From: Salinisphaera sp. Q1T1-3 | GTDB lineage: Bacteria; Pseudomonadota; Gammaproteobacteria; Nevskiales; Salinisphaeraceae | DNA length: 64,000 nucleotides | Assembly: GCF_003602005.1 (NCBI RefSeq) | Contig: NZ_QZWD01000003.1 | Location: 1 to 64,000 of the forward strand | Direction of reading: 5' to 3' | Shown: piece after piece, positions 1 to 64,000 of the stretch | Layout: each line of letters opens with the position of its first letter | Numbering within the stretch: position 1 is the first letter of the stretch | The notes under the pieces: generated by a model | Databases searched by the model: none | The model's input: the letters and a program-made list of their open reading frames with translations, nothing else | Told to the model about the DNA's origin: nothing | Made by a program: the position numbers and the translations under genes

Positions 1-30
1 GTGGGGTCGGAGATGTGTATAAGGGACAGG
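1..30. other. Sequencing-adapter (Tn5/Nextera mosaic end) remnant
   Basis: Bases 11-29 read AGATGTGTATAAGGGACAG, one mismatch from the 19-bp Tn5 mosaic end used in Nextera libraries, and the bases before it resemble the rest of the Nextera read-2 adapter. The translated peptide MGSEMCIRDR is a familiar artefact of this adapter. This marks the true end of an assembled contig; these bases and any protein extension over them are not genomic. Confidence 0.93.
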
Positions 31-123
31 GGGCGCACCGTGGGGCATCGATCGAGGGCGAGTGACTGCGCGGCGGGGCCATTCCGGCGTACGATGAGGG
101 CAACTGCCAACCCAGACTGTTTC

Positions 124-531
124 ATGGCCGACGTAGACAACCCGGACTGGCTCGATCGCATCGCTTGGGACGATCAGGGGCTTGTTCCCGCAATCACGCA
201 GAGCGCGGAGACCGATCGCGTGCTCACGCTGGCCTGGATGAACCGGGAATCGCTGGCCGCCACGGTGACGTCGGGCTATGCGACCTACTGGTCGCGTTCG
301 CGCGCCCAGCTGTGGCGCAAGGGCGAAACCTCGGGCAATCTACAACGCATCGTCCAGATCGCGCTGGACTGCGACAACGACGCGGTTCTGCTGCGTGTCG
401 AACAGATTGGCGGGGCGGCATGCCACACCGGCCGGGAGTCCTGTTTCTTCCAGGTACTGACCGATGGCCACTGGGCCACCGCTGATCCGATACTCAAGGA
501 TCCGCGCCAGATGTACGGCTTGCACGAATGA
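124..531 (+). CDS. hisI: Phosphoribosyl-AMP cyclohydrolase HisI
   Basis: Third step of histidine synthesis: opens the purine ring of phosphoribosyl-AMP; cytosolic, zinc and magnesium dependent. The 135-residue protein has the family hallmarks: the MNRES segment, YWSRSR, LWRKGETSG, the metal-binding DCDND, and the CHTGRESC zinc cysteines. I start it at the ATG at 124 because the N-terminus (DWLDRIAWDDQGLVPAI) then matches stand-alone HisI proteins. The open frame runs back to base 1 only through adapter sequence. It overlaps hisE by 4 bp (ATGA), so the two are translationally coupled. The upstream his genes are lost at the contig edge. Confidence 0.95.
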   Translation: MADVDNPDWLDRIAWDDQGLVPAITQSAETDRVLTLAWMNRESLAATVTSGYATYWSRSRAQLWRKGETSGNLQRIVQIALDCDNDAVLLRVEQIGGAACHTGRESCFFQVLTDGHWATADPILKDPRQMYGLHE

Positions 532-881
532 CCGATACTTCACGAATCGACGTCCTGGCCACGCTGGATGCCGCCCTGGCCAAGCGTCGCACCGCCGACC
601 CCGACAAGAGCTATACCGCCGCGCTCTATGCCGGCGGCACGCCGGTGATCACCGACAAGATCACCGAGGAGGCCGCCGAGGTGGTCGAAGCGGCCGACGA
701 TGCGGATACGGCGCACCTGGTCCACGAGGTCGCCGACCTGTGGTTTCACTGTATGGTGCTGTTACAGTCGCGTGGGCTCGACGCGCAGGCTGTACAGACC
801 GAACTTGCGCGCCGTTTCGGTGTGTCGGGCCACGCCGAGAAGGCGTCCCGCACCGAGGCGAACAGCGCGTCATCCGACTAG
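528..881 (+). CDS. hisE: Phosphoribosyl-ATP pyrophosphatase HisE
   Basis: Second step of histidine synthesis, hydrolysing phosphoribosyl-ATP to phosphoribosyl-AMP. The 117-residue all-alpha protein shows the MazG-like metal-binding pattern: [12 protein letters not shown] near residues 44-55 and the HEVADLWFH helix near 66-74. Separate HisI and HisE polypeptides, rather than the enterobacterial HisIE fusion, followed directly by tatABC is an arrangement typical of Pseudomonas-like gammaproteobacteria. Its start overlaps the hisI stop. The last 20 residues, rich in Ser, Ala and Glu, are a variable tail. Confidence 0.95.
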
Positions 882-894
882 CCCGGAGGAAAAC

Positions 895-1167
895 ATGCTC
901 AGTGGTATCAGTATCTGGCAGCTGCTCATTCTGCTTGCCATCGTCCTGCTCGTCTTCGGCTCGAAGCGTCTTCGCAACCTCGGGCCCGATCTCGGCTCGG
1001 CCCTCAAGGGCTTTCGTAGCGCCATGAAGGACGACGACGAAAAGAAGGAAGACGAACAGACCCAGGAATCCTCGGTCGTCGAGCAGGTCGATCGGGACGA
1101 GTCGAACCGTCGCGATGCCCACGGGGCCGGTGAAGACCGGAACCGCTCGAGCACGCCGCGCGACTAG
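895..1167 (+). CDS. tatA: Sec-independent translocase protein TatA
   Basis: Pore-forming subunit of the twin-arginine translocation system that exports folded proteins. The 90-residue protein has a short N-terminal membrane helix ([16 protein letters not shown]), the [10 protein letters not shown] hinge, an amphipathic helix ([13 protein letters not shown]) and a highly charged acidic tail. The ATG at 895 is preceded by a strong Shine-Dalgarno (GGAGG at 885-889); the open frame extends further upstream but only in the shadow of hisE. First gene of tatABC, 13 bp after hisE. Confidence 0.95.
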
Positions 1168-1185
1168 ACGCCTTCGGATCGCATC

Positions 1186-1599
1186 ATGTTCGATATCGGC
1201 TTCTGGGAGCTGGCCGTACTGGCCGTCATCGGGCTGATCGTGCTCGGCCCGGAGCGTCTGCCGGTCGTTGCCCGTACGCTTGGGCGATGGATGGGCCAGG
1301 CCCGTCATTACATGAGCGCGTTGACCAGCGAACTCGAGAAAGAAGTCGCCGCCGACGATATTCGACGCGAAGTGCGTAATGCGCGCGAGCAGATCGAGGC
1401 CGAGACGCGCGCCAGCCGGGATGAATCGCAGGCGGCCGTCGACTCGGCCATGCGGCCGCTGGCCGAGGATCTGTCGCGTGATGCCGCAGCGGCGCCAGAG
1501 GAGTCGTCCGCGAAAACCACCGATACCGAGGCCGAGCGGCCGGCCGATCCGGGCCACGGCGGCGATGTCGACAATCACAAGCAAAGTGGCGACGCGTGA
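1186..1599 (+). CDS. tatB: Sec-independent translocase protein TatB
   Basis: Receptor-complex partner of TatC in twin-arginine export. The 137-residue protein starts MFDIGFWELAVLAVIGLIV, then LGPERLPVVARTLGRW: the conserved TatB helix, the GPERLP hinge and an amphipathic helix. A long charged region with coiled-coil character (ELEKEVAADDIRREVRNAREQIEAE) follows. The length and the long cytosolic helix distinguish it from TatA. It overlaps tatC by 4 bp. Confidence 0.95.
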   Translation: MFDIGFWELAVLAVIGLIVLGPERLPVVARTLGRWMGQARHYMSALTSELEKEVAADDIRREVRNAREQIEAETRASRDESQAAVDSAMRPLAEDLSRDAAAAPEESSAKTTDTEAERPADPGHGGDVDNHKQSGDA

Positions 1600-2363
1600 G
1601 CGAAACCGAACCGGACCACGACGAACAGCCGTTGATGGCGCATCTGTTGGAGCTGCGCACGCGGGTCATACGCATCGTGATCGGCATCGGGCTCGTGTTC
1701 GTGCCGTGTTTCTATTTCTCGCGGCCCCTGTTCACGTTCCTGTCCGGGCCATTGCTGGTGCACATGCCGGGCACCAACAGCCTGATCGCCACCGGCGTGA
1801 CTGCGCCGTTCCTGGTGCCGATGAAGCTGTCCATCATGGTGGCGTTCGCCATATCGCTGCCGTGGACGCTCTACCAGGTCTGGATGTTCATCGCGCCCGG
1901 TCTGTATCTCAACGAGCGACGATTGGTCACGCCGTTGCTGGTCTCCTCGACGCTGTTGTTCTATCTCGGCATGGCGTTCGCCTATTTCGTCATCTTCCCG
2001 ATCGTCTTCGGGTTCTTCATATCGGTCGCGCCGACGGGCGTGTCCGTGATGACGGATATCTCGAGCTATCTCGATTTCGTGCTCAAGATGTTCATGGCCT
2101 TCGGCATGGCCTTCGAGATGCCGGTTGCGATCTTCCTCATCGTCTGGGCGGGTTTCAGCACGCCGCAGAAGCTGGGCAGCTATCGGGCCTATGTCATGGT
2201 GGCGGCCTTTGCCGTGGGCATGCTGCTGACGCCGCCCGATGTGATATCGCAGACACTGCTCGCCGTGCCGGTCTATCTGCTCTACGAACTTGGCATCATC
2301 ACGGCGCGCCTGTTCGCACCCAACGGCCGCCGGCCATCGGAAGAAAGCGAAGGCGACGCTTGA
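1596..2363 (+). CDS. tatC: Sec-independent translocase protein TatC
   Basis: Core substrate receptor of the Tat translocon in the inner membrane; binds the twin-arginine signal. The 255-residue protein has six predicted membrane helices, the N-terminal MAHLLELRTR signature, the LPWTLYQVWMFIAPGLY loop, and the conserved FGMAFEMPV segment in the second half. It starts with GTG inside the end of tatB (4-bp overlap). A short GC-rich inverted repeat lies just downstream (about 2370-2392) but has no T-tract, so it is not called as a terminator. Confidence 0.97.
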   Translation: MSETEPDHDEQPLMAHLLELRTRVIRIVIGIGLVFVPCFYFSRPLFTFLSGPLLVHMPGTNSLIATGVTAPFLVPMKLSIMVAFAISLPWTLYQVWMFIAPGLYLNERRLVTPLLVSSTLLFYLGMAFAYFVIFPIVFGFFISVAPTGVSVMTDISSYLDFVLKMFMAFGMAFEMPVAIFLIVWAGFSTPQKLGSYRAYVMVAAFAVGMLLTPPDVISQTLLAVPVYLLYELGIITARLFAPNGRRPSEESEGDA

Positions 2364-2461
2364 TCAGACACGCCGCACGGATGGCGGCGTTGTCATAATT
2401 CAGGCCGAATTCATGGCTCCGGCGTAGCGTCGAGATGTTATACAAAACAAAGGACATCACG

Positions 2462-3235
2462 ATGTTCAAGCAAACCGCGATTGTTTTGGGTCTGGCCATG
2501 GCCACCAGTTCGGCCTTTGCTGCCGGGACGACGACCAACGAGTCCACGGAAGCCGGCATGACCGCCCAGGCGTCGAGCGATAATGCCAGCGCGGGCCAGA
2601 GCGCCATGGCTGCCAAGTTCCATCAGCTCGATGCCAACGGCGATGGCGTGCTCAGCGCGAGCGAGGCAAAGGCCGACCCGGCCGTGGCCAAGCTGTACGA
2701 TTCCATGAATAACGGCGCGTCGATCGCGACCGACCCGGAAACCAAGAAGAAAGGCGAGGCGGCTGCCAATGGCATCACCCTCGATCAGTTCGAGGCCGGC
2801 ATGCAGGCAGCGACCGGTGGCACGGCGGGGCCGGCAGTCTCCGGTGGCGAGTCCTACACGGTCATGAAGGATGGCACGAAGGGCGCGGTCAGCAATGGCA
2901 TGCAGGAGGCGCGTCAGGGCGTGGATAACGCCGCCGGTGCCGCCGCACGCAGCAGCCAGCAGCTGCGTGACCAGACCGACAATGCCATGTCCGGTGCGCA
3001 GAACGACGCCCAGGCTGCCGGCCAGCGCATGCAGTCCGATGCCAACGATGCAGCCGCCGGCGTCCAGGGCGCTTCGGACAATGCCCAGAGTGGGGTGTCC
3101 GACATGGAAAACCGCATGCAGATGAACAACAGTTCGAGCACGCGCGCCGAATCTTCCACGAGGGACGATGCGGCGACCATGGATAACAACAGCGATGTCG
3201 ATGCGAACGACATGAGCGACGATCTCGATAACTGA
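2462..3235 (+). CDS. Secreted EF-hand protein with long alanine/asparagine-rich helical tail
   Basis: Function unknown. The ATG at 2462 has an AAGGA Shine-Dalgarno about 8 bp upstream; an in-frame ATG at 2435 would spoil the signal peptide. Residues 1-20 form a Sec signal peptide (FKQTAIVLGLAMATSSAFA). One canonical calcium-binding EF-hand loop spans residues 57-68, D-x-N-x-D-G-x-L-x-x-x-E. A second loop near 104-113 lacks its acidic ligands. From about residue 135 the protein becomes low complexity: Ala, Asn, Asp, Gln and Ser in helix-favouring repeats (GMQEARQGVDNAAGAA, DNAMSGAQNDAQAAGQR), like LEA-type stress proteins. It is monocistronic and ends at a strong terminator. Other families with EF-hand plus such a tail are not known to me. 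Confidence 0.8.
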   Translation: MFKQTAIVLGLAMATSSAFAAGTTTNESTEAGMTAQASSDNASAGQSAMAAKFHQLDANGDGVLSASEAKADPAVAKLYDSMNNGASIATDPETKKKGEAAANGITLDQFEAGMQAATGGTAGPAVSGGESYTVMKDGTKGAVSNGMQEARQGVDNAAGAAARSSQQLRDQTDNAMSGAQNDAQAAGQRMQSDANDAAAGVQGASDNAQSGVSDMENRMQMNNSSSTRAESSTRDDAATMDNNSDVDANDMSDDLDN

Positions 3236-3288
3236 TCGCTGTGGCTGACTCGTGGCGCGCGTTGCCACGAACCGACGGTCACCGGGCT

Positions 3289-3317
3289 CTGTCGTCGATG
3301 ACGACAGGGTCTTTTTT
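3289..3317 (+). terminator. Rho-independent terminator after the EF-hand gene
   Basis: A perfect 8-bp stem (CTGTCGTC at 3289-3296, GACGACAG at 3300-3307) with a 3-nt loop is followed by a run of six T at 3312-3317. It isolates the EF-hand gene from the urease operon downstream. Confidence 0.85.
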
Positions 3318-3447
3318 CGCCTCCGTGCCGCGCAATCGTGTGGCCGACGTCTGGTCGTCCGGGCTGATTTTGTGTAAAACCGCCGGCTGAACCCCTGCCA
3401 GGCGCGCGATCATTTCCGGCGAATCTCGAACCGACGACGACCGGCCC

Positions 3448-4281
3448 GTGCCGCACTGGCTGGCGCGTCTGGCTCTGGCCTTTGCCCGACGCGGCCCGCG
3501 ATCGGTGCTGGTACGACGTCGGCACGACGGGCCGCTCTATGTCCAGCGCGCCCTGTATCCGGAGGCCGACGGTACACCGCACCTGATGCTGCTACACCCG
3601 CCGGGCGGCATGGTGCAGGGCGATCGCATCGAAATCGAGGCACATGTAGCGGCTGCGGCACAGGCGTTGATCACCACGCCCTCGGCCAGCCGTTTCTATC
3701 GCATGCCGGCCACCGATACCACGCAGACCGTGTGGCTCGTGGTCGGTGCCGATGCGATGCTCGAATGGCTGCCGCTCGAGGCGATCCTGTTCGACGGTGC
3801 CCGGGTTCGGAACACGCTGTCGCTGCAACTGGACAGCCGGGCGCGGGCCATCGCCTGGGACATCGTGACCTTCGGACGTCCGGCCATCGGCGAGCGTCTG
3901 ACCCACGGGGCGCTCGACACGCGGCTACGTGTAAGCATCGATGCGCAGCCGGTGCTGGACGAGCGCACCCACGTGCCCGGTCTGGCCAAGTCCGATCTGC
4001 AGGATGCGGTCTGGGGTCTCGATGGTGCCCGCGTGATGGGCACGCTCGTTGCTTATCGCCCTGAAGGGTTCGACGAGAAAGACAGCACGGCCGTTCGCGA
4101 GGCCGCTGCTGCGGTGGTCGATGTGCGTATCGGCATCACCCGTGTCGACGGCCTGCTGCTGGTGCGTGCCCTGGGCGCGGCCCCGACCGCGGTGCGCGAG
4201 GCGTTGTCGGCCGTCTGGGCGGTGCTGCGGCCGCGCGTGGCGGGAAAGCCGGTCGTTGCGCCGCGTATCTGGTCGACATAA
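3448..4281 (+). CDS. ureD: Urease accessory protein UreD (UreH)
   Basis: Scaffold that binds apo-urease and recruits UreF and UreG for nickel insertion. The 277-residue protein begins with GTG and carries family segments ARLALAFARRGPRSVL, LLHPPGGMVQGDR and TTPSASRFYRM, followed by the typical EWLPLEAILFDGA and LVAYRPEGF. First gene of a ureDABCEFG locus. The 130 bp between the upstream terminator and this start probably hold the operon promoter, but I see no convincing -35/-10 pair. Confidence 0.93.
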   Translation: MPHWLARLALAFARRGPRSVLVRRRHDGPLYVQRALYPEADGTPHLMLLHPPGGMVQGDRIEIEAHVAAAAQALITTPSASRFYRMPATDTTQTVWLVVGADAMLEWLPLEAILFDGARVRNTLSLQLDSRARAIAWDIVTFGRPAIGERLTHGALDTRLRVSIDAQPVLDERTHVPGLAKSDLQDAVWGLDGARVMGTLVAYRPEGFDEKDSTAVREAAAAVVDVRIGITRVDGLLLVRALGAAPTAVREALSAVWAVLRPRVAGKPVVAPRIWST

Positions 4282-4326
4282 TGTCGACCATCCGGCTTTC
4301 GCTGCCGATGTCATCGATGGAGCGTC

Positions 4327-4629
4327 ATGGATCTCAATCCACGAGAAAAAGACAAACTGCTGATTTTCTCCGCCGGTCTGTTGGCCGAGCGGCGACGTGA
4401 ACGCGGGCTGAAGCTCAACTATCCGGAATCCATGGCCTATATCGCCGCGGCCCTGATGGAGGGCGCGCGCGAGGGGCGCAGTGTGGCCGATCTGATGGAC
4501 TACGGGCGCACGCTGCTCGCGCGCGATGATGTGATGGACGGCGTGCCGGAAATGCTCACGGAAGTGCAGGTCGAGGCCACGTTCGTCGACGGCACCAAGC
4601 TCGTCACCGTTCACGACCCGATCGTCTGA
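4327..4629 (+). CDS. ureA: Urease subunit gamma UreA
   Basis: Smallest structural subunit of nickel urease. At 100 residues it is full length and highly conserved ([20 protein letters not shown] at the start; [18 protein letters not shown] near the end). A GGAG Shine-Dalgarno lies just upstream of the ATG. Separate gamma and beta genes, not fused as in Helicobacter, are the usual bacterial form. Confidence 0.97.
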
Positions 4630-4636
4630 GGTGTTC

Positions 4637-4957
4637 ATGATTCCCGGAGAACTGTTGCCTGCCGAAGGCGAGATCGCCATCAACGCCGGCCGCGAGCGGC
4701 GCGAGATCGATGTCGCCAACACCGGCGATCGACCGATCCAGGTCGGCTCGCATTATCATTTCGCCGAAACCAACCCTGCGCTCGTCTTCGATCGACCGGC
4801 CGCACGGGGCTATCGGCTGGATGTGCCGGCGGGCACGGCCGTACGCTTCGAGCCGGGCGATACGCGTCGCGTCACACTGGTGCCCTATGTCGGCGCGCGT
4901 GCCGTCTACGGTTTTCACGGCGAGGTCATGGGCTCGCTCGACGAGGCCTCGGCATGA
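4637..4957 (+). CDS. ureB: Urease subunit beta UreB
   Basis: Structural beta subunit of urease. I start at the ATG at 4637 ([13 protein letters not shown]), which matches the family; an in-frame GTG lies two codons earlier. The 106-residue protein contains the conserved [15 protein letters not shown] and the [15 protein letters not shown] segments. Seven bases separate it from ureA, and it overlaps ureC by 4 bp (ATGA), so the three structural genes are translationally coupled. Confidence 0.97.
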
Positions 4958-6657
4958 CCGAAATGGATCGCAGAGCCTATGCCGAGATGTTCGGTCCGGC
5001 GGCCGGGGATCGTCTGAGACTGGGCGATACCGCTCTGACCATCGAGATCGAGCGTGATACCGGCCACTACGGCGACGAGGTCAAGTTCGGCGGCGGCAAG
5101 GTCGTGCGGGATGGCATGGGCCAGAGCCAGGCCACCAATGACACGGCCGCGGACACCGTCATCACCAATGCGGTGATTGTGGACTGGTGGGGGATCGTCA
5201 AGGCTGACGTCGCCATTTCGGGCGGGCGCATCAGCGGTATCGGCAAGGCCGGTAACCCGGACATCATGGACGGCGTGGATATCGTCATCGGCCCGGGCAC
5301 CGAGATCATCGCCGGCGAAGGCCAGATCCTGACGGCCGGCGGCATCGATTCGCATATTCATTTCGTCTGTCCACAGCAGATCGAGGAAGCGCTGGCCTCG
5401 GGTATCACGACCATGATCGGCGGCGGCACCGGGCCGGCCACCGGGACGAAGGCAACCACGGCCACGCCCGGCCCCTGGCACATGCACCGCATGCTTCAGG
5501 CCGCGGATGCCTTTCCGATGAATCTGGCGTTTCTCGGCAAGGGCAACGCCAGCCGGCCCGAGGCGCTGCACGAGCAGATCGCGGCCGGGGCGGCCGGGCT
5601 GAAGCTGCACGAGGACTGGGGCACGACGCCGGCGGCCATCGACAACTGTCTTCGTGTGGCCGATGCCACCGATGTCCAGGTGGCGATTCATACCGATACG
5701 CTCAACGAATCCGGCTTTGTCGAAGACACCTTCGCGGCCTTCAAGGATCGGGTGATCCATACCTATCACACCGAAGGCGCCGGCGGCGGCCATGCCCCGG
5801 ACATCATCGTGGCCGCGGGCAAGCCCAACGTGCTGCCGTCTTCAACGAACCCGACGCGGCCGTACACGGTCAACACGATCGACGAGCATCTCGACATGCT
5901 CATGGTCTGTCACCACCTCTCGCCGGCGATCGCCGAGGATGTGGCCTTCGCCGATTCGCGTATCCGGCGTGAAACGATCGCCGCCGAGGATATCCTGCAC
6001 GACTTGGGAGCCTTTTCGATGATCGCATCGGATTCCCAGGCCATGGGACGCGTCGGCGAAGTCATCACGCGCACCTGGCAGACCGCGCACAAGATGCGTG
6101 TTCAGCGCGGTCCGCTACCCGGCGATGACGACAATGCCGACAATACGCGGATCAAGCGTTACATCGCCAAATACACGATCAACCCGGCGATCACGCATGG
6201 CATTGCCCACGATGTGGGCTCGGTCGAGGTCGGCAAGCTCGCCGATCTCGTGTTGTGGAAGCCGGCCTTCTTCGGCGCGAAGCCAGCCCTGGTAATCAAG
6301 GGCGGGGCGATCGCGATGGCCCCGATGGGCGACCCCAACGCCTCTATCCCGACGCCGCAGCCGGTGCATTTCCGGCCGATGTTCGGTGCTTACGGCGGTG
6401 CCGTGGCCGAAACGTCGCTGACGTTCACCTCCCAGGCCGCGGTCGATGCGGGGCTTGCCGCCCGCCTGGGCCTGGCCAAGCCGCTGGTTGCCGTTGGTGG
6501 CACGCGCTCGCTTTCCAAGGCAGACATGAAGAACAATGCCTATTGCCCGCATCTGGAAGTCGATCCGCAAACCTACGAGGTGCGTGCTGACGGGGAACTG
6601 TTAACCTGTGAGCCCGCTGCGGAATTGCCGCTCGCACAGCGCTACAGTCTCTTCTAG
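4954..6657 (+). CDS. ureC: Urease subunit alpha UreC (catalytic)
   Basis: Catalytic subunit, hydrolysing urea to ammonia and carbamate in the cytosol. At 567 residues it is full length, and every nickel-site residue falls at its textbook position: His134 and His136 (SHIHF), the carbamylated Lys217 (GLKLHEDWG), His246 and His272, the flap His320 (CHHLSP) and Asp360 (ASDSQ). The enzyme should therefore be active once nickel is inserted. It sits between ureB (4-bp overlap) and the accessory genes ureEFG. Confidence 0.98.
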
Positions 6658-6753
6658 CCCGTGATCCGGTGCGCGACGTGCGACGCGCCCCGGTGCAACG
6701 GACGACGCTGGCCCGGCGATGCGCAGCGGCGGAATGTACAAGATAACGAGCTC

Positions 6754-7335
6754 ATGATCAGACTCGAAGACAAAATTTCTGCCATGCAAATCGATGGCGT
6801 CGATACCACGCTGACACTCGATTTTGACGCCCGTCAGAAGTCGCGACAGCGCGTGCAGCTCGACGATGGCAGCGATGCCGGCGTCATGCTGGCACGCGGG
6901 ACGATACTGGCCGACGGCGACGTGTTGCGCGATGCCGAGGGCACGTTCTTCGTTCGCGTGGTCGCTGCGCCCGAAGCGCTGTCCTACGTGCATTGCCACG
7001 ATCGCCTGCTGCTGAATCGCATCTGCTATCACCTCGGCAATCGACACGTGCCGCTGCAGGTCACCTGCGAGGCCGTGGCCTATCGCCACGATCACGTGCT
7101 CGATGCGATGGTCGCCGGTCTCGGTGTGGTGCCGAAACAGTGTTGTTGTGCCTTTCATCCAGAGCCGGGAGCCTATGACGGCCACGGCCACGGCCACGGC
7201 CACGGCCACGAGCACGGCCACGAGCACGGCACGTCGTCTCGCGGCCATGCCGACGGGACGGCCGATGTCGCCGATCATGCGGCCGACGCGGCTTCGACGG
7301 ACGACCTGCCGGTACGCCGGGCGGCGCACGGCTGA
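6754..7335 (+). CDS. ureE: Urease nickel chaperone UreE with histidine-rich tail
   Basis: Metallochaperone that delivers nickel to the UreDFG-urease complex. The open frame starts earlier, but the family N-terminus is MIRLEDKIS, so I use the ATG at 6754 (193 residues). The GNRHVPLQV segment (from residue 95) and the metal-site HDHVLDAM (from 112) are present. Residues about 144-158 are an alternating His-Gly/His-Glu stretch that can store several nickel ions, as in Klebsiella UreE. The tail is encoded by a tandem hexanucleotide that could slip. The 96 bp between ureC and this start show nothing recognisable. Its stop codon overlaps the ureF start. Confidence 0.93.
   Translation: MIRLEDKISAMQIDGVDTTLTLDFDARQKSRQRVQLDDGSDAGVMLARGTILADGDVLRDAEGTFFVRVVAAPEALSYVHCHDRLLLNRICYHLGNRHVPLQVTCEAVAYRHDHVLDAMVAGLGVVPKQCCCAFHPEPGAYDGHGHGHGHGHEHGHEHGTSSRGHADGTADVADHAADAASTDDLPVRRAAHG
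7180..7230 (+). repeat. Tandem hexanucleotide (GGCCAC)n inside ureE
   Basis: Five consecutive GGCCAC units are followed by alternating GAGCAC and GGCCAC units, encoding the His-Gly and His-Glu repeats of the UreE tail. Copy number could vary between strains by slippage without shifting the frame. Confidence 0.85.
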
Positions 7336-8018
7336 TGATGGATCGCGGGTTGCAGCGGCTGCTGCAGCTGGCCAGTCCGTCGCTACCGGTCGGTGCCTTT
7401 GCCTACAGCGAAGGGCTGGAAGCGGCGGTGGCCACATCCACGGTCACCGATGCCGAAACGTTGTCCGACTGGCTCTCGGCTGCCTTCGAACACTGTGTCG
7501 TGCCGCTCGATCTGGCGGTCGCGCTGCGTTTGCACGAGAAATGGCAATCCCATGATCTGGACGGCGTCTGCCGCTGGAGTCGCTTCGTCCTGGCCAGTCG
7601 CGAAACCGCCGAGCGACGGGCTCAGGAGCGCCATCTCGGCCATGCGCTGGCCAGTCTGCTGGACGGCATGTCGCTGCCCGAGGCCGCACCGTGGCGGCTT
7701 GGCGGCGGGCATGCCGCCGACGTCAGTTTCCCTGCGCTCTGGATGCTGGCGGCAGTGCGCTGGAACGTGCCGGCCGCCCCGGCCGTTGAAGCCATGGCCT
7801 GGGCCTGGCTGGAGAATCAGGTTCTGGCGGCGGTCAAGCTGATTCCGCTGGGCCAGACTGCCGGTCAGCGTCTGTTGTTCGAACTGGCCGGCGATGTGCC
7901 GGCCGGGGCTGCCCGGGCGGCCGAACTGACGGATGATGCGCTGGGTGGTTCGTTGCCCGGTGTGACCATGGCCTGCTGTGACCACGAGATTCTGTATTCA
8001 CGGCTGTATCGGTCCTAG
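7335..8018 (+). CDS. ureF: Urease accessory protein UreF
   Basis: Gate protein of the urease maturation complex that bridges UreD and UreG and controls UreG GTPase activity. The 227-residue, helical protein shows LQLASPSLPVGAFAYSEGLE at the start, the SRFVLASRETAE segment, and KLIPLGQTAGQRLL near residue 170, all typical. It starts on the last base of the ureE stop; a second ATG follows immediately. Its TAG stop lies in the CTAG that borders the repeat element immediately downstream. Confidence 0.94.
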   Translation: MMDRGLQRLLQLASPSLPVGAFAYSEGLEAAVATSTVTDAETLSDWLSAAFEHCVVPLDLAVALRLHEKWQSHDLDGVCRWSRFVLASRETAERRAQERHLGHALASLLDGMSLPEAAPWRLGGGHAADVSFPALWMLAAVRWNVPAAPAVEAMAWAWLENQVLAAVKLIPLGQTAGQRLLFELAGDVPAGAARAAELTDDALGGSLPGVTMACCDHEILYSRLYRS

Positions 8019-8313
8019 AGCTTGTTGATGTGTCGTGCGAGTCCGCGCCAAGTGCGCCCTGAAATTGACGATGGGCGGCAAGACGAGCCGTAGCACGCAT
8101 AGCGTGTCATTCTGCGCCAGCTTTCTAGAACGCTGGATTGCCGTCGTGTTTTTGATTTTGGAGCGCTTGTCCCTTTGGGTTGGGCCACAAATCCTGCCCG
8201 GCGGCGTTGCCAGCCTTGATCGTGGCACGCCACGATCGGCACCTCGCGCCTTGCCGGACACGCTGCGGCCTCTCGACGAAAAGGCGCTCGAACCAAACAT
8301 CAACAGGCCCTAG
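8015..8313 (+). repeat. MITE-like element, copy 1 (between ureF and ureG)
   Basis: A 299-bp non-coding element bounded by CTAG on both sides (8015-8018 and 8310-8313). The left end reads AGCTTGTTGATGTGTCGT and the right end is the inverted ACCAAACATCAACAGGCC. The interior matches the copy at 30210 over long stretches (CCGCGCCAAG, CCCTGAAATTGAC, GGCGGCAAGACGAG, CATTCTGCGCCAGC, ATTGCCGTCGTG) and holds an 18-bp palindrome at 8219-8236. It separates ureG from the rest of the operon. Confidence 0.85.
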
Positions 8314-8367
8314 CACGGCCAGATGCCATCGCCGCGGGGCAGTCACGATTCATCGAGGAGCAATGAC

Positions 8368-8982
<615 letters not shown>

Positions 8983-8983
8983 T

Positions 8984-9267
8984 CTAGGGCGTGTTGAGGT
9001 TTGGTTCGAATCCGCGCCAAGCGCTGTTTTGCGGCAAGACGAGGCGTAGCAGGCGCCGCGCAGTCGTTCTGCGCCAGGGTGCTGGAACGCTGTATTGCCG
9101 TCGTGTTTTGATTTCGGGGCACTTGTCCCGAAGGGTTGGGCCGCAAATCGCGCTTTGCGGTGTTGCCAGTCTGGATCGTGGCACGCCACGATCGGCGACT
9201 CGCGCCTTGCCGGACACGATTGGCAGTTTCCAACGCGGCGCACGCGCGAAGTGTTAATAAGCCCTAA
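8984..9267 (+). repeat. MITE-like element, copy 2 (after ureG)
   Basis: A 284-bp element with CTAG at its left border (8984-8987) and CTAA at its right (9264-9267). The left end is GGCGTGTTGAGGTTTGGTTC; the right end (GTGTTAATAAGCC) is decayed. The interior shares the CCGCGCCAAGCGC, GGCAAGACGAGGCGTAGCAGG, CTTGTCCCGAAGGGTTGGGC and CGCCTTGCCGGACACGAT blocks with the other copies and has the 18-bp palindrome at 9175-9192. It begins 2 bp after the ureG stop. The remaining ~144 bp to the permease start show nothing recognisable. Confidence 0.83.
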
Positions 9268-9411
9268 AACAGGGCGTTTGCTCCAAAGTAGGGCATAGCG
9301 CGGTATCGGATGGTGCCGCACCGATGCTGTGCATGCGCCGGTATCGCCTGTGGTCGGGCTGGCACATCGATTGCAACGCGCTGTCATCGTCATTTGACTC
9401 AGGACAGCGAC

Positions 9412-11040
9412 GTGGCCACGACACCGGATCGGATCAGCGACTCAATCGAGCACGAGACAGGCCAGAGTGCAGCCAACGAGACGCTCGAGGACTACACGCT
9501 GCGCTACGCGCCGCATTCGTTCCGTCGCTGGGGCACCGGCACGGTGGCGATCACGGCGCTCGGCGGGATCGCCTATCTGGCCGATTTCTCGATCGGGGCG
9601 AGCATCGCGATCAGCTACGGCACACTCAACGCCATCTTCGCCATCCTGTTCGCAGCCGCGGTGATCTTCATCACCGGGCTGCCGGTGGCCTATTACGCGG
9701 CGCGTTACAACATCGATCTGGACCTGATCACGCGCGGTGCCGGCTTCGGTTACTACGGTTCGATCCTCACGGCCATCATCTTCGCCTCGTTCACCTTCAT
9801 CTTCTTTGCGCTCGAAGGCTCGATCATGGCCCAGGGGCTGCTGCTCGGCCTCGGGATTCCACTCTGGCTGGGTTATCTCGCCTCAACGCTGATCGTCCTG
9901 CCGCTGGTCATCTACGGCATGAAGGCACTATCGAAGCTGCAGCTCTGGACGACGCCGCTGTGGCTCGTGCTCATGGCCGCCCCGGTACTCTATCTGGTGA
10001 CCGAACAGCCCGACGTCGTGGGGAACTGGCTGGCCTATACGGGAACGGGCGACTACGGTGGTGTGAGTTTCGCAGCCGTCATGCTCGGCGCCGGCGTGTG
10101 TCTGGCGCTCATGGGCCAGATCGGTGAACAGATCGACTATCTGCGCTTCATGCCGGCCAAGACCGCCGAGAACCGTGGCCGCTGGTGGGCCGCGGTGCTC
10201 GCGGCCGGCCCCGGCTGGGTGATTCTGGGCGCGATCAAGCAGATGATCGGCGCACTGCTGGCGTTCTATCTGTTGTCCAAGATCGCCGATTCGGCCGCCA
10301 CTGAGCCGGTCCGCCAGTTCATGGCGATCTTCTCCGAGATGCTGCCGGTCTGGGCGGCACTGGCGCTGTCGGTGATCCTGGTGGTGATCAGCCAGATCAA
10401 GATCAACGTCACCAACGCCTATTCGGGCTCGCTGGCCTGGACCAACGCATTCACGCGCATTACCCGCCATTATCCCGGGCGCATCGTGTTCGTGGTGGTC
10501 AATCTGGCGATCGCGCTGGCGTTGATGGAATCCGACATGTTCGCCGTGCTCAACAACATTCTGGGCTTCTACTCGAACTGTGCGATTGCCTGGGTCGTGG
10601 TGGTCGCCACCGATATCGTGGTCAACAAATATCTGCTCGGCCTGTCACCGAAGTTGCCGGAATTCCGTCGCGGGATGCTCTATCCGATCAACCCGGTCGG
10701 CACCATCGCCTTCGTCGCGGCCGCCGGCCTGGCGATCGCGGCCTACTTCGGGGCTCTGGGTTCGTTCCTGTCCTCGTATTCGCCGCTCGTGGCCGTTGTC
10801 GTCGGTCTCGTGTTGCCGCCGATACTCGCGGCCGTCACGGGCGGGCGCTACTATCTGGCAAAAACCGACGACGGCATTGATGCGCCCCGGTTCACGCCGG
10901 ACGGCACGCCCTCGTCGGTGGTCTATGCATGCAAGAGCTGCGAGGCGGAATTCGAACGCCCGGATGTGCTGTATTCCGCAACACGCGGCGGCGTGGTCTG
11001 CTCGCTCTGTCGGGCCACCGAACCCCTGGGGGCCGAATGA
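9412..11040 (+). CDS. NCS1-type purine/cytosine-like permease with C-terminal zinc-ribbon-like tail
   Basis: Inner-membrane transporter of the nucleobase:cation symporter-1 type, with about twelve hydrophobic segments over residues 40-480. The GTG at 9412 has an AGGA Shine-Dalgarno and gives 542 residues. The N-terminal ETLEDYTLRYAPHSFRRW and GGIAYLADFSIGASI segments resemble proteins annotated as cytosine/purine permeases; the substrate cannot be read from sequence. The last ~40 residues are cytosolic and contain CKSC and CSLC spaced by about 21 residues, a likely metal-binding ribbon. Its position next to urease and a nickel importer suggests a nitrogen-rich substrate, which is inference only. 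Confidence 0.75.
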   Translation: MATTPDRISDSIEHETGQSAANETLEDYTLRYAPHSFRRWGTGTVAITALGGIAYLADFSIGASIAISYGTLNAIFAILFAAAVIFITGLPVAYYAARYNIDLDLITRGAGFGYYGSILTAIIFASFTFIFFALEGSIMAQGLLLGLGIPLWLGYLASTLIVLPLVIYGMKALSKLQLWTTPLWLVLMAAPVLYLVTEQPDVVGNWLAYTGTGDYGGVSFAAVMLGAGVCLALMGQIGEQIDYLRFMPAKTAENRGRWWAAVLAAGPGWVILGAIKQMIGALLAFYLLSKIADSAATEPVRQFMAIFSEMLPVWAALALSVILVVISQIKINVTNAYSGSLAWTNAFTRITRHYPGRIVFVVVNLAIALALMESDMFAVLNNILGFYSNCAIAWVVVVATDIVVNKYLLGLSPKLPEFRRGMLYPINPVGTIAFVAAAGLAIAAYFGALGSFLSSYSPLVAVVVGLVLPPILAAVTGGRYYLAKTDDGIDAPRFTPDGTPSSVVYACKSCEAEFERPDVLYSATRGGVVCSLCRATEPLGAE

Positions 11041-11084
11041 CGGGCCGGCCGAATGCGAGTCGTCGGCGACCGCCGGAGCCTGTC

Positions 11085-12071
11085 ATGAGACAGGATCGAC
11101 GCATGACGCCGCGCCCGCCGCGGCGGCTGATTGCCGCTGTGGCCGGGCTTCATGTACTGGGGTTGTGTCTGCTGGCGATCGGCATGGCCCAGGGCACGCT
11201 GCTGTTGGGCCTGGGCGGGTTGGCCTATCTGCTCGGGATGCGACACGCATTCGACATCGACCACATCGCCGCCATCGACAACGTCACGCGCAAACTCACG
11301 GGTGAGGGTCGATCGGCCAGTTTCGTCGGTTTTGCATTCTCGCTCGGCCACTCGACCGTGGTGTTCGTCCTCTGTGCCGTCGTGGTGGCCTCGGCCGGCG
11401 CGCTGGCCGGCCGTCTCGACGGCCTGGCCGCACTCGGTGGCGTGATCGGGACGGTCGTCTCGGCAACGTTTCTGAGCATCATGGCCGCACTCAACACACG
11501 ATTGCTGTGGCGCATCTGGCAACGATTCTCCGGTCGTCGGCCGGATGCGGAGACACCGCCGCTGTCCTCGCACGGCCCGTTCGGCCGGCTTGTTGCGCGC
11601 GGTACCGGCTGGATCGATACCGGCTGGAAGATGTATCCGCTTGGTTTCGTCTTCGGTCTCGGATTCGACACCGCCACCGAGGTCGCCCTGCTGGGGCTGT
11701 CGGCCGGGGCGGCCCAGCATGCCGGCTGGTCGCCGTGGGTGGTGATGGCGCTGCCGTTGTTGTTCGCGGCCGGCATGACGACGCTCGACTCCCTCAACGG
11801 CCTGGTCATGCAGCGCGCCTATCGCTGGGGCGGGGCAGATCGACGACGTCTCGGGTTCAACCTGGCGATCACAGGGCTTTCGATCGCGGTGGCGGCCATC
11901 GTGGCAGCGATCGAATGGACCGGTTTCGTGGCCGATCATGTCGCGGCGTCGTCGCCCGTGGCAACCGTGATCGATAACCTGCCGAGCGCCGGGCTGGGTC
12001 TGGCGGTCTTTGTCGCGTTCGTCGTGTTCTGGGGAATCGCTGCCCGTCGACGTCGGGAATCGGCCACCTGA
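11085..12071 (+). CDS. NiCoT-family nickel/cobalt transporter
   Basis: High-affinity nickel (or cobalt) uptake permease in the inner membrane, likely feeding the urease encoded just upstream. The 328-residue protein has the family signature in helix II, RHAFDIDHIAAIDN (H-x4-D-H), and FGLGFDTATEVALL later, plus about eight membrane segments. I chose the ATG at 11085, which has GGAG about 8 bp upstream; an ATG at 11037 overlapping the permease stop would add 16 basic residues. Close spacing suggests co-transcription with the NCS1 permease. Confidence 0.9.
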   Translation: MRQDRRMTPRPPRRLIAAVAGLHVLGLCLLAIGMAQGTLLLGLGGLAYLLGMRHAFDIDHIAAIDNVTRKLTGEGRSASFVGFAFSLGHSTVVFVLCAVVVASAGALAGRLDGLAALGGVIGTVVSATFLSIMAALNTRLLWRIWQRFSGRRPDAETPPLSSHGPFGRLVARGTGWIDTGWKMYPLGFVFGLGFDTATEVALLGLSAGAAQHAGWSPWVVMALPLLFAAGMTTLDSLNGLVMQRAYRWGGADRRRLGFNLAITGLSIAVAAIVAAIEWTGFVADHVAASSPVATVIDNLPSAGLGLAVFVAFVVFWGIAARRRRESAT

Positions 12072-12125
12072 GTGAGGCCCGAGGCGTGGATCGGCCGCGA
12101 TTCCGATCGCCGGCGGCCCGGATAA

Positions 12126-12254
12126 AACCGCAACAGGCCTTGGCACGCCGGCGCAGGAGGACTGCGCGGCGCGTGCGGCGCCTCGTCTTGCCGCCCATCT
12201 TCAATTTCAGGGCGCGCTTGGCGCGGACTCGCACGAAACCTCAACACGCCCTAC
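12126..12254 (-). repeat. Truncated MITE-like element, copy 3
   Basis: Read on the minus strand, this begins GGCGTGTTGAGGTTTCGT beside CTAC, then follows the left half of the canonical element (CGAGTCCGCGCCAAGCGC, CCCTGAAATTGA, GGCGGCAAGACGAGGCG). After about 110 bp it breaks off and runs into a second end-like sequence, GGCCTGTTGCGGTTTTAT. It looks like a deletion product or a nested remnant. Confidence 0.7.
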
Positions 12255-12587
12255 GAGCTATTGACGATATCCGCGCGGGTCATGTTGTTACCCGCAATCG
12301 CGATCCGGCGAGGCGCGTAGCGCCTGCCGTGGTCATGCCAAGGCCAAGCTGCGCAACGCCGCAGGGCGCCATTTTGAGCGCAACTCGAAGGGCCGGGCTA
12401 CTTTCCCGCGATCCGGCGTTACCGCTCGCTTGTGTCGCATGGCGACAGCGCGTTCCCGGCGCCTTGTCTGGCACGACGAGCCGCCGGCACGACTCACGCG
12501 GATCGCGTGGACAGGCCCTGGCCGCGTTGTCCAAGTCGCGCCGCCAACGGCGCCGTGGCGGCGCAAGGCCTGTGCCGATGGCACGTG
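12255..12587. other. Unexplained intergenic stretch
   Basis: About 330 bp between the repeat remnant after the nickel transporter and the 3' end of the Old Yellow Enzyme gene. I see no gene with a credible start, Shine-Dalgarno or family resemblance, no T-tract terminator, and no match to the dispersed repeat. It contains several short palindromes, such as GTTACCCGC/GCGGGTC and GGCGCGTAGCGCC. Open frames here are short and arginine-rich, as expected from GC-rich non-coding DNA. Confidence 0.6.
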
Positions 12588-13694
12588 TTACGCGTCGTCG
12601 AGCCTCGGGTAGTCGGTGTAGCCGTGCTCGTCACCGCCGTAGAAGGTCGACGGATCCGGTTCGTTGAGCGTGGCATTACGCCGGAAGCGCTCGACCAGAT
12701 CCGGGTTGGCGATATAGGGCCGTCCGAAGGCCGCACCGTCGCCCAGCCCGTCGGCGATGAGGTTTTCCGTGCGCTCGGCCGTGTAATGGCCGCAGAAGAT
12801 GAGCGCGCCGTCGGCAAACCGATCGCGCATCGCCTGTCGGAAGTCATCGGTCAGCTGAATGTCGTCGCCGGCCCAGTCCGGTTCGTTGATGTGCAGATAG
12901 GCCAGCCCGCGGGCGTTGAGTTCCTCGGCCATATGAAACGCCATGGCCTTGGGCTCATCGTCGCTGAGACCGAAGATCTCGATGAAGGGCGACAGGCGAA
13001 TGCCGACGCGATCGGCCCCCATCACGTCGATCACGGCATCGACGACCTCCAGTGGCAGTCGCGCCCGGTTCGCCAGCGACCCGCCGTAGGCGTCGGTTCG
13101 CTGGTTCGAGCCGGTGGCCATGAATTGCTGGAGCAGATAGGCGTTGGCTGCGTGTACTTCCACCAGATCGAATCCGGCACGCTTGGCGCGCACGGCGGCC
13201 TGACGGTATTCCTCGACGACGTCCGGAATCTCTTTCGTCTCGAGGGCGCGCGGTGTGGCGGTATCGTGCAGACCGGAGCTGCCGTCCTCGAATTCGACGT
13301 AGGACTGGGCGCCTTCGGCCTTGAGCGCGGATGGGGCCACGGGCTTGCGGCCGTCCGGATGCACCATTTCGTGGCCGATACGGCCAACGTGCCAGAGCTG
13401 CAGGCAGATCCGGCCATCGGCGGCGTGTACCGCGTCCACGACCTGTTTCCAGCCGGCCTCCTGGGCATCGGTGAAGATACCCGGCGTGTAGACATAGCCC
13501 CGCGCCGACTCGGAGATATTGGTGGCTTCGCTGATGATCAGACCGGCATCGGCGCGCTGGGCGTAATAGGTCTGTTGCATCGCACCGGGGATCTGGTCCG
13601 GACAGCGGGCGCGCGTCAATGGTGCCATGACCACCCGGTTGGGCAGTTCGACGGCACCGAACTTGATTGGAGAAAGCAGTCGGTCGTAGCTCAT
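12588..13694 (-). CDS. Old Yellow Enzyme family alkene reductase (NemA-like)
   Basis: FMN-dependent NAD(P)H oxidoreductase reducing activated C=C bonds or nitro and nitrate-ester compounds; cytosolic. The 368-residue TIM barrel has NRVVMAPLTRARC near the start, LQLWHVGRIGH, the substrate-binding VHAANAYLLQQF (His and Asn of the H-x-x-N pair), RTDAYGGS, and the FMN phosphate loop GRPYIANPDL near the end, all as in NemA/xenobiotic reductases. It sits alone on the minus strand, upstream in reading direction of nothing recognisable; the azurin-like gene on its other side is in the same direction, 68 bp away. Confidence 0.9.
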   Translation of the reverse strand: MSYDRLLSPIKFGAVELPNRVVMAPLTRARCPDQIPGAMQQTYYAQRADAGLIISEATNISESARGYVYTPGIFTDAQEAGWKQVVDAVHAADGRICLQLWHVGRIGHEMVHPDGRKPVAPSALKAEGAQSYVEFEDGSSGLHDTATPRALETKEIPDVVEEYRQAAVRAKRAGFDLVEVHAANAYLLQQFMATGSNQRTDAYGGSLANRARLPLEVVDAVIDVMGADRVGIRLSPFIEIFGLSDDEPKAMAFHMAEELNARGLAYLHINEPDWAGDDIQLTDDFRQAMRDRFADGALIFCGHYTAERTENLIADGLGDGAAFGRPYIANPDLVERFRRNATLNEPDPSTFYGGDEHGYTDYPRLDDA

Positions 13695-13762
13695 GAAGTC
13701 GATCGTTGCTGAGTGTTGTCCTGAATGTCGGCGCGTTCGATGCCGGCCTCAAGTCCGGGCGA

Positions 13763-14221
13763 TCACGGATTCGCGCGGACGTGCAGCGTGCCCTTCATGC
13801 CGGCCCGGAAATGGCCCGGAAACGTGCAGATGTATTCATAGTCGCCGGGCTTTTTCGGTGCCGTGAACGTCACCGTGTCCTGCTTGCCACCGGCGACCAT
13901 ATCGGTATGGGCGATCGCCTGGTCGGCCCGGGACTTGGGGAAATACCCGTTGCCCGAAGCCGACTGCGCGGCGTGGTCAAAGGCATCGGCATCGGTGCCG
14001 TGCTTGAGCAGTACCCAGTTGTGAGACATCGCCGAGGCCGGCAGATGCGACTTGTTGATCAGCTTGATGCGGATGCGTTCGCCCGGTGCGGCGGTCAGCT
14101 GCGACTTGGAATAGCGGAGATCGTTCTGGCCGACGAGTGTGATCTGCTGTTCGGCGTGGGCTGTGGCGGCCACCAGGGCCAGTGTGGTCAGGGCGAGACA
14201 ATGGCGCAGACGAAATTGCAT
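13763..14221 (-). CDS. Azurin-like periplasmic cupredoxin
   Basis: Small blue copper electron carrier exported to the periplasm. Residues 1-23 form a signal peptide ending in AHA. The type-1 copper ligands are all present: His67 (AMSHNWV), Cys132 and His137 (CTFPGHF) and axial Met142 (AGMKG). True azurins have a disulfide near the mature N-terminus; here the only cysteine in the mature protein is the copper ligand, so that bridge is absent. The 152-residue precursor is close to azurin length. Its redox partner is not evident from the neighbouring genes. Confidence 0.9.
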   Translation of the reverse strand: MQFRLRHCLALTTLALVAATAHAEQQITLVGQNDLRYSKSQLTAAPGERIRIKLINKSHLPASAMSHNWVLLKHGTDADAFDHAAQSASGNGYFPKSRADQAIAHTDMVAGGKQDTVTFTAPKKPGDYEYICTFPGHFRAGMKGTLHVRANP

Positions 14222-14291
14222 CGAATGATCCGTGTGTGATGTACATACATTGGTGCGTTGGACCGGTCACGCCGCCGTGCGTTCCGATCGA

Positions 14292-15416
14292 TCAGAACAG
14301 AATGACCTGCCGGATCGCCTCACCCGCCGCCAGCCGCTCGAAGCCGGTGTTGATCTCTTCGAGTTTCAGTCGATGGGTCAGCAGGCGGTCGACCGGCAAA
14401 CGCCCGGCCTGATAGAGCGCGATGTATTCCGGAATATCGAGCTTCGGCACATGGCCGCCCAGATACGAGCCGAGCAGGGCGCGTTCCTGGGCCACGAGCT
14501 TGAGCGCGGGCAGGGCCATGCGGGCATCGGCATGCTGGAGGCCGGCGGTGACAGTCTTGCCGCCCTTGCCGGTGGCCTCGAATGCGAATTCGAGCGCGGC
14601 GCCGACACCGGCGAATTCCGCGGCCACGTCGACGCCGCCGTCGGTCAGCGCACGGATGGTTTCGAGCGCATCGTCGTGGCGGGTGTTGACGGTGGCCGTG
14701 GCGCCGAGATCGCGGGCGACGGCGAGCTTGGCGTCATCGATGTCCGCAGCGATGACCTGGGCCGCACCGCCGGCAATCGCGCCGAGCACGGCTGACAGCC
14801 CGACGCCGCCGAGGCCCACCACCAGCACGGTCTGGCCGAGCCGCAGATCGGCCGTCTTGAGCACGGCGCCTACGCCGGTCAGTACGGCACAGCCGAACAC
14901 CGCCGCGATGTCCCAAGGCAGCGCGGGATCGATCCGGACCAGCGATTCCGTGGCGATCACGGCATGCTCGGCGAATCCGGAAACACCGAGATGATGATGA
15001 ATCGTCTCGTTCCCATCGCGTAGACGAAAGCCGCCGGAGAGCATCGTGCCAGCGTTGTTGGCCTCGGCCCCGGGCGTGCAGAGTGCGGCCCGTCCGTCGG
15101 CACAGTAACGACAGTGGCCACAGCTCGGCACGAACGAGCAGACGACGTGGTCGCCAACCGAGAAATCATGCACACCTTCGCCGACTGCGACGATTTCACC
15201 GGCGGCCTCGTGCCCGAGCACCATCGGCGTCGGCCGCGCGCGGTTGCCGTCGATGCTGGACAGATCCGAATGACACAGGCCGGCGGCACGGACACGGACC
15301 AGCACTTCGCCGCGCTGCGGTGCCCCGAGTTCGAGCGTCTCGATCGACAACGGATTTGAGCGGTCGTAGGGACGATCGCAGTCCATGGTTCGGAGTACGG
15401 CGGCACGAGTCTGCAT
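14292..15416 (-). CDS. Zinc-dependent medium-chain alcohol dehydrogenase
   Basis: NAD-dependent alcohol dehydrogenase of the zinc MDR family; the substrate is not predictable. In the 374-residue protein the catalytic-zinc residues are Cys48 and His69-Glu70 (LGHEAAGEI). The structural-zinc cysteines are Cys99, Cys102, Cys105 and Cys113 (CGHCRYCADGRAALC). The Rossmann motif reads VVGLGGVGLSA, and the C-terminal LTHRLKLEEINTGFERLAAG is typical of class III-like enzymes. About 240 bp without any gene separate it from the divergent phosphoribosyltransferase gene. Confidence 0.9.
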   Translation of the reverse strand: MQTRAAVLRTMDCDRPYDRSNPLSIETLELGAPQRGEVLVRVRAAGLCHSDLSSIDGNRARPTPMVLGHEAAGEIVAVGEGVHDFSVGDHVVCSFVPSCGHCRYCADGRAALCTPGAEANNAGTMLSGGFRLRDGNETIHHHLGVSGFAEHAVIATESLVRIDPALPWDIAAVFGCAVLTGVGAVLKTADLRLGQTVLVVGLGGVGLSAVLGAIAGGAAQVIAADIDDAKLAVARDLGATATVNTRHDDALETIRALTDGGVDVAAEFAGVGAALEFAFEATGKGGKTVTAGLQHADARMALPALKLVAQERALLGSYLGGHVPKLDIPEYIALYQAGRLPVDRLLTHRLKLEEINTGFERLAAGEAIRQVILF

Positions 15417-15658
15417 GGCATGGAACGTCGAGAAATCTCGGTGCCCAATGTAGCGCGGCGCTTAACGGGACGCGACCGACGCGTGTCTGTCGGTGCATCT
15501 CGCGTGGCGCGGTATGTCACTGATGCCGTCGGGCAGGGGAGTATTCTGCGAAAACGACGGCATTCGCGTACAGCCAGCGCGGGATCGGATCATGGCTGTC
15601 GGCGGCAGCCGGCTGATGCACAATAGCGGCTCGATTTCTCCGGTACCGATCTTTTTCA

Positions 15659-16231
15659 ATGCAACCGACCCGCCAGACACACGTCGTCGATATCGCCGGT
15701 CTCAAGCGCGAACTGCCGCTGTTCGAAGTCGACGGTGGTGTCCGCATCGCCGTCGTCAACATCCTTGGCGATACGGCCCTGGTACAGGCTGCGGCTTCGG
15801 CATTGGCGAGCCGCCTCGGTGTGCTGGACTACAGCGTGCTCGTCACCGCCGAGGCCAAGTCGATTCCGCTGGTGCATGCGCTGTCGGTGGCCACGGCCCG
15901 GCCCTATGTAGTGCTGCGAAAGTCATTCAAGCCTTATATGGGCGATGCCCTGTCGGCGACGACGCGCTCGATCACGACCGGCGAGGAACAGACCCTGTAT
16001 CTCGATGAAAAGGATCGACGTCTGATCGAGGGCAGTCGCATCGTCCTCGTCGACGATGTGATCAGTTCCGGTTCGACGCTCAAGGCGATGCGCAATCTGG
16101 TGGATCGGGCCGGGGCGATCACCGCCGCCGAGGCCGCCATCTTCACCGAAGGCGATCGCGCCGATTGGGCGGATGTAATCGCCCTCGGCCACCTGCCCGT
16201 TTTCGACGGCTCCCCGTCGACGCTGGAGTGA
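15659..16231 (+). CDS. Type I phosphoribosyltransferase (adenine PRTase-like)
   Basis: Likely purine salvage enzyme using PRPP. The 190-residue protein carries the PRPP-binding signature VLVDDVISSGSTLKAM near residue 125 and an AEAKSIPLVHAL segment where Apt proteins have their substrate loop. It is close to Apt in size but the middle (SFKPYMGDALSATTRSITTG) differs from E. coli Apt, so guanine, xanthine or adenine specificity remains open. No clear Shine-Dalgarno precedes the ATG. It is convergent with the CaCA exchanger. Confidence 0.72.
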   Translation: MQPTRQTHVVDIAGLKRELPLFEVDGGVRIAVVNILGDTALVQAAASALASRLGVLDYSVLVTAEAKSIPLVHALSVATARPYVVLRKSFKPYMGDALSATTRSITTGEEQTLYLDEKDRRLIEGSRIVLVDDVISSGSTLKAMRNLVDRAGAITAAEAAIFTEGDRADWADVIALGHLPVFDGSPSTLE

Positions 16232-16264
16232 AGGCGCGGGCGGGCCGTCGCCGGGGTGTATCGG

Positions 16265-17299
16265 TCAGACATGCCAAAGCGACAGGGTCACGCCGAGTGC
16301 ATAGAGTGCGGCGATGGCCGCGCTCTCGAAACCGATGTTGCCGACGCCCGATTTTTCACGCCGGATGAGTCCGAGCAGCAGCACCCCGGTCATCAATACC
16401 GACAGGGCAACCCAGAGCAGCGTGTCGCTACCGACCGCGTGATAGATGGAGCCCGGGCGGTAGCTGACGTCGGCCGCGCCAGCGAACAGACAATCGAAGG
16501 CGTTGCCGCCGATGATGCCGCCGACCGCCAGCTGCAGCGCGCCGCGGCGCACGGCCGCGATGGACGTGACCAGCTCGGGCAGGGAGGTGACCACGGATGT
16601 CAGCACGATACCGACGGCCGTCTCGCCGAGCCCGGTCTGCGTGCCCAGTCGCGTTGCCACGTTAGTTAGCGTGAAACCGCTGACGCCGAGCAGACCGGCA
16701 TAAAGCACGAAACGGGCCCAGAGCGTGCCGAGCGGGCGCTGACTGGCCTCGGCATCGGGCTCATCGGCCCGGGTTTCGTCGGTATGGCGCGGCGTCCACA
16801 TGCGCATGCGTTCGGCGTCGTTGACCACGCGCAGCCCGAAGATATAGCCGCCGAACAGAATGATTGTCGCCGGGTGGATGCCGAAAAGCGTCCAGTCCGG
16901 GGAATGCGGCGCCACCAGCAGCACCGCGAGCAGGCAGATCAGCAGTGCACTCTGGGCCAGATTGGCCGTGGACGCTGCAGCATGTTCGAGATTGGCCCGG
17001 CGATAGACCGTATCGGCGACCGCCAGGAACAACGTCTGTACGCCGATACCGCCGAGCGCGTTGCTCATGGCCAGGCCGGCTTCGCCGTGCCACCCCGCTG
17101 TCACGGACACGACGATACCGGGCAGCGAAGTCGCCGCGCCCAAGAGCACGGCGCCGATCACGGCCTCGCCGAGGCCGGTGCGATCAGCCAGATCGTCGGC
17201 GATGGCGGTCAGGCGCGTGCCAACGACCGCGATCACGAGCGCGATGAGCGCGAACAGGGCCAGGTTTGTGCCCAGCGACAGGTCTGTCGGCAGTATCAT
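16265..17299 (-). CDS. CaCA-family sodium/calcium exchanger-like protein
   Basis: Inner-membrane cation antiporter with about ten hydrophobic segments in two inverted halves and a charged cytosolic loop near residues 160-190. The second alpha repeat is normal (TSVVTSLPELVTS with Glu242, then GGIIGGNAFD). The first reads LLGAATSLPGIVVSV, with Gly61 where calcium exchangers normally have a glutamate ligand, so ion selectivity may differ. At 344 residues it matches the family. The 294 bp between it and the dienelactone hydrolase gene hold nothing recognisable. Confidence 0.85.
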   Translation of the reverse strand: MILPTDLSLGTNLALFALIALVIAVVGTRLTAIADDLADRTGLGEAVIGAVLLGAATSLPGIVVSVTAGWHGEAGLAMSNALGGIGVQTLFLAVADTVYRRANLEHAAASTANLAQSALLICLLAVLLVAPHSPDWTLFGIHPATIILFGGYIFGLRVVNDAERMRMWTPRHTDETRADEPDAEASQRPLGTLWARFVLYAGLLGVSGFTLTNVATRLGTQTGLGETAVGIVLTSVVTSLPELVTSIAAVRRGALQLAVGGIIGGNAFDCLFAGAADVSYRPGSIYHAVGSDTLLWVALSVLMTGVLLLGLIRREKSGVGNIGFESAAIAALYALGVTLSLWHV

Positions 17300-17593
17300 G
17301 CCGGCCCCTGTGCCCGACGTGGGTCAGCGCCGGCGTCGGCCGATTCGAGGCCGAACCGGAAAGGACCGACGCCACAGCTGGCGGGTGGCGGTGCCCACAG
17401 GTCGGATGTATCTCCGTCGCCGTGTCCCGGGCGCAGGGGCGCCGGGCAGGGCGCTCCGCCCGGTGCGGCGGTTGATCCGGCTGTTCGCCGACGTGATTTG
17501 TTGTGCCGGTTCACAGTCGTGGAATGGCCGGCGATACCACGGTCCGACGAGGCCGGGCCGCGGCACGGATCGGGATGAACAGCGATCGCCGGA

Positions 17594-18265
17594 TCAGCCT
17601 TTGAGGTGACGCGCGAAGAACGCCATGCTGCGCTGCCAGGCCTGTTGGGACGCGGCCTGATCGTAGTTGTCCCAGTCCTCGTTGCCAAAGGCATGCTGAG
17701 CATCGTAACGATACGCTTCGTAATCGACGCCGGCAGCCTTGAGCTTGCCCTCGAACGCATCGGCGGTATCGATCGGAAAGAAGCTGTCGTGCCGGGCGAA
17801 ATGCAGCTGGACGGGAATATCGATGCCGGCCGGATCACCCGCCTCATTCGGCGGAACGCCGTACCAGGAAACCGCCACATCGGTCTCCGGGGCGTGCATC
17901 GCCGCCAGCACGGCCAGCACGCCGCCCATGCAGAATCCGATCACGCCGACCTGGTCGGTCCGGGCCTTGAGATACTGCACGGCGCCGCGTACATCCTGGG
18001 TGGCGGCATCGCCGAAATCCAGTTCGTCCATCTTGTGCTCGGCCTCGGCCGTATCCAGGGCCTTCTCGCCGCGATACAGGTCCGGGATCAGGACGCGATA
18101 GCCGGCGTCGGTCCATTGTTTGCCGACCCGCTTGATCTGCTCGTTCAACCCCCACCATTCCTGAATCACGACGATGCCGGGCGCCTGGGGGTTGTCGGCG
18201 GGCTCGGCGTAGAAGCCGGGCGCCATCGCGCCGTCCGGTCGCTTGAATTCGATGTGTTCGGACAT
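17594..18265 (-). CDS. Dienelactone hydrolase family protein
   Basis: Alpha/beta hydrolase of the DLH type; natural substrate unknown. The start at 18265 (MSEHIEFKRPDG) has an AGGAGG Shine-Dalgarno; the open frame extends six codons further. The catalytic triad is Cys112 (GFCMGG), Asp160 (ARHDSFFP) and His191 (DAQHAFGNE), with Glu36 in QEWWGL, all as in carboxymethylenebutenolidase. The 223-residue length is normal. No other aromatic-degradation genes are nearby, so a housekeeping or detoxification role is more likely than chlorocatechol breakdown. Confidence 0.9.
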   Translation of the reverse strand: MSEHIEFKRPDGAMAPGFYAEPADNPQAPGIVVIQEWWGLNEQIKRVGKQWTDAGYRVLIPDLYRGEKALDTAEAEHKMDELDFGDAATQDVRGAVQYLKARTDQVGVIGFCMGGVLAVLAAMHAPETDVAVSWYGVPPNEAGDPAGIDIPVQLHFARHDSFFPIDTADAFEGKLKAAGVDYEAYRYDAQHAFGNEDWDNYDQAASQQAWQRSMAFFARHLKG

Positions 18266-18433
18266 CAGTCCTCCTGTTGCCAATAGATTGCGGCGTCGGC
18301 CGCCTGCGAATCATCCTAACCTGCCGCGTTGCCGACCGGACAGTCTCGGCACGCGGACTGCCGTGACCGGGTTTTGACAGCGCGGGACGGCTTCGGGCAA
18401 AACAGCGGCATCGGTCGGGTAGGGGGAATCGGC

Positions 18434-18919
18434 TTGGCAGCGAACGCGCGAGATGCCGCGGGCGAACGCGGTTACACACTCATGGAATTGATGATCGCGG
18501 TGGCGATCATCGGCATTCTGGCGGCAGTGGCCATCCCGCTGTATCGCGATTACACAACGCGCGCCGAGATCAGCGAGGGACTCGCGCTGGTGGGCCCGCT
18601 CAAAAGCGCCGTCGGCGAGTATTACGCCATCCACGGCGATTTACCCACGGAATCCAATTGGTACAAGGTTCTTGAAGCCTTGGGTATGCCACATGGCAAT
18701 GAGGGGGCAGCCTCTGGCCGCTATGTCACCCGTATTTATTGGCACAACGACGCGGATGCCCCAGCGATCTATATCCGTTATCAGGGCAACGACGCCATCG
18801 ATGGAAAGAAGCTGGCACTGATGGCCGATTTCGATGGCGATAGTCTGGTCTGGCGGTGTCGCCCAACGGAATCCGACGGCATCGACCCGCGCTATCTGCC
18901 GGCCAGCTGCAAACCTTGA
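18434..18919 (+). CDS. Orphan type IV pilin-like protein
   Basis: Major-pilin-like or minor-pilin-like subunit processed by prepilin peptidase. I infer a TTG start at 18434, with AGGGGG about 7 bp upstream; no in-frame ATG precedes the pilin motif. The 13-residue leader ends in Gly, and the mature protein begins [18 protein letters not shown]: Tyr at +1 instead of the usual Phe, Glu at +5 and a long hydrophobic helix. Two cysteines near the C-terminus (WRCRP and ASCKP) form the D-loop typical of PilA. No pil assembly genes are nearby. Confidence 0.8.
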
Positions 18920-18940
18920 GCCGAGGGGCGCGGTATGCCG

Positions 18941-19360
18941 TCAGCCGGCGTCGTCGCCCTGCTTGAAGCGGCGCAGACGGCGTCGCGATTTGCGATCCGG
19001 ACGGGCCGTGGGGCGCGGCATGGCCAGATTGGCGGCGCGGCGTTCGGCCGCGGCCTGCTCGCGACGGGTGACGCTGTCCGGCGTTTCGACATACAGCGCC
19101 TGGGCCTGACTGGCCGGGCCGCGTTTGGACGCGGTATCGATCACATCGATTTCGAAGACCTGTTCGGCCTTGACGATCCGCAGACGCTGGCCGGGCCGGA
19201 TCGTGACGCTGGCCTTGGCGCGATGCCCGTCGAGCTCGACGTGGCCGCCCTTGATCGCGGTAGTCGCCAGGCTGCGGGTCTTGAAGAAACGGGCCGCCCA
19301 GAGCCATTTGTCGAGACGCACGCTCTCGGCGTCAGGGTTGTTGCGTGATGTGTCGTTCAT
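18941..19360 (-). CDS. hslR: Heat-shock protein 15 (S4-domain RNA-binding protein)
   Basis: Binds free 50S subunits carrying nascent chains and helps recycle stalled ribosomes. The start at 19360 (MNDTSRNNPDAESVRLDKW) gives 139 residues. The S4 domain covers residues about 15-75 (RLDKWLWAARFFKTRSLA, GHVELDGHRAK). The C-terminal third is a basic tail rich in Arg, as in HslR. It is transcribed divergently from the small DUF3634 gene, with a 44-bp gap, and is convergent with the pilin gene. Confidence 0.9.
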   Translation of the reverse strand: MNDTSRNNPDAESVRLDKWLWAARFFKTRSLATTAIKGGHVELDGHRAKASVTIRPGQRLRIVKAEQVFEIDVIDTASKRGPASQAQALYVETPDSVTRREQAAAERRAANLAMPRPTARPDRKSRRRLRRFKQGDDAG

Positions 19361-19404
19361 GACGAGACTTTGACATATCGTCCTCCGACTGCGCCAAAAA
19401 CGCT

Positions 19405-19686
19405 GTGTTCGATCGTTTCCGCCTGAATTATCGCCTCGTGATCGACGACGTCGGACAGGTCCGCGTTGATGTCGGCCGCGCGCCACCGCGTTTCCTGCAC
19501 GATGTCGTGGATATCACGCGATTGCACGGCATCGACCGCGGCAGCATCGAATGCAAGGGCGCCGGGGCCCGGACGCGGCTGCGTTTCTCGAACGATTTCC
19601 CGCGGACGGGACGACAGGCCGTGCGCAACGTGTGGCAACCGCCGTCCGGGCCCGGCCCGTCGGGCGGACGACGGGCCGCCGGCTGA
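19405..19686 (+). CDS. DUF3634-like small protein
   Basis: A 93-residue protein of unknown function starting at GTG. The core (VDVGRAPPRFLHDVVDI, then LRFSNDFPRTGRQAVRNVW) follows the pattern of DUF3634 proteins from Pseudomonas and related bacteria: a basic strand, a PP-x-F helix, and a final FS-D-P helix ending in RNV. Those proteins usually have an N-terminal membrane helix, which is missing here. The tail from residue 78 is Gly/Pro/Arg rich. Divergent from hslR. Confidence 0.6.
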   Translation: MFDRFRLNYRLVIDDVGQVRVDVGRAPPRFLHDVVDITRLHGIDRGSIECKGAGARTRLRFSNDFPRTGRQAVRNVWQPPSGPGPSGGRRAAG

Positions 19687-19770
19687 CGACGAGGCCGGTT
19701 CGGCGCGGGTCGTATCGCATCACCATGGCTGCCCGGGCCGAACCGGGCGCGCATGCGACCGCGATATGCC

Positions 19771-19941
19771 CTGGGGCGTGTTGCGGATTGGTATGCGTCC
19801 GCGCCGGGCCTGTTTGCCGGCAAAACGAGGTGTCTTGAGCGGTGCCTGGTCGTGTCACCTCGCAATCCGGATGCGTGCCCTTGGCCGGGCCGGTAAGCGC
19901 TTGCCAACGTGGTGCGTGTACCGAACCGCAACAGGCCCTAG
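19771..19941 (+). repeat. Degenerate MITE-like element, copy 4
   Basis: A 171-bp relic. The left end GGGCGTGTTGCGG and the segment GTCCGCGCCGGGC resemble the canonical left end, and the right end CCGCAACAGGCC abuts CTAG at 19938-19941. The middle has been deleted or has diverged. It ends 33 bp before the glutathione transferase start. The 84 bp before it, after the DUF3634 gene, show nothing. Confidence 0.6.
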
Positions 19942-19974
19942 ACTGGCGTTCTGTCTCCCATCACGGTGTCGATC

Positions 19975-20640
19975 ATGATCACGGTGCACCATCTGGCCGA
20001 TTCGCGCTCGCAGCGCGTGTTGTGGCTTCTCGAGGAACTGGCGCTGCCCTACGGCGTCAAGCGCTACGAGCGCGATCCGAAGACCTATCTCGCCCCCGAG
20101 GCACTCAAGAAAGTGCACCCGTTGGGCAAGTCGCCGGTGATCACCGACGATGCTCGCACGGTCGCCGAGACCGGTCTGATCGTCGACTATCTCGTACGTG
20201 AACACGGCCAGGGCCAGCTCGCCCCGCCGCCGGACAGCGAAGCGCATCTGCGCTATGCCTACTGGCTACACTATGCGGAAGGTTCGCTCATGCCGCCCAT
20301 GCTGCTCCAGATCGTCTTCGACGGCGTCGAGCAGCGCGCGCCGCGTCTGGCTCGGCCGGTGGCCCGGGCGATCTCCGGTCAGGTCAAGAAGCAGTTCATC
20401 CGGCCGCAACAGCGGCTGCATTTCGATTATCTGGAAAATCAGCTCGCCGATGCCGACTGGTTCGTCGGCGACGAGTTCTCGGCGGCGGATGTGATGCTCA
20501 GCTTCCCGATCGAGGCGGCGGCCACGCGTGGCATGCTTGATCCGGATTATCCGCGGCTGACCGAATTCGTGCGGCGCATCCAGTCCCGGCCGGCCTATCG
20601 ACGGGCCCTCGAACGCGGCGGGGAATACGCTTACGCGTAA
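19975..20640 (+). CDS. Glutathione S-transferase
   Basis: Cytosolic glutathione transferase or related detoxifying enzyme. The 221-residue protein starts MITVHHLADSRSQRVLWLLEEL, giving the thioredoxin-like N-terminal domain with the catalytic Ser region. HPLGKSPVITD has the cis-Pro, and ETGLIVDYL is the glutathione-binding helix. The alpha-helical C-terminal domain contains DWFVGDEFSAADVMLSF, the family N-capping box. A GTG three codons upstream is an alternative start. Alone on its strand; convergent with the secreted protein gene downstream. Confidence 0.88.
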   Translation: MITVHHLADSRSQRVLWLLEELALPYGVKRYERDPKTYLAPEALKKVHPLGKSPVITDDARTVAETGLIVDYLVREHGQGQLAPPPDSEAHLRYAYWLHYAEGSLMPPMLLQIVFDGVEQRAPRLARPVARAISGQVKKQFIRPQQRLHFDYLENQLADADWFVGDEFSAADVMLSFPIEAAATRGMLDPDYPRLTEFVRRIQSRPAYRRALERGGEYAYA

Positions 20641-20728
20641 GACATGACGCCTCGAGGCCCGTCGTCGTCGCGTGAGGCGAGCGGCCTGTATCGTGCGATA
20701 CGGGCCGCGTGCTTATACGACCGACATG

Positions 20729-20752
20729 AAAAAGCCCGGCCGAGGCCGGGCT
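20729..20752 (-). terminator. Rho-independent terminator of the secreted Gln-rich protein gene
   Basis: On the minus strand a GC-rich stem (GCCCGGC paired with GCCGGGC, loop CTCG) is followed by five T. It lies 37 bp beyond the stop of the gene at 20789-21352. The plus-strand side lacks a T-run, so it acts mainly leftwards. Confidence 0.82.
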
Positions 20753-20788
20753 TGATCGATCCGAGACCGAAGTCGTCGGCGTCTTCGA

Positions 20789-21352
20789 TCAGTTGCCGCT
20801 GTTGCCGCCCTGGGCGCTGCCCATGGACTGCTGCAGCTGCGAACGCTTGGACTTCATGTCCGAGATCAGATCGTCCGTCTTGCCGTTCTGCTTGTTCATG
20901 GCCTGCAGGGTGCTGTTCTGGAGCTGCTTGCCGGCCTGCTGGATGTCGTCCTGCTGCATGGCGGCGTTACGGGCCTTGACCATCTGCTGACGCTCGTTCT
21001 GGAACTTCTGCATCACGGCCTTGCGCTTGTCGTCCGACAGATCCTTGTTCTGCAGCTGCTTGGCGTATTTCTCCATGCGCTTTTCGCCCGCGTCGACGTC
21101 ATAGCCCTGTTTCTTCACAGCGGCCTTGACCTGCGACTCGAACTGCTTCTGCTGCTTGGCGAGCTGCGGGTTGTTCTTGATTGTCTGGTCGTGGATCTGC
21201 TTGAGCTGTTGGGCGTCCTGACGATAGCCCTGCATCAGCTGCTGCGACTGACCGGAGGCACCCGACTGGCCACTGTCGGCCGCCACGGCCATGCCGGAAA
21301 ACGAGACGGCGGCAGCCGCCAGCAGGCCGATGGTGGAAAGACGTTTAATCAT
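20789..21352 (-). CDS. Secreted glutamine/lysine-rich helical protein, unknown function
   Basis: I do not recognise the family. Residues 1-25 are a Sec signal peptide (IKRLSTIGLLAAAAVSF...AVAAD). The rest of the 187 residues are almost entirely polar and helix-forming (QQLMQGYRQDAQQLKQIHDQ, KNNPQLAKQQKQFESQVKAA), consistent with a periplasmic coiled coil. There are no cysteines or transmembrane segments. Its build recalls small periplasmic chaperones such as Skp or Spy, but I see none of their specific motifs. It has its own terminator and stands alone. Confidence 0.7.
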   Translation of the reverse strand: MIKRLSTIGLLAAAAVSFSGMAVAADSGQSGASGQSQQLMQGYRQDAQQLKQIHDQTIKNNPQLAKQQKQFESQVKAAVKKQGYDVDAGEKRMEKYAKQLQNKDLSDDKRKAVMQKFQNERQQMVKARNAAMQQDDIQQAGKQLQNSTLQAMNKQNGKTDDLISDMKSKRSQLQQSMGSAQGGNSGN

Positions 21353-21474
21353 AGAAAACCTGTCGTGCAGATATGTGCGAAACGAATGAGACCACAGGCA
21401 AGCTTAACAGTTGCATGACGACGCCAGAAAATTTTGAAAAGGTCTTGGTCGCGATCACCGCCCCCGGCTCGTGG

Positions 21475-22230
21475 CTATCGATTGGAGGCGAGACGATCGG
21501 CGGCGCGCGTGGTCTCGGGCAGCCGATAACGGCTGAGCATGCGTTTGCACCACATCACAGCCTCATCCAGCGTGCAGCCGTGGCCGCGCGAGACATAGAT
21601 CGGCTTGACCCGCACCCGCGAGCGCAGCACCACACCGATCGTCTCGTGCGCGTGCGTCACCGCCACCTGCGCGAAACGGGTATCGGGAACCGTATCGTGC
21701 GTGCCCACGAGTCTTTTCTTGGCGATGCCGATGGCCGGCAGGCCGCTGGCCAGGCCCAGGTGCGTGGCCACGCCCAATCGTCGTGGATGCGCGATGCCGT
21801 GCCCGTCGACCATCAGTAGATCGGGCGTCATCTCGAGGCGGGCCAAGGCCGTCAACGCGGCCGGGACTTCCCGGAAGGACAATAACCCGGGGATATAGGG
21901 CATGCGCGTCGGTTCGCGCACCAGGGCGCGTTCGTATTCGGCGCCGGTTTCGGCATCGAGCACCACGATCGCCGCGCGTGTGGTCGCCCCCCGGTCTTCG
22001 AAACCGATATCCACGCCGGCGACCCGTCGAATCGGATGCGCCAGTGGTCCTGCGTCGATGTACTCGCGCAGCCGTTCCTGCAGCGCGCGGCCGTCGGCGG
22101 CATGACTCGGCCAGTCGTGTCGGACACGGATCAGACCGTGCGGGCCGTAACCGGTCTCGAGTGCGGGCGTACTATTGCGCGTGGTCTTCGGCAAAACGCC
22201 GCATGATCTCGATGGTTTCGTCGCTGACAT
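21475..22230 (-). CDS. nfi: Endonuclease V (deoxyinosine 3'-endonuclease)
   Basis: DNA repair enzyme that nicks next to deaminated bases (inosine, xanthine). Family motifs are complete: GVDIGFE with the metal-binding Asp, RMPYIPGLLSFRE with the invariant PYIPG, VDGHGIAHPRRLGVA, GIAKKRLVG, and the C-terminal YRLPETTRAAD. The start is unsettled. The ATG at 22230 used here overlaps mntR by 59 bp; a TTG at 22191 would overlap by 20 bp and fits the length of E. coli Nfi better. Last gene of an aroE-mntR-nfi run. Confidence 0.9.
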   Translation of the reverse strand: MSATKPSRSCGVLPKTTRNSTPALETGYGPHGLIRVRHDWPSHAADGRALQERLREYIDAGPLAHPIRRVAGVDIGFEDRGATTRAAIVVLDAETGAEYERALVREPTRMPYIPGLLSFREVPAALTALARLEMTPDLLMVDGHGIAHPRRLGVATHLGLASGLPAIGIAKKRLVGTHDTVPDTRFAQVAVTHAHETIGVVLRSRVRVKPIYVSRGHGCTLDEAVMWCKRMLSRYRLPETTRAADRLASNR

Positions 22231-22651
22231 GGTGTTCCATGCCCTCGGCATCCTGTCGGGCGGTGTCGTCACTGACGCCCAGGGCGCTCAAAAAACGCAG
22301 GACCACGATATGCCGTTCGCGTGACACGCGAGCCATTTCACGACCGGCCTCGGTGAGGAAGATCGAGCGATAAGGCTGGCTGGTGACCAGACCCGATTCG
22401 GTCATGCGTCGGATCATCTTGCCGACCGTGGCCTGGGTCACGCCCATGCGTTGTGCGATCTCGACGGCGCGGGCTTCGCCCTTGGCATCGATGAGGTCGC
22501 CGATGAGTTCGACGTAGTCCTCGATCAGCTCGGTTTCGTGTGCCTTGCGCACGGTGCTGTACTGTCGAGCGTGCGTTTCCGGGTCGAGGAGTTCGCCGGA
22601 ACGGTCGCCAGACAGGACATGATCGAGTTTGCGGGCGATGTGCGCAGTCAT
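22172..22651 (-). CDS. mntR: Manganese-dependent transcriptional regulator MntR
   Basis: DtxR/MntR-family repressor that senses Mn(II) and controls manganese transport. The start at 22651 (MTAHIARKLDHV) gives 159 residues. A winged helix covers about residues 50-95 (RAVEIAQRMGVTQATVGKMI), and the metal-binding and dimerisation domain follows (GREMARVSRERHIVVLRFL, EGMEHHVSDETI), with the His, Glu and Asp residues expected. It lacks the third SH3-like domain, like MntR. No manganese transporter gene lies in this window. It starts 8 bp after aroE. Confidence 0.9.
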   Translation of the reverse strand: MTAHIARKLDHVLSGDRSGELLDPETHARQYSTVRKAHETELIEDYVELIGDLIDAKGEARAVEIAQRMGVTQATVGKMIRRMTESGLVTSQPYRSIFLTEAGREMARVSRERHIVVLRFLSALGVSDDTARQDAEGMEHHVSDETIEIMRRFAEDHAQ

Positions 22652-22658
22652 GGCGTTA

Positions 22659-23495
22659 TTATAGCGTGTCCTGTGGCTGTCGTAGACGCGCGATGACTGT
22701 GGCGGTGTCCGGCCGGATGCCGCGCCAGAGCTGAAACGATTCCGCCGCCTGTTCGACCAGCATGCCAAAGCCGTCCACGCCGTTCACGCCGGGGCGCCCG
22801 TGTAAGCGGGCCCAGTGCAGAAACGGCGTCTCCGTGTCGCTGTAGATCATGTCGTAGACGCCGCGGGCACGGGCCAGAACATCGGTATCGAGGGCCGGCA
22901 TCTCGCCCGCGAGGCCGGCGGAAATGGCGTTGATGACGAGATCGGCATCGTGCGGTGCCGCGGCCAGCGTGGTTGCGGCGACCGTGCCGGCTTCGTCGCA
23001 GGCCGCGGCGATGGCTTCGGCCTTGTCGCGCGTGCGATTGGCGATCGTGACGTGGGCCACGCCGGCCGCGATCAGGCTCGGCACGACACCGCGCACGGCG
23101 CCGCCGGCGCCGAGGATGAGAACATGCAGGCCGACCGGATCGATGCCCAGGCGCCCGGTCAGATCCGCGATCAGGCCGGCGCCGTCGGTATTGTCGCCGA
23201 CCAGGCCGTCCGGAGTGCTCATCAGCGTATTGACGGCGCCTGCGCGTTCGGCCCGTGCGGTCAGGCGATCGGCCAGCGCCGCGGCTTGCTCCTTGAAGGG
23301 CAGCGTGACGTTCAAGCCGCGACCGCCCTCGGCAAAGAACGAACGCGCGACATCGACGAAGCCGTCACGCGGGGCCGGCAGTCGGTCATAGACCAGCGCC
23401 TGGTTGGTCTGCTCGGCAAACAGGGCATGGATATCCGGCGAGCGGCTGTGCTCGACGGGATGACCGATGACAGCGTAGCGATCGATGCGCGACAT
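22659..23495 (-). CDS. aroE: Shikimate dehydrogenase AroE
   Basis: NADPH-dependent reduction of 3-dehydroshikimate, fourth step of the shikimate pathway. The start at 23495 (MSRIDRYAVIGHPVEHSRSP) gives 278 residues. Present are the substrate-binding HSRSP, NVTLPFKE with the catalytic lysine, GDNTDGAG with the catalytic aspartate, the nucleotide-binding GAGGAVRG and the NADP-selecting NRTRDKA. It probably heads an aroE-mntR-nfi operon. aroB of the same pathway lies far away at 62.3 kb. Confidence 0.95.
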   Translation of the reverse strand: MSRIDRYAVIGHPVEHSRSPDIHALFAEQTNQALVYDRLPAPRDGFVDVARSFFAEGGRGLNVTLPFKEQAAALADRLTARAERAGAVNTLMSTPDGLVGDNTDGAGLIADLTGRLGIDPVGLHVLILGAGGAVRGVVPSLIAAGVAHVTIANRTRDKAEAIAAACDEAGTVAATTLAAAPHDADLVINAISAGLAGEMPALDTDVLARARGVYDMIYSDTETPFLHWARLHGRPGVNGVDGFGMLVEQAAESFQLWRGIRPDTATVIARLRQPQDTL

Positions 23496-23598
23496 GAGGC
23501 GGGGGCTTGGAGAACCAGCCGTTATGCTGGGCGAGGCCGGCGCCGGCGACAAGCCGGCGACGATGGCGTGGCGTGCCCGTCTTGCGGCCGCGTGGCGT

Positions 23599-24723
23599 TC
23601 AGGGCTCGTAGAACCGGCCACGCCATGCGCGCGGGCGTCCGAGTCGAGCCAGGATCAGCGCCCGCCACTGCAGCGCCAGGGTTGTGACGACCGCGGCAGG
23701 ATGGCACAGCACGGCCCGCATGGACTGGTGGGTTGCCACAGCCACGGCGAGCCGCGCCGCGATGAGCAGGCCGAGCGCCGTCGCTGCCATCGTCAGCGAC
23801 GCCGGCGTGGCGCCGACGATGGCAGCGATGAACACCAAGCACGGTAACCAGTGCCCGCCGATCAGCAGGACGGTCCAGATCGGCAGGCCCCGCGGCGTGG
23901 CCATACCTTCGGTCGCGTCCTTGGAAAACCCGTGCCAGGCCGCCGTGAAACCGTCGTACATGCGACATGACGCCAGACCGGCAGCGTTGAACAGATCGCT
24001 GGCATGGCCGGCACGACGAACGTTGGCCGGCAGATTCAGCCCGTCGTGCATGCGCTGTACACAGGCCGCATGACCGCCGGCGGCCTCATAGGCCGTGCGG
24101 GTCACGAGCATGAACTGGCCACAGCCGGCGGCCAGACTCGGCGCGCGGGGCAACAGCCGGGCCAGGGGAATGGGCAGATAGCCGAGCAACAGCACGGGGA
24201 TCATCGGGACCAGCAACATCTCGCCCCACGAGCCGGTGATTTGACGGGGAAATCCGCTGGCCAGCCCGAGTCGGCGGCGATGCAGCCAACCGGCGGCACG
24301 GGCCAGTGCATCCGGGCCGAGATGCACATCGGCGTCGATGAAGACCAGGGTGTCGTGGCAGGCGGCGGCGGCGAGCTGGGCACAGGCATACTGCTTGCCG
24401 TTGTAACCGGTCGGCAGCGGGCGGCCCGCGATCAGACGCACACGAGCATCGTGTTCTGCCAGTGCGGCGACGCGTGCCGCGGTATCGTCGCTGGAGCCAT
24501 CGTCGAGCACGATGATTTCCAACGCGATATCGCGACTGGCCAGGGCGGCCTGCAGTGTCGCTTCGATACGCCGACTCTCGTCACGCGCGGGAATGAGCAA
24601 CGATATGGCGAGCGTGTTGCCGTGTCGCTCGGGACGCGGCACGCGGAACAGCGTCAGGTTGATGGCGGTGAGACACGCATACAGCCCGGCCAAGGCCAGG
24701 GCGACCAGCGCCAGCGTGGTCAT
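23599..24723 (-). CDS. Carotenoid-cluster family 2 glycosyltransferase (CrtQ-like)
   Basis: Likely glycosylates a carotenoid carboxylate at the membrane. The 374-residue protein has an N-terminal membrane helix, a GT-A domain with LLIPARDESRRIEATL, VLDDGSSDDTA, TGYNGKQYACAQ and FIDADVHLGPDAL (the DxD motif), then several C-terminal membrane helices. This layout matches 4,4'-diaponeurosporenoate glycosyltransferase. It overlaps the acyltransferase gene by 4 bp and is the last gene of a four-gene minus-strand operon for carotenoid synthesis. A different lipid acceptor cannot be excluded. Confidence 0.78.
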   Translation of the reverse strand: MTTLALVALALAGLYACLTAINLTLFRVPRPERHGNTLAISLLIPARDESRRIEATLQAALASRDIALEIIVLDDGSSDDTAARVAALAEHDARVRLIAGRPLPTGYNGKQYACAQLAAAACHDTLVFIDADVHLGPDALARAAGWLHRRRLGLASGFPRQITGSWGEMLLVPMIPVLLLGYLPIPLARLLPRAPSLAAGCGQFMLVTRTAYEAAGGHAACVQRMHDGLNLPANVRRAGHASDLFNAAGLASCRMYDGFTAAWHGFSKDATEGMATPRGLPIWTVLLIGGHWLPCLVFIAAIVGATPASLTMAATALGLLIAARLAVAVATHQSMRAVLCHPAAVVTTLALQWRALILARLGRPRAWRGRFYEP

Positions 24724-25508
24724 CGTGGCGGCTGTCGATCGTGGCGGGCATCAAAGACACGGCCTCGCGCCGCCGCCTGCAGGCGGCGCCCCAGATCATA
24801 GAGGCCGCCCACGCCGACGCGCCCGCTGACCAGCGTCGTGAAACCGCTTGCGTCGCGCGTCATGCTCGCCTGGCCCAGCGAATCGATGGTTTCGGTCAAT
24901 GCCGCGGCCAGCTGTTCGGTGGTACGGGCATTGCCGGTGATCGGGGCGCCGAAACGACACAGCGCCTCGGGCTGTTTCTCTTGCCAGAACACGTATTCGA
25001 TCGCCAAGGGCACCGCGATCGCCTGGGGAACGCGCGCCAGCACGCGGGCCAGCCCCGGACGCAGACGTACCGGGCGGATTCGCGGATCGACGAATTCGCC
25101 CTGAGCGGTGACCCAGAGCATGCGCGAAGGCGCGGCGAGCACGCCGCGCGCGATACGCAGCAGGCGCGCGGCGCCGCGATAGCCCTCGGTTTCGATGCCG
25201 AATATGCCGACGCGTCGGAGAACGCGATACTGCGACAAGGCCGCCGAATCCATCGGGCCGAAACTCTGGCGATCGGCGAACAGGCGGCCCGCAAGCACGA
25301 TGAACAACGCCGGATCCCACCAGGCGGGATGGTTGCTGTAGACCACGACCGGGCGATCGGTCGGCAGATCGGGCGGGCCATTGCCGGCCAGACGCAGGGC
25401 ATGAAACTCGCGCGCGATCTGGCGCTGCATCACCCAGGTGAAAAACGTCACCGCGAGCCGGGAACGCTGGGCCATGACGGCCTCGGCATCGTGTGCCGAT
25501 TTCTTCAC
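24720..25508 (-). CDS. Carotenoid-cluster lysophospholipid-type acyltransferase
   Basis: PlsC-like acyltransferase of 262 residues. The catalytic motif appears as SNHPAWWDPALF (H-x4-D), with a second block FGPMDSAALSQYRVLRRVG and an LWVTAQGEFVDPR stretch in place of the usual EGTR. The substrate is probably the sugar of a glycosylated carotenoid, by analogy with CrtO in staphyloxanthin synthesis, although it is a different protein fold. It overlaps its neighbours on both sides by 4 bp, so it is translationally coupled within the operon. Confidence 0.75.
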   Translation of the reverse strand: MKKSAHDAEAVMAQRSRLAVTFFTWVMQRQIAREFHALRLAGNGPPDLPTDRPVVVYSNHPAWWDPALFIVLAGRLFADRQSFGPMDSAALSQYRVLRRVGIFGIETEGYRGAARLLRIARGVLAAPSRMLWVTAQGEFVDPRIRPVRLRPGLARVLARVPQAIAVPLAIEYVFWQEKQPEALCRFGAPITGNARTTEQLAAALTETIDSLGQASMTRDASGFTTLVSGRVGVGGLYDLGRRLQAAARGRVFDARHDRQPPR

Positions 25509-27025
25509 GCCGCGCCTTGCCGTGCTGTGAAATCGCCATCCAGTGCGTCGGCCGCGATCCAGCCGGACATCAGCGCCATGGGCATGCCGGGGCCGGGATG
25601 GGCCGAGCCGCCGGCCAGATACAGGCCCTCGACATAACGGCTGCGATTACCCGGCTTGAAGGCCCCCATCATCTTGCCGTGGCTGGCCAGACCATAGATC
25701 GCCCCGTCCAGTACCCGATAACGCTCGTGGATATCCTGCGGCGTGAGCGCCCGCTCGACCACGATGCGCTCTTTCAGATCGTCCATGCCCGCGGCCCGGG
25801 CCAGCTTGTCGAGGATCACCTGGCGATAGCCGGGCAGCATCTCCTGCCAATCCTGGCCAGGGCGCAGATAGGGCGTATGCACCAGGATGTAGAGCGCCTC
25901 GCCGCCCTCCGGGGCAACGCCCGATTCCGTCCGCGCCGGGGCCGCGATATAGGCGGTGGGGTCCGGCGCCGGCACGCCCTGGTGATAGATGGCATGAAAC
26001 TCTTCTTCCGGATTCCGGGAGAAGACGAAGTTGTGATGGGCCAGGTGCTCGTAAGCCCGGTCCAGGCCCAGATAGAGCACGACGCCCGAGCAGGCCGGCT
26101 CGCGCTCGCCGGTCTTGGCAAAGGCCTTGCCCGGTGCGCCGCCCACCAGCTCGCGATAGGTGCGCACCGAATCCATGTTGGAAACGATGCGATCGAAGGC
26201 GTGTTTGTGACCGTCACCGGTCTTGATCCCGGTGGCCCGACGCCCGTCCAGGGTGATTTCGGTGACATCGACGCCGGTATGAAAAGTCACGCCCAGTGCC
26301 TCGGCCAGACGGACCAGGGCGTCGGGCACAGCCCGCGTCCCGCCCATCGGGTACCACACCCCTTCGCCCACCTGCATATGGGCGATCCCGGCCAACACCG
26401 CGGGCGAGGCCGAAGGCGAGGAGCCGACGTACTGGATGAAGTGATCGAGCATCTGGGCCACGCGATCGTCTTTGACGTGCTTGCGCACCAGCTGGCCCAT
26501 GGACTGGTGCATGCGCAGCGCCATCACGTCGCGCATGGTCTTCCAGGACATGTTCTGGCCGACGTCGATAGTGTCCTTCAAGTCCTGGACCGCCTTCCAG
26601 AAGAAGAACTTGTCGGAGATACGCGAGAGATTCTCGGCCACCGTGAGAAAATCGCGATAGCCTTGCTCGCTGCCCGGGGCAAAGGCTTTCAGCTCCCGGT
26701 CCATGGTGGCCATGTCCTGGTGCAGGTCCAGCACGTCGCCGCCGTCGAAAAAGCAGCGCCACTGCGGATCCAGCCGCACGAGATCGAGCATCGCCTCGAT
26801 GGGCCGATCGGCCTCGCCGAAGATCCGCTCGAGCACGCGGGGTACGGTGAGGATCGTCGGGCCCATGTCGAAACGAAACCCGTCTTCTTCCCAGACCGCG
26901 GCCTTGCCGCCCAGCCACGCGTTCTTTTCGAACACGGTGACGTCATGGCCGCGGGCAGCCGCGGTCACGGCCGCGGCCAGCCCGCCCAGGCCGGCGCCGA
27001 TGATGCCGATGGTAGGCCGTGTCAT
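25505..27025 (-). CDS. CrtP/CrtNb-like carotenoid oxidoreductase
   Basis: FAD-dependent CrtI-family enzyme, 506 residues. The N-terminal dinucleotide fold (IGIIGAGLGGLAAAV, then ARGHDVTVFEKNAWLGGKA) and the C-terminal GLYLAGGSAHPGPGMPMAL close the family pattern. The central region (VVLYLGLDRAYEHLAHHNFV, SRNPEEEFHAIYHQG, APEGGEALYILVHTPY) resembles the CrtP/CrtNb branch, which oxidises the terminal methyl of C30 carotenoids to an aldehyde, more than true desaturases. Overlaps the next desaturase gene and the acyltransferase by 4 bp each. Confidence 0.78.
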   Translation of the reverse strand: MTRPTIGIIGAGLGGLAAAVTAAARGHDVTVFEKNAWLGGKAAVWEEDGFRFDMGPTILTVPRVLERIFGEADRPIEAMLDLVRLDPQWRCFFDGGDVLDLHQDMATMDRELKAFAPGSEQGYRDFLTVAENLSRISDKFFFWKAVQDLKDTIDVGQNMSWKTMRDVMALRMHQSMGQLVRKHVKDDRVAQMLDHFIQYVGSSPSASPAVLAGIAHMQVGEGVWYPMGGTRAVPDALVRLAEALGVTFHTGVDVTEITLDGRRATGIKTGDGHKHAFDRIVSNMDSVRTYRELVGGAPGKAFAKTGEREPACSGVVLYLGLDRAYEHLAHHNFVFSRNPEEEFHAIYHQGVPAPDPTAYIAAPARTESGVAPEGGEALYILVHTPYLRPGQDWQEMLPGYRQVILDKLARAAGMDDLKERIVVERALTPQDIHERYRVLDGAIYGLASHGKMMGAFKPGNRSRYVEGLYLAGGSAHPGPGMPMALMSGWIAADALDGDFTARQGAA

Positions 27026-28611
27026 GACAGCACTCCTTTGCGCGAGAGTTTCAGGTCGTCGTCGATCAGACGGGCAGCGATCCGCGCGGACTCGAAGATG
27101 GTCGGCAGGCCGCTGCCCGGATGGGTGCCGCCGCCGGTGAGATACACGCGATCCAGATCCTCGAAGCGATTGTTGGGCCGCCAGTGCAACATCTGGCCGA
27201 TATTGTGGGCCAGATTGAATGTCGCCCCGCGATAAAGCTCGTAGCGCGTGGCCCAGTCGGCCGGGGTGATCATGTGCTCGGTCTGGATGCGCGCATCCAG
27301 CACGGCGCGATCGATGTGCAGCAGACGGGCCAGGCGATTGAGCATCAGATCACGGTACCGCGGCCCCATCTCGGTCCAGTCCATAGGCCCGCCGTCGGGC
27401 CCCAGATTACCCACCGGCGCCAGCATGTAGATCGTGCTGTGCCCGGCCGGGGCGAGTGTGGGATCGGTCTGGCTGGCGTTCTGGATATAGAGCGTCGGAT
27501 CCTTCGGGGCGCGTTGATCCTCGATGGCCCGGATATCATCCAGATAATCGGCCGAGAGATGGATCGTATGATGATGCAGCTCGGGATAATCGCCTTCGAT
27601 GCCGAGATACAGCATGCAGGTCGAGCAACTGTATTGTTTCTTCTCGATGCGTGCATCGGTCCATTTACGCCGTAGCCGGTCGGGCACCATCTTGTGCATG
27701 GCGCCGGCGAAGTCGGCGTTGACCACCATCGCATCGGCCGGATAGAACCCCTGACCGGTGATCGCCCCCACCGCTTTTCTGCCCTCGAATTCGATACGCT
27801 GGACCGGCTCGGAAAGCCGGATATCCACGCCCATATCGCGGGCCACTCGAGCCATCGCCTCGGAGATCGCCCCGCAGCCACCGATCGGGTGATAGACGCC
27901 GTAGCCGTGCTCGACATGGGAGAGGATCGTGAACAGGCTCGGGCACTTGAAAGGCGACATGCCCAGATATTTCGACTGGAACGAGAACGCCAGGCGCACC
28001 TGTGGATGCTCGAACCAGCGTTTGAGATCGGTATCCACGCTGGACAGCGGGCGCATCAGGGGCAGGGCCTTCAGGACGTCCGGATGGCTCAGATCCCGCA
28101 GGGAAGCGAACGGGCGTTGCAACAGTGGGCGAAACGCATCGAACTTGATGCGATTGGCCGCCAGAAACGCGGGCACCTGTTCGGCATCGCGTGCGCTGAA
28201 GCGTGCCACCTCGGCCTGGAGTCTGGCCACGTCATGACTGGCCAGGATCGACCCGCCGGCCTCGAAGATCAGCCGATACATGGGATCGAGCCGCACCAGC
28301 GCGACCTCGTCCTCGAAACGTCGCCCACAGGCGGTGAAAATCTCGGACAGGATCTCGGGGTAGAGAAAGAACGTCGGGCCGAGATCGAAGGTGAAGCCGT
28401 CCATGACCAGCGAAGACGTCCGCCCGCCGACCCGGTTCTCGCGTTCCAGAAGCGTCACCTCGGCCCCCTGGGCGGCCAGCAGCATGGCCGTGGCCAGTCC
28501 GCCCGGTCCGGCCCCGATGATCACGGCACGTCGCGGCGTTGTACGGCCGGCCGTCGCGCGCAGCCGCGCGATCGTCCGGCGAGCGCTGGCGCGGAGAGTT
28601 TCTTGCATCAT
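27022..28611 (-). CDS. CrtN-like dehydrosqualene/phytoene desaturase
   Basis: FAD-dependent desaturase introducing conjugated double bonds into a carotenoid precursor. The ATG at 28611 is preceded by AAGG; the frame extends a further nine codons. The FAD fold reads AVIIGAGPGGLATAMLLAAQ, preceded by about 30 basic residues. The middle (KQYSCSTCMLYLGIEGDYPE, DPTLYIQNASQTDPTLAP) and the C-terminal LTGGGTHPGSGLPTI follow staphylococcal CrtN rather than plant-type enzymes. First gene of the operon, divergent from the aldehyde dehydrogenase across 165 bp that should hold both promoters, though none is obvious. Confidence 0.8.
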   Translation of the reverse strand: MMQETLRASARRTIARLRATAGRTTPRRAVIIGAGPGGLATAMLLAAQGAEVTLLERENRVGGRTSSLVMDGFTFDLGPTFFLYPEILSEIFTACGRRFEDEVALVRLDPMYRLIFEAGGSILASHDVARLQAEVARFSARDAEQVPAFLAANRIKFDAFRPLLQRPFASLRDLSHPDVLKALPLMRPLSSVDTDLKRWFEHPQVRLAFSFQSKYLGMSPFKCPSLFTILSHVEHGYGVYHPIGGCGAISEAMARVARDMGVDIRLSEPVQRIEFEGRKAVGAITGQGFYPADAMVVNADFAGAMHKMVPDRLRRKWTDARIEKKQYSCSTCMLYLGIEGDYPELHHHTIHLSADYLDDIRAIEDQRAPKDPTLYIQNASQTDPTLAPAGHSTIYMLAPVGNLGPDGGPMDWTEMGPRYRDLMLNRLARLLHIDRAVLDARIQTEHMITPADWATRYELYRGATFNLAHNIGQMLHWRPNNRFEDLDRVYLTGGGTHPGSGLPTIFESARIAARLIDDDLKLSRKGVLS

Positions 28612-28776
28612 GCTTGTGCCTTGTCGTGACCGGAGCATCCGCGTGTCATCTTTCGTCTACGCTCGCATGGATGGTTACGATGCACACGCACAGCGGTTCG
28701 GCTCGGCTTTCGTCAGTGACCGGCCGACGAAACCGGGTCAACGGTCTGATTCCCGGTCACCCCGGCGAGACACGGC

Positions 28777-30213
28777 ATGCGCAATGACGACATCGATGCG
28801 CGGATCGCGGCGGCGCGCGGCGCACAGCGCGCCTGGCAGGCGCTGCCTCGGAGCCGGCGCGCGCGCCTGATCGGGCGTATACGTCATACGCTGGCCGAGC
28901 AGGCCGATGAGGTGGTGGCCGCGGTCGGCGATCGTTTCGACCGGGGCCCGGCCGAAACCCTGACCGCCGAGATCATCCCGTTGGCCGATGCCGCACGCTT
29001 CATCCAGCGGTCCGCGGCGCGCGTGCTGGCCCCGCGCCGGGTTGGACGCGCCGGCCGGCCGGCCTGGCTTTGGGGCGTGCGCGGCCGCATCGAGCGTATT
29101 CCGCACGGCGTGGTAGCGATCATCGCGCCGGGCAATTACCGGCTGCTGCTGGCCGGAGTGCAGATTCTGCAGGCGCTCGCCGCCGGTAACGCCGTGGTCG
29201 TCAAGCCGGCGCCGGGCGCGGCGGCGCCGCTGGTCTGGTTACGTGCGGCGCTCATTGCGGCCGGCCTGCCGGCCGATCTGTTTCAGCTGCTCGATGACGA
29301 GACCGCCACGGGCCGGGCGTTGGCCGGGGCGCGTATCGACAAGCTCGTGCTCACCGGCGCGCGTGCCACCGGACAAGCCGTGGCGAGGCAGCTGGCCGCG
29401 CGTGCCGTGCCGGCCGCGCTCGAGTTGTCGGGTGACGACGCTGTGTTCGTGCTCGATTCGGCTGATATCGAGATGACGGCACGAAGCATTGTCTGGGGCA
29501 TGGGCCTGAACGGTGGGGCCACCTGTATCGCGCCGCGTCGTATCTACGTGGCGGCGGGCCGTTATCCGGCACTGGTCGCGGCCTTGAACGAGGCGCTGGC
29601 CCAGGCGCCCGCGCGTACGGTGGCCGAGGCGCCTTTTGCGATCGCACATCGCGCGATCGCAGACGCTGCTGCGGCCGGCTGGCATGTGCTGGGGCGCGCA
29701 CCGGGCAGCGATACGCCACACATGGCGCCCTGTATCTTGGCGCATGCCGAGGCCGACCGGCCGGCGCTGCCGGGCGATCTGTTCGCGCCGGCGGCTTCTA
29801 TGATCGCCGTGGCCGACATCGACGAGGCGCTGCGCCGGGATCAGTCCAGCCGGTATGCCCTTGGCGCCGCGGTGTTCGGGGCACCTGCGGCGGCCCATGC
29901 CCTGGCGGACCGGCTCGACGCCGGCATGATCACCATCAATGATCTCGTCGTCCCGACTGCGGATCCGCGGGTGCCGTTCGCCGGCGGTCGCGGCAGCGGT
30001 TACGGCGCGACGCGCGGCCTGGAAGGATTGCGTGCGATGACCCGGCCACGCGTCATCATGCGCCGTCACACGCGGGCGCGGCCGCATCTGGCGCCGCCCC
30101 GACCGCGCGACGCGGCTTTGTTCAAGGCCTATCTCGGCATCGCGCACGGTCGACGCCTGGCAGGGCGTTGGGCTGCGTTGAAAGCACTCCTGGCCGCCGT
30201 CCGCGCGGCCTAG
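28777..30213 (+). CDS. Aldehyde dehydrogenase, probable carotenoid aldehyde oxidase
   Basis: NAD(P)-dependent aldehyde dehydrogenase of 478 residues. Asn120 (IIAPGNY), Lys143 (VVVKPAP), Glu216 (LELSGDD) and the nucleophile Cys250 (GGATCIAPRR) are at the family positions. Placed divergently beside CrtN/CrtP-like genes, it probably converts a 4,4'-diaponeurosporenal-type aldehyde to the acid that the glycosyltransferase then uses, like staphylococcal AldH; this is inference from context. The C-terminus from about residue 428 is Arg/Ala rich and longer than usual. Its TAG stop is part of the CTAG border of the adjacent repeat. Confidence 0.82.
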   Translation: MRNDDIDARIAAARGAQRAWQALPRSRRARLIGRIRHTLAEQADEVVAAVGDRFDRGPAETLTAEIIPLADAARFIQRSAARVLAPRRVGRAGRPAWLWGVRGRIERIPHGVVAIIAPGNYRLLLAGVQILQALAAGNAVVVKPAPGAAAPLVWLRAALIAAGLPADLFQLLDDETATGRALAGARIDKLVLTGARATGQAVARQLAARAVPAALELSGDDAVFVLDSADIEMTARSIVWGMGLNGGATCIAPRRIYVAAGRYPALVAALNEALAQAPARTVAEAPFAIAHRAIADAAAAGWHVLGRAPGSDTPHMAPCILAHAEADRPALPGDLFAPAASMIAVADIDEALRRDQSSRYALGAAVFGAPAAAHALADRLDAGMITINDLVVPTADPRVPFAGGRGSGYGATRGLEGLRAMTRPRVIMRRHTRARPHLAPPRPRDAALFKAYLGIAHGRRLAGRWAALKALLAAVRAA

Positions 30214-30485
30214 GGCCTGTTGATGTTTCGTGCGAGTCCGCGCCAAGCGCGCCCTGAAATTGACAATGGGCGGCAAGACGAGGCGTCGCAGGCATAGCGT
30301 GTCATTCTGCGCCAGCCTGCTAGAACGCTGTATTGCCGTCGTGTTTTTGATTTTGGGGCGCTTGTCCCGAAGGGTTGGGCCGCCCATGAAAAATCGACGA
30401 TGGGCGCCCGGCGACTCGCGCCTTGCCGGACACACTGCGGTCTCTCGACGAAAAGGCGCTCGAACGAAACATCAACAGGCCCTAG
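30210..30485 (+). repeat. MITE-like element, copy 5 (best-preserved ends)
   Basis: A 276-bp element flanked by CTAG at 30210-30213 and 30482-30485. The terminal inverted repeats are GGCCTGTTGATGTTTCGT on the left and its exact reverse complement, ACGAAACATCAACAGGCC, on the right. It has no open frame with a start signal. The left CTAG contains the stop of the aldehyde dehydrogenase gene and the right CTAG contains, on the other strand, the stop of the DUF2141 gene. The 18-bp internal palindrome of other copies is replaced here by CATGAAAAATCGACGATGGG. Confidence 0.92.
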
Positions 30486-30916
30486 AAGTAACGCATCCCG
30501 AAGCGGATCGTGCCGCCGGGCTCGCTGAGCCGGATCGCGGCGTCGTCATAGCTCGGCGGGCCATGGTGCATCTTCGCGTCGTTGGAAAAGCCCATGCCTT
30601 CCTTCGGCCAGCCGATCCAGTTGGTATCGAGCTTGTCGTTGCCGTTGACGTCATCATAGGCCTGAACGGCGTACACGCCCGGCGGCACGTCCCGTAGCAC
30701 AACCGTGGCCACGCCGTTTTCGGGCTTGGCAGAGCCGGTGTAGGCACAGGAGGCTTCGGTGAAATGATCACGGTCGCAGGCCGCGACCCGCACCATGCCC
30801 TGGCTCTGTGTCACGTCGGTGACGTGCACGATCAGCGTGGCCGCATCGGCCATTGCCGGAAGTGTCAGGCTTGAGCCCAGGGCGAGAGCCAGAAGACAGC
30901 ACAGCAGACGTTGCAT
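30482..30916 (-). CDS. DUF2141 secreted protein
   Basis: Small exported protein of unknown function, 144 residues. Residues 1-24 form a signal peptide (RLLCCLLALALGSSLTLPAMA). The mature part has the DUF2141 beta-sandwich pattern: LIVHVTDVTQSQGMVRVAAC, LRDVPPGVYAVQAYDDVNGN, KLDTNWIGWPKEGMGFS. Two cysteines (ACDRD, SCAYT) may form a disulfide. DUF2141 genes are often found beside carotenoid genes, which fits the cluster across the repeat. The start at 30916 has AGGA upstream. Its TAG stop lies in the border of repeat copy 5. No gene lies between 30917 and the next repeat. Confidence 0.88.
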   Translation of the reverse strand: MQRLLCCLLALALGSSLTLPAMADAATLIVHVTDVTQSQGMVRVAACDRDHFTEASCAYTGSAKPENGVATVVLRDVPPGVYAVQAYDDVNGNDKLDTNWIGWPKEGMGFSNDAKMHHGPPSYDDAAIRLSEPGGTIRFGMRYF

Positions 30917-31102
30917 CGGGGTTCCTCGGTCGAGACGGCACAGAGACAGCCGCGGATCGGCTCGGTTGGTTTCTTCGACGATATCGGGCGGTCGCATGGA
31001 TCTCGAAAACCTCGGCCACGGCCAGAGCCCGGACTGCCGCCGGGGGGCACCAGTCGTGCGGTGGTCAGATTGCCGAACGCCGCTCAGCGCTGTAAACAGG
31101 CC

Positions 31103-31333
31103 ATAGGGCGTGTTGATGTTTCGTACGAGGGCCGTGTTGGCGCCACAAATCGTGTCCGGCAAGGCGCGAGTCGCCGGGGCGGGATTTGTGGCCCAACCCT
31201 TCGGGACAAGTGCTGTTTTGCGGCAATCCAGCGTTCTAGCCCGCTGGCGCAGAATGACTGCACGACGCGCACTACGCCTCATCTTGCCGCAGAACAGCGC
31301 TTGGCGGGGACTCGCACGAAGCCTCAACACGCC

Positions 31334-31337
<4 letters not shown>
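31103..31337 (-). repeat. MITE-like element, copy 6 (inverted, nearly complete)
   Basis: A 235-bp element in the opposite orientation to copy 5, bounded by CTAG at 31334-31337 and ATAG at 31103-31106. On the minus strand it starts GGCGTGTTGAGGCTTCGTGC and ends ACGAAACATCAACACGCC. Conserved internal blocks include CATTCTGCGCCAGCGGGCTA, CTTGTCCCGAAGGGTTGGGC and CGACTCGCGCCTTGCCGGAC. The stop codon of waaF lies in its CTAG border. Confidence 0.88.
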
Positions 31338-33447
<2,110 letters not shown>

Positions 33448-33593
33448 TCAACTCATGCCGCGCGGCCCGTGCGCGAGACACGGCCTGAAACCGCGACGCG
33501 CCTGCGGGCGTATCGAGGGTGGGCGTGCCATTCACGAACGTGCCGCGACGGATTGTCACGGCCCGGCGACGGGCCGGTCTATGACGTGAGGCG

Positions 33594-33703
33594 TGGCGTT
33601 GCGAGCCTTGATCGTGGCACGCCACGATACGGCGACTTGCGCCTTGCCGGACACGATTTGTGGCGCCAACGCGGCGCTCGAACGAACCCTCAACACGCCC
33701 TAG
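33594..33703 (+). repeat. Truncated MITE-like element, copy 7 (right half)
   Basis: About 110 bp matching the right half of the element: the 18-bp palindrome ATCGTGGCACGCCACGAT at 33611-33628, the CGCCTTGCCGGACACGAT block, and a right end CTCAACACGCC abutting CTAG at 33700-33703. The left half is missing. It lies in the 347-bp gap between hemB and arsS; the ~200 bp to its left hold nothing recognisable. Confidence 0.82.
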
Positions 33704-33734
33704 ACTGGCGTGTCCGTCTCGAGGAGGTCGTAGC

Positions 33735-34694
33735 ATGGCTGATGTGATTGAACAGCAAGCCGGACAGACCGATTTTCCCGCGATCAGGCGGGGGCCGCTG
33801 CATACGCTGCAGATGAATCTGGGCTATCTGTGCAATATCGCCTGCACGCACTGTCATGTGGCGGCCGGTCCGAAGCGCACCGAGCTCATGGACTGGCAGA
33901 CGATGGCCACGGCGCTGGCATTCGTCGATGCCCAGCACATCACGACGGTCGACGTGACCGGCGGATCGCCGGAGATGAATCCGCATTTCCGGGACTTCGT
34001 GCAGTGCCTGCGCGAGCGGGATGTCCACGTCATCGATCGTTGCAATCCGACGATCCTGGTCGAGCCCGGTTACGAATGGAGCGCCGATTTTCTGGCCGCG
34101 CACGGCGTGGAAGTCATTGCCTCGTTGCCCTGCTATTCGGCCGACAACGTCGATGCCCAGCGCGGCAAGGGCGTGTTCGAGGCCAGCATCGCCGGGCTCG
34201 AGAAGCTCAACACGCGCGGCTACGGGCAGGCGAACAGCGGACTGGCACTGAATCTGGTCTATAACCCGGTCGCGCCCGTCCTGCCACCGGATCAGAATGT
34301 GCTGGAGGCAGACTATCGGCGTTTTCTCGGCGCGCGCTTCGGTCTGGTCTTCAATCACCTGTTCACGCTTGCCAACATGCCGATCCAGCGCTACGCGCGG
34401 GCCCTGATGCGCGACGGTGAATACGGCGCGTACATGCAGCTGCTCAAAGATGCCTATCGACAGGACAATCTGGCCTCGGTGATGTGTCGCGGGCTGATCA
34501 GCGTCGACTGGCAGGGGCATGTCCACGACTGCGACTTCAACCAGATGCTGGCGCTGCCGCTGGGCGGTGGCGCACCGATCACGCTGGGCGCGCTGATCGA
34601 TGCCGATCTGGCCGGCCGATCGATCGGTGTCGGCGATCATTGTTATGGCTGTACGGCCGGCCAGGGCAGCAGTTGCGGGGGCGCGCTGCGTTGA
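33735..34694 (+). CDS. arsS: Arsenosugar-type radical SAM protein ArsS
   Basis: Radical SAM enzyme of the ArsS family, linked to arsenosugar synthesis (forming 5'-deoxyadenosyl arsenicals). The start at 33735 has GAGGAGG upstream and gives 319 residues. The 4Fe-4S motif is C-x3-C-x2-C in LCNIACTHCHVAAGPKRTE; the C-terminal domain carries the conserved CYGCTAGQGSSCGG cysteines. The usual partner, an ArsM arsenite methyltransferase, is not in this window. Truncated repeat copy 7 ends 31 bp upstream and may affect its promoter. Confidence 0.85.
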   Translation: MADVIEQQAGQTDFPAIRRGPLHTLQMNLGYLCNIACTHCHVAAGPKRTELMDWQTMATALAFVDAQHITTVDVTGGSPEMNPHFRDFVQCLRERDVHVIDRCNPTILVEPGYEWSADFLAAHGVEVIASLPCYSADNVDAQRGKGVFEASIAGLEKLNTRGYGQANSGLALNLVYNPVAPVLPPDQNVLEADYRRFLGARFGLVFNHLFTLANMPIQRYARALMRDGEYGAYMQLLKDAYRQDNLASVMCRGLISVDWQGHVHDCDFNQMLALPLGGGAPITLGALIDADLAGRSIGVGDHCYGCTAGQGSSCGGALR

Positions 34695-34815
34695 CAAAAG
34701 ACGCTCGCCGATTGAGCCGGCGGCCATGACAGGCCAAACTATGCGGATCGATCGATGACGGGCTCGCGGATGATTTGCGTTGTTTGGACCCGCTGCGTCC
34801 GCGGAGGGCGATGCC

Positions 34816-35385
34816 ATGGCCGAGCGTGAACAGCTCGAGGCATTGCTGATTGCAACCGCAGGCGGCGATGAACAGGCGTTTCAGCGGCTTTATGCCGCGA
34901 CTTCCTCGCAACTGTATGCGCTGTTGCTGCGTATTCTGCGTCGTCCGGAGCGCGCACAGGATGCGCTCCAGGACGCTTATGTACGTATTTGGCAGAAAGC
35001 CGACACCTATTCACCGGAACGCGGCGCACCGCTGACCTGGCTATTGTCCATCGCCCGCTATCGGGCGCTGGACATGTTGCGGCGAAAGCAGCCCGAGGTT
35101 GCCATGCCGGAAGAACCCGATCGGGTGGCGACGCTGCTGGAGGATGAACAGGCCTTGTCTCCGCTCGAGCAGAACGAGAACGAACAATCGCTGGCTGCGA
35201 TCAACGCCTGCATGGGCAGATTGTCCGACGAGCAGCGTGAGTGTGTGCTGATGGCCTATTACGAAGGCATGACCCATCAGGAACTCGCCACACGCATGGA
35301 TGCCCCGCTGGGCACGGTCAAGAGCTGGATCCGGCGCGGTCTGATGCGGCTGCGGGACTGCTTGTCCGAGGAGGCCACGTCATGA
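34816..35385 (+). CDS. ECF-type RNA polymerase sigma factor
   Basis: Alternative sigma-70 factor of 189 residues. Region 2 covers about residues 20-90 (AFQRLYAATSSQLYALLLRI, DALQDAYVRIWQKA, PLTWLLSIARYRALDMLRRK). Region 4 covers 130-180 (LSDEQRECVLMAYYEGMTHQ, then ELATRMDAPLGTVKSWIRRG). The ATG at 34816 has GGAGGG upstream. It overlaps the next gene by 4 bp (ATGA), the usual sigma/anti-sigma coupling. The target promoters are unknown; the pair sits about 2 kb from a fatty-acid modification operon. Confidence 0.93.
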   Translation: MAEREQLEALLIATAGGDEQAFQRLYAATSSQLYALLLRILRRPERAQDALQDAYVRIWQKADTYSPERGAPLTWLLSIARYRALDMLRRKQPEVAMPEEPDRVATLLEDEQALSPLEQNENEQSLAAINACMGRLSDEQRECVLMAYYEGMTHQELATRMDAPLGTVKSWIRRGLMRLRDCLSEEATS

Positions 35386-36131
35386 CCGCCCCGCGCGACG
35401 ACGAGCTGAATCTCACCGCGGCCGAGTACGTGCTGGGCACGCTCGAATCCGAAGCCGCGCGTGCGTTCCAGCAACGTCTGGTCGACGATGCCGGCGCACG
35501 TGCCTGTCTGTCGGCCTGGGAAGCGCGTCTGGCTCGGTTGGGCGAGGACCTGGCGCCCGTGCGTCCGCCGGGCGCGGTCTGGGATCGGGTTGCGCGTCGC
35601 ACGGGGATCGAGGCCCGGCCGGCGCAGGCAGACGCGCGCCCCAGCGAGCCGTCTCGCCGCGCGCCGAGACCACGGCGGCGCTGGCGCGGCGTGGCCTTTG
35701 GCGCCAGTGCGGTCGCGGCGGTACTGGCATTGATACTGGCGGTGGGCCTGTTTCAGCCGATGCAGACGCACACGTCGGGCAATCCGGCGATGGCCAGCGT
35801 GATCTACGATCAGCCCACGGGCACCAGCTGGCTCGTGACCACGCCGGATCCCAATGGCAAGACCCTGTCGGTCGAGGCCATGAGCGACTATCGCGTGCCG
35901 CATGGCAAGGCGCTCAAGCTCTGGGTCAAGTCCGGGGACGCGGCGCCGCTGCTTGTCGGCACGCTGCCCCACACGGCCGGCGATTATGCGATGCCGTTGT
36001 CCAGCGATGCACGGCGAGCGATGTCCGACGGCGGCAAGCTCGTGGTGTCCATGGAAAACGCCGATGCCCGCCAGAGCCAGCCGCAGGGACCGATCATGTG
36101 GGTCTCGCCCATCGCCCGCCGGACGGGCTGA
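35382..36131 (+). CDS. Anti-sigma factor, RskA-like
   Basis: Membrane-anchored inhibitor of the adjacent sigma factor. The 249-residue protein has a cytosolic N-terminal anti-sigma domain (LTAAEYVLGTLESEAARAFQ; WEARLARLGEDLAP), a basic stretch, one membrane helix at about residues 103-126, and a periplasmic C-terminal domain (DPNGKTLSVEAMSDYRVP, LWVKSGD, LVVSMENA) of the RskA type. It has neither the His/Cys zinc motif nor the cupin domain of ChrR. The signal it senses cannot be read from sequence. Confidence 0.88.
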   Translation: MTAPRDDELNLTAAEYVLGTLESEAARAFQQRLVDDAGARACLSAWEARLARLGEDLAPVRPPGAVWDRVARRTGIEARPAQADARPSEPSRRAPRPRRRWRGVAFGASAVAAVLALILAVGLFQPMQTHTSGNPAMASVIYDQPTGTSWLVTTPDPNGKTLSVEAMSDYRVPHGKALKLWVKSGDAAPLLVGTLPHTAGDYAMPLSSDARRAMSDGGKLVVSMENADARQSQPQGPIMWVSPIARRTG

Positions 36132-36154
36132 ACACGCCCGGACGAGCCGCCCGG

Positions 36155-36994
36155 CTAAGGGGTGTCGGCGGTTGCGGCGACGTTGGCGGCCGAGTTCACG
36201 CGCCAGTCGTAGGTATAACGGTCGATACGATCACGCCCTGTGAGCCGGGCTGTGAGCGATGGTCCAGCGAAGCGGCGCAGATGGGCGAGTACGTCAGCGC
36301 GCCCGCCGAAATCGGCGGCGTACCAGTGGTACAGGCGCGAGGCGATCAGACGTCGATGTACGAGATGCACGCCCTGCGAGCTGTTGATATAGGCTCGTGC
36401 GTTGTCGGCCAGTGCCTGATCGACGTCGGCCCCGGTGTAGGCACGTGCCCGCAGTGACGGACAGGACATCGCGGCACAGTTGAGGCCGTAATGCACCATG
36501 CCGTCCGGCCAGATGGGCCGCAGGATCCGATGCTCGATATCGTCCAGGCTCAAGCGCACGCCCTCGACGGTCAGTCGTTTTTCGTCCCAGGGACCGGCAT
36601 CGAACAGCCCGCTGTCGATATCGTGAATCGAGTCGACCGGCCAGTGCACGGCGACGAGATAGAGCGTCTCGGCGTTGTAGAGATTGATCCAGTAGGCGCG
36701 CTGCACGTTGCGGCTGTAGTCATCGATCGGCAGTGATTCGAGATGCGCGACATAGGCCCCGAGCCGGCCTATGTCCGCGGCCGTGACGGCACCGTAGCGA
36801 ACGCCGTTCGGTCCGTCGTGGTCGACGACCACATAACGGGCGAGAAACGCGTTGTAAGCCGTGTTGTCGATGGTTTTCGTCGAGGACGCATCGTGGGCCT
36901 GCCAACGAGGCCATGGGGTGGCGTGTGGCGCGGCCGAGGCGCTCGTGACCATGGTGAGCCAGACCAGGGCGATGAGAATCGAGCGAAGACGCAT
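36155..36994 (-). CDS. DUF547 secreted protein
   Basis: Exported protein of unknown function, 279 residues. The ATG at 36994 begins a signal peptide (RLRSILIALVWLTMVTSASA); the frame extends upstream to a TTG. The DUF547 core is clear: YWINLYNAETLYLVAVHWP, LSLDDIEHRILRPIW, and HYGLNCAAMSCPSLRARAY with its paired cysteines. The fold resembles papain-like transglutaminases and the motif includes a Cys and a His, but no activity is established. It is convergent with the sigma/anti-sigma pair, 23 bp away. Confidence 0.9.
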   Translation of the reverse strand: MRLRSILIALVWLTMVTSASAAPHATPWPRWQAHDASSTKTIDNTAYNAFLARYVVVDHDGPNGVRYGAVTAADIGRLGAYVAHLESLPIDDYSRNVQRAYWINLYNAETLYLVAVHWPVDSIHDIDSGLFDAGPWDEKRLTVEGVRLSLDDIEHRILRPIWPDGMVHYGLNCAAMSCPSLRARAYTGADVDQALADNARAYINSSQGVHLVHRRLIASRLYHWYAADFGGRADVLAHLRRFAGPSLTARLTGRDRIDRYTYDWRVNSAANVAATADTP

Positions 36995-37091
36995 GAGCAC
37001 GAAAAACCGCAACGACAGGACGGGCCTCGACGATAGCGGCTCGCTCGTCGGGACAAAAGACGAGCCGGCCGGCGGGCACCAGTACCCACGA

Positions 37092-37117
37092 AAAAGCCGG
37101 CACGACGGCCGGCTTTT
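37092..37117 (-). terminator. Bidirectional-looking terminator after mdh
   Basis: AAAAGCCGG and CCGGCTTTT form a perfect 9-bp stem around CACGACG, with A-run and T-run on opposite sides. It lies 27 bp beyond the mdh stop in the direction of mdh transcription and ahead of the DUF547 gene. Confidence 0.82.
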
Positions 37118-37143
37118 CCAGTCGAGGCGCCGGCGTGTGCCGA

Positions 37144-38118
37144 TCAGAGCAGGTGTGCTACGGCCTCGCGTTCCTCGCGCAGCTCGGCTTCGGTGGCGTC
37201 CATGCGCGCGCGGGCGAAATCGTTGACCGACAGACCGGTCACGATTCGATAGTCGCCGTTTTCACAGACCACAGGGTAGGAATACATGATGCCCGGCTCG
37301 ATGCCGTAGTTGCCGTCCGAGGGGATGGCCATCGACACGATCTGGCCGTCGGAGCCGGCGACCCAGTTGCGCATGTGGTCCAGTGCGGCCGAGGCCGCGG
37401 AGGCCGCCGAGGAGGCGCCGCGCGCATCGATGATCGCCGCGCCGCGTTTCTGAACCGTGGGAATGAAGTCGTTCTCGTACCAGTCCTGATCGACCAGTTC
37501 GAGCGCCGGCTTGCCCTTGACGGTGGTATGCGACAGATCGGGGAACTGGGTGGAACTGTGGTTGCCCCAGATCATCAGACCGTCGATGTCGGTGACCTGC
37601 GTATCGGTTTTCTGGGCCAGCTGGGTCAGTGCCCGGTTGTGGTCCAGACGCGTCATCGCCGTGAACTGGCCGTTGTCCAGGTCCGGGGCGTTGTTGGCCG
37701 CGATCAGAGCGTTAGTGTTGGCCGGGTTGCCGACCACCAGCACCTTGACGTCGCGCGAGGCATGATCGTTGAGGGCCTTGCCCTGAACGGAAAAGATATC
37801 GCCGTTGGCCTTGAGCAGGTCGGAACGCTCCATGCCCTTGCCGCGCGGGCGCGAGCCGACCAGCAGCGCGTAGTCGACGTCCTTGAAGGCCTCTTCCGGC
37901 TGGTCGGTGCCATGAATCTCGGTGACCAGCGGGAAGGCACAGTCGTTGAGCTCCATGATGACGCCCTTGAGCGCCTCCATGGCCGGGGGGATTTCCAGCA
38001 GCTGAAGAATGAGCGGCTGGTCGTGGCCGAGCATCTCGCCGGTGGCGATGCGGAAGATCAGCGAATAGCTGATTTGGCCGGCGCCCCCGGTCACGGCAAC
38101 GCGTACGGGATCTTTCAT
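37144..38118 (-). CDS. mdh: Malate dehydrogenase
   Basis: NAD-dependent malate/oxaloacetate interconversion in the TCA cycle. The start at 38118 ([20 protein letters not shown]) has AGGAG upstream and gives 324 residues. This is the cytosolic/plant-type MDH form, not the E. coli type: VTGGAGQI nucleotide fold, [17 protein letters not shown] substrate loop with both arginines, [19 protein letters not shown], and the catalytic [11 protein letters not shown]. It has a plausible sigma-70 promoter, a leader hairpin and its own terminator, so it is monocistronic. Confidence 0.95.
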
Positions 38119-38157
38119 GGCGGCTCCTGATGGATGGCTGGCGGTATGAATTCGTCC

Positions 38158-38181
38158 CGCGACGGTCATCCAACCGTCGCG
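38158..38181 (-). repeat. Inverted repeat in the mdh leader
   Basis: CGCGACGGT at 38158-38166 and ACCGTCGCG at 38173-38181 form a perfect 9-bp inverted repeat around a 6-nt loop, between the predicted mdh promoter and its start codon. No T-run follows on either strand, so it is not a simple terminator. It could be an operator or an mRNA stabilising stem. Confidence 0.6.
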
Positions 38182-38201
38182 CGATCAAAAAGGCGAGGCC
38201 G

Positions 38202-38230
38202 AGCATAGCCAAAGAGCAAAATCGACACAA
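38202..38230 (-). promoter_or_regulatory. Predicted sigma-70 promoter of mdh
   Basis: On the minus strand TTGTGT (38225-38230) and TATGCT (38202-38207) are separated by exactly 17 bp. Transcription would start near 38195, giving an mdh leader of roughly 77 nt containing the 9-bp hairpin. Judged by eye from consensus and spacing only. Confidence 0.5.
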
Positions 38231-38310
38231 AGTCTCATCCGGCCGAAGTCGACGCACATACAGGGCCGGCACGTGGCAACATGGCCGTATTGCAGGCAAG
38301 GATTTCGTAA

Positions 38311-39567
38311 ATGACACGGATTGCGGTCGTCGGTGGCGGCATTGCGGGAATCGGCGCGGCCTGGCTGCTCCGGGATGCAGCCGATGTGACGCTGTTCGAA
38401 GCGGACGAGACGCTCGGCGGTCATGTGCGCACGATCGTGGACGGTTCGCAGCCGGTCGATACCGGTTTCATCGTCCTCAACGACCGCAATTACCCGTATT
38501 TCCGGGCGTTTCTGGATGAGCTGGGCATTGCCACGCAGCCCAGCGACATGTCCTTCGGTGTCTCGATCGGCCAGGCTGCGATCGAGTGGGCGGGGGATTC
38601 CTGGCGCAAGCTGTTCGCCCAGCCCCGGCTGGCGGCCGACCCGGCGCATTGGCGCATGATTCGCGACATCCTGCGGTTCAACAAGCAGGCCAAACGCTTT
38701 CTCGAAAAGAACTGGTTCCCCGAGGCCACGCTCGGTGGCTTTCTGGATGCGCACGGCTACGGCCAGGCGTTTCGGGCGCGTTATCTGTTGCCGATGGCGG
38801 CGGCCATCTGGTCGATGCCCACGGCCGATACGCTCGGCTTTCCGCTGGCGCCGTTTCTGCGTTTCTTCGACAATCACGGCCTGCTCGATCTCAAGGACAG
38901 GCCCCAGTGGCGCACGGTTGTCGGCGGCAGCCATGCCTACGTCAAGGCCGCCTGGGCCATGCTCGGCGATCGGGTGAGCGTGGCCAACCCGGTCGCCCGC
39001 GTACGTCGCGAGGCTGATGGCATCACCCTGATCACCGAGCGTGGCATCACCCAGCGATTCGATCACGTGATCTTTGCCTGTCATGCCGATACCGCACATC
39101 GCCTGCTGATCGACGCCGACGACGACGAAAGTGGCGTACTCGGTGCTTTTCGCTTCCAGCCCAACCGGGCGATCCTGCATAGCGACCCACGATTGATGCC
39201 ACGCCGGCGCGCGGTCTGGTCGTCGTGGAACTATCTGGCCGATCGCGCGGAGGTTTCCGGGCAACGCGTGGCGGTGACCTACTGGATGAACCGACTGCAG
39301 TCGATTCCGGAGGCGCGCTCGTATTTCGTCACGCTCAACCCGTTGTTCGAGCCGGTCCCCGAGAGCGTGATTGCCGAGGTCGCATACGATCATCCGATCT
39401 TCGATCGCGCGGCGGTCGAGGCCCAGGGCCGGCTCGACGAGATCCAGGGCCGGGGCAATATCTGGTATTGCGGGGCCTGGAGCGGCTACGGGTTTCATGA
39501 AGACGGGCTGGTCAGTGCGACGCGTGTGGCGGCCAAGCTCGGTGTGACCGCGCCGTGGGCCGCCTAG
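38311..39567 (+). CDS. FAD-dependent amine-oxidase-like oxidoreductase (COG2907 type)
   Basis: Flavoprotein of 418 residues with the dinucleotide fold RIAVVGGGIAGIGAAWLLRD, ETLGGHVRTIVDG, DTGFIVLNDRNYPYF, and the C-terminal WYCGAWSGYGFHEDGL. This family is nearly always encoded beside DUF1365 and a cyclopropane-fatty-acid-type methyltransferase, as here, so it probably acts on unsaturated or methylated acyl chains. In Rhodobacter such operons belong to the singlet-oxygen response. It has AAGGA before the ATG and overlaps the DUF1365 gene by 13 bp. Exact reaction unknown. Confidence 0.85.
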   Translation: MTRIAVVGGGIAGIGAAWLLRDAADVTLFEADETLGGHVRTIVDGSQPVDTGFIVLNDRNYPYFRAFLDELGIATQPSDMSFGVSIGQAAIEWAGDSWRKLFAQPRLAADPAHWRMIRDILRFNKQAKRFLEKNWFPEATLGGFLDAHGYGQAFRARYLLPMAAAIWSMPTADTLGFPLAPFLRFFDNHGLLDLKDRPQWRTVVGGSHAYVKAAWAMLGDRVSVANPVARVRREADGITLITERGITQRFDHVIFACHADTAHRLLIDADDDESGVLGAFRFQPNRAILHSDPRLMPRRRAVWSSWNYLADRAEVSGQRVAVTYWMNRLQSIPEARSYFVTLNPLFEPVPESVIAEVAYDHPIFDRAAVEAQGRLDEIQGRGNIWYCGAWSGYGFHEDGLVSATRVAAKLGVTAPWAA

Positions 39568-40325
39568 ACGCCTGTCTCTATCGGGCGGATGTGACCCATC
39601 GTCGTCCGGGCCCGCCGCGTTATCGATTCCGGTATCGGACGTACCACCTGTTGCTCGATCTCGATGGGATCGACGCTGCCTGTGCAGCGTCCGCGTTTCT
39701 GTCGCGCAATCGATTCAACCTGTTGTCTTTCCACGACCGGGACCATGGCCCGCACGACGGTCGCCCGCTGCGGCCGTGGGCGGAATCCGTGCTGGCCGAG
39801 CACGACATCGACCTGGCCGGCGGCCGGATCCGGCTGTTGTGCATGCCGCGCGTGCTCGGCTACGGCTTCAATCCGATCAGTCTCTATTACTGTCATCACG
39901 CGGACACGACGCTGCGCGCGGTGCTGGCCGAGGTTCACAACACCTTCGGCGAGCACCATGTCTACGTGCTGCATGACGCGGGGCGACCGATGGCCTGGCA
40001 GCAGACTCGGACCAAGACCAAGCGGTTTCATGTCTCGCCGTTCTTCGATCGCAGCGGTGAATATCGATTTCATCTGCTGGCGCCGGAAGCGCGCCTGGGG
40101 CTGGGGATACGGCTCTACGACGAGGCCGGTGCGCTACGGATCGCGACCGCGGTATCCGGGCATCGTCGGGTGTTGTCGAGCCGCGAGATCCTGATCGCCG
40201 CGGTGGCGGTGCCTTGGATGAGTGCCAAAGTGACGCTGGCCATTCACTGGCAGGCGCTCAAGCTGTGGTGTCGCGGGGCCGGTTTTCGTCGTCGGCCTGC
40301 ACCCGAAAGACCGAACCGCTCGTAG
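39555..40325 (+). CDS. DUF1365 family protein
   Basis: Second gene of the lipid-modification operon, 256 residues with a GTG start inside the previous gene. Family segments include YHLLLDLDGID, FLSRNRFNLLSFHDRDHG, RVLGYGFNPISLYYCHH, VHNTFGEHHVYVL and KRFHVSPFFDRSGEYRFH, with many conserved histidines and aromatic residues. The biochemical role is not established. Co-occurrence with CFA-type enzymes suggests a step in furan or cyclopropane fatty-acid formation. A hydrophobic stretch near residue 212 suggests membrane association. Confidence 0.88.
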   Translation: MGRLDACLYRADVTHRRPGPPRYRFRYRTYHLLLDLDGIDAACAASAFLSRNRFNLLSFHDRDHGPHDGRPLRPWAESVLAEHDIDLAGGRIRLLCMPRVLGYGFNPISLYYCHHADTTLRAVLAEVHNTFGEHHVYVLHDAGRPMAWQQTRTKTKRFHVSPFFDRSGEYRFHLLAPEARLGLGIRLYDEAGALRIATAVSGHRRVLSSREILIAAVAVPWMSAKVTLAIHWQALKLWCRGAGFRRRPAPERPNRS

Positions 40326-40361
40326 TATTCTCGACGCCCAGTATCCTGAGGGGGCCGCCTG

Positions 40362-41618
40362 TTGACCACAAGCAAGTCACAACGCGCGCAGGCACTGAAT
40401 CCGACCGACGTGACCATCGATGCCGCAACGCGTCAGGACTGGCGCACGCGACTGCTGCTGCGGCGGTTGGAGCGTCTGCAGAGCGGCACGCTCGAGCTCT
40501 TGCTGCCCGACGGGGGCCGGGCCTGTTTCCGGGGCGCCGTGGATGGCCCGAGCGCCCGCGTGAAGCTGCATTCGTCGCGCCTGGTGAGCCGGCTGGTCAC
40601 CGGCGGCGCGCTGGGCCTGGCCGAGGGCTACATGGCCGGCGAATGGGACAGCCCCGAGCTGGCGGTGGCGCTGGAACTGCTGCATCGCAACGAAGCATCG
40701 TTGCGGCCGGCCGTGCCGGCGCTCGCCTGGACCGGCAAGATGCTTGGCCGGCTGCGTCATCGGCTGCGTGCCAACAGCCGTCGCGGGGCGCGACGCAATA
40801 TTGCCTATCACTATGATCTCGGCAACAGCTTCTATGCGCGCTGGCTCGACGAGACCTGGACCTATTCGGCCGCGCTGTTCGCCTATCCGGAACAGCCGCT
40901 GGCCGAGGCCCAGCGGGCCAAGTATCAACGCCTGCTCGACCGACTCGCGCCTCGTCCCGGCGAACACATTCTGGAGATCGGCTGTGGTTGGGGCGGTTTC
41001 GCCTGCTACGCCGCGGCCCACGCCGATGTGCGTGTCACCGGTCTGACGCTGTCCGAGGAACAGCTGGCGTTTGCCCGCAAGCAGGCCGAGGCCGCCGGTC
41101 TGTCCGATCGCATCGCGTTCGTGTTGCGCGATTATCGTGATGTCACGCAGCGCTTCGATCACATCGTCTCGATCGAGATGTACGAGGCTGTCGGCGAGGC
41201 CTACTGGCCGGACTACTTCGCCGCCATTCGGGCTGCCCTGAAACCCGGCGGGCGGGCCGCCCTGCAGGCGATCACCATCGACGAAGCCGGCTTCGAGCTC
41301 TATCGGCGCCGCGCCGATTTCATCCAGCGCTATATCTTTCCCGGCGGCATGCTCGCCTCGCCGTCGGTGTTCGGTGCCTGTGCAGCCCGCGCGGGTCTTG
41401 ACGAGCGCGAACGCGCGTTCTTCGGCGGCGATTACGCTCGTACGCTGGCACGCTGGGACCACCGTGTGACGGCCGAGCGCGAGGCCATCGTGGCCGAGCG
41501 CGGCGAAACGTTCTATCGCATGTGGCGTTACTACCTGGCCTATTGCACCGCCGGTTTCTCGTCCGGGCATATCGATCTCATGCAGATCGTCTTCGAGCAG
41601 CCCGGAGCTGGCGAGTGA
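40362..41618 (+). CDS. Cyclopropane-fatty-acyl-phospholipid synthase family methyltransferase
   Basis: SAM-dependent enzyme that methylenates or methylates double bonds of membrane phospholipid acyl chains. The 418-residue protein starts at TTG with GAGGGGG upstream. The catalytic core is clear: IAYHYDLGNSFYARWLDETW, the SAM site HILEIGCGWGGFACYAA, VTGLTLSEEQLAFA, IVSIEMYEAVGEAYWPDYF, and IQRYIFPGGMLASP. Whether the product is a cyclopropane ring or a methylated alkene on the way to a furan fatty acid cannot be decided here. The next gene overlaps its stop by 4 bp. Confidence 0.9.
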   Translation: MTTSKSQRAQALNPTDVTIDAATRQDWRTRLLLRRLERLQSGTLELLLPDGGRACFRGAVDGPSARVKLHSSRLVSRLVTGGALGLAEGYMAGEWDSPELAVALELLHRNEASLRPAVPALAWTGKMLGRLRHRLRANSRRGARRNIAYHYDLGNSFYARWLDETWTYSAALFAYPEQPLAEAQRAKYQRLLDRLAPRPGEHILEIGCGWGGFACYAAAHADVRVTGLTLSEEQLAFARKQAEAAGLSDRIAFVLRDYRDVTQRFDHIVSIEMYEAVGEAYWPDYFAAIRAALKPGGRAALQAITIDEAGFELYRRRADFIQRYIFPGGMLASPSVFGACAARAGLDERERAFFGGDYARTLARWDHRVTAEREAIVAERGETFYRMWRYYLAYCTAGFSSGHIDLMQIVFEQPGAGE

Positions 41619-42964
41619 GCCGCGGCACATCGCGTTACCCGATCAGCCAGCTGCTGCCCTATGGCCTGCTGGGGCTGCCGCTGGCCGCCCTCGGCCTGCC
41701 GCTGACCGTGTTCCTGCCGCCGTTCTATTCGCAGATGCCGGGGCTGAACACCGGCATCGTCGGCGTGATGATCTTCGCCGCACGACTGTTCGATGTGCTG
41801 ACCGACCCAGCCATCGGGACCGCCTCGGACCGCACGCGATTGCGCCTCGGACGCCGGCGACCCTATATCGCGGCCGGTACGCCGATTCTCATGCTGGCGG
41901 CCTGGTTTTTGTTCGTGCCGGGCGAGAAGGCCAGCGCGGCCTATCTGCTGATCTGGAGCATCGTGGCCTATCTCGGCTGGACGCTGATCTATCTGCCGTA
42001 CACGACGATGGGCGCCGAGATGTCGGCCGATTACGACGAACGCACGCGTATCACGGCTTGGCGCGAGGGTTTTTTCGTCCTCGGGACGATGGTCGCCATC
42101 ATGCTGCCGGCCGGGGTCGCGAAGATCGCAGGCGGACAGGCCGCCGGCTTGATGGCCATCGCCGGATTCCTGATCGTGGCCCTGCCGATCGCGGTGGCGC
42201 TCTATATCTGGCGCGTGCCCGAGCCGAGCGGTACAGCCTCGCGCGTGCCCTGGTCGGAAAGCGTGCGTCTGCTGACATCCAACCGGCCGTTCCGGCGGCT
42301 GCTCATCGCCTATCTGCTCAACGGGGCCGCAAATGGTCTCCCGGCGGCGTTGTTCCTGTTCTTCGTACAGTCGATTCTCGGGGCCAGTCATGCCACGGCC
42401 GGGATGTTCCTGGCCATCTATTTTCTGTCCGGCGTGGCCGGGCTGCCGGTCTGGTTCTGGATCGGCAAGCACTGGTCCAAGCATCGCCTGTGGTGTGCCT
42501 CGATGGGTTTCGTGGCCGCGGTGTTCATCTTCACCGTCACGCTGTCCGACAGCACCTACGGCTATATCGGCTATACGCTGATCTGTATCCTCGGCGGCTC
42601 CTGTCTCGGGGTGGATCAGGCCACGGCCGCTTCGATTCAGGCCGATGTGATCGATGAAGACACGGCGGCCGGCGGCGACGGCCGGGCCGGCCTGTATTTC
42701 GGTCTCTGGGGCATGGCGACCAAGCTGGCCTTCACGCTGGCGCTGGGAATCGCCTATCCGGTCCTCTGGCTGGCCGGCTTCGACGCCGGTCAGGACAACG
42801 ACGCCACCGCCCGCTGGACGCTGGTCGCGCTGTACGGGTTGCTGCCGGTCATCATCAAGCTCGGCGTCATTCGCCTGATGTGGGATTTCCCGCTCGATCG
42901 GGATCGCCATGCCGAACTCCAGGACGAGATCGGTCGCGATGCTGGACAAAACCGAAGCGCATGA
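41615..42964 (+). CDS. GPH-type MFS transporter (MelB-like)
   Basis: Twelve-helix inner-membrane transporter of the glycoside-pentoside-hexuronide:cation symporter type, 449 residues with a GTG start overlapping the previous stop. The signature loop FDVLTDPAIGTASDRTRLRL (followed by GRRRPYI) and GWTLIYLPYTTMGAEMSADY match the family. As the last gene of an FAD enzyme-DUF1365-CFA operon, it more likely handles a lipid-related or oxidised compound than a sugar; this is inference. Its last 98 bp overlap, antisense, the 3' end of ctaG. Confidence 0.85.
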   Translation: MSRGTSRYPISQLLPYGLLGLPLAALGLPLTVFLPPFYSQMPGLNTGIVGVMIFAARLFDVLTDPAIGTASDRTRLRLGRRRPYIAAGTPILMLAAWFLFVPGEKASAAYLLIWSIVAYLGWTLIYLPYTTMGAEMSADYDERTRITAWREGFFVLGTMVAIMLPAGVAKIAGGQAAGLMAIAGFLIVALPIAVALYIWRVPEPSGTASRVPWSESVRLLTSNRPFRRLLIAYLLNGAANGLPAALFLFFVQSILGASHATAGMFLAIYFLSGVAGLPVWFWIGKHWSKHRLWCASMGFVAAVFIFTVTLSDSTYGYIGYTLICILGGSCLGVDQATAASIQADVIDEDTAAGGDGRAGLYFGLWGMATKLAFTLALGIAYPVLWLAGFDAGQDNDATARWTLVALYGLLPVIIKLGVIRLMWDFPLDRDRHAELQDEIGRDAGQNRSA

Positions 42965-43781
42965 GCACGAGCGTGCCGACCAGGCTCATCATGGCCGGCG
43001 GAATCCAGGTCAGCAGGCCGCCGACCTGCTGATCGACGCCGGGCGAGATCCCGTAGGCCTGTTCGGCGGGCCCGTAACCCGGATAGAGCCCGACCGGTGC
43101 CAGCGTGATGAACGCCCCGATGGCGATCTGCGGCGGCATCACCGCCCATAGCACGACGATACGCGTGCCGATGCCGTGCGTGGTCGGGTGTGAACCGGGC
43201 AGGCGGCGATCGAGCATGAACCACCAGAAAGCCAGTCCCTCGATCGCCATCGACAGATTCATCAGCCAATATCCGAAACCGGAGGCCATGGCCAGATGAT
43301 GAACGGCCGGAGTCAGCCAGAGAGCGATCAGGCCCACGAACAGCAGCGCGCCGAGGACCGGCTGCTGGATCGCGCGATAGCCGGCGATTACCGGGGCTAC
43401 CCACCGTCGGGGCAGACGGCGAAGCCGGCGCGCCAGGCGGGCGGCGGCGGGCAGGCCCGAGACCAGAACGGCCGATGGGGCGGCCAGGGCGATCAGAAAC
43501 GGTGCCAGATGATGCAGCACGAGATGCTGCAGGCGGTGCACATAGAACAGGCGCCGACCCAGCGTATCCAGCCCGGTCTGAGTGAACAGGTACAGGCCGG
43601 CCAGGCCGGCGAAGAACGCCAGCGCCGGCAGTACATCGGCGGTGCGGCGGCGACGCCAGAGCCCGCGGGCATAGATCAGCGCGATGAAGCCGTAGAGGGC
43701 GAGCAGCCACCACAGCCGATGCGCGGGGTCGAGAAAATCGGCCGGGGACGCCGCCGCCGGCGCGAGCGGCGCTTCAGTCAC
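42867..43781 (-). CDS. Cytochrome c oxidase assembly factor CtaG (caa3 type)
   Basis: Polytopic membrane protein of 304 residues with about seven helices, belonging to the caa3_CtaG family implicated in copper delivery or assembly of heme-copper oxidases. The conserved VHRLQHLVLHHLAPFLIAL histidine-rich helix and AVHHLAMASGFGYWLMNLSM helix are present. It is unrelated to Cox11. No oxidase subunit genes lie in the window. It overlaps the acyltransferase gene by 8 bp, suggesting co-transcription with hemE upstream. Confidence 0.85.
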   Translation of the reverse strand: MTEAPLAPAAASPADFLDPAHRLWWLLALYGFIALIYARGLWRRRRTADVLPALAFFAGLAGLYLFTQTGLDTLGRRLFYVHRLQHLVLHHLAPFLIALAAPSAVLVSGLPAAARLARRLRRLPRRWVAPVIAGYRAIQQPVLGALLFVGLIALWLTPAVHHLAMASGFGYWLMNLSMAIEGLAFWWFMLDRRLPGSHPTTHGIGTRIVVLWAVMPPQIAIGAFITLAPVGLYPGYGPAEQAYGISPGVDQQVGGLLTWIPPAMMSLVGTLVLMRFGFVQHRDRSRPGVRHGDPDRAGNPTSGE

Positions 43782-44721
43782 GCGCCGTGGTCGGCCCGCT
43801 CAGATCGTCGAAACGTCGGGCAGGATCGTTCGGGTCCTGCAGGCGCGCGACCGCTGTGTCCTTGGCCGCCCAGAGCTCGTTCAGCCACGTCTTGAAACGA
43901 TCGCGATACGTGGCATCGGCGCCGTAATCGCCGTTGGCCAGTGCCTCGGGCAACGGCAGGTAGCGCACCCGGATGGCGATCGACGGAATCCGGCCGCACA
44001 ACAGATTCCAGAACGAGGGCACGGGTGTGTCCACATAGGCCAGCGTCATGTCGAGAATGCCGTCGAGCACGCCGGACATGGCGTTGACGGCGAAGGCGGT
44101 GCCACCGGCCTTGGGTGGCAGCATCGTGGCATAGGGGCTGTCGACGGCGGCCCGTTTGGCCGGCGTCGAGCGCGTGCCCTCGGCATAATTGACCAGTGAG
44201 ACCGGCACATCGCGAAACACGGCACAGGCCCGCTGGATGGTCCGCATGTCTTCGTGACGGCGTGCCGGGTCGGCCTGGATCGCCGCCCGGCTGTGACGTT
44301 TCATGAACGGGAAGTCGAGTGCCCAGCAGGCCAGGCCGATTACCGGCAGCCAGCGCAGCTGTTCCTTGATGAAGAAGCGCGGAAACGGCAGCTGCGGATC
44401 GATGGCCGCGATCAACAGCATGATGTCGGCCCAGCTCTGGTGATTGGAGATGAGCACATAACGCCCGTCGGGGTCGTCGGTCATACCCTGGTGATAATCG
44501 ATGCGCGTGCCGGAAAGTCCCAGAATCAGTCGATTCGCGGTCCGGGCCCAGGAGGTCGCCACGGCATAGACCACGCGCGAGGCCAGACGGCGTGCCCGGC
44601 CGGGCGGCAGGGCGATCTTGGCCACGGCGGCCGGGATCAGCGGGACGGCGCCCACGAGGGTCGCCACAACCACCGAAAAGACGATGAGCGCGCCTCGCAG
44701 GTACCCGACCAGCCGATGCAT
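43774..44721 (-). CDS. PlsC-family acyltransferase (YihG-like)
   Basis: Membrane-bound 1-acyl-glycerol-phosphate-type acyltransferase, 315 residues. An N-terminal membrane helix is followed by ISNHQSWADIMLLI (H-x4-D catalytic motif), FIKEQLRWLPVIGLACWALD, and NYAEGTRSTPAKRA (EGTR substrate motif). Length and the C-terminal region resemble YihG, which favours polyunsaturated or branched chains, more than the short PlsC. It begins at the last base of the hemE stop codon. Confidence 0.87.
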   Translation of the reverse strand: MHRLVGYLRGALIVFSVVVATLVGAVPLIPAAVAKIALPPGRARRLASRVVYAVATSWARTANRLILGLSGTRIDYHQGMTDDPDGRYVLISNHQSWADIMLLIAAIDPQLPFPRFFIKEQLRWLPVIGLACWALDFPFMKRHSRAAIQADPARRHEDMRTIQRACAVFRDVPVSLVNYAEGTRSTPAKRAAVDSPYATMLPPKAGGTAFAVNAMSGVLDGILDMTLAYVDTPVPSFWNLLCGRIPSIAIRVRYLPLPEALANGDYGADATYRDRFKTWLNELWAAKDTAVARLQDPNDPARRFDDLSGPTTARD

Positions 44722-45764
44722 CAGCGCGCCGAGAACTCGTGAACCGCGTCGACCAGGGCAGCCACGTGATCCGGGTTGACCTGTGGCGTCACCCCGTGGC
44801 CGAGATTGAACACATGCCCCGGGCGGTCGCCGAAACGCGTCAGGATATCGGCGACTTCGGTGCGGATGCGCGACGGTTCGGCGAACAGGATCGCCGGGTC
44901 CGCGTTGCCCTGCAGGGCAACGCGATCACCGACGCGGGCGGCGGCATCGTCGATGTCGATCGTCCAGTCGAGCCCGATCGCCGATGGCCCGGCATCGGCG
45001 ATACGCTCCAGCCACGGGCCACCCCCCTTGGTGAACACGATCGTCGGCACGTGCCCGTCCGGCCCGGGCTTGAGCCCTGCGATGATCCGCTGCATGTAGT
45101 CCAGCGAGAACGTCCGGTAGTTGGCCGGAGACAGCACACCGCCCCAGGTGTCGAAGATCTGGACCGCCTGGGCGCCGGCCGCGATCTGGGCGTTGAGATA
45201 CGCCGTTACCGAACGGGCCAGCACATCGAGGAGTTGGTGCAGTGCCGCCGGGTCGTTGAACATCAGCGCCTTGAGATGCTCGTAGTTCTTCGAGGGCCCG
45301 CCTTCGACGACATAGGTCGCCAGCGTCCACGGGCTGCCGGCGAAACCGATCAGCGGTGTCTTGCCGTCGAGCTCGCGCCGGATCAGGCGCACCGCGGCCG
45401 GCACATAACCCAGCGTTTCCTCCATGTCCGGTACCGACAGCTTGGCGATCGCTTCCGGTGTGCGTACGGGGTGCTCGAATTTCGGGCCTTCGCCGGCCAC
45501 GAAATGCAGGCCAAGCCCCATGGCTTCGGGAATCGTCAAGATGTCCGAGAACAGGATCGCGGCATCCAGATCGAATCGGCGCAGCGGCTGGAGCGTGACC
45601 TCGCAGGCCAGTTCCGGGTTCTGGCACAGGTTCAGGAAACTGCCGGCTTTTTCCCGTAGCGCGCGATATTCCGGCAGATAGCGTCCGGCCTGACGCATGA
45701 GCCAGACCGGCGTTGCATCCACGGGTTCATGCGCCAGTGCGCGGAGAAAACGATCGTTCGACAT
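44721..45764 (-). CDS. hemE: Uroporphyrinogen decarboxylase HemE
   Basis: Decarboxylates uroporphyrinogen III to coproporphyrinogen III in heme synthesis. The 347-residue protein contains both family signatures: [19 protein letters not shown] near the start and [17 protein letters not shown] in the middle, with the catalytic Asp in [17 protein letters not shown]. pyrF begins its run 35 bp upstream in the same direction, and the acyltransferase and ctaG genes follow without gaps. Confidence 0.97.
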
Positions 45765-45799
45765 GGGCGGTGGCAGCCCGAAGAATGTTGTCAGCGATT

Positions 45800-46588
45800 C
45801 TACCGACTGGAACCGGGCCCCGCGACACCCGTGCCGCGGGTGGCCACGGCGGTGGCGATCTCCTGCTGGATCGCTGCGGCAGCCGCGGCCGGATCGTCAG
45901 CCTCACGAATCGGCCGGCCCACCACCAGGTGATCGGCGCCGGCGGCGATCGCCATCGTCGGTGTCATCACGCGCTTCTGGTCGTCGGGCGGGGCATCGTT
46001 GTCGACCGGGCGGATCCCGGGCGTGACTGTCACCAAGGTGTCGGGCGCCTCGCGCCGCAGTCGTTCGAGTTCCAGACCGGAGGAGACCACACCGTCGCAG
46101 CCGGCTGTCAGTGCCCGCCGGGCGCGGGAGAGCACCAGATCGCCGATGTCGCAGTCGAAGCCGAGATCCGTCATGTCACCGCGGTCCAGGCTGGTCAGGG
46201 CCGTCACCGCCAGAATGCGGGTATCGCCCCGACGCGCGGCGGCCGCGGCTTCCATGATCGACTGGTTGCCGTGGATGGTGATGAAATCCACCGCACGGGC
46301 ATCCAGACGTGCCACTGCGGCTGCCACGGTGGCCGGCACATCGAAGAGTTTGACGTCCACGAAGACTTTCTTGCCCCGGGCCTTGAGCCAGTCGATGAGC
46401 TCGAAGTAACCGGGCGACATCGCCAGCTCCAGGCCGACCTTGTAGAAGGTCACATGATCGGCCAGACGCTCGACGAGTGCCCGCGCCGACGCGGCGTCGG
46501 GCACGTCGAGAGCGAAGATCAGGCGGTCGCGGTCATCGGTCAGGGCGGTGGGCACGGCAGCGTCCGGATGGGGCGGATGAGCCGGCAT
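45800..46588 (-). CDS. pyrF: Orotidine 5'-phosphate decarboxylase PyrF
   Basis: Final step of UMP synthesis. The start at 46588 gives 262 residues, with a ~20-residue N-terminal extension before [14 protein letters not shown]. The catalytic charged network is visible in [16 protein letters not shown] (Lys-x-Asp pattern of D-x-K-x-x-D), and [18 protein letters not shown] and LVVGRPI close the barrel. The 40 bp to the upstream RND gene show no terminator, so read-through from the efflux operon is possible. Confidence 0.95.
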
Positions 46589-46628
46589 TGTAGAGACTCG
46601 ACGCGTGGCGTTCGAGACAGCGTCTCGA

Positions 46629-49600
46629 TCATTGATTCCGAACACCGAACAGACGCTGCCGCAGCCCGCGCATCCGGGCCCGCATCCGATCCATCACGAG
46701 ATAGATCGCCGGCGTGGTGTAGATCGTGAGCAGTTGAGAGACGATCAGCCCGCCGATGATGGTGACGCCGAGCGGCTGGCGCAGCTCCGAGCCGGGCCCG
46801 GTGAACAGCAGCAGTGGCACGGCGCCGAACACGGCCGCCATCGTGGTCATGGTGATCGGCCGGAAGCGCTCTCGCGCGGCGGCGAAGATCGCGTCCTCGG
46901 CCGACAGTCCGCGTCGCCGCTCGGCCTCCAGCGCGAAGTCCACGAGCATGATGCCGTTCTTCTTCACGATGCCGATCAGTAGCACGATGCCGATCACCGG
47001 CATCAGCGACAGCGCCGTATTGGTCAGATACAGCGCCAGCACCGCGCCGAAACCGGCCGAGGGCAGGGTCGAGATGATGGTCAACGGATGCAACAGGCTC
47101 TCGTAGAGAATGCCGAGAACGAGATACACCGAGACCAGAGCCGCGACGATCAACAACAGTTCGTGGCCCGCACTGGCCGGATTGGCATCGCTGTCCTGGT
47201 CGATGTGCAGATCGGCCGGCGGATGCAGCTCGGCCAGGGCGTCGGCGATCGCCGCACGGGCAGTCCCTGTCGTTGCGCCGGCGGCCAGGTTGTAGCTGAA
47301 GCTGACCGAAGGAAACTGGTTGTCGTGGCTGACCGACAGCGGCGCGGTGCCCATCTGTTGCGTGGTGACCGCGGATAGCGGTACCTGGGTGCCGTCGTCG
47401 GCCGAGACATAGATATCGCGCACGTCATCGACCTGGCGCTGATGCGCCGGGCCGACGCCGAGCACGACCTTGTACTGGTTGTTGTCGGTATAGATGGTCG
47501 AGACCTGGCGCTGCGAGAAGGCGTTGTTGAGTGCGGTATCGATCGCATTGACCGAGACATGCAGGCGCGCGGCGGCATCACGATCGATGACCAGATTGAC
47601 CTGCGGTCCGCCATCGTTGCGATCGGACGACACATCGGTGAGCGCGCCGATCTGCTTCAGACGCGCGAGCACGCGGGGCGTCCATTCGTCGAGCAGGTCG
47701 AGGTCCGGGCTCCAGAGGGTGAACGAATAACTGCCGCGTCCGCCGCCGTGCACGCCGGTCGGCAACGACTGGATCGCATGCAGATAGGTCCGGGCATCGC
47801 GGATCTGTGCGAGCTTGGGCCGCAGCCGGTCGATGACCTGTTGTGCGGTGGCCGTTCGCTGGCTGGCCGGGACCAGGGCCACGAACATCTGTGCCGAATT
47901 CGAGCCGCCCCGGCCGGAGGAGCCGATCGAGTCGCCGACATGTGCTACGGCGGGGTCGGCCGCCACGATCTTCTCGATCCGCGATTGCAACGCGACCATG
48001 CGCTCGAACGACGCATCGGGCGCGCCCTGCACTGAGCCGATGATCAGATCGGCATCGCCTTCGGGCAGAAAGCTTTTTGGCAGATGGATGAACAACGCGA
48101 CCATGCACACCAGCGACAGGAAGGTCACGCCGAGCATCAGCCAGCGCGCGCCGATGACCGGCTTCAGGCTGGCCGCATAAAGTGTGTTCAGGCGTTCGAG
48201 CAACGGCTCCATGAGCCGGTCCAGGCGGGTTTCCCGTGGCTTCATCCCGCGCTGGATGAAGCGGCTGCAGATCATCGGTGTGACGGTCAGCGACACGACG
48301 GCCGACACCGCGATGGCAAAGACCAGCGTCAACGAGAACTCGCGCAGCATGCGCCCCGGGATGCCGCCCATGAGCACGAGTGGGCTGAACGCGGCGATCA
48401 GCGAGATGCTGATCGAGACCACCGTGAAGCCGATCTGCTTGGCCCCGGCGAAAGCCGCCCGCAACGGCCGCATGCCGGCTTCGAGATTGCGGTAGACATT
48501 CTCGATCATGACGATCGCATCGTCGACGACGAAGCCGACCGAAATGGTCAGCGCCATCAACGACAGATTGTCCAGCGAAAAACCGCACAGCCACATCAGG
48601 ATGGCCGTGCCCGCCAGTGACAACGGCACCGTGATGCCGGCCGCCACGGTGGCTACCGCCCGACGCAGGAACAACAGCACCACCAGCATCACCAGCGCGA
48701 TGCTGGCAGCCAGGGTGAACTGCAGATCGTCGACGCTGGCATGGATGGTCGTGGTGCGGTCCGAGAAGATCGAGACATCGATGCCGGCCGGGGTCCAGCG
48801 ATCCAGCGTGGGCAGCATCTCCTTGATGCGGGCGACGGTATCCACGACGTTGGCACCGGCAGACTGGTGCACGATGAGCAGCACCGCCGGACGACCGTCG
48901 TAGCCGCCGGTCTGCAGACGATCGCGCGTGCCGCGATAGACGTGCGCGACATCGGAAAGCGGCACGAGCGTGCCGTCGGCCCGCTTGATCGGGATGTCGG
49001 CGTAGCCTTGCGGCGAGGTCAGTTCGCTGTTCGTGGCCACGTCATGCCGTTGGTCGGCGCCGCCGAAACTGCCGAGCGGTCCGAGCGTGTTGGCGCCCGT
49101 GATCGCTTGGCGCACCGCCTCGAGCCCCACGCCCATGTCGGCCAGACGATGCGGCTGCATGTCGACACGAATCGCCGGCTGTTCTGCGCCGGTGACGTTG
49201 ACATCCGATACCCCCTGAACCTGGGCGATGCGCTGGGCGATGACCGTATCGGCCACGTCGTAGACCTGGCTGGTCGGCAGCGTCTTGGACGTCAGCGCCA
49301 GGATCAGGATCGGGAATGCCGAGGGATTGATCTTGCGCAGATGCGGCTGTTCGGGGAGATTACCGGGCAGATCGGCCTGGGCGGCGTTGATCGCCGACTG
49401 CACGTCCTGGGCGGCCCCGTCGATGTCCCGGTTCAGGGCGAACTGGATCATGATCTGCGTCGAGCCCAGTGTGCTGGTCGAGGTCATGCCGGTCACGCCC
49501 GGAATCTGGCCGAGACGTCGTTCGAGTGGCGCGGCCACCGTGGCGGCGACGGTTTCCGGGCTGGCACCGGGCAGACTTGCCGAAACGGTGACGATCGGCA

Positions 49601-49724
49601 GATCCACCTGCGGCAGGTTGGCCACGGGCAGGAAGATATAGCTGACCGCGCCCAGCAGCATCAGTCCGATCGCCAGCAGTACGGTGGCGATCGGGCGGCG
49701 AATGAACGGAGCCGACAGATGCAT
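46629..49724 (-). CDS. RND efflux transporter, MdtC-like subunit
   Basis: Proton-driven inner-membrane drug exporter, 1031 residues, twelve helices and two large periplasmic domains. TSTSTLGSTQIMIQFALNRD and SAINAAQADLPGNLPEQP are typical of the MdtB/MdtC branch; VGFVVDDAIVMIENVYRNLE carries the paired Asp of the proton relay in helix IV. It lies 9 bp after a second RND gene, so the pump is probably a hetero-trimer of two RND proteins as in MdtABC. Likely substrates are bile salts, novobiocin or siderophores, inferred from the family. Confidence 0.9.
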   Translation of the reverse strand: MHLSAPFIRRPIATVLLAIGLMLLGAVSYIFLPVANLPQVDLPIVTVSASLPGASPETVAATVAAPLERRLGQIPGVTGMTSTSTLGSTQIMIQFALNRDIDGAAQDVQSAINAAQADLPGNLPEQPHLRKINPSAFPILILALTSKTLPTSQVYDVADTVIAQRIAQVQGVSDVNVTGAEQPAIRVDMQPHRLADMGVGLEAVRQAITGANTLGPLGSFGGADQRHDVATNSELTSPQGYADIPIKRADGTLVPLSDVAHVYRGTRDRLQTGGYDGRPAVLLIVHQSAGANVVDTVARIKEMLPTLDRWTPAGIDVSIFSDRTTTIHASVDDLQFTLAASIALVMLVVLLFLRRAVATVAAGITVPLSLAGTAILMWLCGFSLDNLSLMALTISVGFVVDDAIVMIENVYRNLEAGMRPLRAAFAGAKQIGFTVVSISISLIAAFSPLVLMGGIPGRMLREFSLTLVFAIAVSAVVSLTVTPMICSRFIQRGMKPRETRLDRLMEPLLERLNTLYAASLKPVIGARWLMLGVTFLSLVCMVALFIHLPKSFLPEGDADLIIGSVQGAPDASFERMVALQSRIEKIVAADPAVAHVGDSIGSSGRGGSNSAQMFVALVPASQRTATAQQVIDRLRPKLAQIRDARTYLHAIQSLPTGVHGGGRGSYSFTLWSPDLDLLDEWTPRVLARLKQIGALTDVSSDRNDGGPQVNLVIDRDAAARLHVSVNAIDTALNNAFSQRQVSTIYTDNNQYKVVLGVGPAHQRQVDDVRDIYVSADDGTQVPLSAVTTQQMGTAPLSVSHDNQFPSVSFSYNLAAGATTGTARAAIADALAELHPPADLHIDQDSDANPASAGHELLLIVAALVSVYLVLGILYESLLHPLTIISTLPSAGFGAVLALYLTNTALSLMPVIGIVLLIGIVKKNGIMLVDFALEAERRRGLSAEDAIFAAARERFRPITMTTMAAVFGAVPLLLFTGPGSELRQPLGVTIIGGLIVSQLLTIYTTPAIYLVMDRMRARMRGLRQRLFGVRNQ

Positions 49725-49733
49725 GCCGCTCGA

Positions 49734-52700
49734 TCAGCGCGCCGGTGGCGCCAGACCGCGCTGGCTCGCCTGGCGGTCGGAGGCGCCAAGACGCCGGCCG
49801 AGGCGGCTGCGCGCCATGCGCTCACGCACGCCGTCCATCGCCAGATAGATCACCGGTGTGGTGTAGAGCGTCATCAGCTGGCTGACGAGCAGCCCGCCGA
49901 TGATCGTCACCCCGAGCGGCACGCGCAGTTCGGAACCGACGCCGTCCGACAGGGCCAGCGGCAGGGCGCCGAGCAGGGCGGCCAGCGTGGTCATCATGAT
50001 CGGCCGGAAGCGCTTGAGCGCGGCCTCGCGGATGGCGGCTTCGGGAGTGGCCCCGCGGCCGCGCTCGGCATCGAGGGCGAAGTCGATCATCATGATCGCG
50101 TTCTTCTTCACGATACCCATCAGCAGAATGATGCCGATCAGGGCCACGATCGACAGATCGAAACCGAACAACCAGAGTGCGGCCAGGGCACCGACGCCGG
50201 CTGATGGCAGGGTGGTGAGAATCGTGAACGGGTGGATGAAGCTCTCGTAGAGCACGCCGAGCACGATGTAGATCACGATCACTGCCGCCAGAATCAGCCA
50301 GGGCTCGGCGGCCAGCGACTTGGAGAACTCCGCTGCACTGCCCACGAACGTACCCTGGATCGCTGGCGGCATGCCGATCGTCTGTTCGGCCTGCTGGATG
50401 GTCTGTACCGCCTGGCCGAGCGAGACGCCGGGCGCGAGGTCGAAATTCAGCGTCGCGGCCGGGAACTGTTCCTGGCGTTGTACCGCGAGCGGGGCGGTGC
50501 CCAGATGCGTATCGGCGACGCTGTGCAACGGAATCTGGGTGTTGTCGCCGGTCGGGACATAAAGATTGGCCATGACCGACGGATCGGTCTGGAAGCGCGG
50601 TGCGGCTTCGAGGATCACCCGATACTGGTTGGCCTGCCCGTAGATCGTCGAGATCTGACGTTGGCCGAAGGCATCGTAGAGCGTGTCGTCGATGGCCTGC
50701 ATGCTCACGTCCAGGCGGCCCGCCGTGGTGCGATCGACGTTGACCTGAACCCGCTGACCGCGATTGGTGATGTCCGAGGACACGTGGCGCAGACCGTCGG
50801 CGCCCTGGAGCCGATGCGTCAAGGCGTCGGACCATTTCGTGAGCCGTGCCCGATCGCTGTCGGTGAGCACGTATTGATACTGCGTGGGCCCGCCCGTGGT
50901 GGCGATCTGGATGCTCTGCACGGCCTTGAACACCACGCCGGCGCCCGGAATATCGGCGACACGCCGGTTCAGCCGGGCGATCAGGGTATCGATATCGTCA
51001 TCGCGGTCGGCACGTGGGGCGAGCACGATGGACATGCTGGCCTGGTTCGGCGTGGTGTTGTTGCTGCTCACGCCGACCGTGGAGCTCACCCCCCGGACAT
51101 CCGGATCAGCGCGCACGGCCGCATCGACGCGTGACTGCAGCTTTTTCATCGCCGCGAACGAGATCGACTGCGTCGCCCGGGTCTGGGCGGTCAGCAGGCC
51201 TGTGTCCTCCTGCGGCAGAAAGCCCTTCGGGATGAATACATAAAGCGCGATCGTGACGACCAGCGTCGCCGCGGTCGCCCAAAGCGTGGTGCCTCGGAAT
51301 GACAGCACCACGGCCAGGGATCGCGCGTAGACGTCCGTCAGCCGGGCCACGCCGCGATCGGCAAGGGTCGCGGCGCGGCCGAGCCGGCCCGGACGGCGCG
51401 ACCGGCGGCCCGACAGGAGGCGGGCACACATCATGGGGGTGAGCGTGAGCGAGACGATGGCCGAAACGACCACGGCGACCGACAGCGTCAACGCGAATTC
51501 ATGGAACAGCCGGCCCACGATACCCGGCATCAGCAGCAGCGGGATGAAGACCGCCACGAGCGACAGCGTCAGCGACACGATGGTGAAACCGATTTCGCCG
51601 GCCCCTCGGAAGGCCGCGGTCATCGGCGACTCGCCGTTTTCGAGATGCCGGACGATGTTCTCGATCATCACGATGGCGTCATCGACCACGAAGCCCGTGG
51701 CGATCGTCAACGCCATCAACGACAGGTTGTCGAGCGAGAATTCGGCGAACCACATCACCCCGAATGTCGCCACCAGCGACAAAGGCAGGGCGACACCGGC
51801 GATGACCGTGGCACTGAGGCTGCGTAGAAACAGCAGGACGACCATCACCACCAGGGCCACGGCCAGCACCAGCGTGAACTGCACGTCGTGGACCGAGGCA
51901 CGAATGGTGCCGGTCCGGTCGGAGACGACCTGCATGTGGACGCCGGCCGGCATGGCATTCTCCAGGTCCGGCAGTTTCGCCTTCAGGGCATCGACCGTGT
52001 TGACGATGTTTGCGCCGGGCTGGCGCAGCACGTCGAGCACGATCGCGGGTTGGCCGTTGAAGTGGGCGGCGACCTGGTTGTCCTCCACGCCGGAGACGAC
52101 GTCGGCCACGTCCGACAGCCGTACCGGGGCATCGTTTTCGTAGGCGACGATCAGGTCCCGATAGGCGGCGGCGTTGGCCAGCTGGTCGTTGGCATCGATC
52201 GTGTAAGCCTTGACCGCCCCGGACAACGAGCCCTTGGATTGATTGACGTTGGCCGCGGCGATGGCGCTGCGCAGACTTTCCAGACCGAGGCCGTACGAGG
52301 CCAGTTGCGGCACATTGGCCTGGATGCGCACGGCTGGCCGGACACCGCCCTCGACCGAGACATGGCCGACGCCGGCGACCTCGGACAGCCGCTGGGCCAG
52401 CAGCGTGTCGGCGATGTCTGAAAGCCGCGACATGGGGAGCGTCTTCGATGTCAGGGCCAGCGACAGAATGGGCGTGTCGGCCGGATTGACCTTTGAATAG
52501 CTGGGGGGATACGGCAGATTGTTCGGTAGATCCCCCTGGGCTTCGTTGATCGCGTCCTGAACGTCCTGGGCGGCGGCATCGATGTCGCGGTTCAGGCCGA
52601 ACTGCAGCGTGATCTGGCTGCGCCCGGCCGAACTGGTCGAGGTCATGTCGGCCAGGCCCTGAATCTCGCCGAGCTGGTGTTCCAGCGGGGCCGTGACCAA

Positions 52701-52883
52701 TCGCGAGATCGTATCGGCACTGGCGCCGGGCAGACGGGTGGTGACCTGAATCGTCGGGAAATCGACCTGCGGCAAGGCGGAGATCGGCAGGAAGCGATAG
52801 CCCAGCAGGCCGCCGAGCAGGATCGCGAACGCCAGAAGCGAGGTCGCGATCGGGCGTCGGATGAACAGATCGGAGACGCGCAT
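49734..52883 (-). CDS. RND efflux transporter, MdtB-like subunit
   Basis: First of two tandem RND pumps, 1049 residues. Signature stretches include TSTSSAGRSQITLQFGLNRD, DAINEAQGDLPNNLPYPP, and ATGFVVDDAIVMIENIVRHL with the proton-relay aspartates. The C-terminal half repeats the architecture, with FDLSIVALIGIILLMGIVKK. It overlaps the membrane fusion protein gene by 1 bp, so the adaptor and pump are translated from one message. Sequence divergence from its downstream neighbour indicates an old duplication. Confidence 0.9.
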   Translation of the reverse strand: MRVSDLFIRRPIATSLLAFAILLGGLLGYRFLPISALPQVDFPTIQVTTRLPGASADTISRLVTAPLEHQLGEIQGLADMTSTSSAGRSQITLQFGLNRDIDAAAQDVQDAINEAQGDLPNNLPYPPSYSKVNPADTPILSLALTSKTLPMSRLSDIADTLLAQRLSEVAGVGHVSVEGGVRPAVRIQANVPQLASYGLGLESLRSAIAAANVNQSKGSLSGAVKAYTIDANDQLANAAAYRDLIVAYENDAPVRLSDVADVVSGVEDNQVAAHFNGQPAIVLDVLRQPGANIVNTVDALKAKLPDLENAMPAGVHMQVVSDRTGTIRASVHDVQFTLVLAVALVVMVVLLFLRSLSATVIAGVALPLSLVATFGVMWFAEFSLDNLSLMALTIATGFVVDDAIVMIENIVRHLENGESPMTAAFRGAGEIGFTIVSLTLSLVAVFIPLLLMPGIVGRLFHEFALTLSVAVVVSAIVSLTLTPMMCARLLSGRRSRRPGRLGRAATLADRGVARLTDVYARSLAVVLSFRGTTLWATAATLVVTIALYVFIPKGFLPQEDTGLLTAQTRATQSISFAAMKKLQSRVDAAVRADPDVRGVSSTVGVSSNNTTPNQASMSIVLAPRADRDDDIDTLIARLNRRVADIPGAGVVFKAVQSIQIATTGGPTQYQYVLTDSDRARLTKWSDALTHRLQGADGLRHVSSDITNRGQRVQVNVDRTTAGRLDVSMQAIDDTLYDAFGQRQISTIYGQANQYRVILEAAPRFQTDPSVMANLYVPTGDNTQIPLHSVADTHLGTAPLAVQRQEQFPAATLNFDLAPGVSLGQAVQTIQQAEQTIGMPPAIQGTFVGSAAEFSKSLAAEPWLILAAVIVIYIVLGVLYESFIHPFTILTTLPSAGVGALAALWLFGFDLSIVALIGIILLMGIVKKNAIMMIDFALDAERGRGATPEAAIREAALKRFRPIMMTTLAALLGALPLALSDGVGSELRVPLGVTIIGGLLVSQLMTLYTTPVIYLAMDGVRERMARSRLGRRLGASDRQASQRGLAPPAR

Positions 52884-54136
52884 CAGTTGCGGTCGCCGGC
52901 CTTGTCTTGTCCTGTTGCGGGCGACGATGTCCGGTTCCTGCTGGACGCGTCATCGGCGGCGCCGGCGATACCGGGCGATGTGTCCGTGCCAGATCCCGAG
53001 GCGTCGTCGGTCTTCGGCCGCTTGATCTTGGTGCCATCGGACAGCTGGCCGAAGCCGGCCGTGATCACCTCATCGCCGGGCGCCAGACCGCTCCCGATGA
53101 CGGCTTCGGTCTCGTTCTGCTGAAGCACATCGACCGATTGCATCGCGGCCTTGTCGTCGGCATCGATGGTATAGACAAACGCGCCGTTCGGGCCTTCCTG
53201 TACCGCGGCGATCGGCACCACGGTGGCATCCGTGCGGGTGCCGACCCGCAGGTGCGCATTGACGAACTGGCCGGGCCAGAGCTGTTCCTGCTCGTTCGGA
53301 AACACGGCCTTGAGCCGGATCGTGCCGGTGTCGGTGTCCACCTGATTGTTGACCACCGACAGTTCGCCCGTATCGAGGACGTCATTCGATTGGGCGCCGG
53401 TGACAGTGACAGTCAGTTTGGCATCGTCGCGTCGGGCGGCCGTGATGGCGCCGATATCGTCGGAGGGCAGGGTGAACACGGCTGTGATCGGCTTGACCTG
53501 GGTGATGACCACGAGATCGGTCGAATCAGCCTGGACGATGTTGCCTTCATCGACCTGGCGCAGGCCGGTACGCCCGGTGATCGGGGCTTTCACCGAGGTA
53601 TAGCTGAGCGTGGCGCGGGCACTGTCGATCGCGGCCTTGTCGGAGGCGACCTGGGCTTCGTCCTGGCGCACGGTCGCGCGCGCCTGATCGGCCTGCTGCT
53701 GGGAAACATAGTTGGTCTTGGCGAGCTTGGCATAGCGTTTCAGATCCAGCCGGGCATTGGCCAGGGCGGACTGGTCCAGTGCGAGCTGAGCCTTGGCCTC
53801 GTCCAGATCGGCCTTGTAGGTCACCGGGTCGATCTTGGCGAGCACGTCGCCTTTTTCTACGCGCTGCCCTTCGGTGAAATTCACGGAAAGCAGCTTGCCA
53901 CCCACCTGCGGCTGGACGGTGACGGTCTGGAAAGCCTGGATGGTACCGACACCGTTAAGGATGATCGGCACATTCTTTGTGGTTGCTCGAGCGGTCAGGA
54001 TCGGCACGCCGCGATCGGCGGCGCCGGCACCGCGTGTGGTGGGCGGGCCCCCGGCTTGCATGAAGAAACCGTACCAGATCAGCCCGGCCAGTACGGCGAG
54101 CATGACAAGCACGATCAGCAGGCGTTTGATGGTCAT
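52883..54136 (-). CDS. RND membrane fusion protein, MdtA-like
   Basis: Periplasmic adaptor linking the RND pump to the outer-membrane channel, 417 residues. It has one N-terminal membrane anchor (KRLLIVLVMLAVLAGLIWYG), a lipoyl-type domain (TVQPQVGGKLLSVNFTEGQR), an alpha hairpin (VTYKADLDEAKAQLALDQSA; VSQQQADQARATVRQDEA) and beta-barrel domains with SVKAPITGRTGLRQVDEGN. The C-terminal 50 residues are Ser/Asp rich and disordered. A GAGGA Shine-Dalgarno precedes the ATG, beside the end of a decayed repeat. Confidence 0.92.
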   Translation of the reverse strand: MTIKRLLIVLVMLAVLAGLIWYGFFMQAGGPPTTRGAGAADRGVPILTARATTKNVPIILNGVGTIQAFQTVTVQPQVGGKLLSVNFTEGQRVEKGDVLAKIDPVTYKADLDEAKAQLALDQSALANARLDLKRYAKLAKTNYVSQQQADQARATVRQDEAQVASDKAAIDSARATLSYTSVKAPITGRTGLRQVDEGNIVQADSTDLVVITQVKPITAVFTLPSDDIGAITAARRDDAKLTVTVTGAQSNDVLDTGELSVVNNQVDTDTGTIRLKAVFPNEQEQLWPGQFVNAHLRVGTRTDATVVPIAAVQEGPNGAFVYTIDADDKAAMQSVDVLQQNETEAVIGSGLAPGDEVITAGFGQLSDGTKIKRPKTDDASGSGTDTSPGIAGAADDASSRNRTSSPATGQDKAGDRN

Positions 54137-54150
54137 CGTGGCAACGGTCC

Positions 54151-54438
54151 TCGGGCCTGTTGATGTGTGGTCCGGGCATCGGGTGGGCGGCCGTGGGCCG
54201 AAGCCGCGCTGCGCGGGATGGGGCGCCGCGGCGCCGTGGCAATAGATTGTTGTGCGGTCATGTGCCCGTCGTTTTCAGTGGCCCCCCGATTCGTCGGCAC
54301 GGGCGGTCGGGCCGCCACCGGGTCGTGTTTGTCGAGCGTGGCTTGTCTGCACGCCCGGCGCACGAGGCATGCGGTATGCTTCCTGTGTGCATTGAAAAAC
54401 GCCTGTCCGGGGCTGGCACGAAACATCGTCACGGGTTA
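54151..54438 (-). repeat. Possible degenerate MITE-like element, copy 8
   Basis: The ~300-bp gap between the outer-membrane factor and adaptor genes has, on the minus strand, CGATGTTTCGTGCCAG just after the TAA stop of the first gene. Just before the adaptor Shine-Dalgarno it has ACACATCAACAGGCCCGA. These match the left and right element ends, at the expected distance of about 288 bp. The interior does not resemble the other copies, so this is either a decayed copy or another element sharing the same ends. Confidence 0.5.
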
Positions 54439-55956
54439 CAGCGCGGGCATCTGCGCGGTGTCGATATCGTCCTCGTCCCAGCCGCCGCCCAGCGCCTGGT
54501 ACAGGCTGACCGCTGCGTTCAGACGGGCCTGGCGGGTCTGGGCCAGTGTATCGCGCGCGGAGAACAGCGTCTGTTCGGTGTCCAGGACGGTCGTGACATC
54601 GGTGATGCCCTCGCGCAGGCGTGCGCGGGAGATATCAAGCGCACGCTGGGCCAGCGCGACCGCATGGGCCTGACGTTTTTCCTGTTCCGTCGTCTGGCGG
54701 ACATCGGTCAGCGCGTTGTCCACGTCCTCGAAGGCATTGATAACCGTGCTCTGGTAGTCGGCGAGCAGTTCGGCATAGCGAGCCCGGCTGACGGCCAGCT
54801 GCCCGCGCAGCGCGCCGCCCTGGAAAATGGGCTGCGTGATGTTGCCGGCCAGGGAATAGAATTCGTTGACCGGATCGAACAAGCCGCCGAGCAGGGCATT
54901 CTGCCAGCCGCCCTGAGCGGTCAGGTCGAAGCTCGGAAACAGGGCGGCCTTGGCCGAGGAGACATCGTAGCGGGCGCCGGCGAGCTGGGCGCGGGCCTGG
55001 GCGATGTCCGGACGACGCGTCAGCAGTGTGGCCGGCAATCCGGCCGCGATCGTCGGGACCGTCAGCGCGGACGGATCGGCGATCCGGATATTCAGCGCGG
55101 CCGGCGGCTGGCCGAGCAGTACCGCCAGGGCATTGATGTTCTGCTGCAGCTGCTGGCGCAACGGCGGAATCGCGGCCTGCTGGTTGGCGACCTGGGTTTC
55201 CTGCTGCGCGACGTCCAGCGCATTGGCAATGCCGACCTGCAGCTGGGCCTGCAGCGCCTTGAGCAGATCGCGTGCGGTGGCGAGATTGTCCTGCGCGATC
55301 TTCAGACGATCCTGCGTGGCGACGATCGTGAAGTAGGTCGAGGCCACGCTGGCCTCGGTGCTCAACGCGACCGTGGCGGCATCATAACGGCTGGCCAGCG
55401 CTGCCTGTTTCGCCGATTTCAGATTGCTCAGGTTCTGGCCCCAGAAATCCAGCTCATAGCTGGCACTCAGGGTGGCCTGGTAATTGTTGCTGGCGGTCGA
55501 ACCACCGGAGCCGAGCGTCGTGGTAGTGGTACCGCCGTTGCCGTTGGGCAGGGAGATCGAGTTCGATCGATCGGAACCGGCCTGATAGTTGCGGGATGCC
55601 GTGCCCTGCGCGTTGAGGCTCGGCAGCAGCGAGGCACCGGAGACCCGGATCTGGGCATCGGCCTGGGCCACACGGGCGGCGGCGGCCGCGATGTCGTAAT
55701 TGGCGCGTCTGGCCTGTCCCATCAGCCGATCGAGCTCCGGCGAATCGAAGTTCTGCCACCATGTGGCCGAGGGCCACACGCTGGGTTGATCATCGCCGGC
55801 ACGATACTGATCCGGTGCCACGGCATCGGGCGGTGGCACGTTGGCCGGCAGCACGCAGCCGGCCAGTAGCGCCGGAATCGCGATGGCGAGTCCGAGTGGC
55901 CGCAGTCGTGCTGCATGTCGACGCAGTGCGTTGTCAACTGGAATGAGGCGGATCAT
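54436..55956 (-). CDS. Outer-membrane efflux channel, NodT/OprM family lipoprotein
   Basis: TolC-like outer-membrane component of the RND pump, 506 residues. The N-terminus is a lipoprotein signal peptide with the lipobox ALLAGCVLPA (lipidated Cys at about residue 34). The two OEP repeats are visible: WWQNFDSPELDRLMGQARRA, YDIAAAAARVAQADAQIRVS, FWGQNLSNLKSAKQAALASR, RPDIAQARAQLAGARYDVSS, and SLAGNITQPIFQGGALRGQL. First gene of the efflux operon in transcription direction; no clear promoter found upstream. Confidence 0.92.
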   Translation of the reverse strand: MIRLIPVDNALRRHAARLRPLGLAIAIPALLAGCVLPANVPPPDAVAPDQYRAGDDQPSVWPSATWWQNFDSPELDRLMGQARRANYDIAAAAARVAQADAQIRVSGASLLPSLNAQGTASRNYQAGSDRSNSISLPNGNGGTTTTTLGSGGSTASNNYQATLSASYELDFWGQNLSNLKSAKQAALASRYDAATVALSTEASVASTYFTIVATQDRLKIAQDNLATARDLLKALQAQLQVGIANALDVAQQETQVANQQAAIPPLRQQLQQNINALAVLLGQPPAALNIRIADPSALTVPTIAAGLPATLLTRRPDIAQARAQLAGARYDVSSAKAALFPSFDLTAQGGWQNALLGGLFDPVNEFYSLAGNITQPIFQGGALRGQLAVSRARYAELLADYQSTVINAFEDVDNALTDVRQTTEQEKRQAHAVALAQRALDISRARLREGITDVTTVLDTEQTLFSARDTLAQTRQARLNAAVSLYQALGGGWDEDDIDTAQMPAL

Positions 55957-56090
55957 GATGTCCAGTGTGACAACCCTCGTGCGTCGCGCATACGTGTCGG
56001 CTCGGAGGACATACCCGCCGACGCCATGAATACCATGTGTTCGCCATGCATGAATAACGCCGATTCAGATGACATGACAGGCGTGGTACG

Positions 56091-56116
56091 AAAAAGGCCC
56101 GCACAAGCGAGCCTTT
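56091..56116 (-). terminator. Rho-independent terminator of gltBD
   Basis: On the minus strand AAAGGCTCGC and GCGGGCCTTT form a stem with one mismatch around TTGT, ending in a run of five T. It is 28 bp beyond the gltD stop. Confidence 0.8.
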
Positions 56117-56143
56117 GTCGTACGTGCCGGTGACCCGCTCGGA

Positions 56144-62090
<5,947 letters not shown>

Positions 62091-62229
62091 AAATCTAGTC
62101 CCCTGGCTGGGCGGGGCCGTCGCAGTGCGCGCCGCGGGCCCGATACATCGATACGATGCCGGGCGGCACACGGTTTCGGCGACGACACGGGCGCATGATC
62201 GCGCCCACGCGGCTGTCGCGCGTCATTTC

Positions 62230-62258
62230 AATATAAAAGGCCGGCAATCGACAATCAA
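62230..62258 (-). promoter_or_regulatory. Predicted sigma-70 promoter of gltBD
   Basis: On the minus strand TTGATT (62253-62258) and TATATT (62230-62235) are spaced exactly 17 bp apart, a near-consensus pair in an otherwise GC-rich region. The start site would be near 62223, leaving a leader of about 130 nt before the gltB ATG. It lies in the 239-bp gap between aroB and gltB. Confidence 0.65.
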
Positions 62259-62329
62259 TCGCTGCCGCTCACAGGCGACCCGCATCTGACGACGTGACGG
62301 GGCGCCCGGCCGTCGCGTCGCAAGGGCGG

Positions 62330-63427
62330 TCAATCGGCCAGATAGCGTTGCAGCGTGGCGTGCAACGCGTCGTCGCAGTCGCTTTCCAGTACAGCCTGCC
62401 CGATATCGGACAACAGCACGAGCCGCAGCGCCCCGGCGCTGACTTTCTTGTCGCGTCGCATCAGCGCGAGGATGCGGGTGCCGGAGAGCGTGTCCGGCGG
62501 CGCGATCGGCAGGCCGGCGGCGGCGAGAAGCCGTTCGATTCGTGCCACCTGGTCGGACGATAGCCATCCGAGGCGCGCCGAAGTGTCTGCGGCCATGCAC
62601 ATGCCGGCGGCCACGGCTTCGCCGTGCAGCCAGGCGCCGTAGCCCAGTTCGGCTTCGAGCGCGTGGCCGAAGGTGTGCCCCAGATTGAGCAGCGCGCGCT
62701 CGCCGGCCTCGCGTTCGTCGGCGACCACGACGTCTGCCTTGTTGGCACAGGACCGACGGATGAGCTCGGTCAGCGGGCCGGCTTCGCGCGCCATGATCGC
62801 GTCCATGTGGGTTTCCAGCCAGTCGAAGAACGCGGCGTCGCGGATCAGGCCGTATTTGATGACTTCGGCCATGCCGGCCGAGAACTCGCGCGCCGGCAGG
62901 GTGTCCAGCGTGTCGAGATCGGCCAGCACGCGGCGCGGCTGATGAAAGGCGCCGATCATGTTCTTGCCGAGTGGATGATTGACGCCGGTCTTGCCGCCGA
63001 CGGAGGAGTCGACCTGGGCGAGCAGGGTGGTCGGGACCTGAATGAAATCAATGCCACGCTGGTAGACGGCTGCGGCGAAGCCGACCAGGTCGCCGATCAC
63101 CCCGCCCCCCAGGGCGACGAGGCACGCATCGCGACCGTACCCGCCTTCGAGCAGGCGAGTGCAGATGACATCCAGGGTGGCCAGCGTCTTGGTGGCCTCG
63201 CCGTCGGGCAGGATCAGCGTATCGACCTCGTAGGCACTCGACAGGGCGGCCTCGACCCTGGCCCGGAACAGCGGAGCGATGGTCTCGTTGGTGACCACCA
63301 GGACGCGGCGCCCGTGAATCGCCCCCGCATAGGCCGATGCAGCGCCGCTGAGGCCGGGGCCGATATGGATAGCGTATCGACGTGTGTCGAGCGCGACTTC
63401 GAGGGTGGCGTTCTGTTCAGGGGTCAT
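62330..63427 (-). CDS. aroB: 3-Dehydroquinate synthase AroB
   Basis: Second step of the shikimate pathway, NAD and zinc dependent. The protein carries [27 protein letters not shown], the cofactor loop [40 protein letters not shown] and the zinc-ligand region [17 protein letters not shown] followed by [10 protein letters not shown] use the ATG at 63427 (365 residues), which overlaps the RDD gene by 11 bp; an ATG at 63448 would add seven residues. The usual aroK neighbour is not seen. Confidence 0.95.
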
Positions 63428-64000
63428 CGTTCCAGTGCTTGTGCTCATGCCCGGCGTGTGTCGTGGTGTTGGTCGCTGCCGCGCGCCGGTGTGCCGTTCG
63501 GATCACCACCGTACGGGCGATTTCGTCGTGCCAGCCCTGTTTGCGTCCATCGATGCCGAGCCAGGCCAGCCCGAGATCGAAGGGCAGGGTCGCTGCATGG
63601 TAGCCGATATAACGCAAGATGAGCTGGCGCGTGGTCGGGGCCTCGCCGGTCGGGGCGTCGACGATGCGAGCGTGGATTGCCATCTTGCCTGGCGTGCCGT
63701 CGCGGGTGCGCCAGAACCGCACGATCACGATGGCCGGCAGTATCCAGTACACGAGGGTATGCAGCGGTGTCGGCCAAAGCAGGCCGAGAGCGCTCGGCGT
63801 ATCCGGGTTGATGTGGCCGTCGGGCGAGATCAGATCGCCGGGATGGACCGACGGCCCGCGGGCCGTCGGCAACAGCCAGCCGAGGATTGGAAAGACGACG
63901 ATCAGGAAGAGCGCCGAATCGATGAGCGCGGCCCACACGCGGATCCGTAATCCGGCATGGGCCGACGCCTTGGGAGTGGTGTGGGCCGGCGGGTGTCGTT
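63417..64000 (-). CDS. RDD family membrane protein (5' end beyond window)
   Basis: Partial gene running off the right edge. The visible ~194 codons encode an RDD-domain membrane protein: [20 protein letters not shown] with the Arg and Asp that name the family, a second helix near [20 protein letters not shown] ([13 protein letters not shown] follows), and [24 protein letters not shown] at 63938 is in frame, but the family N-terminus continues upstream of it, so the true start is probably outside. The C-terminal [13 protein letters not shown] is histidine-rich. Function unknown; some RDD proteins are cation antiporters. Confidence 0.8.

Follow-up and report, generated by a model that had tools for sequence, protein, structure and literature searches.

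A short repeat recurs along the window (the whole 64,000-nucleotide stretch of Salinisphaera sp. Q1T1-3 DNA analysed here), most clearly at 30210-30485, and raises the question of what these elements are, how they move, and what their interiors are for. The initial annotation took them for MITE-like elements. They are indeed short, non-coding and bounded by terminal inverted repeats, as MITEs are, and no copy is predicted inside a gene or as one. The following copies were placed.

8015-8313, plus strand: MITE copy 1, 299 bp including the CTAG flanks (repeat finding and alignment; structure model 8018-8310)
8984-9267, plus strand: MITE copy 2, right end decayed, TA..TA context (repeat finding and alignment; structure model 8987-9264)
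12130-12253, minus strand: MITE copy 3, partial, one end and the left arm (repeat finding; profile 12141-12253; structure model 12130-12191)
12255-12518, minus strand: diverged second element adjoining copy 3 (structure model R2, E 5.6e-22, model positions 1-265; profile HMM 12259-12471)
19771-19941, plus strand: decayed MITE copy with internal deletion (repeat finding and alignment; structure model R2, E 2.8e-11 at 19774-19938)
30210-30485, plus strand: MITE copy 5, best ends (structure model 30213-30482)
31103-31337, minus strand: MITE copy 6, inverted (repeat finding and alignment; structure model R2 31106-31334, E 5.9e-44)
33506-33703, plus strand: MITE copy 7, left half eroded (repeat finding and profile; structure model R2 33506-33700, E 8e-12)

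Copy 5 reads CTAG + GGCCTGTTGATGTTTCGT ... ACGAAACATCAACAGGCC + CTAG, with the matched inverted ends and the CTAG outside both that had been described for it. Its two CTAGs supply the stop codons of two convergent flanking ORFs (ending at 30213 on the plus strand and at 30482 on the minus strand), and the gene upstream of copy 1 (ORF 7335-8018) ends with a TAG stop that lies in the left CTAG of that copy. Seven of the eight loci originally listed were recovered by repeat finding and the structure model, but the candidate at 54151-54438 was missed by both the sequence profile and the structure model, resembles the others only at its outermost ends, and is unproven. The copy first given as 33594-33703 is real but extends leftwards to 33506, and the list was incomplete in lacking the element at 12255-12518, neither end of which is of the GGGC type. 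Elsewhere in the window, the Rfam 5' ureB sRNA model RF02514 matched 5103-5389 on the minus strand with 109.5 bits, a match that may merely reflect conserved coding sequence; the two genes around copy 1, near this match, look like what we take to be the urease accessory genes ureF and ureG.

The search of the full genome and of relatives that the annotation had proposed revealed a large family. With one mismatch allowed, the terminal-repeat pattern TAGGGCSTGTTGAKG matched the 3.87-Mb genome (59 contigs) 311 times (155 + 156), against 0 + 0 for a reversed-pattern control, and the best copy aligned to dozens of loci over about 200-320 bp each. A sequence profile placed 59 loci in 698 kb of this genome (two contigs, C11 and C33), and the structure model gave at least 150 matches over both strands, corresponding to at least about 100 separate loci. 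Copies were present in 13 of 13 Salinisphaera congeners sampled; outside the genus, sequence search detected them in only 1 of 27 genomes.

The annotation further proposed that an IS5-family parent provides the transposase in trans. A genus-wide transposase search, followed by a scan of the transposase loci for terminal repeats, identified an 860-bp IS with the terminal repeats of the MITE in the same genome (L084, G000:C58:85631-86490) and related IS of 855-860 bp in three other genomes. The 249-aa product is an IS5-family transposase (NF033580, transpos_IS5_3, 249 bits with a cut-off of 110, E 5.4e-74) that also matches PF13340 and PF01609 and presumably belongs to the IS427 subgroup. Six of six IS copies sit in CTA[GG..CC]TAG or TAA, two of them with one altered base at one end; the full-length element that had been asked for, with the same ends and in a CTA..TAG context, thus exists. 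The bases following TGTT vary in parallel for IS and MITE. Subtypes GATG/GAGG and GCCG are found on both in Salinisphaera, CCCG on a Pseudomonas avellanae IS and on MITEs of three sampled genomes (L359, L361, and L366), and GACG on IS of Azomonas and Terasakiispira and on MITEs of Halomonas, Azotobacter, and a P. aeruginosa plasmid. The end subtypes already noticed among the repeats are therefore mirrored among the IS, and such co-variation is predicted by transposase recognition in trans. Mobilisation of the GGG-ended families by IS5-family transposases is thus well supported at the level of sequence, and the transposase found here would be the one acting on the MITEs. For elements with GAGCCTGTCTGTGAATAA ends, no partner IS was found beside these ends in 16 fetched regions. 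Several IS5-family elements (L084:1142-1260, L207, and L208) carry an inverted repeat directly before the transposase start, e.g., GGCGAACTCG..CGAGTTCGCC-ATG, and this repeat may keep read-through transcripts from being translated.

CTAG had been read as a 4-bp target duplication fitting a YTAR preference. An IS5-type target, CTAR, stands, but the duplication appears to be shorter. At copy 2, the host sequence is CTGATC-TA-[GGGCG..GCCC]-TA-AAAC, and a relative (G009) has CTGAGC-TA-AAAC at the same place; the single TA of this empty site implies that TA is what was duplicated. IS copies L071 and L207, with CTAG on the left and CTAA on the right, likewise fit a duplication of TA and not of CTAG. 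The duplication is therefore better read as TA inside CTAR. Copy 1 is absent from five relatives, in which the flanking genes lie only a few dozen bases apart. Empty sites in relatives were thus found as anticipated, but the one at copy 2 holds a single TA instead of a single CTAG.

The annotation also suggested successive waves of insertion, for which the support is indirect. Between two genomes of about 93% identity (G011 and G012), the five copies checked all occupy shared sites, so that most copies are older than the split of the two and the comparison is uninformative for empty sites. In the complete genome G161, identical 266-bp copies at different TA sites (L395:301-566 and L396:301-566) look like a sign of recent transposition. 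Many contigs of the G009 assembly (ends L050-L056) stop within one near-identical element, breaks that are probably due to its recent expansion. Shared ends, TA context, empty sites, and recent identical copies together establish, as far as sequence comparison can, insertion at TA sites.

The interior, which the annotation missed, contains a conserved folded core common to elements in many other genera. In this fold, about 265 nt in total, the terminal repeats pair as a 27-31-bp stem; inside it lie two arms, each about 100 nt long, with a tiny CCC-N3-GGG hairpin separating them. The exact end pattern of copy 5 had no match in the named genomes searched; a degenerate version alone retrieved 261-268-bp elements from Halomonas, Vreelandella, Vibrio, Endozoicomonas, and strain G21_0, with ends as in Salinisphaera and interiors of low similarity. 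These elements were collected by their ends and not by structure, so that fold statistics on them do not lean towards structure, and their unconstrained minimum-energy folds are alike (stem 27-29 bp, arm 97-103 nt, hairpin 7-9 nt, arm 96-101 nt); L320 and L189 of the same set have nearly the same fold.

Among 26 Salinisphaera copies, 23 of 99 pairs were changed on both sides with 95.9% of cells paired, and the covariation score was reached by none of 500 shuffles. A covariance model built from Salinisphaera only scored 151 bits in Halomonas, 144 in Vreelandella, 98 in Vibrio, and 95 in Endozoicomonas, compared with 73, 69, 4, and 13 bits, respectively, for a sequence profile from the same alignment. 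The same model detected an element of S. hydrothermalis with the same fold behind unrelated ends, GAGCCTATTCC. In larger sets, which were found with and aligned to the structure model, so that their figures lean towards structure, 33 elements with a mean identity of 53% had 90.8% of cells paired (60.4% when shuffled and 37-42% when slid) and compensatory changes at 85 of 99 pairs, and 39 of 45 elements adopted the exact architecture in an unconstrained fold, against 0 of 900 interior shuffles. In many copies of the host genome, the right arm is rearranged and the fold is not exact. The arms are partly inverted copies of one another (62% versus 52% direct) and share an inverted motif, CAAGGC..AACGC flanking an internal loop, with a YATT-type apical loop; because this motif is inverted between the arms, both strands fold alike. 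The annotation had named a fold with compensatory changes as evidence against a mobile element. Such a fold is present, and mobility stands all the same; the elements are at once structured and mobile.

The same shape occurs at 34-85% identity in Halomonas, Vreelandella, Vibrio, Endozoicomonas, Azotobacter, and a P. aeruginosa plasmid. A second covariance model, built across genera and applied at E <= 1e-5 (E-values are rough), matched 106 of 369 sampled Gammaproteobacteria genomes, representing 84 of 271 genera, and 107 of 399 genomes sampled across Pseudomonadota, other classes among them. Among the matches listed, elements are full-length (about 265 nt), some with unrelated terminal repeats. 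Loci read back measure 261-278 bp, mostly 264-266, with TA usually on at least one side and many different ends; in G315, most paired ends are exactly 265 bp apart. Among named hosts, the model confirmed elements in Azotobacter chroococcum, in Halomonas sp. PA16-9, and on a P. aeruginosa plasmid, with a partial match in Methylophaga frappieri, and sequence searches with one element each gave no match in E. coli genomes or phages. Shortened elements of 69, 112, 174, and 178 bp retain both ends; forms lacking one or both arms occur in Pseudomonas (L236:760-828, 69 bp), Vreelandella (L252:4915-5092, 178 bp), and Halomonas (L268:2012-2185, 174 bp). What is conserved in the core across Pseudomonadota is thus its architecture and motif rather than its letters, and it stands behind terminal repeats of several unrelated kinds. 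Since its shape persists behind unrelated ends, we infer that selection acts on the core as a separate unit. We see about even chances that these elements form one phylum-wide class, spread over many genera of several Pseudomonadota classes, whose conserved unit is the folded core of about 265 nt and not the terminal repeat, with ends swapped to suit different transposases, which would imply a shared function of the core at the DNA or RNA level.

Placement among genes bears on what such a function might be. With genes predicted by a simple codon-usage script, all 59 copies in 698 kb of the host genome fall outside genes. Convergent genes flank 25 of 58 copies, where intergenic length would predict 19% (p 1.8e-5); among full-length copies, this bias is less pronounced (9 of 26, p 0.04). 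Targeting of stop codons was considered and set aside: CTAG coincides with the TAG stop of a gene in 9 of 26 full-length copies and in 31 of 153 background CTAGs (p 0.09), an overlap not shown to go beyond what the scarcity of CTAG and its frequent position at stops would give. Outside the elements, its density is 0.22 per kb where 3.3 would be expected. Contigs C11 and C33 together hold 209 CTAGs in 698 kb, about 11-fold below the expectation from base composition (3.3 per kb), and about a quarter of those remaining are in or at MITE copies. The placement data suit a strong hairpin, be it tolerated or useful at 3' ends, and are compatible with DNA and RNA roles alike.

One tentative reading of the core is that of a functional RNA, co-transcribed with flanking genes and cut or bound in the manner of the RNase III-like handling of Neisseria NEMIS. 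It would account for the compensatory changes and the bias towards convergent gene ends, and it has precedent in reviews (PMC2229807, PMC10969869). However, the balance of G-U and A-C counts does not differ between the strands (heterogeneity chi2 29 on 32 df), which leaves a strand-specific RNA role unsupported, and no Rfam family matches: Rfam 15 returned nothing at gathering score for the window repeats and five other repeat-bearing loci. It is likewise possible, though doubtful, that the core acts as cruciform DNA or as a site for a host protein, on which efficient transposition or synapsis would depend. The symmetry of the fold on both strands, the partly inverted arms, and the fixed total length speak for such a role; the short forms with both ends speak against it and imply that mobility does not strictly require the core. 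A further reading holds that these are plain MITEs in which a mutational process, template-switch correction of quasi-palindromes, keeps the palindromic interior perfect while the fold itself goes unselected; it seems improbable to us. Such correction yields paired changes without selection, and the elements are long quasi-palindromes that the model matches on both strands, but the overall length (mostly 264-266), the position of the junction, the length of the arms, the mini-hairpin, and the loop motif CAAGGC / AACGC, which stays unpaired, recur in families of only 34-60% identity, and template switching would erase unpaired loops, not hold them at fixed places. REP/REPIN elements moved by a Y1 (RAYT) transposase share the high copy number, extragenic location, and palindromic nature, but the length of about 265, the TA duplication, and ends common to DDE-type IS5-family IS make this origin very improbable.

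We therefore favour, with considerable though not full confidence, the view that the repeats are non-autonomous MITEs served by an IS5-family transposase in trans, with a conserved folded core selected in its own right. The transposase would bind the outermost 17-20 bp of each terminal inverted repeat, GGG(C/T)NTGTTNNNGTTTC, and insertion would occur at TA, mostly within CTAG or CTAA, with duplication of TA. A host factor might bind or process the arms with their conserved internal loops, in the form of cruciform DNA or of RNA transcribed from either strand, and thereby keep the insertion tolerable or transposable, which is the most likely reason for conservation of the core. Between convergent genes, a strong, orientation-independent hairpin would do the least harm or might act as a 3'-end barrier, and either could underlie the excess of copies there. 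Non-coding MITEs, an IS5-family parent in trans, and empty sites thus survive from the initial reading, while the CTAG duplication does not and the core had been overlooked.

MITEs are already known, as are IS5-derived MITEs with CTAG targets. MITEPsy1 of Pseudomonas syringae is ascribed to an IS5-family IS, targets CTAG or YTAA, and transposes in vivo; it differs in its 100-bp length, its terminal repeat GGAAGGTCTGAAAAAGCC, and a reported 4-nt duplication, and a two-arm core is not described for it (PMC3189936). MITEs with stable folds are known as well (PMC2229807, PMC10969869). In the open literature, with ISfinder and subscription journals outside the search, we found no description of a two-armed class of about 265 nt, which is apparently widespread and undescribed. 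Bacterial MITEs are usually described species by species, as sequence repeats; one architecture that recurs in between about a quarter and a third of the Pseudomonadota genomes sampled, with its sequence replaced and its ends swapped, would mean that selection acts strongly on the structure of some MITE interiors. A covariance model would locate such elements anywhere, and the purpose of a MITE interior would become directly testable.

Among known systems, IS5-family IS with TA/YTAR targets (NF033580) resemble the repeats in terminal repeats and CTAR target, and in transposase family and size (about 860 bp) match the parent IS, whereas the repeats carry no transposase and have an interior unrelated to that of the IS. 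ERIC, Correia/NEMIS, RUP, and YPAL are likewise small, mobile, and mostly TA-flanked, with transcripts that fold stably, but they measure about 100-200 bp, mostly form a single stem-loop without arms, and are each known from one or a few genera (PMC2229807). The R0, R2, R6, and R200 repeats of Pseudomonas fluorescens are MITE-like, with R0 and R2 ends matching IS, and show tail-repeat-tail placement, so that a tail-to-tail bias is already known there; they are 89, 110, 177, and 320 bp long, respectively, and a shared two-arm core is not reported (PMC2718517). The CIR repeats of Caulobacter and Brucella share two arms and a conserved predicted structure with the elements described here, but at about 110 bp they have a linker between the arms and no terminal stem joining the ends (PMC2229807).
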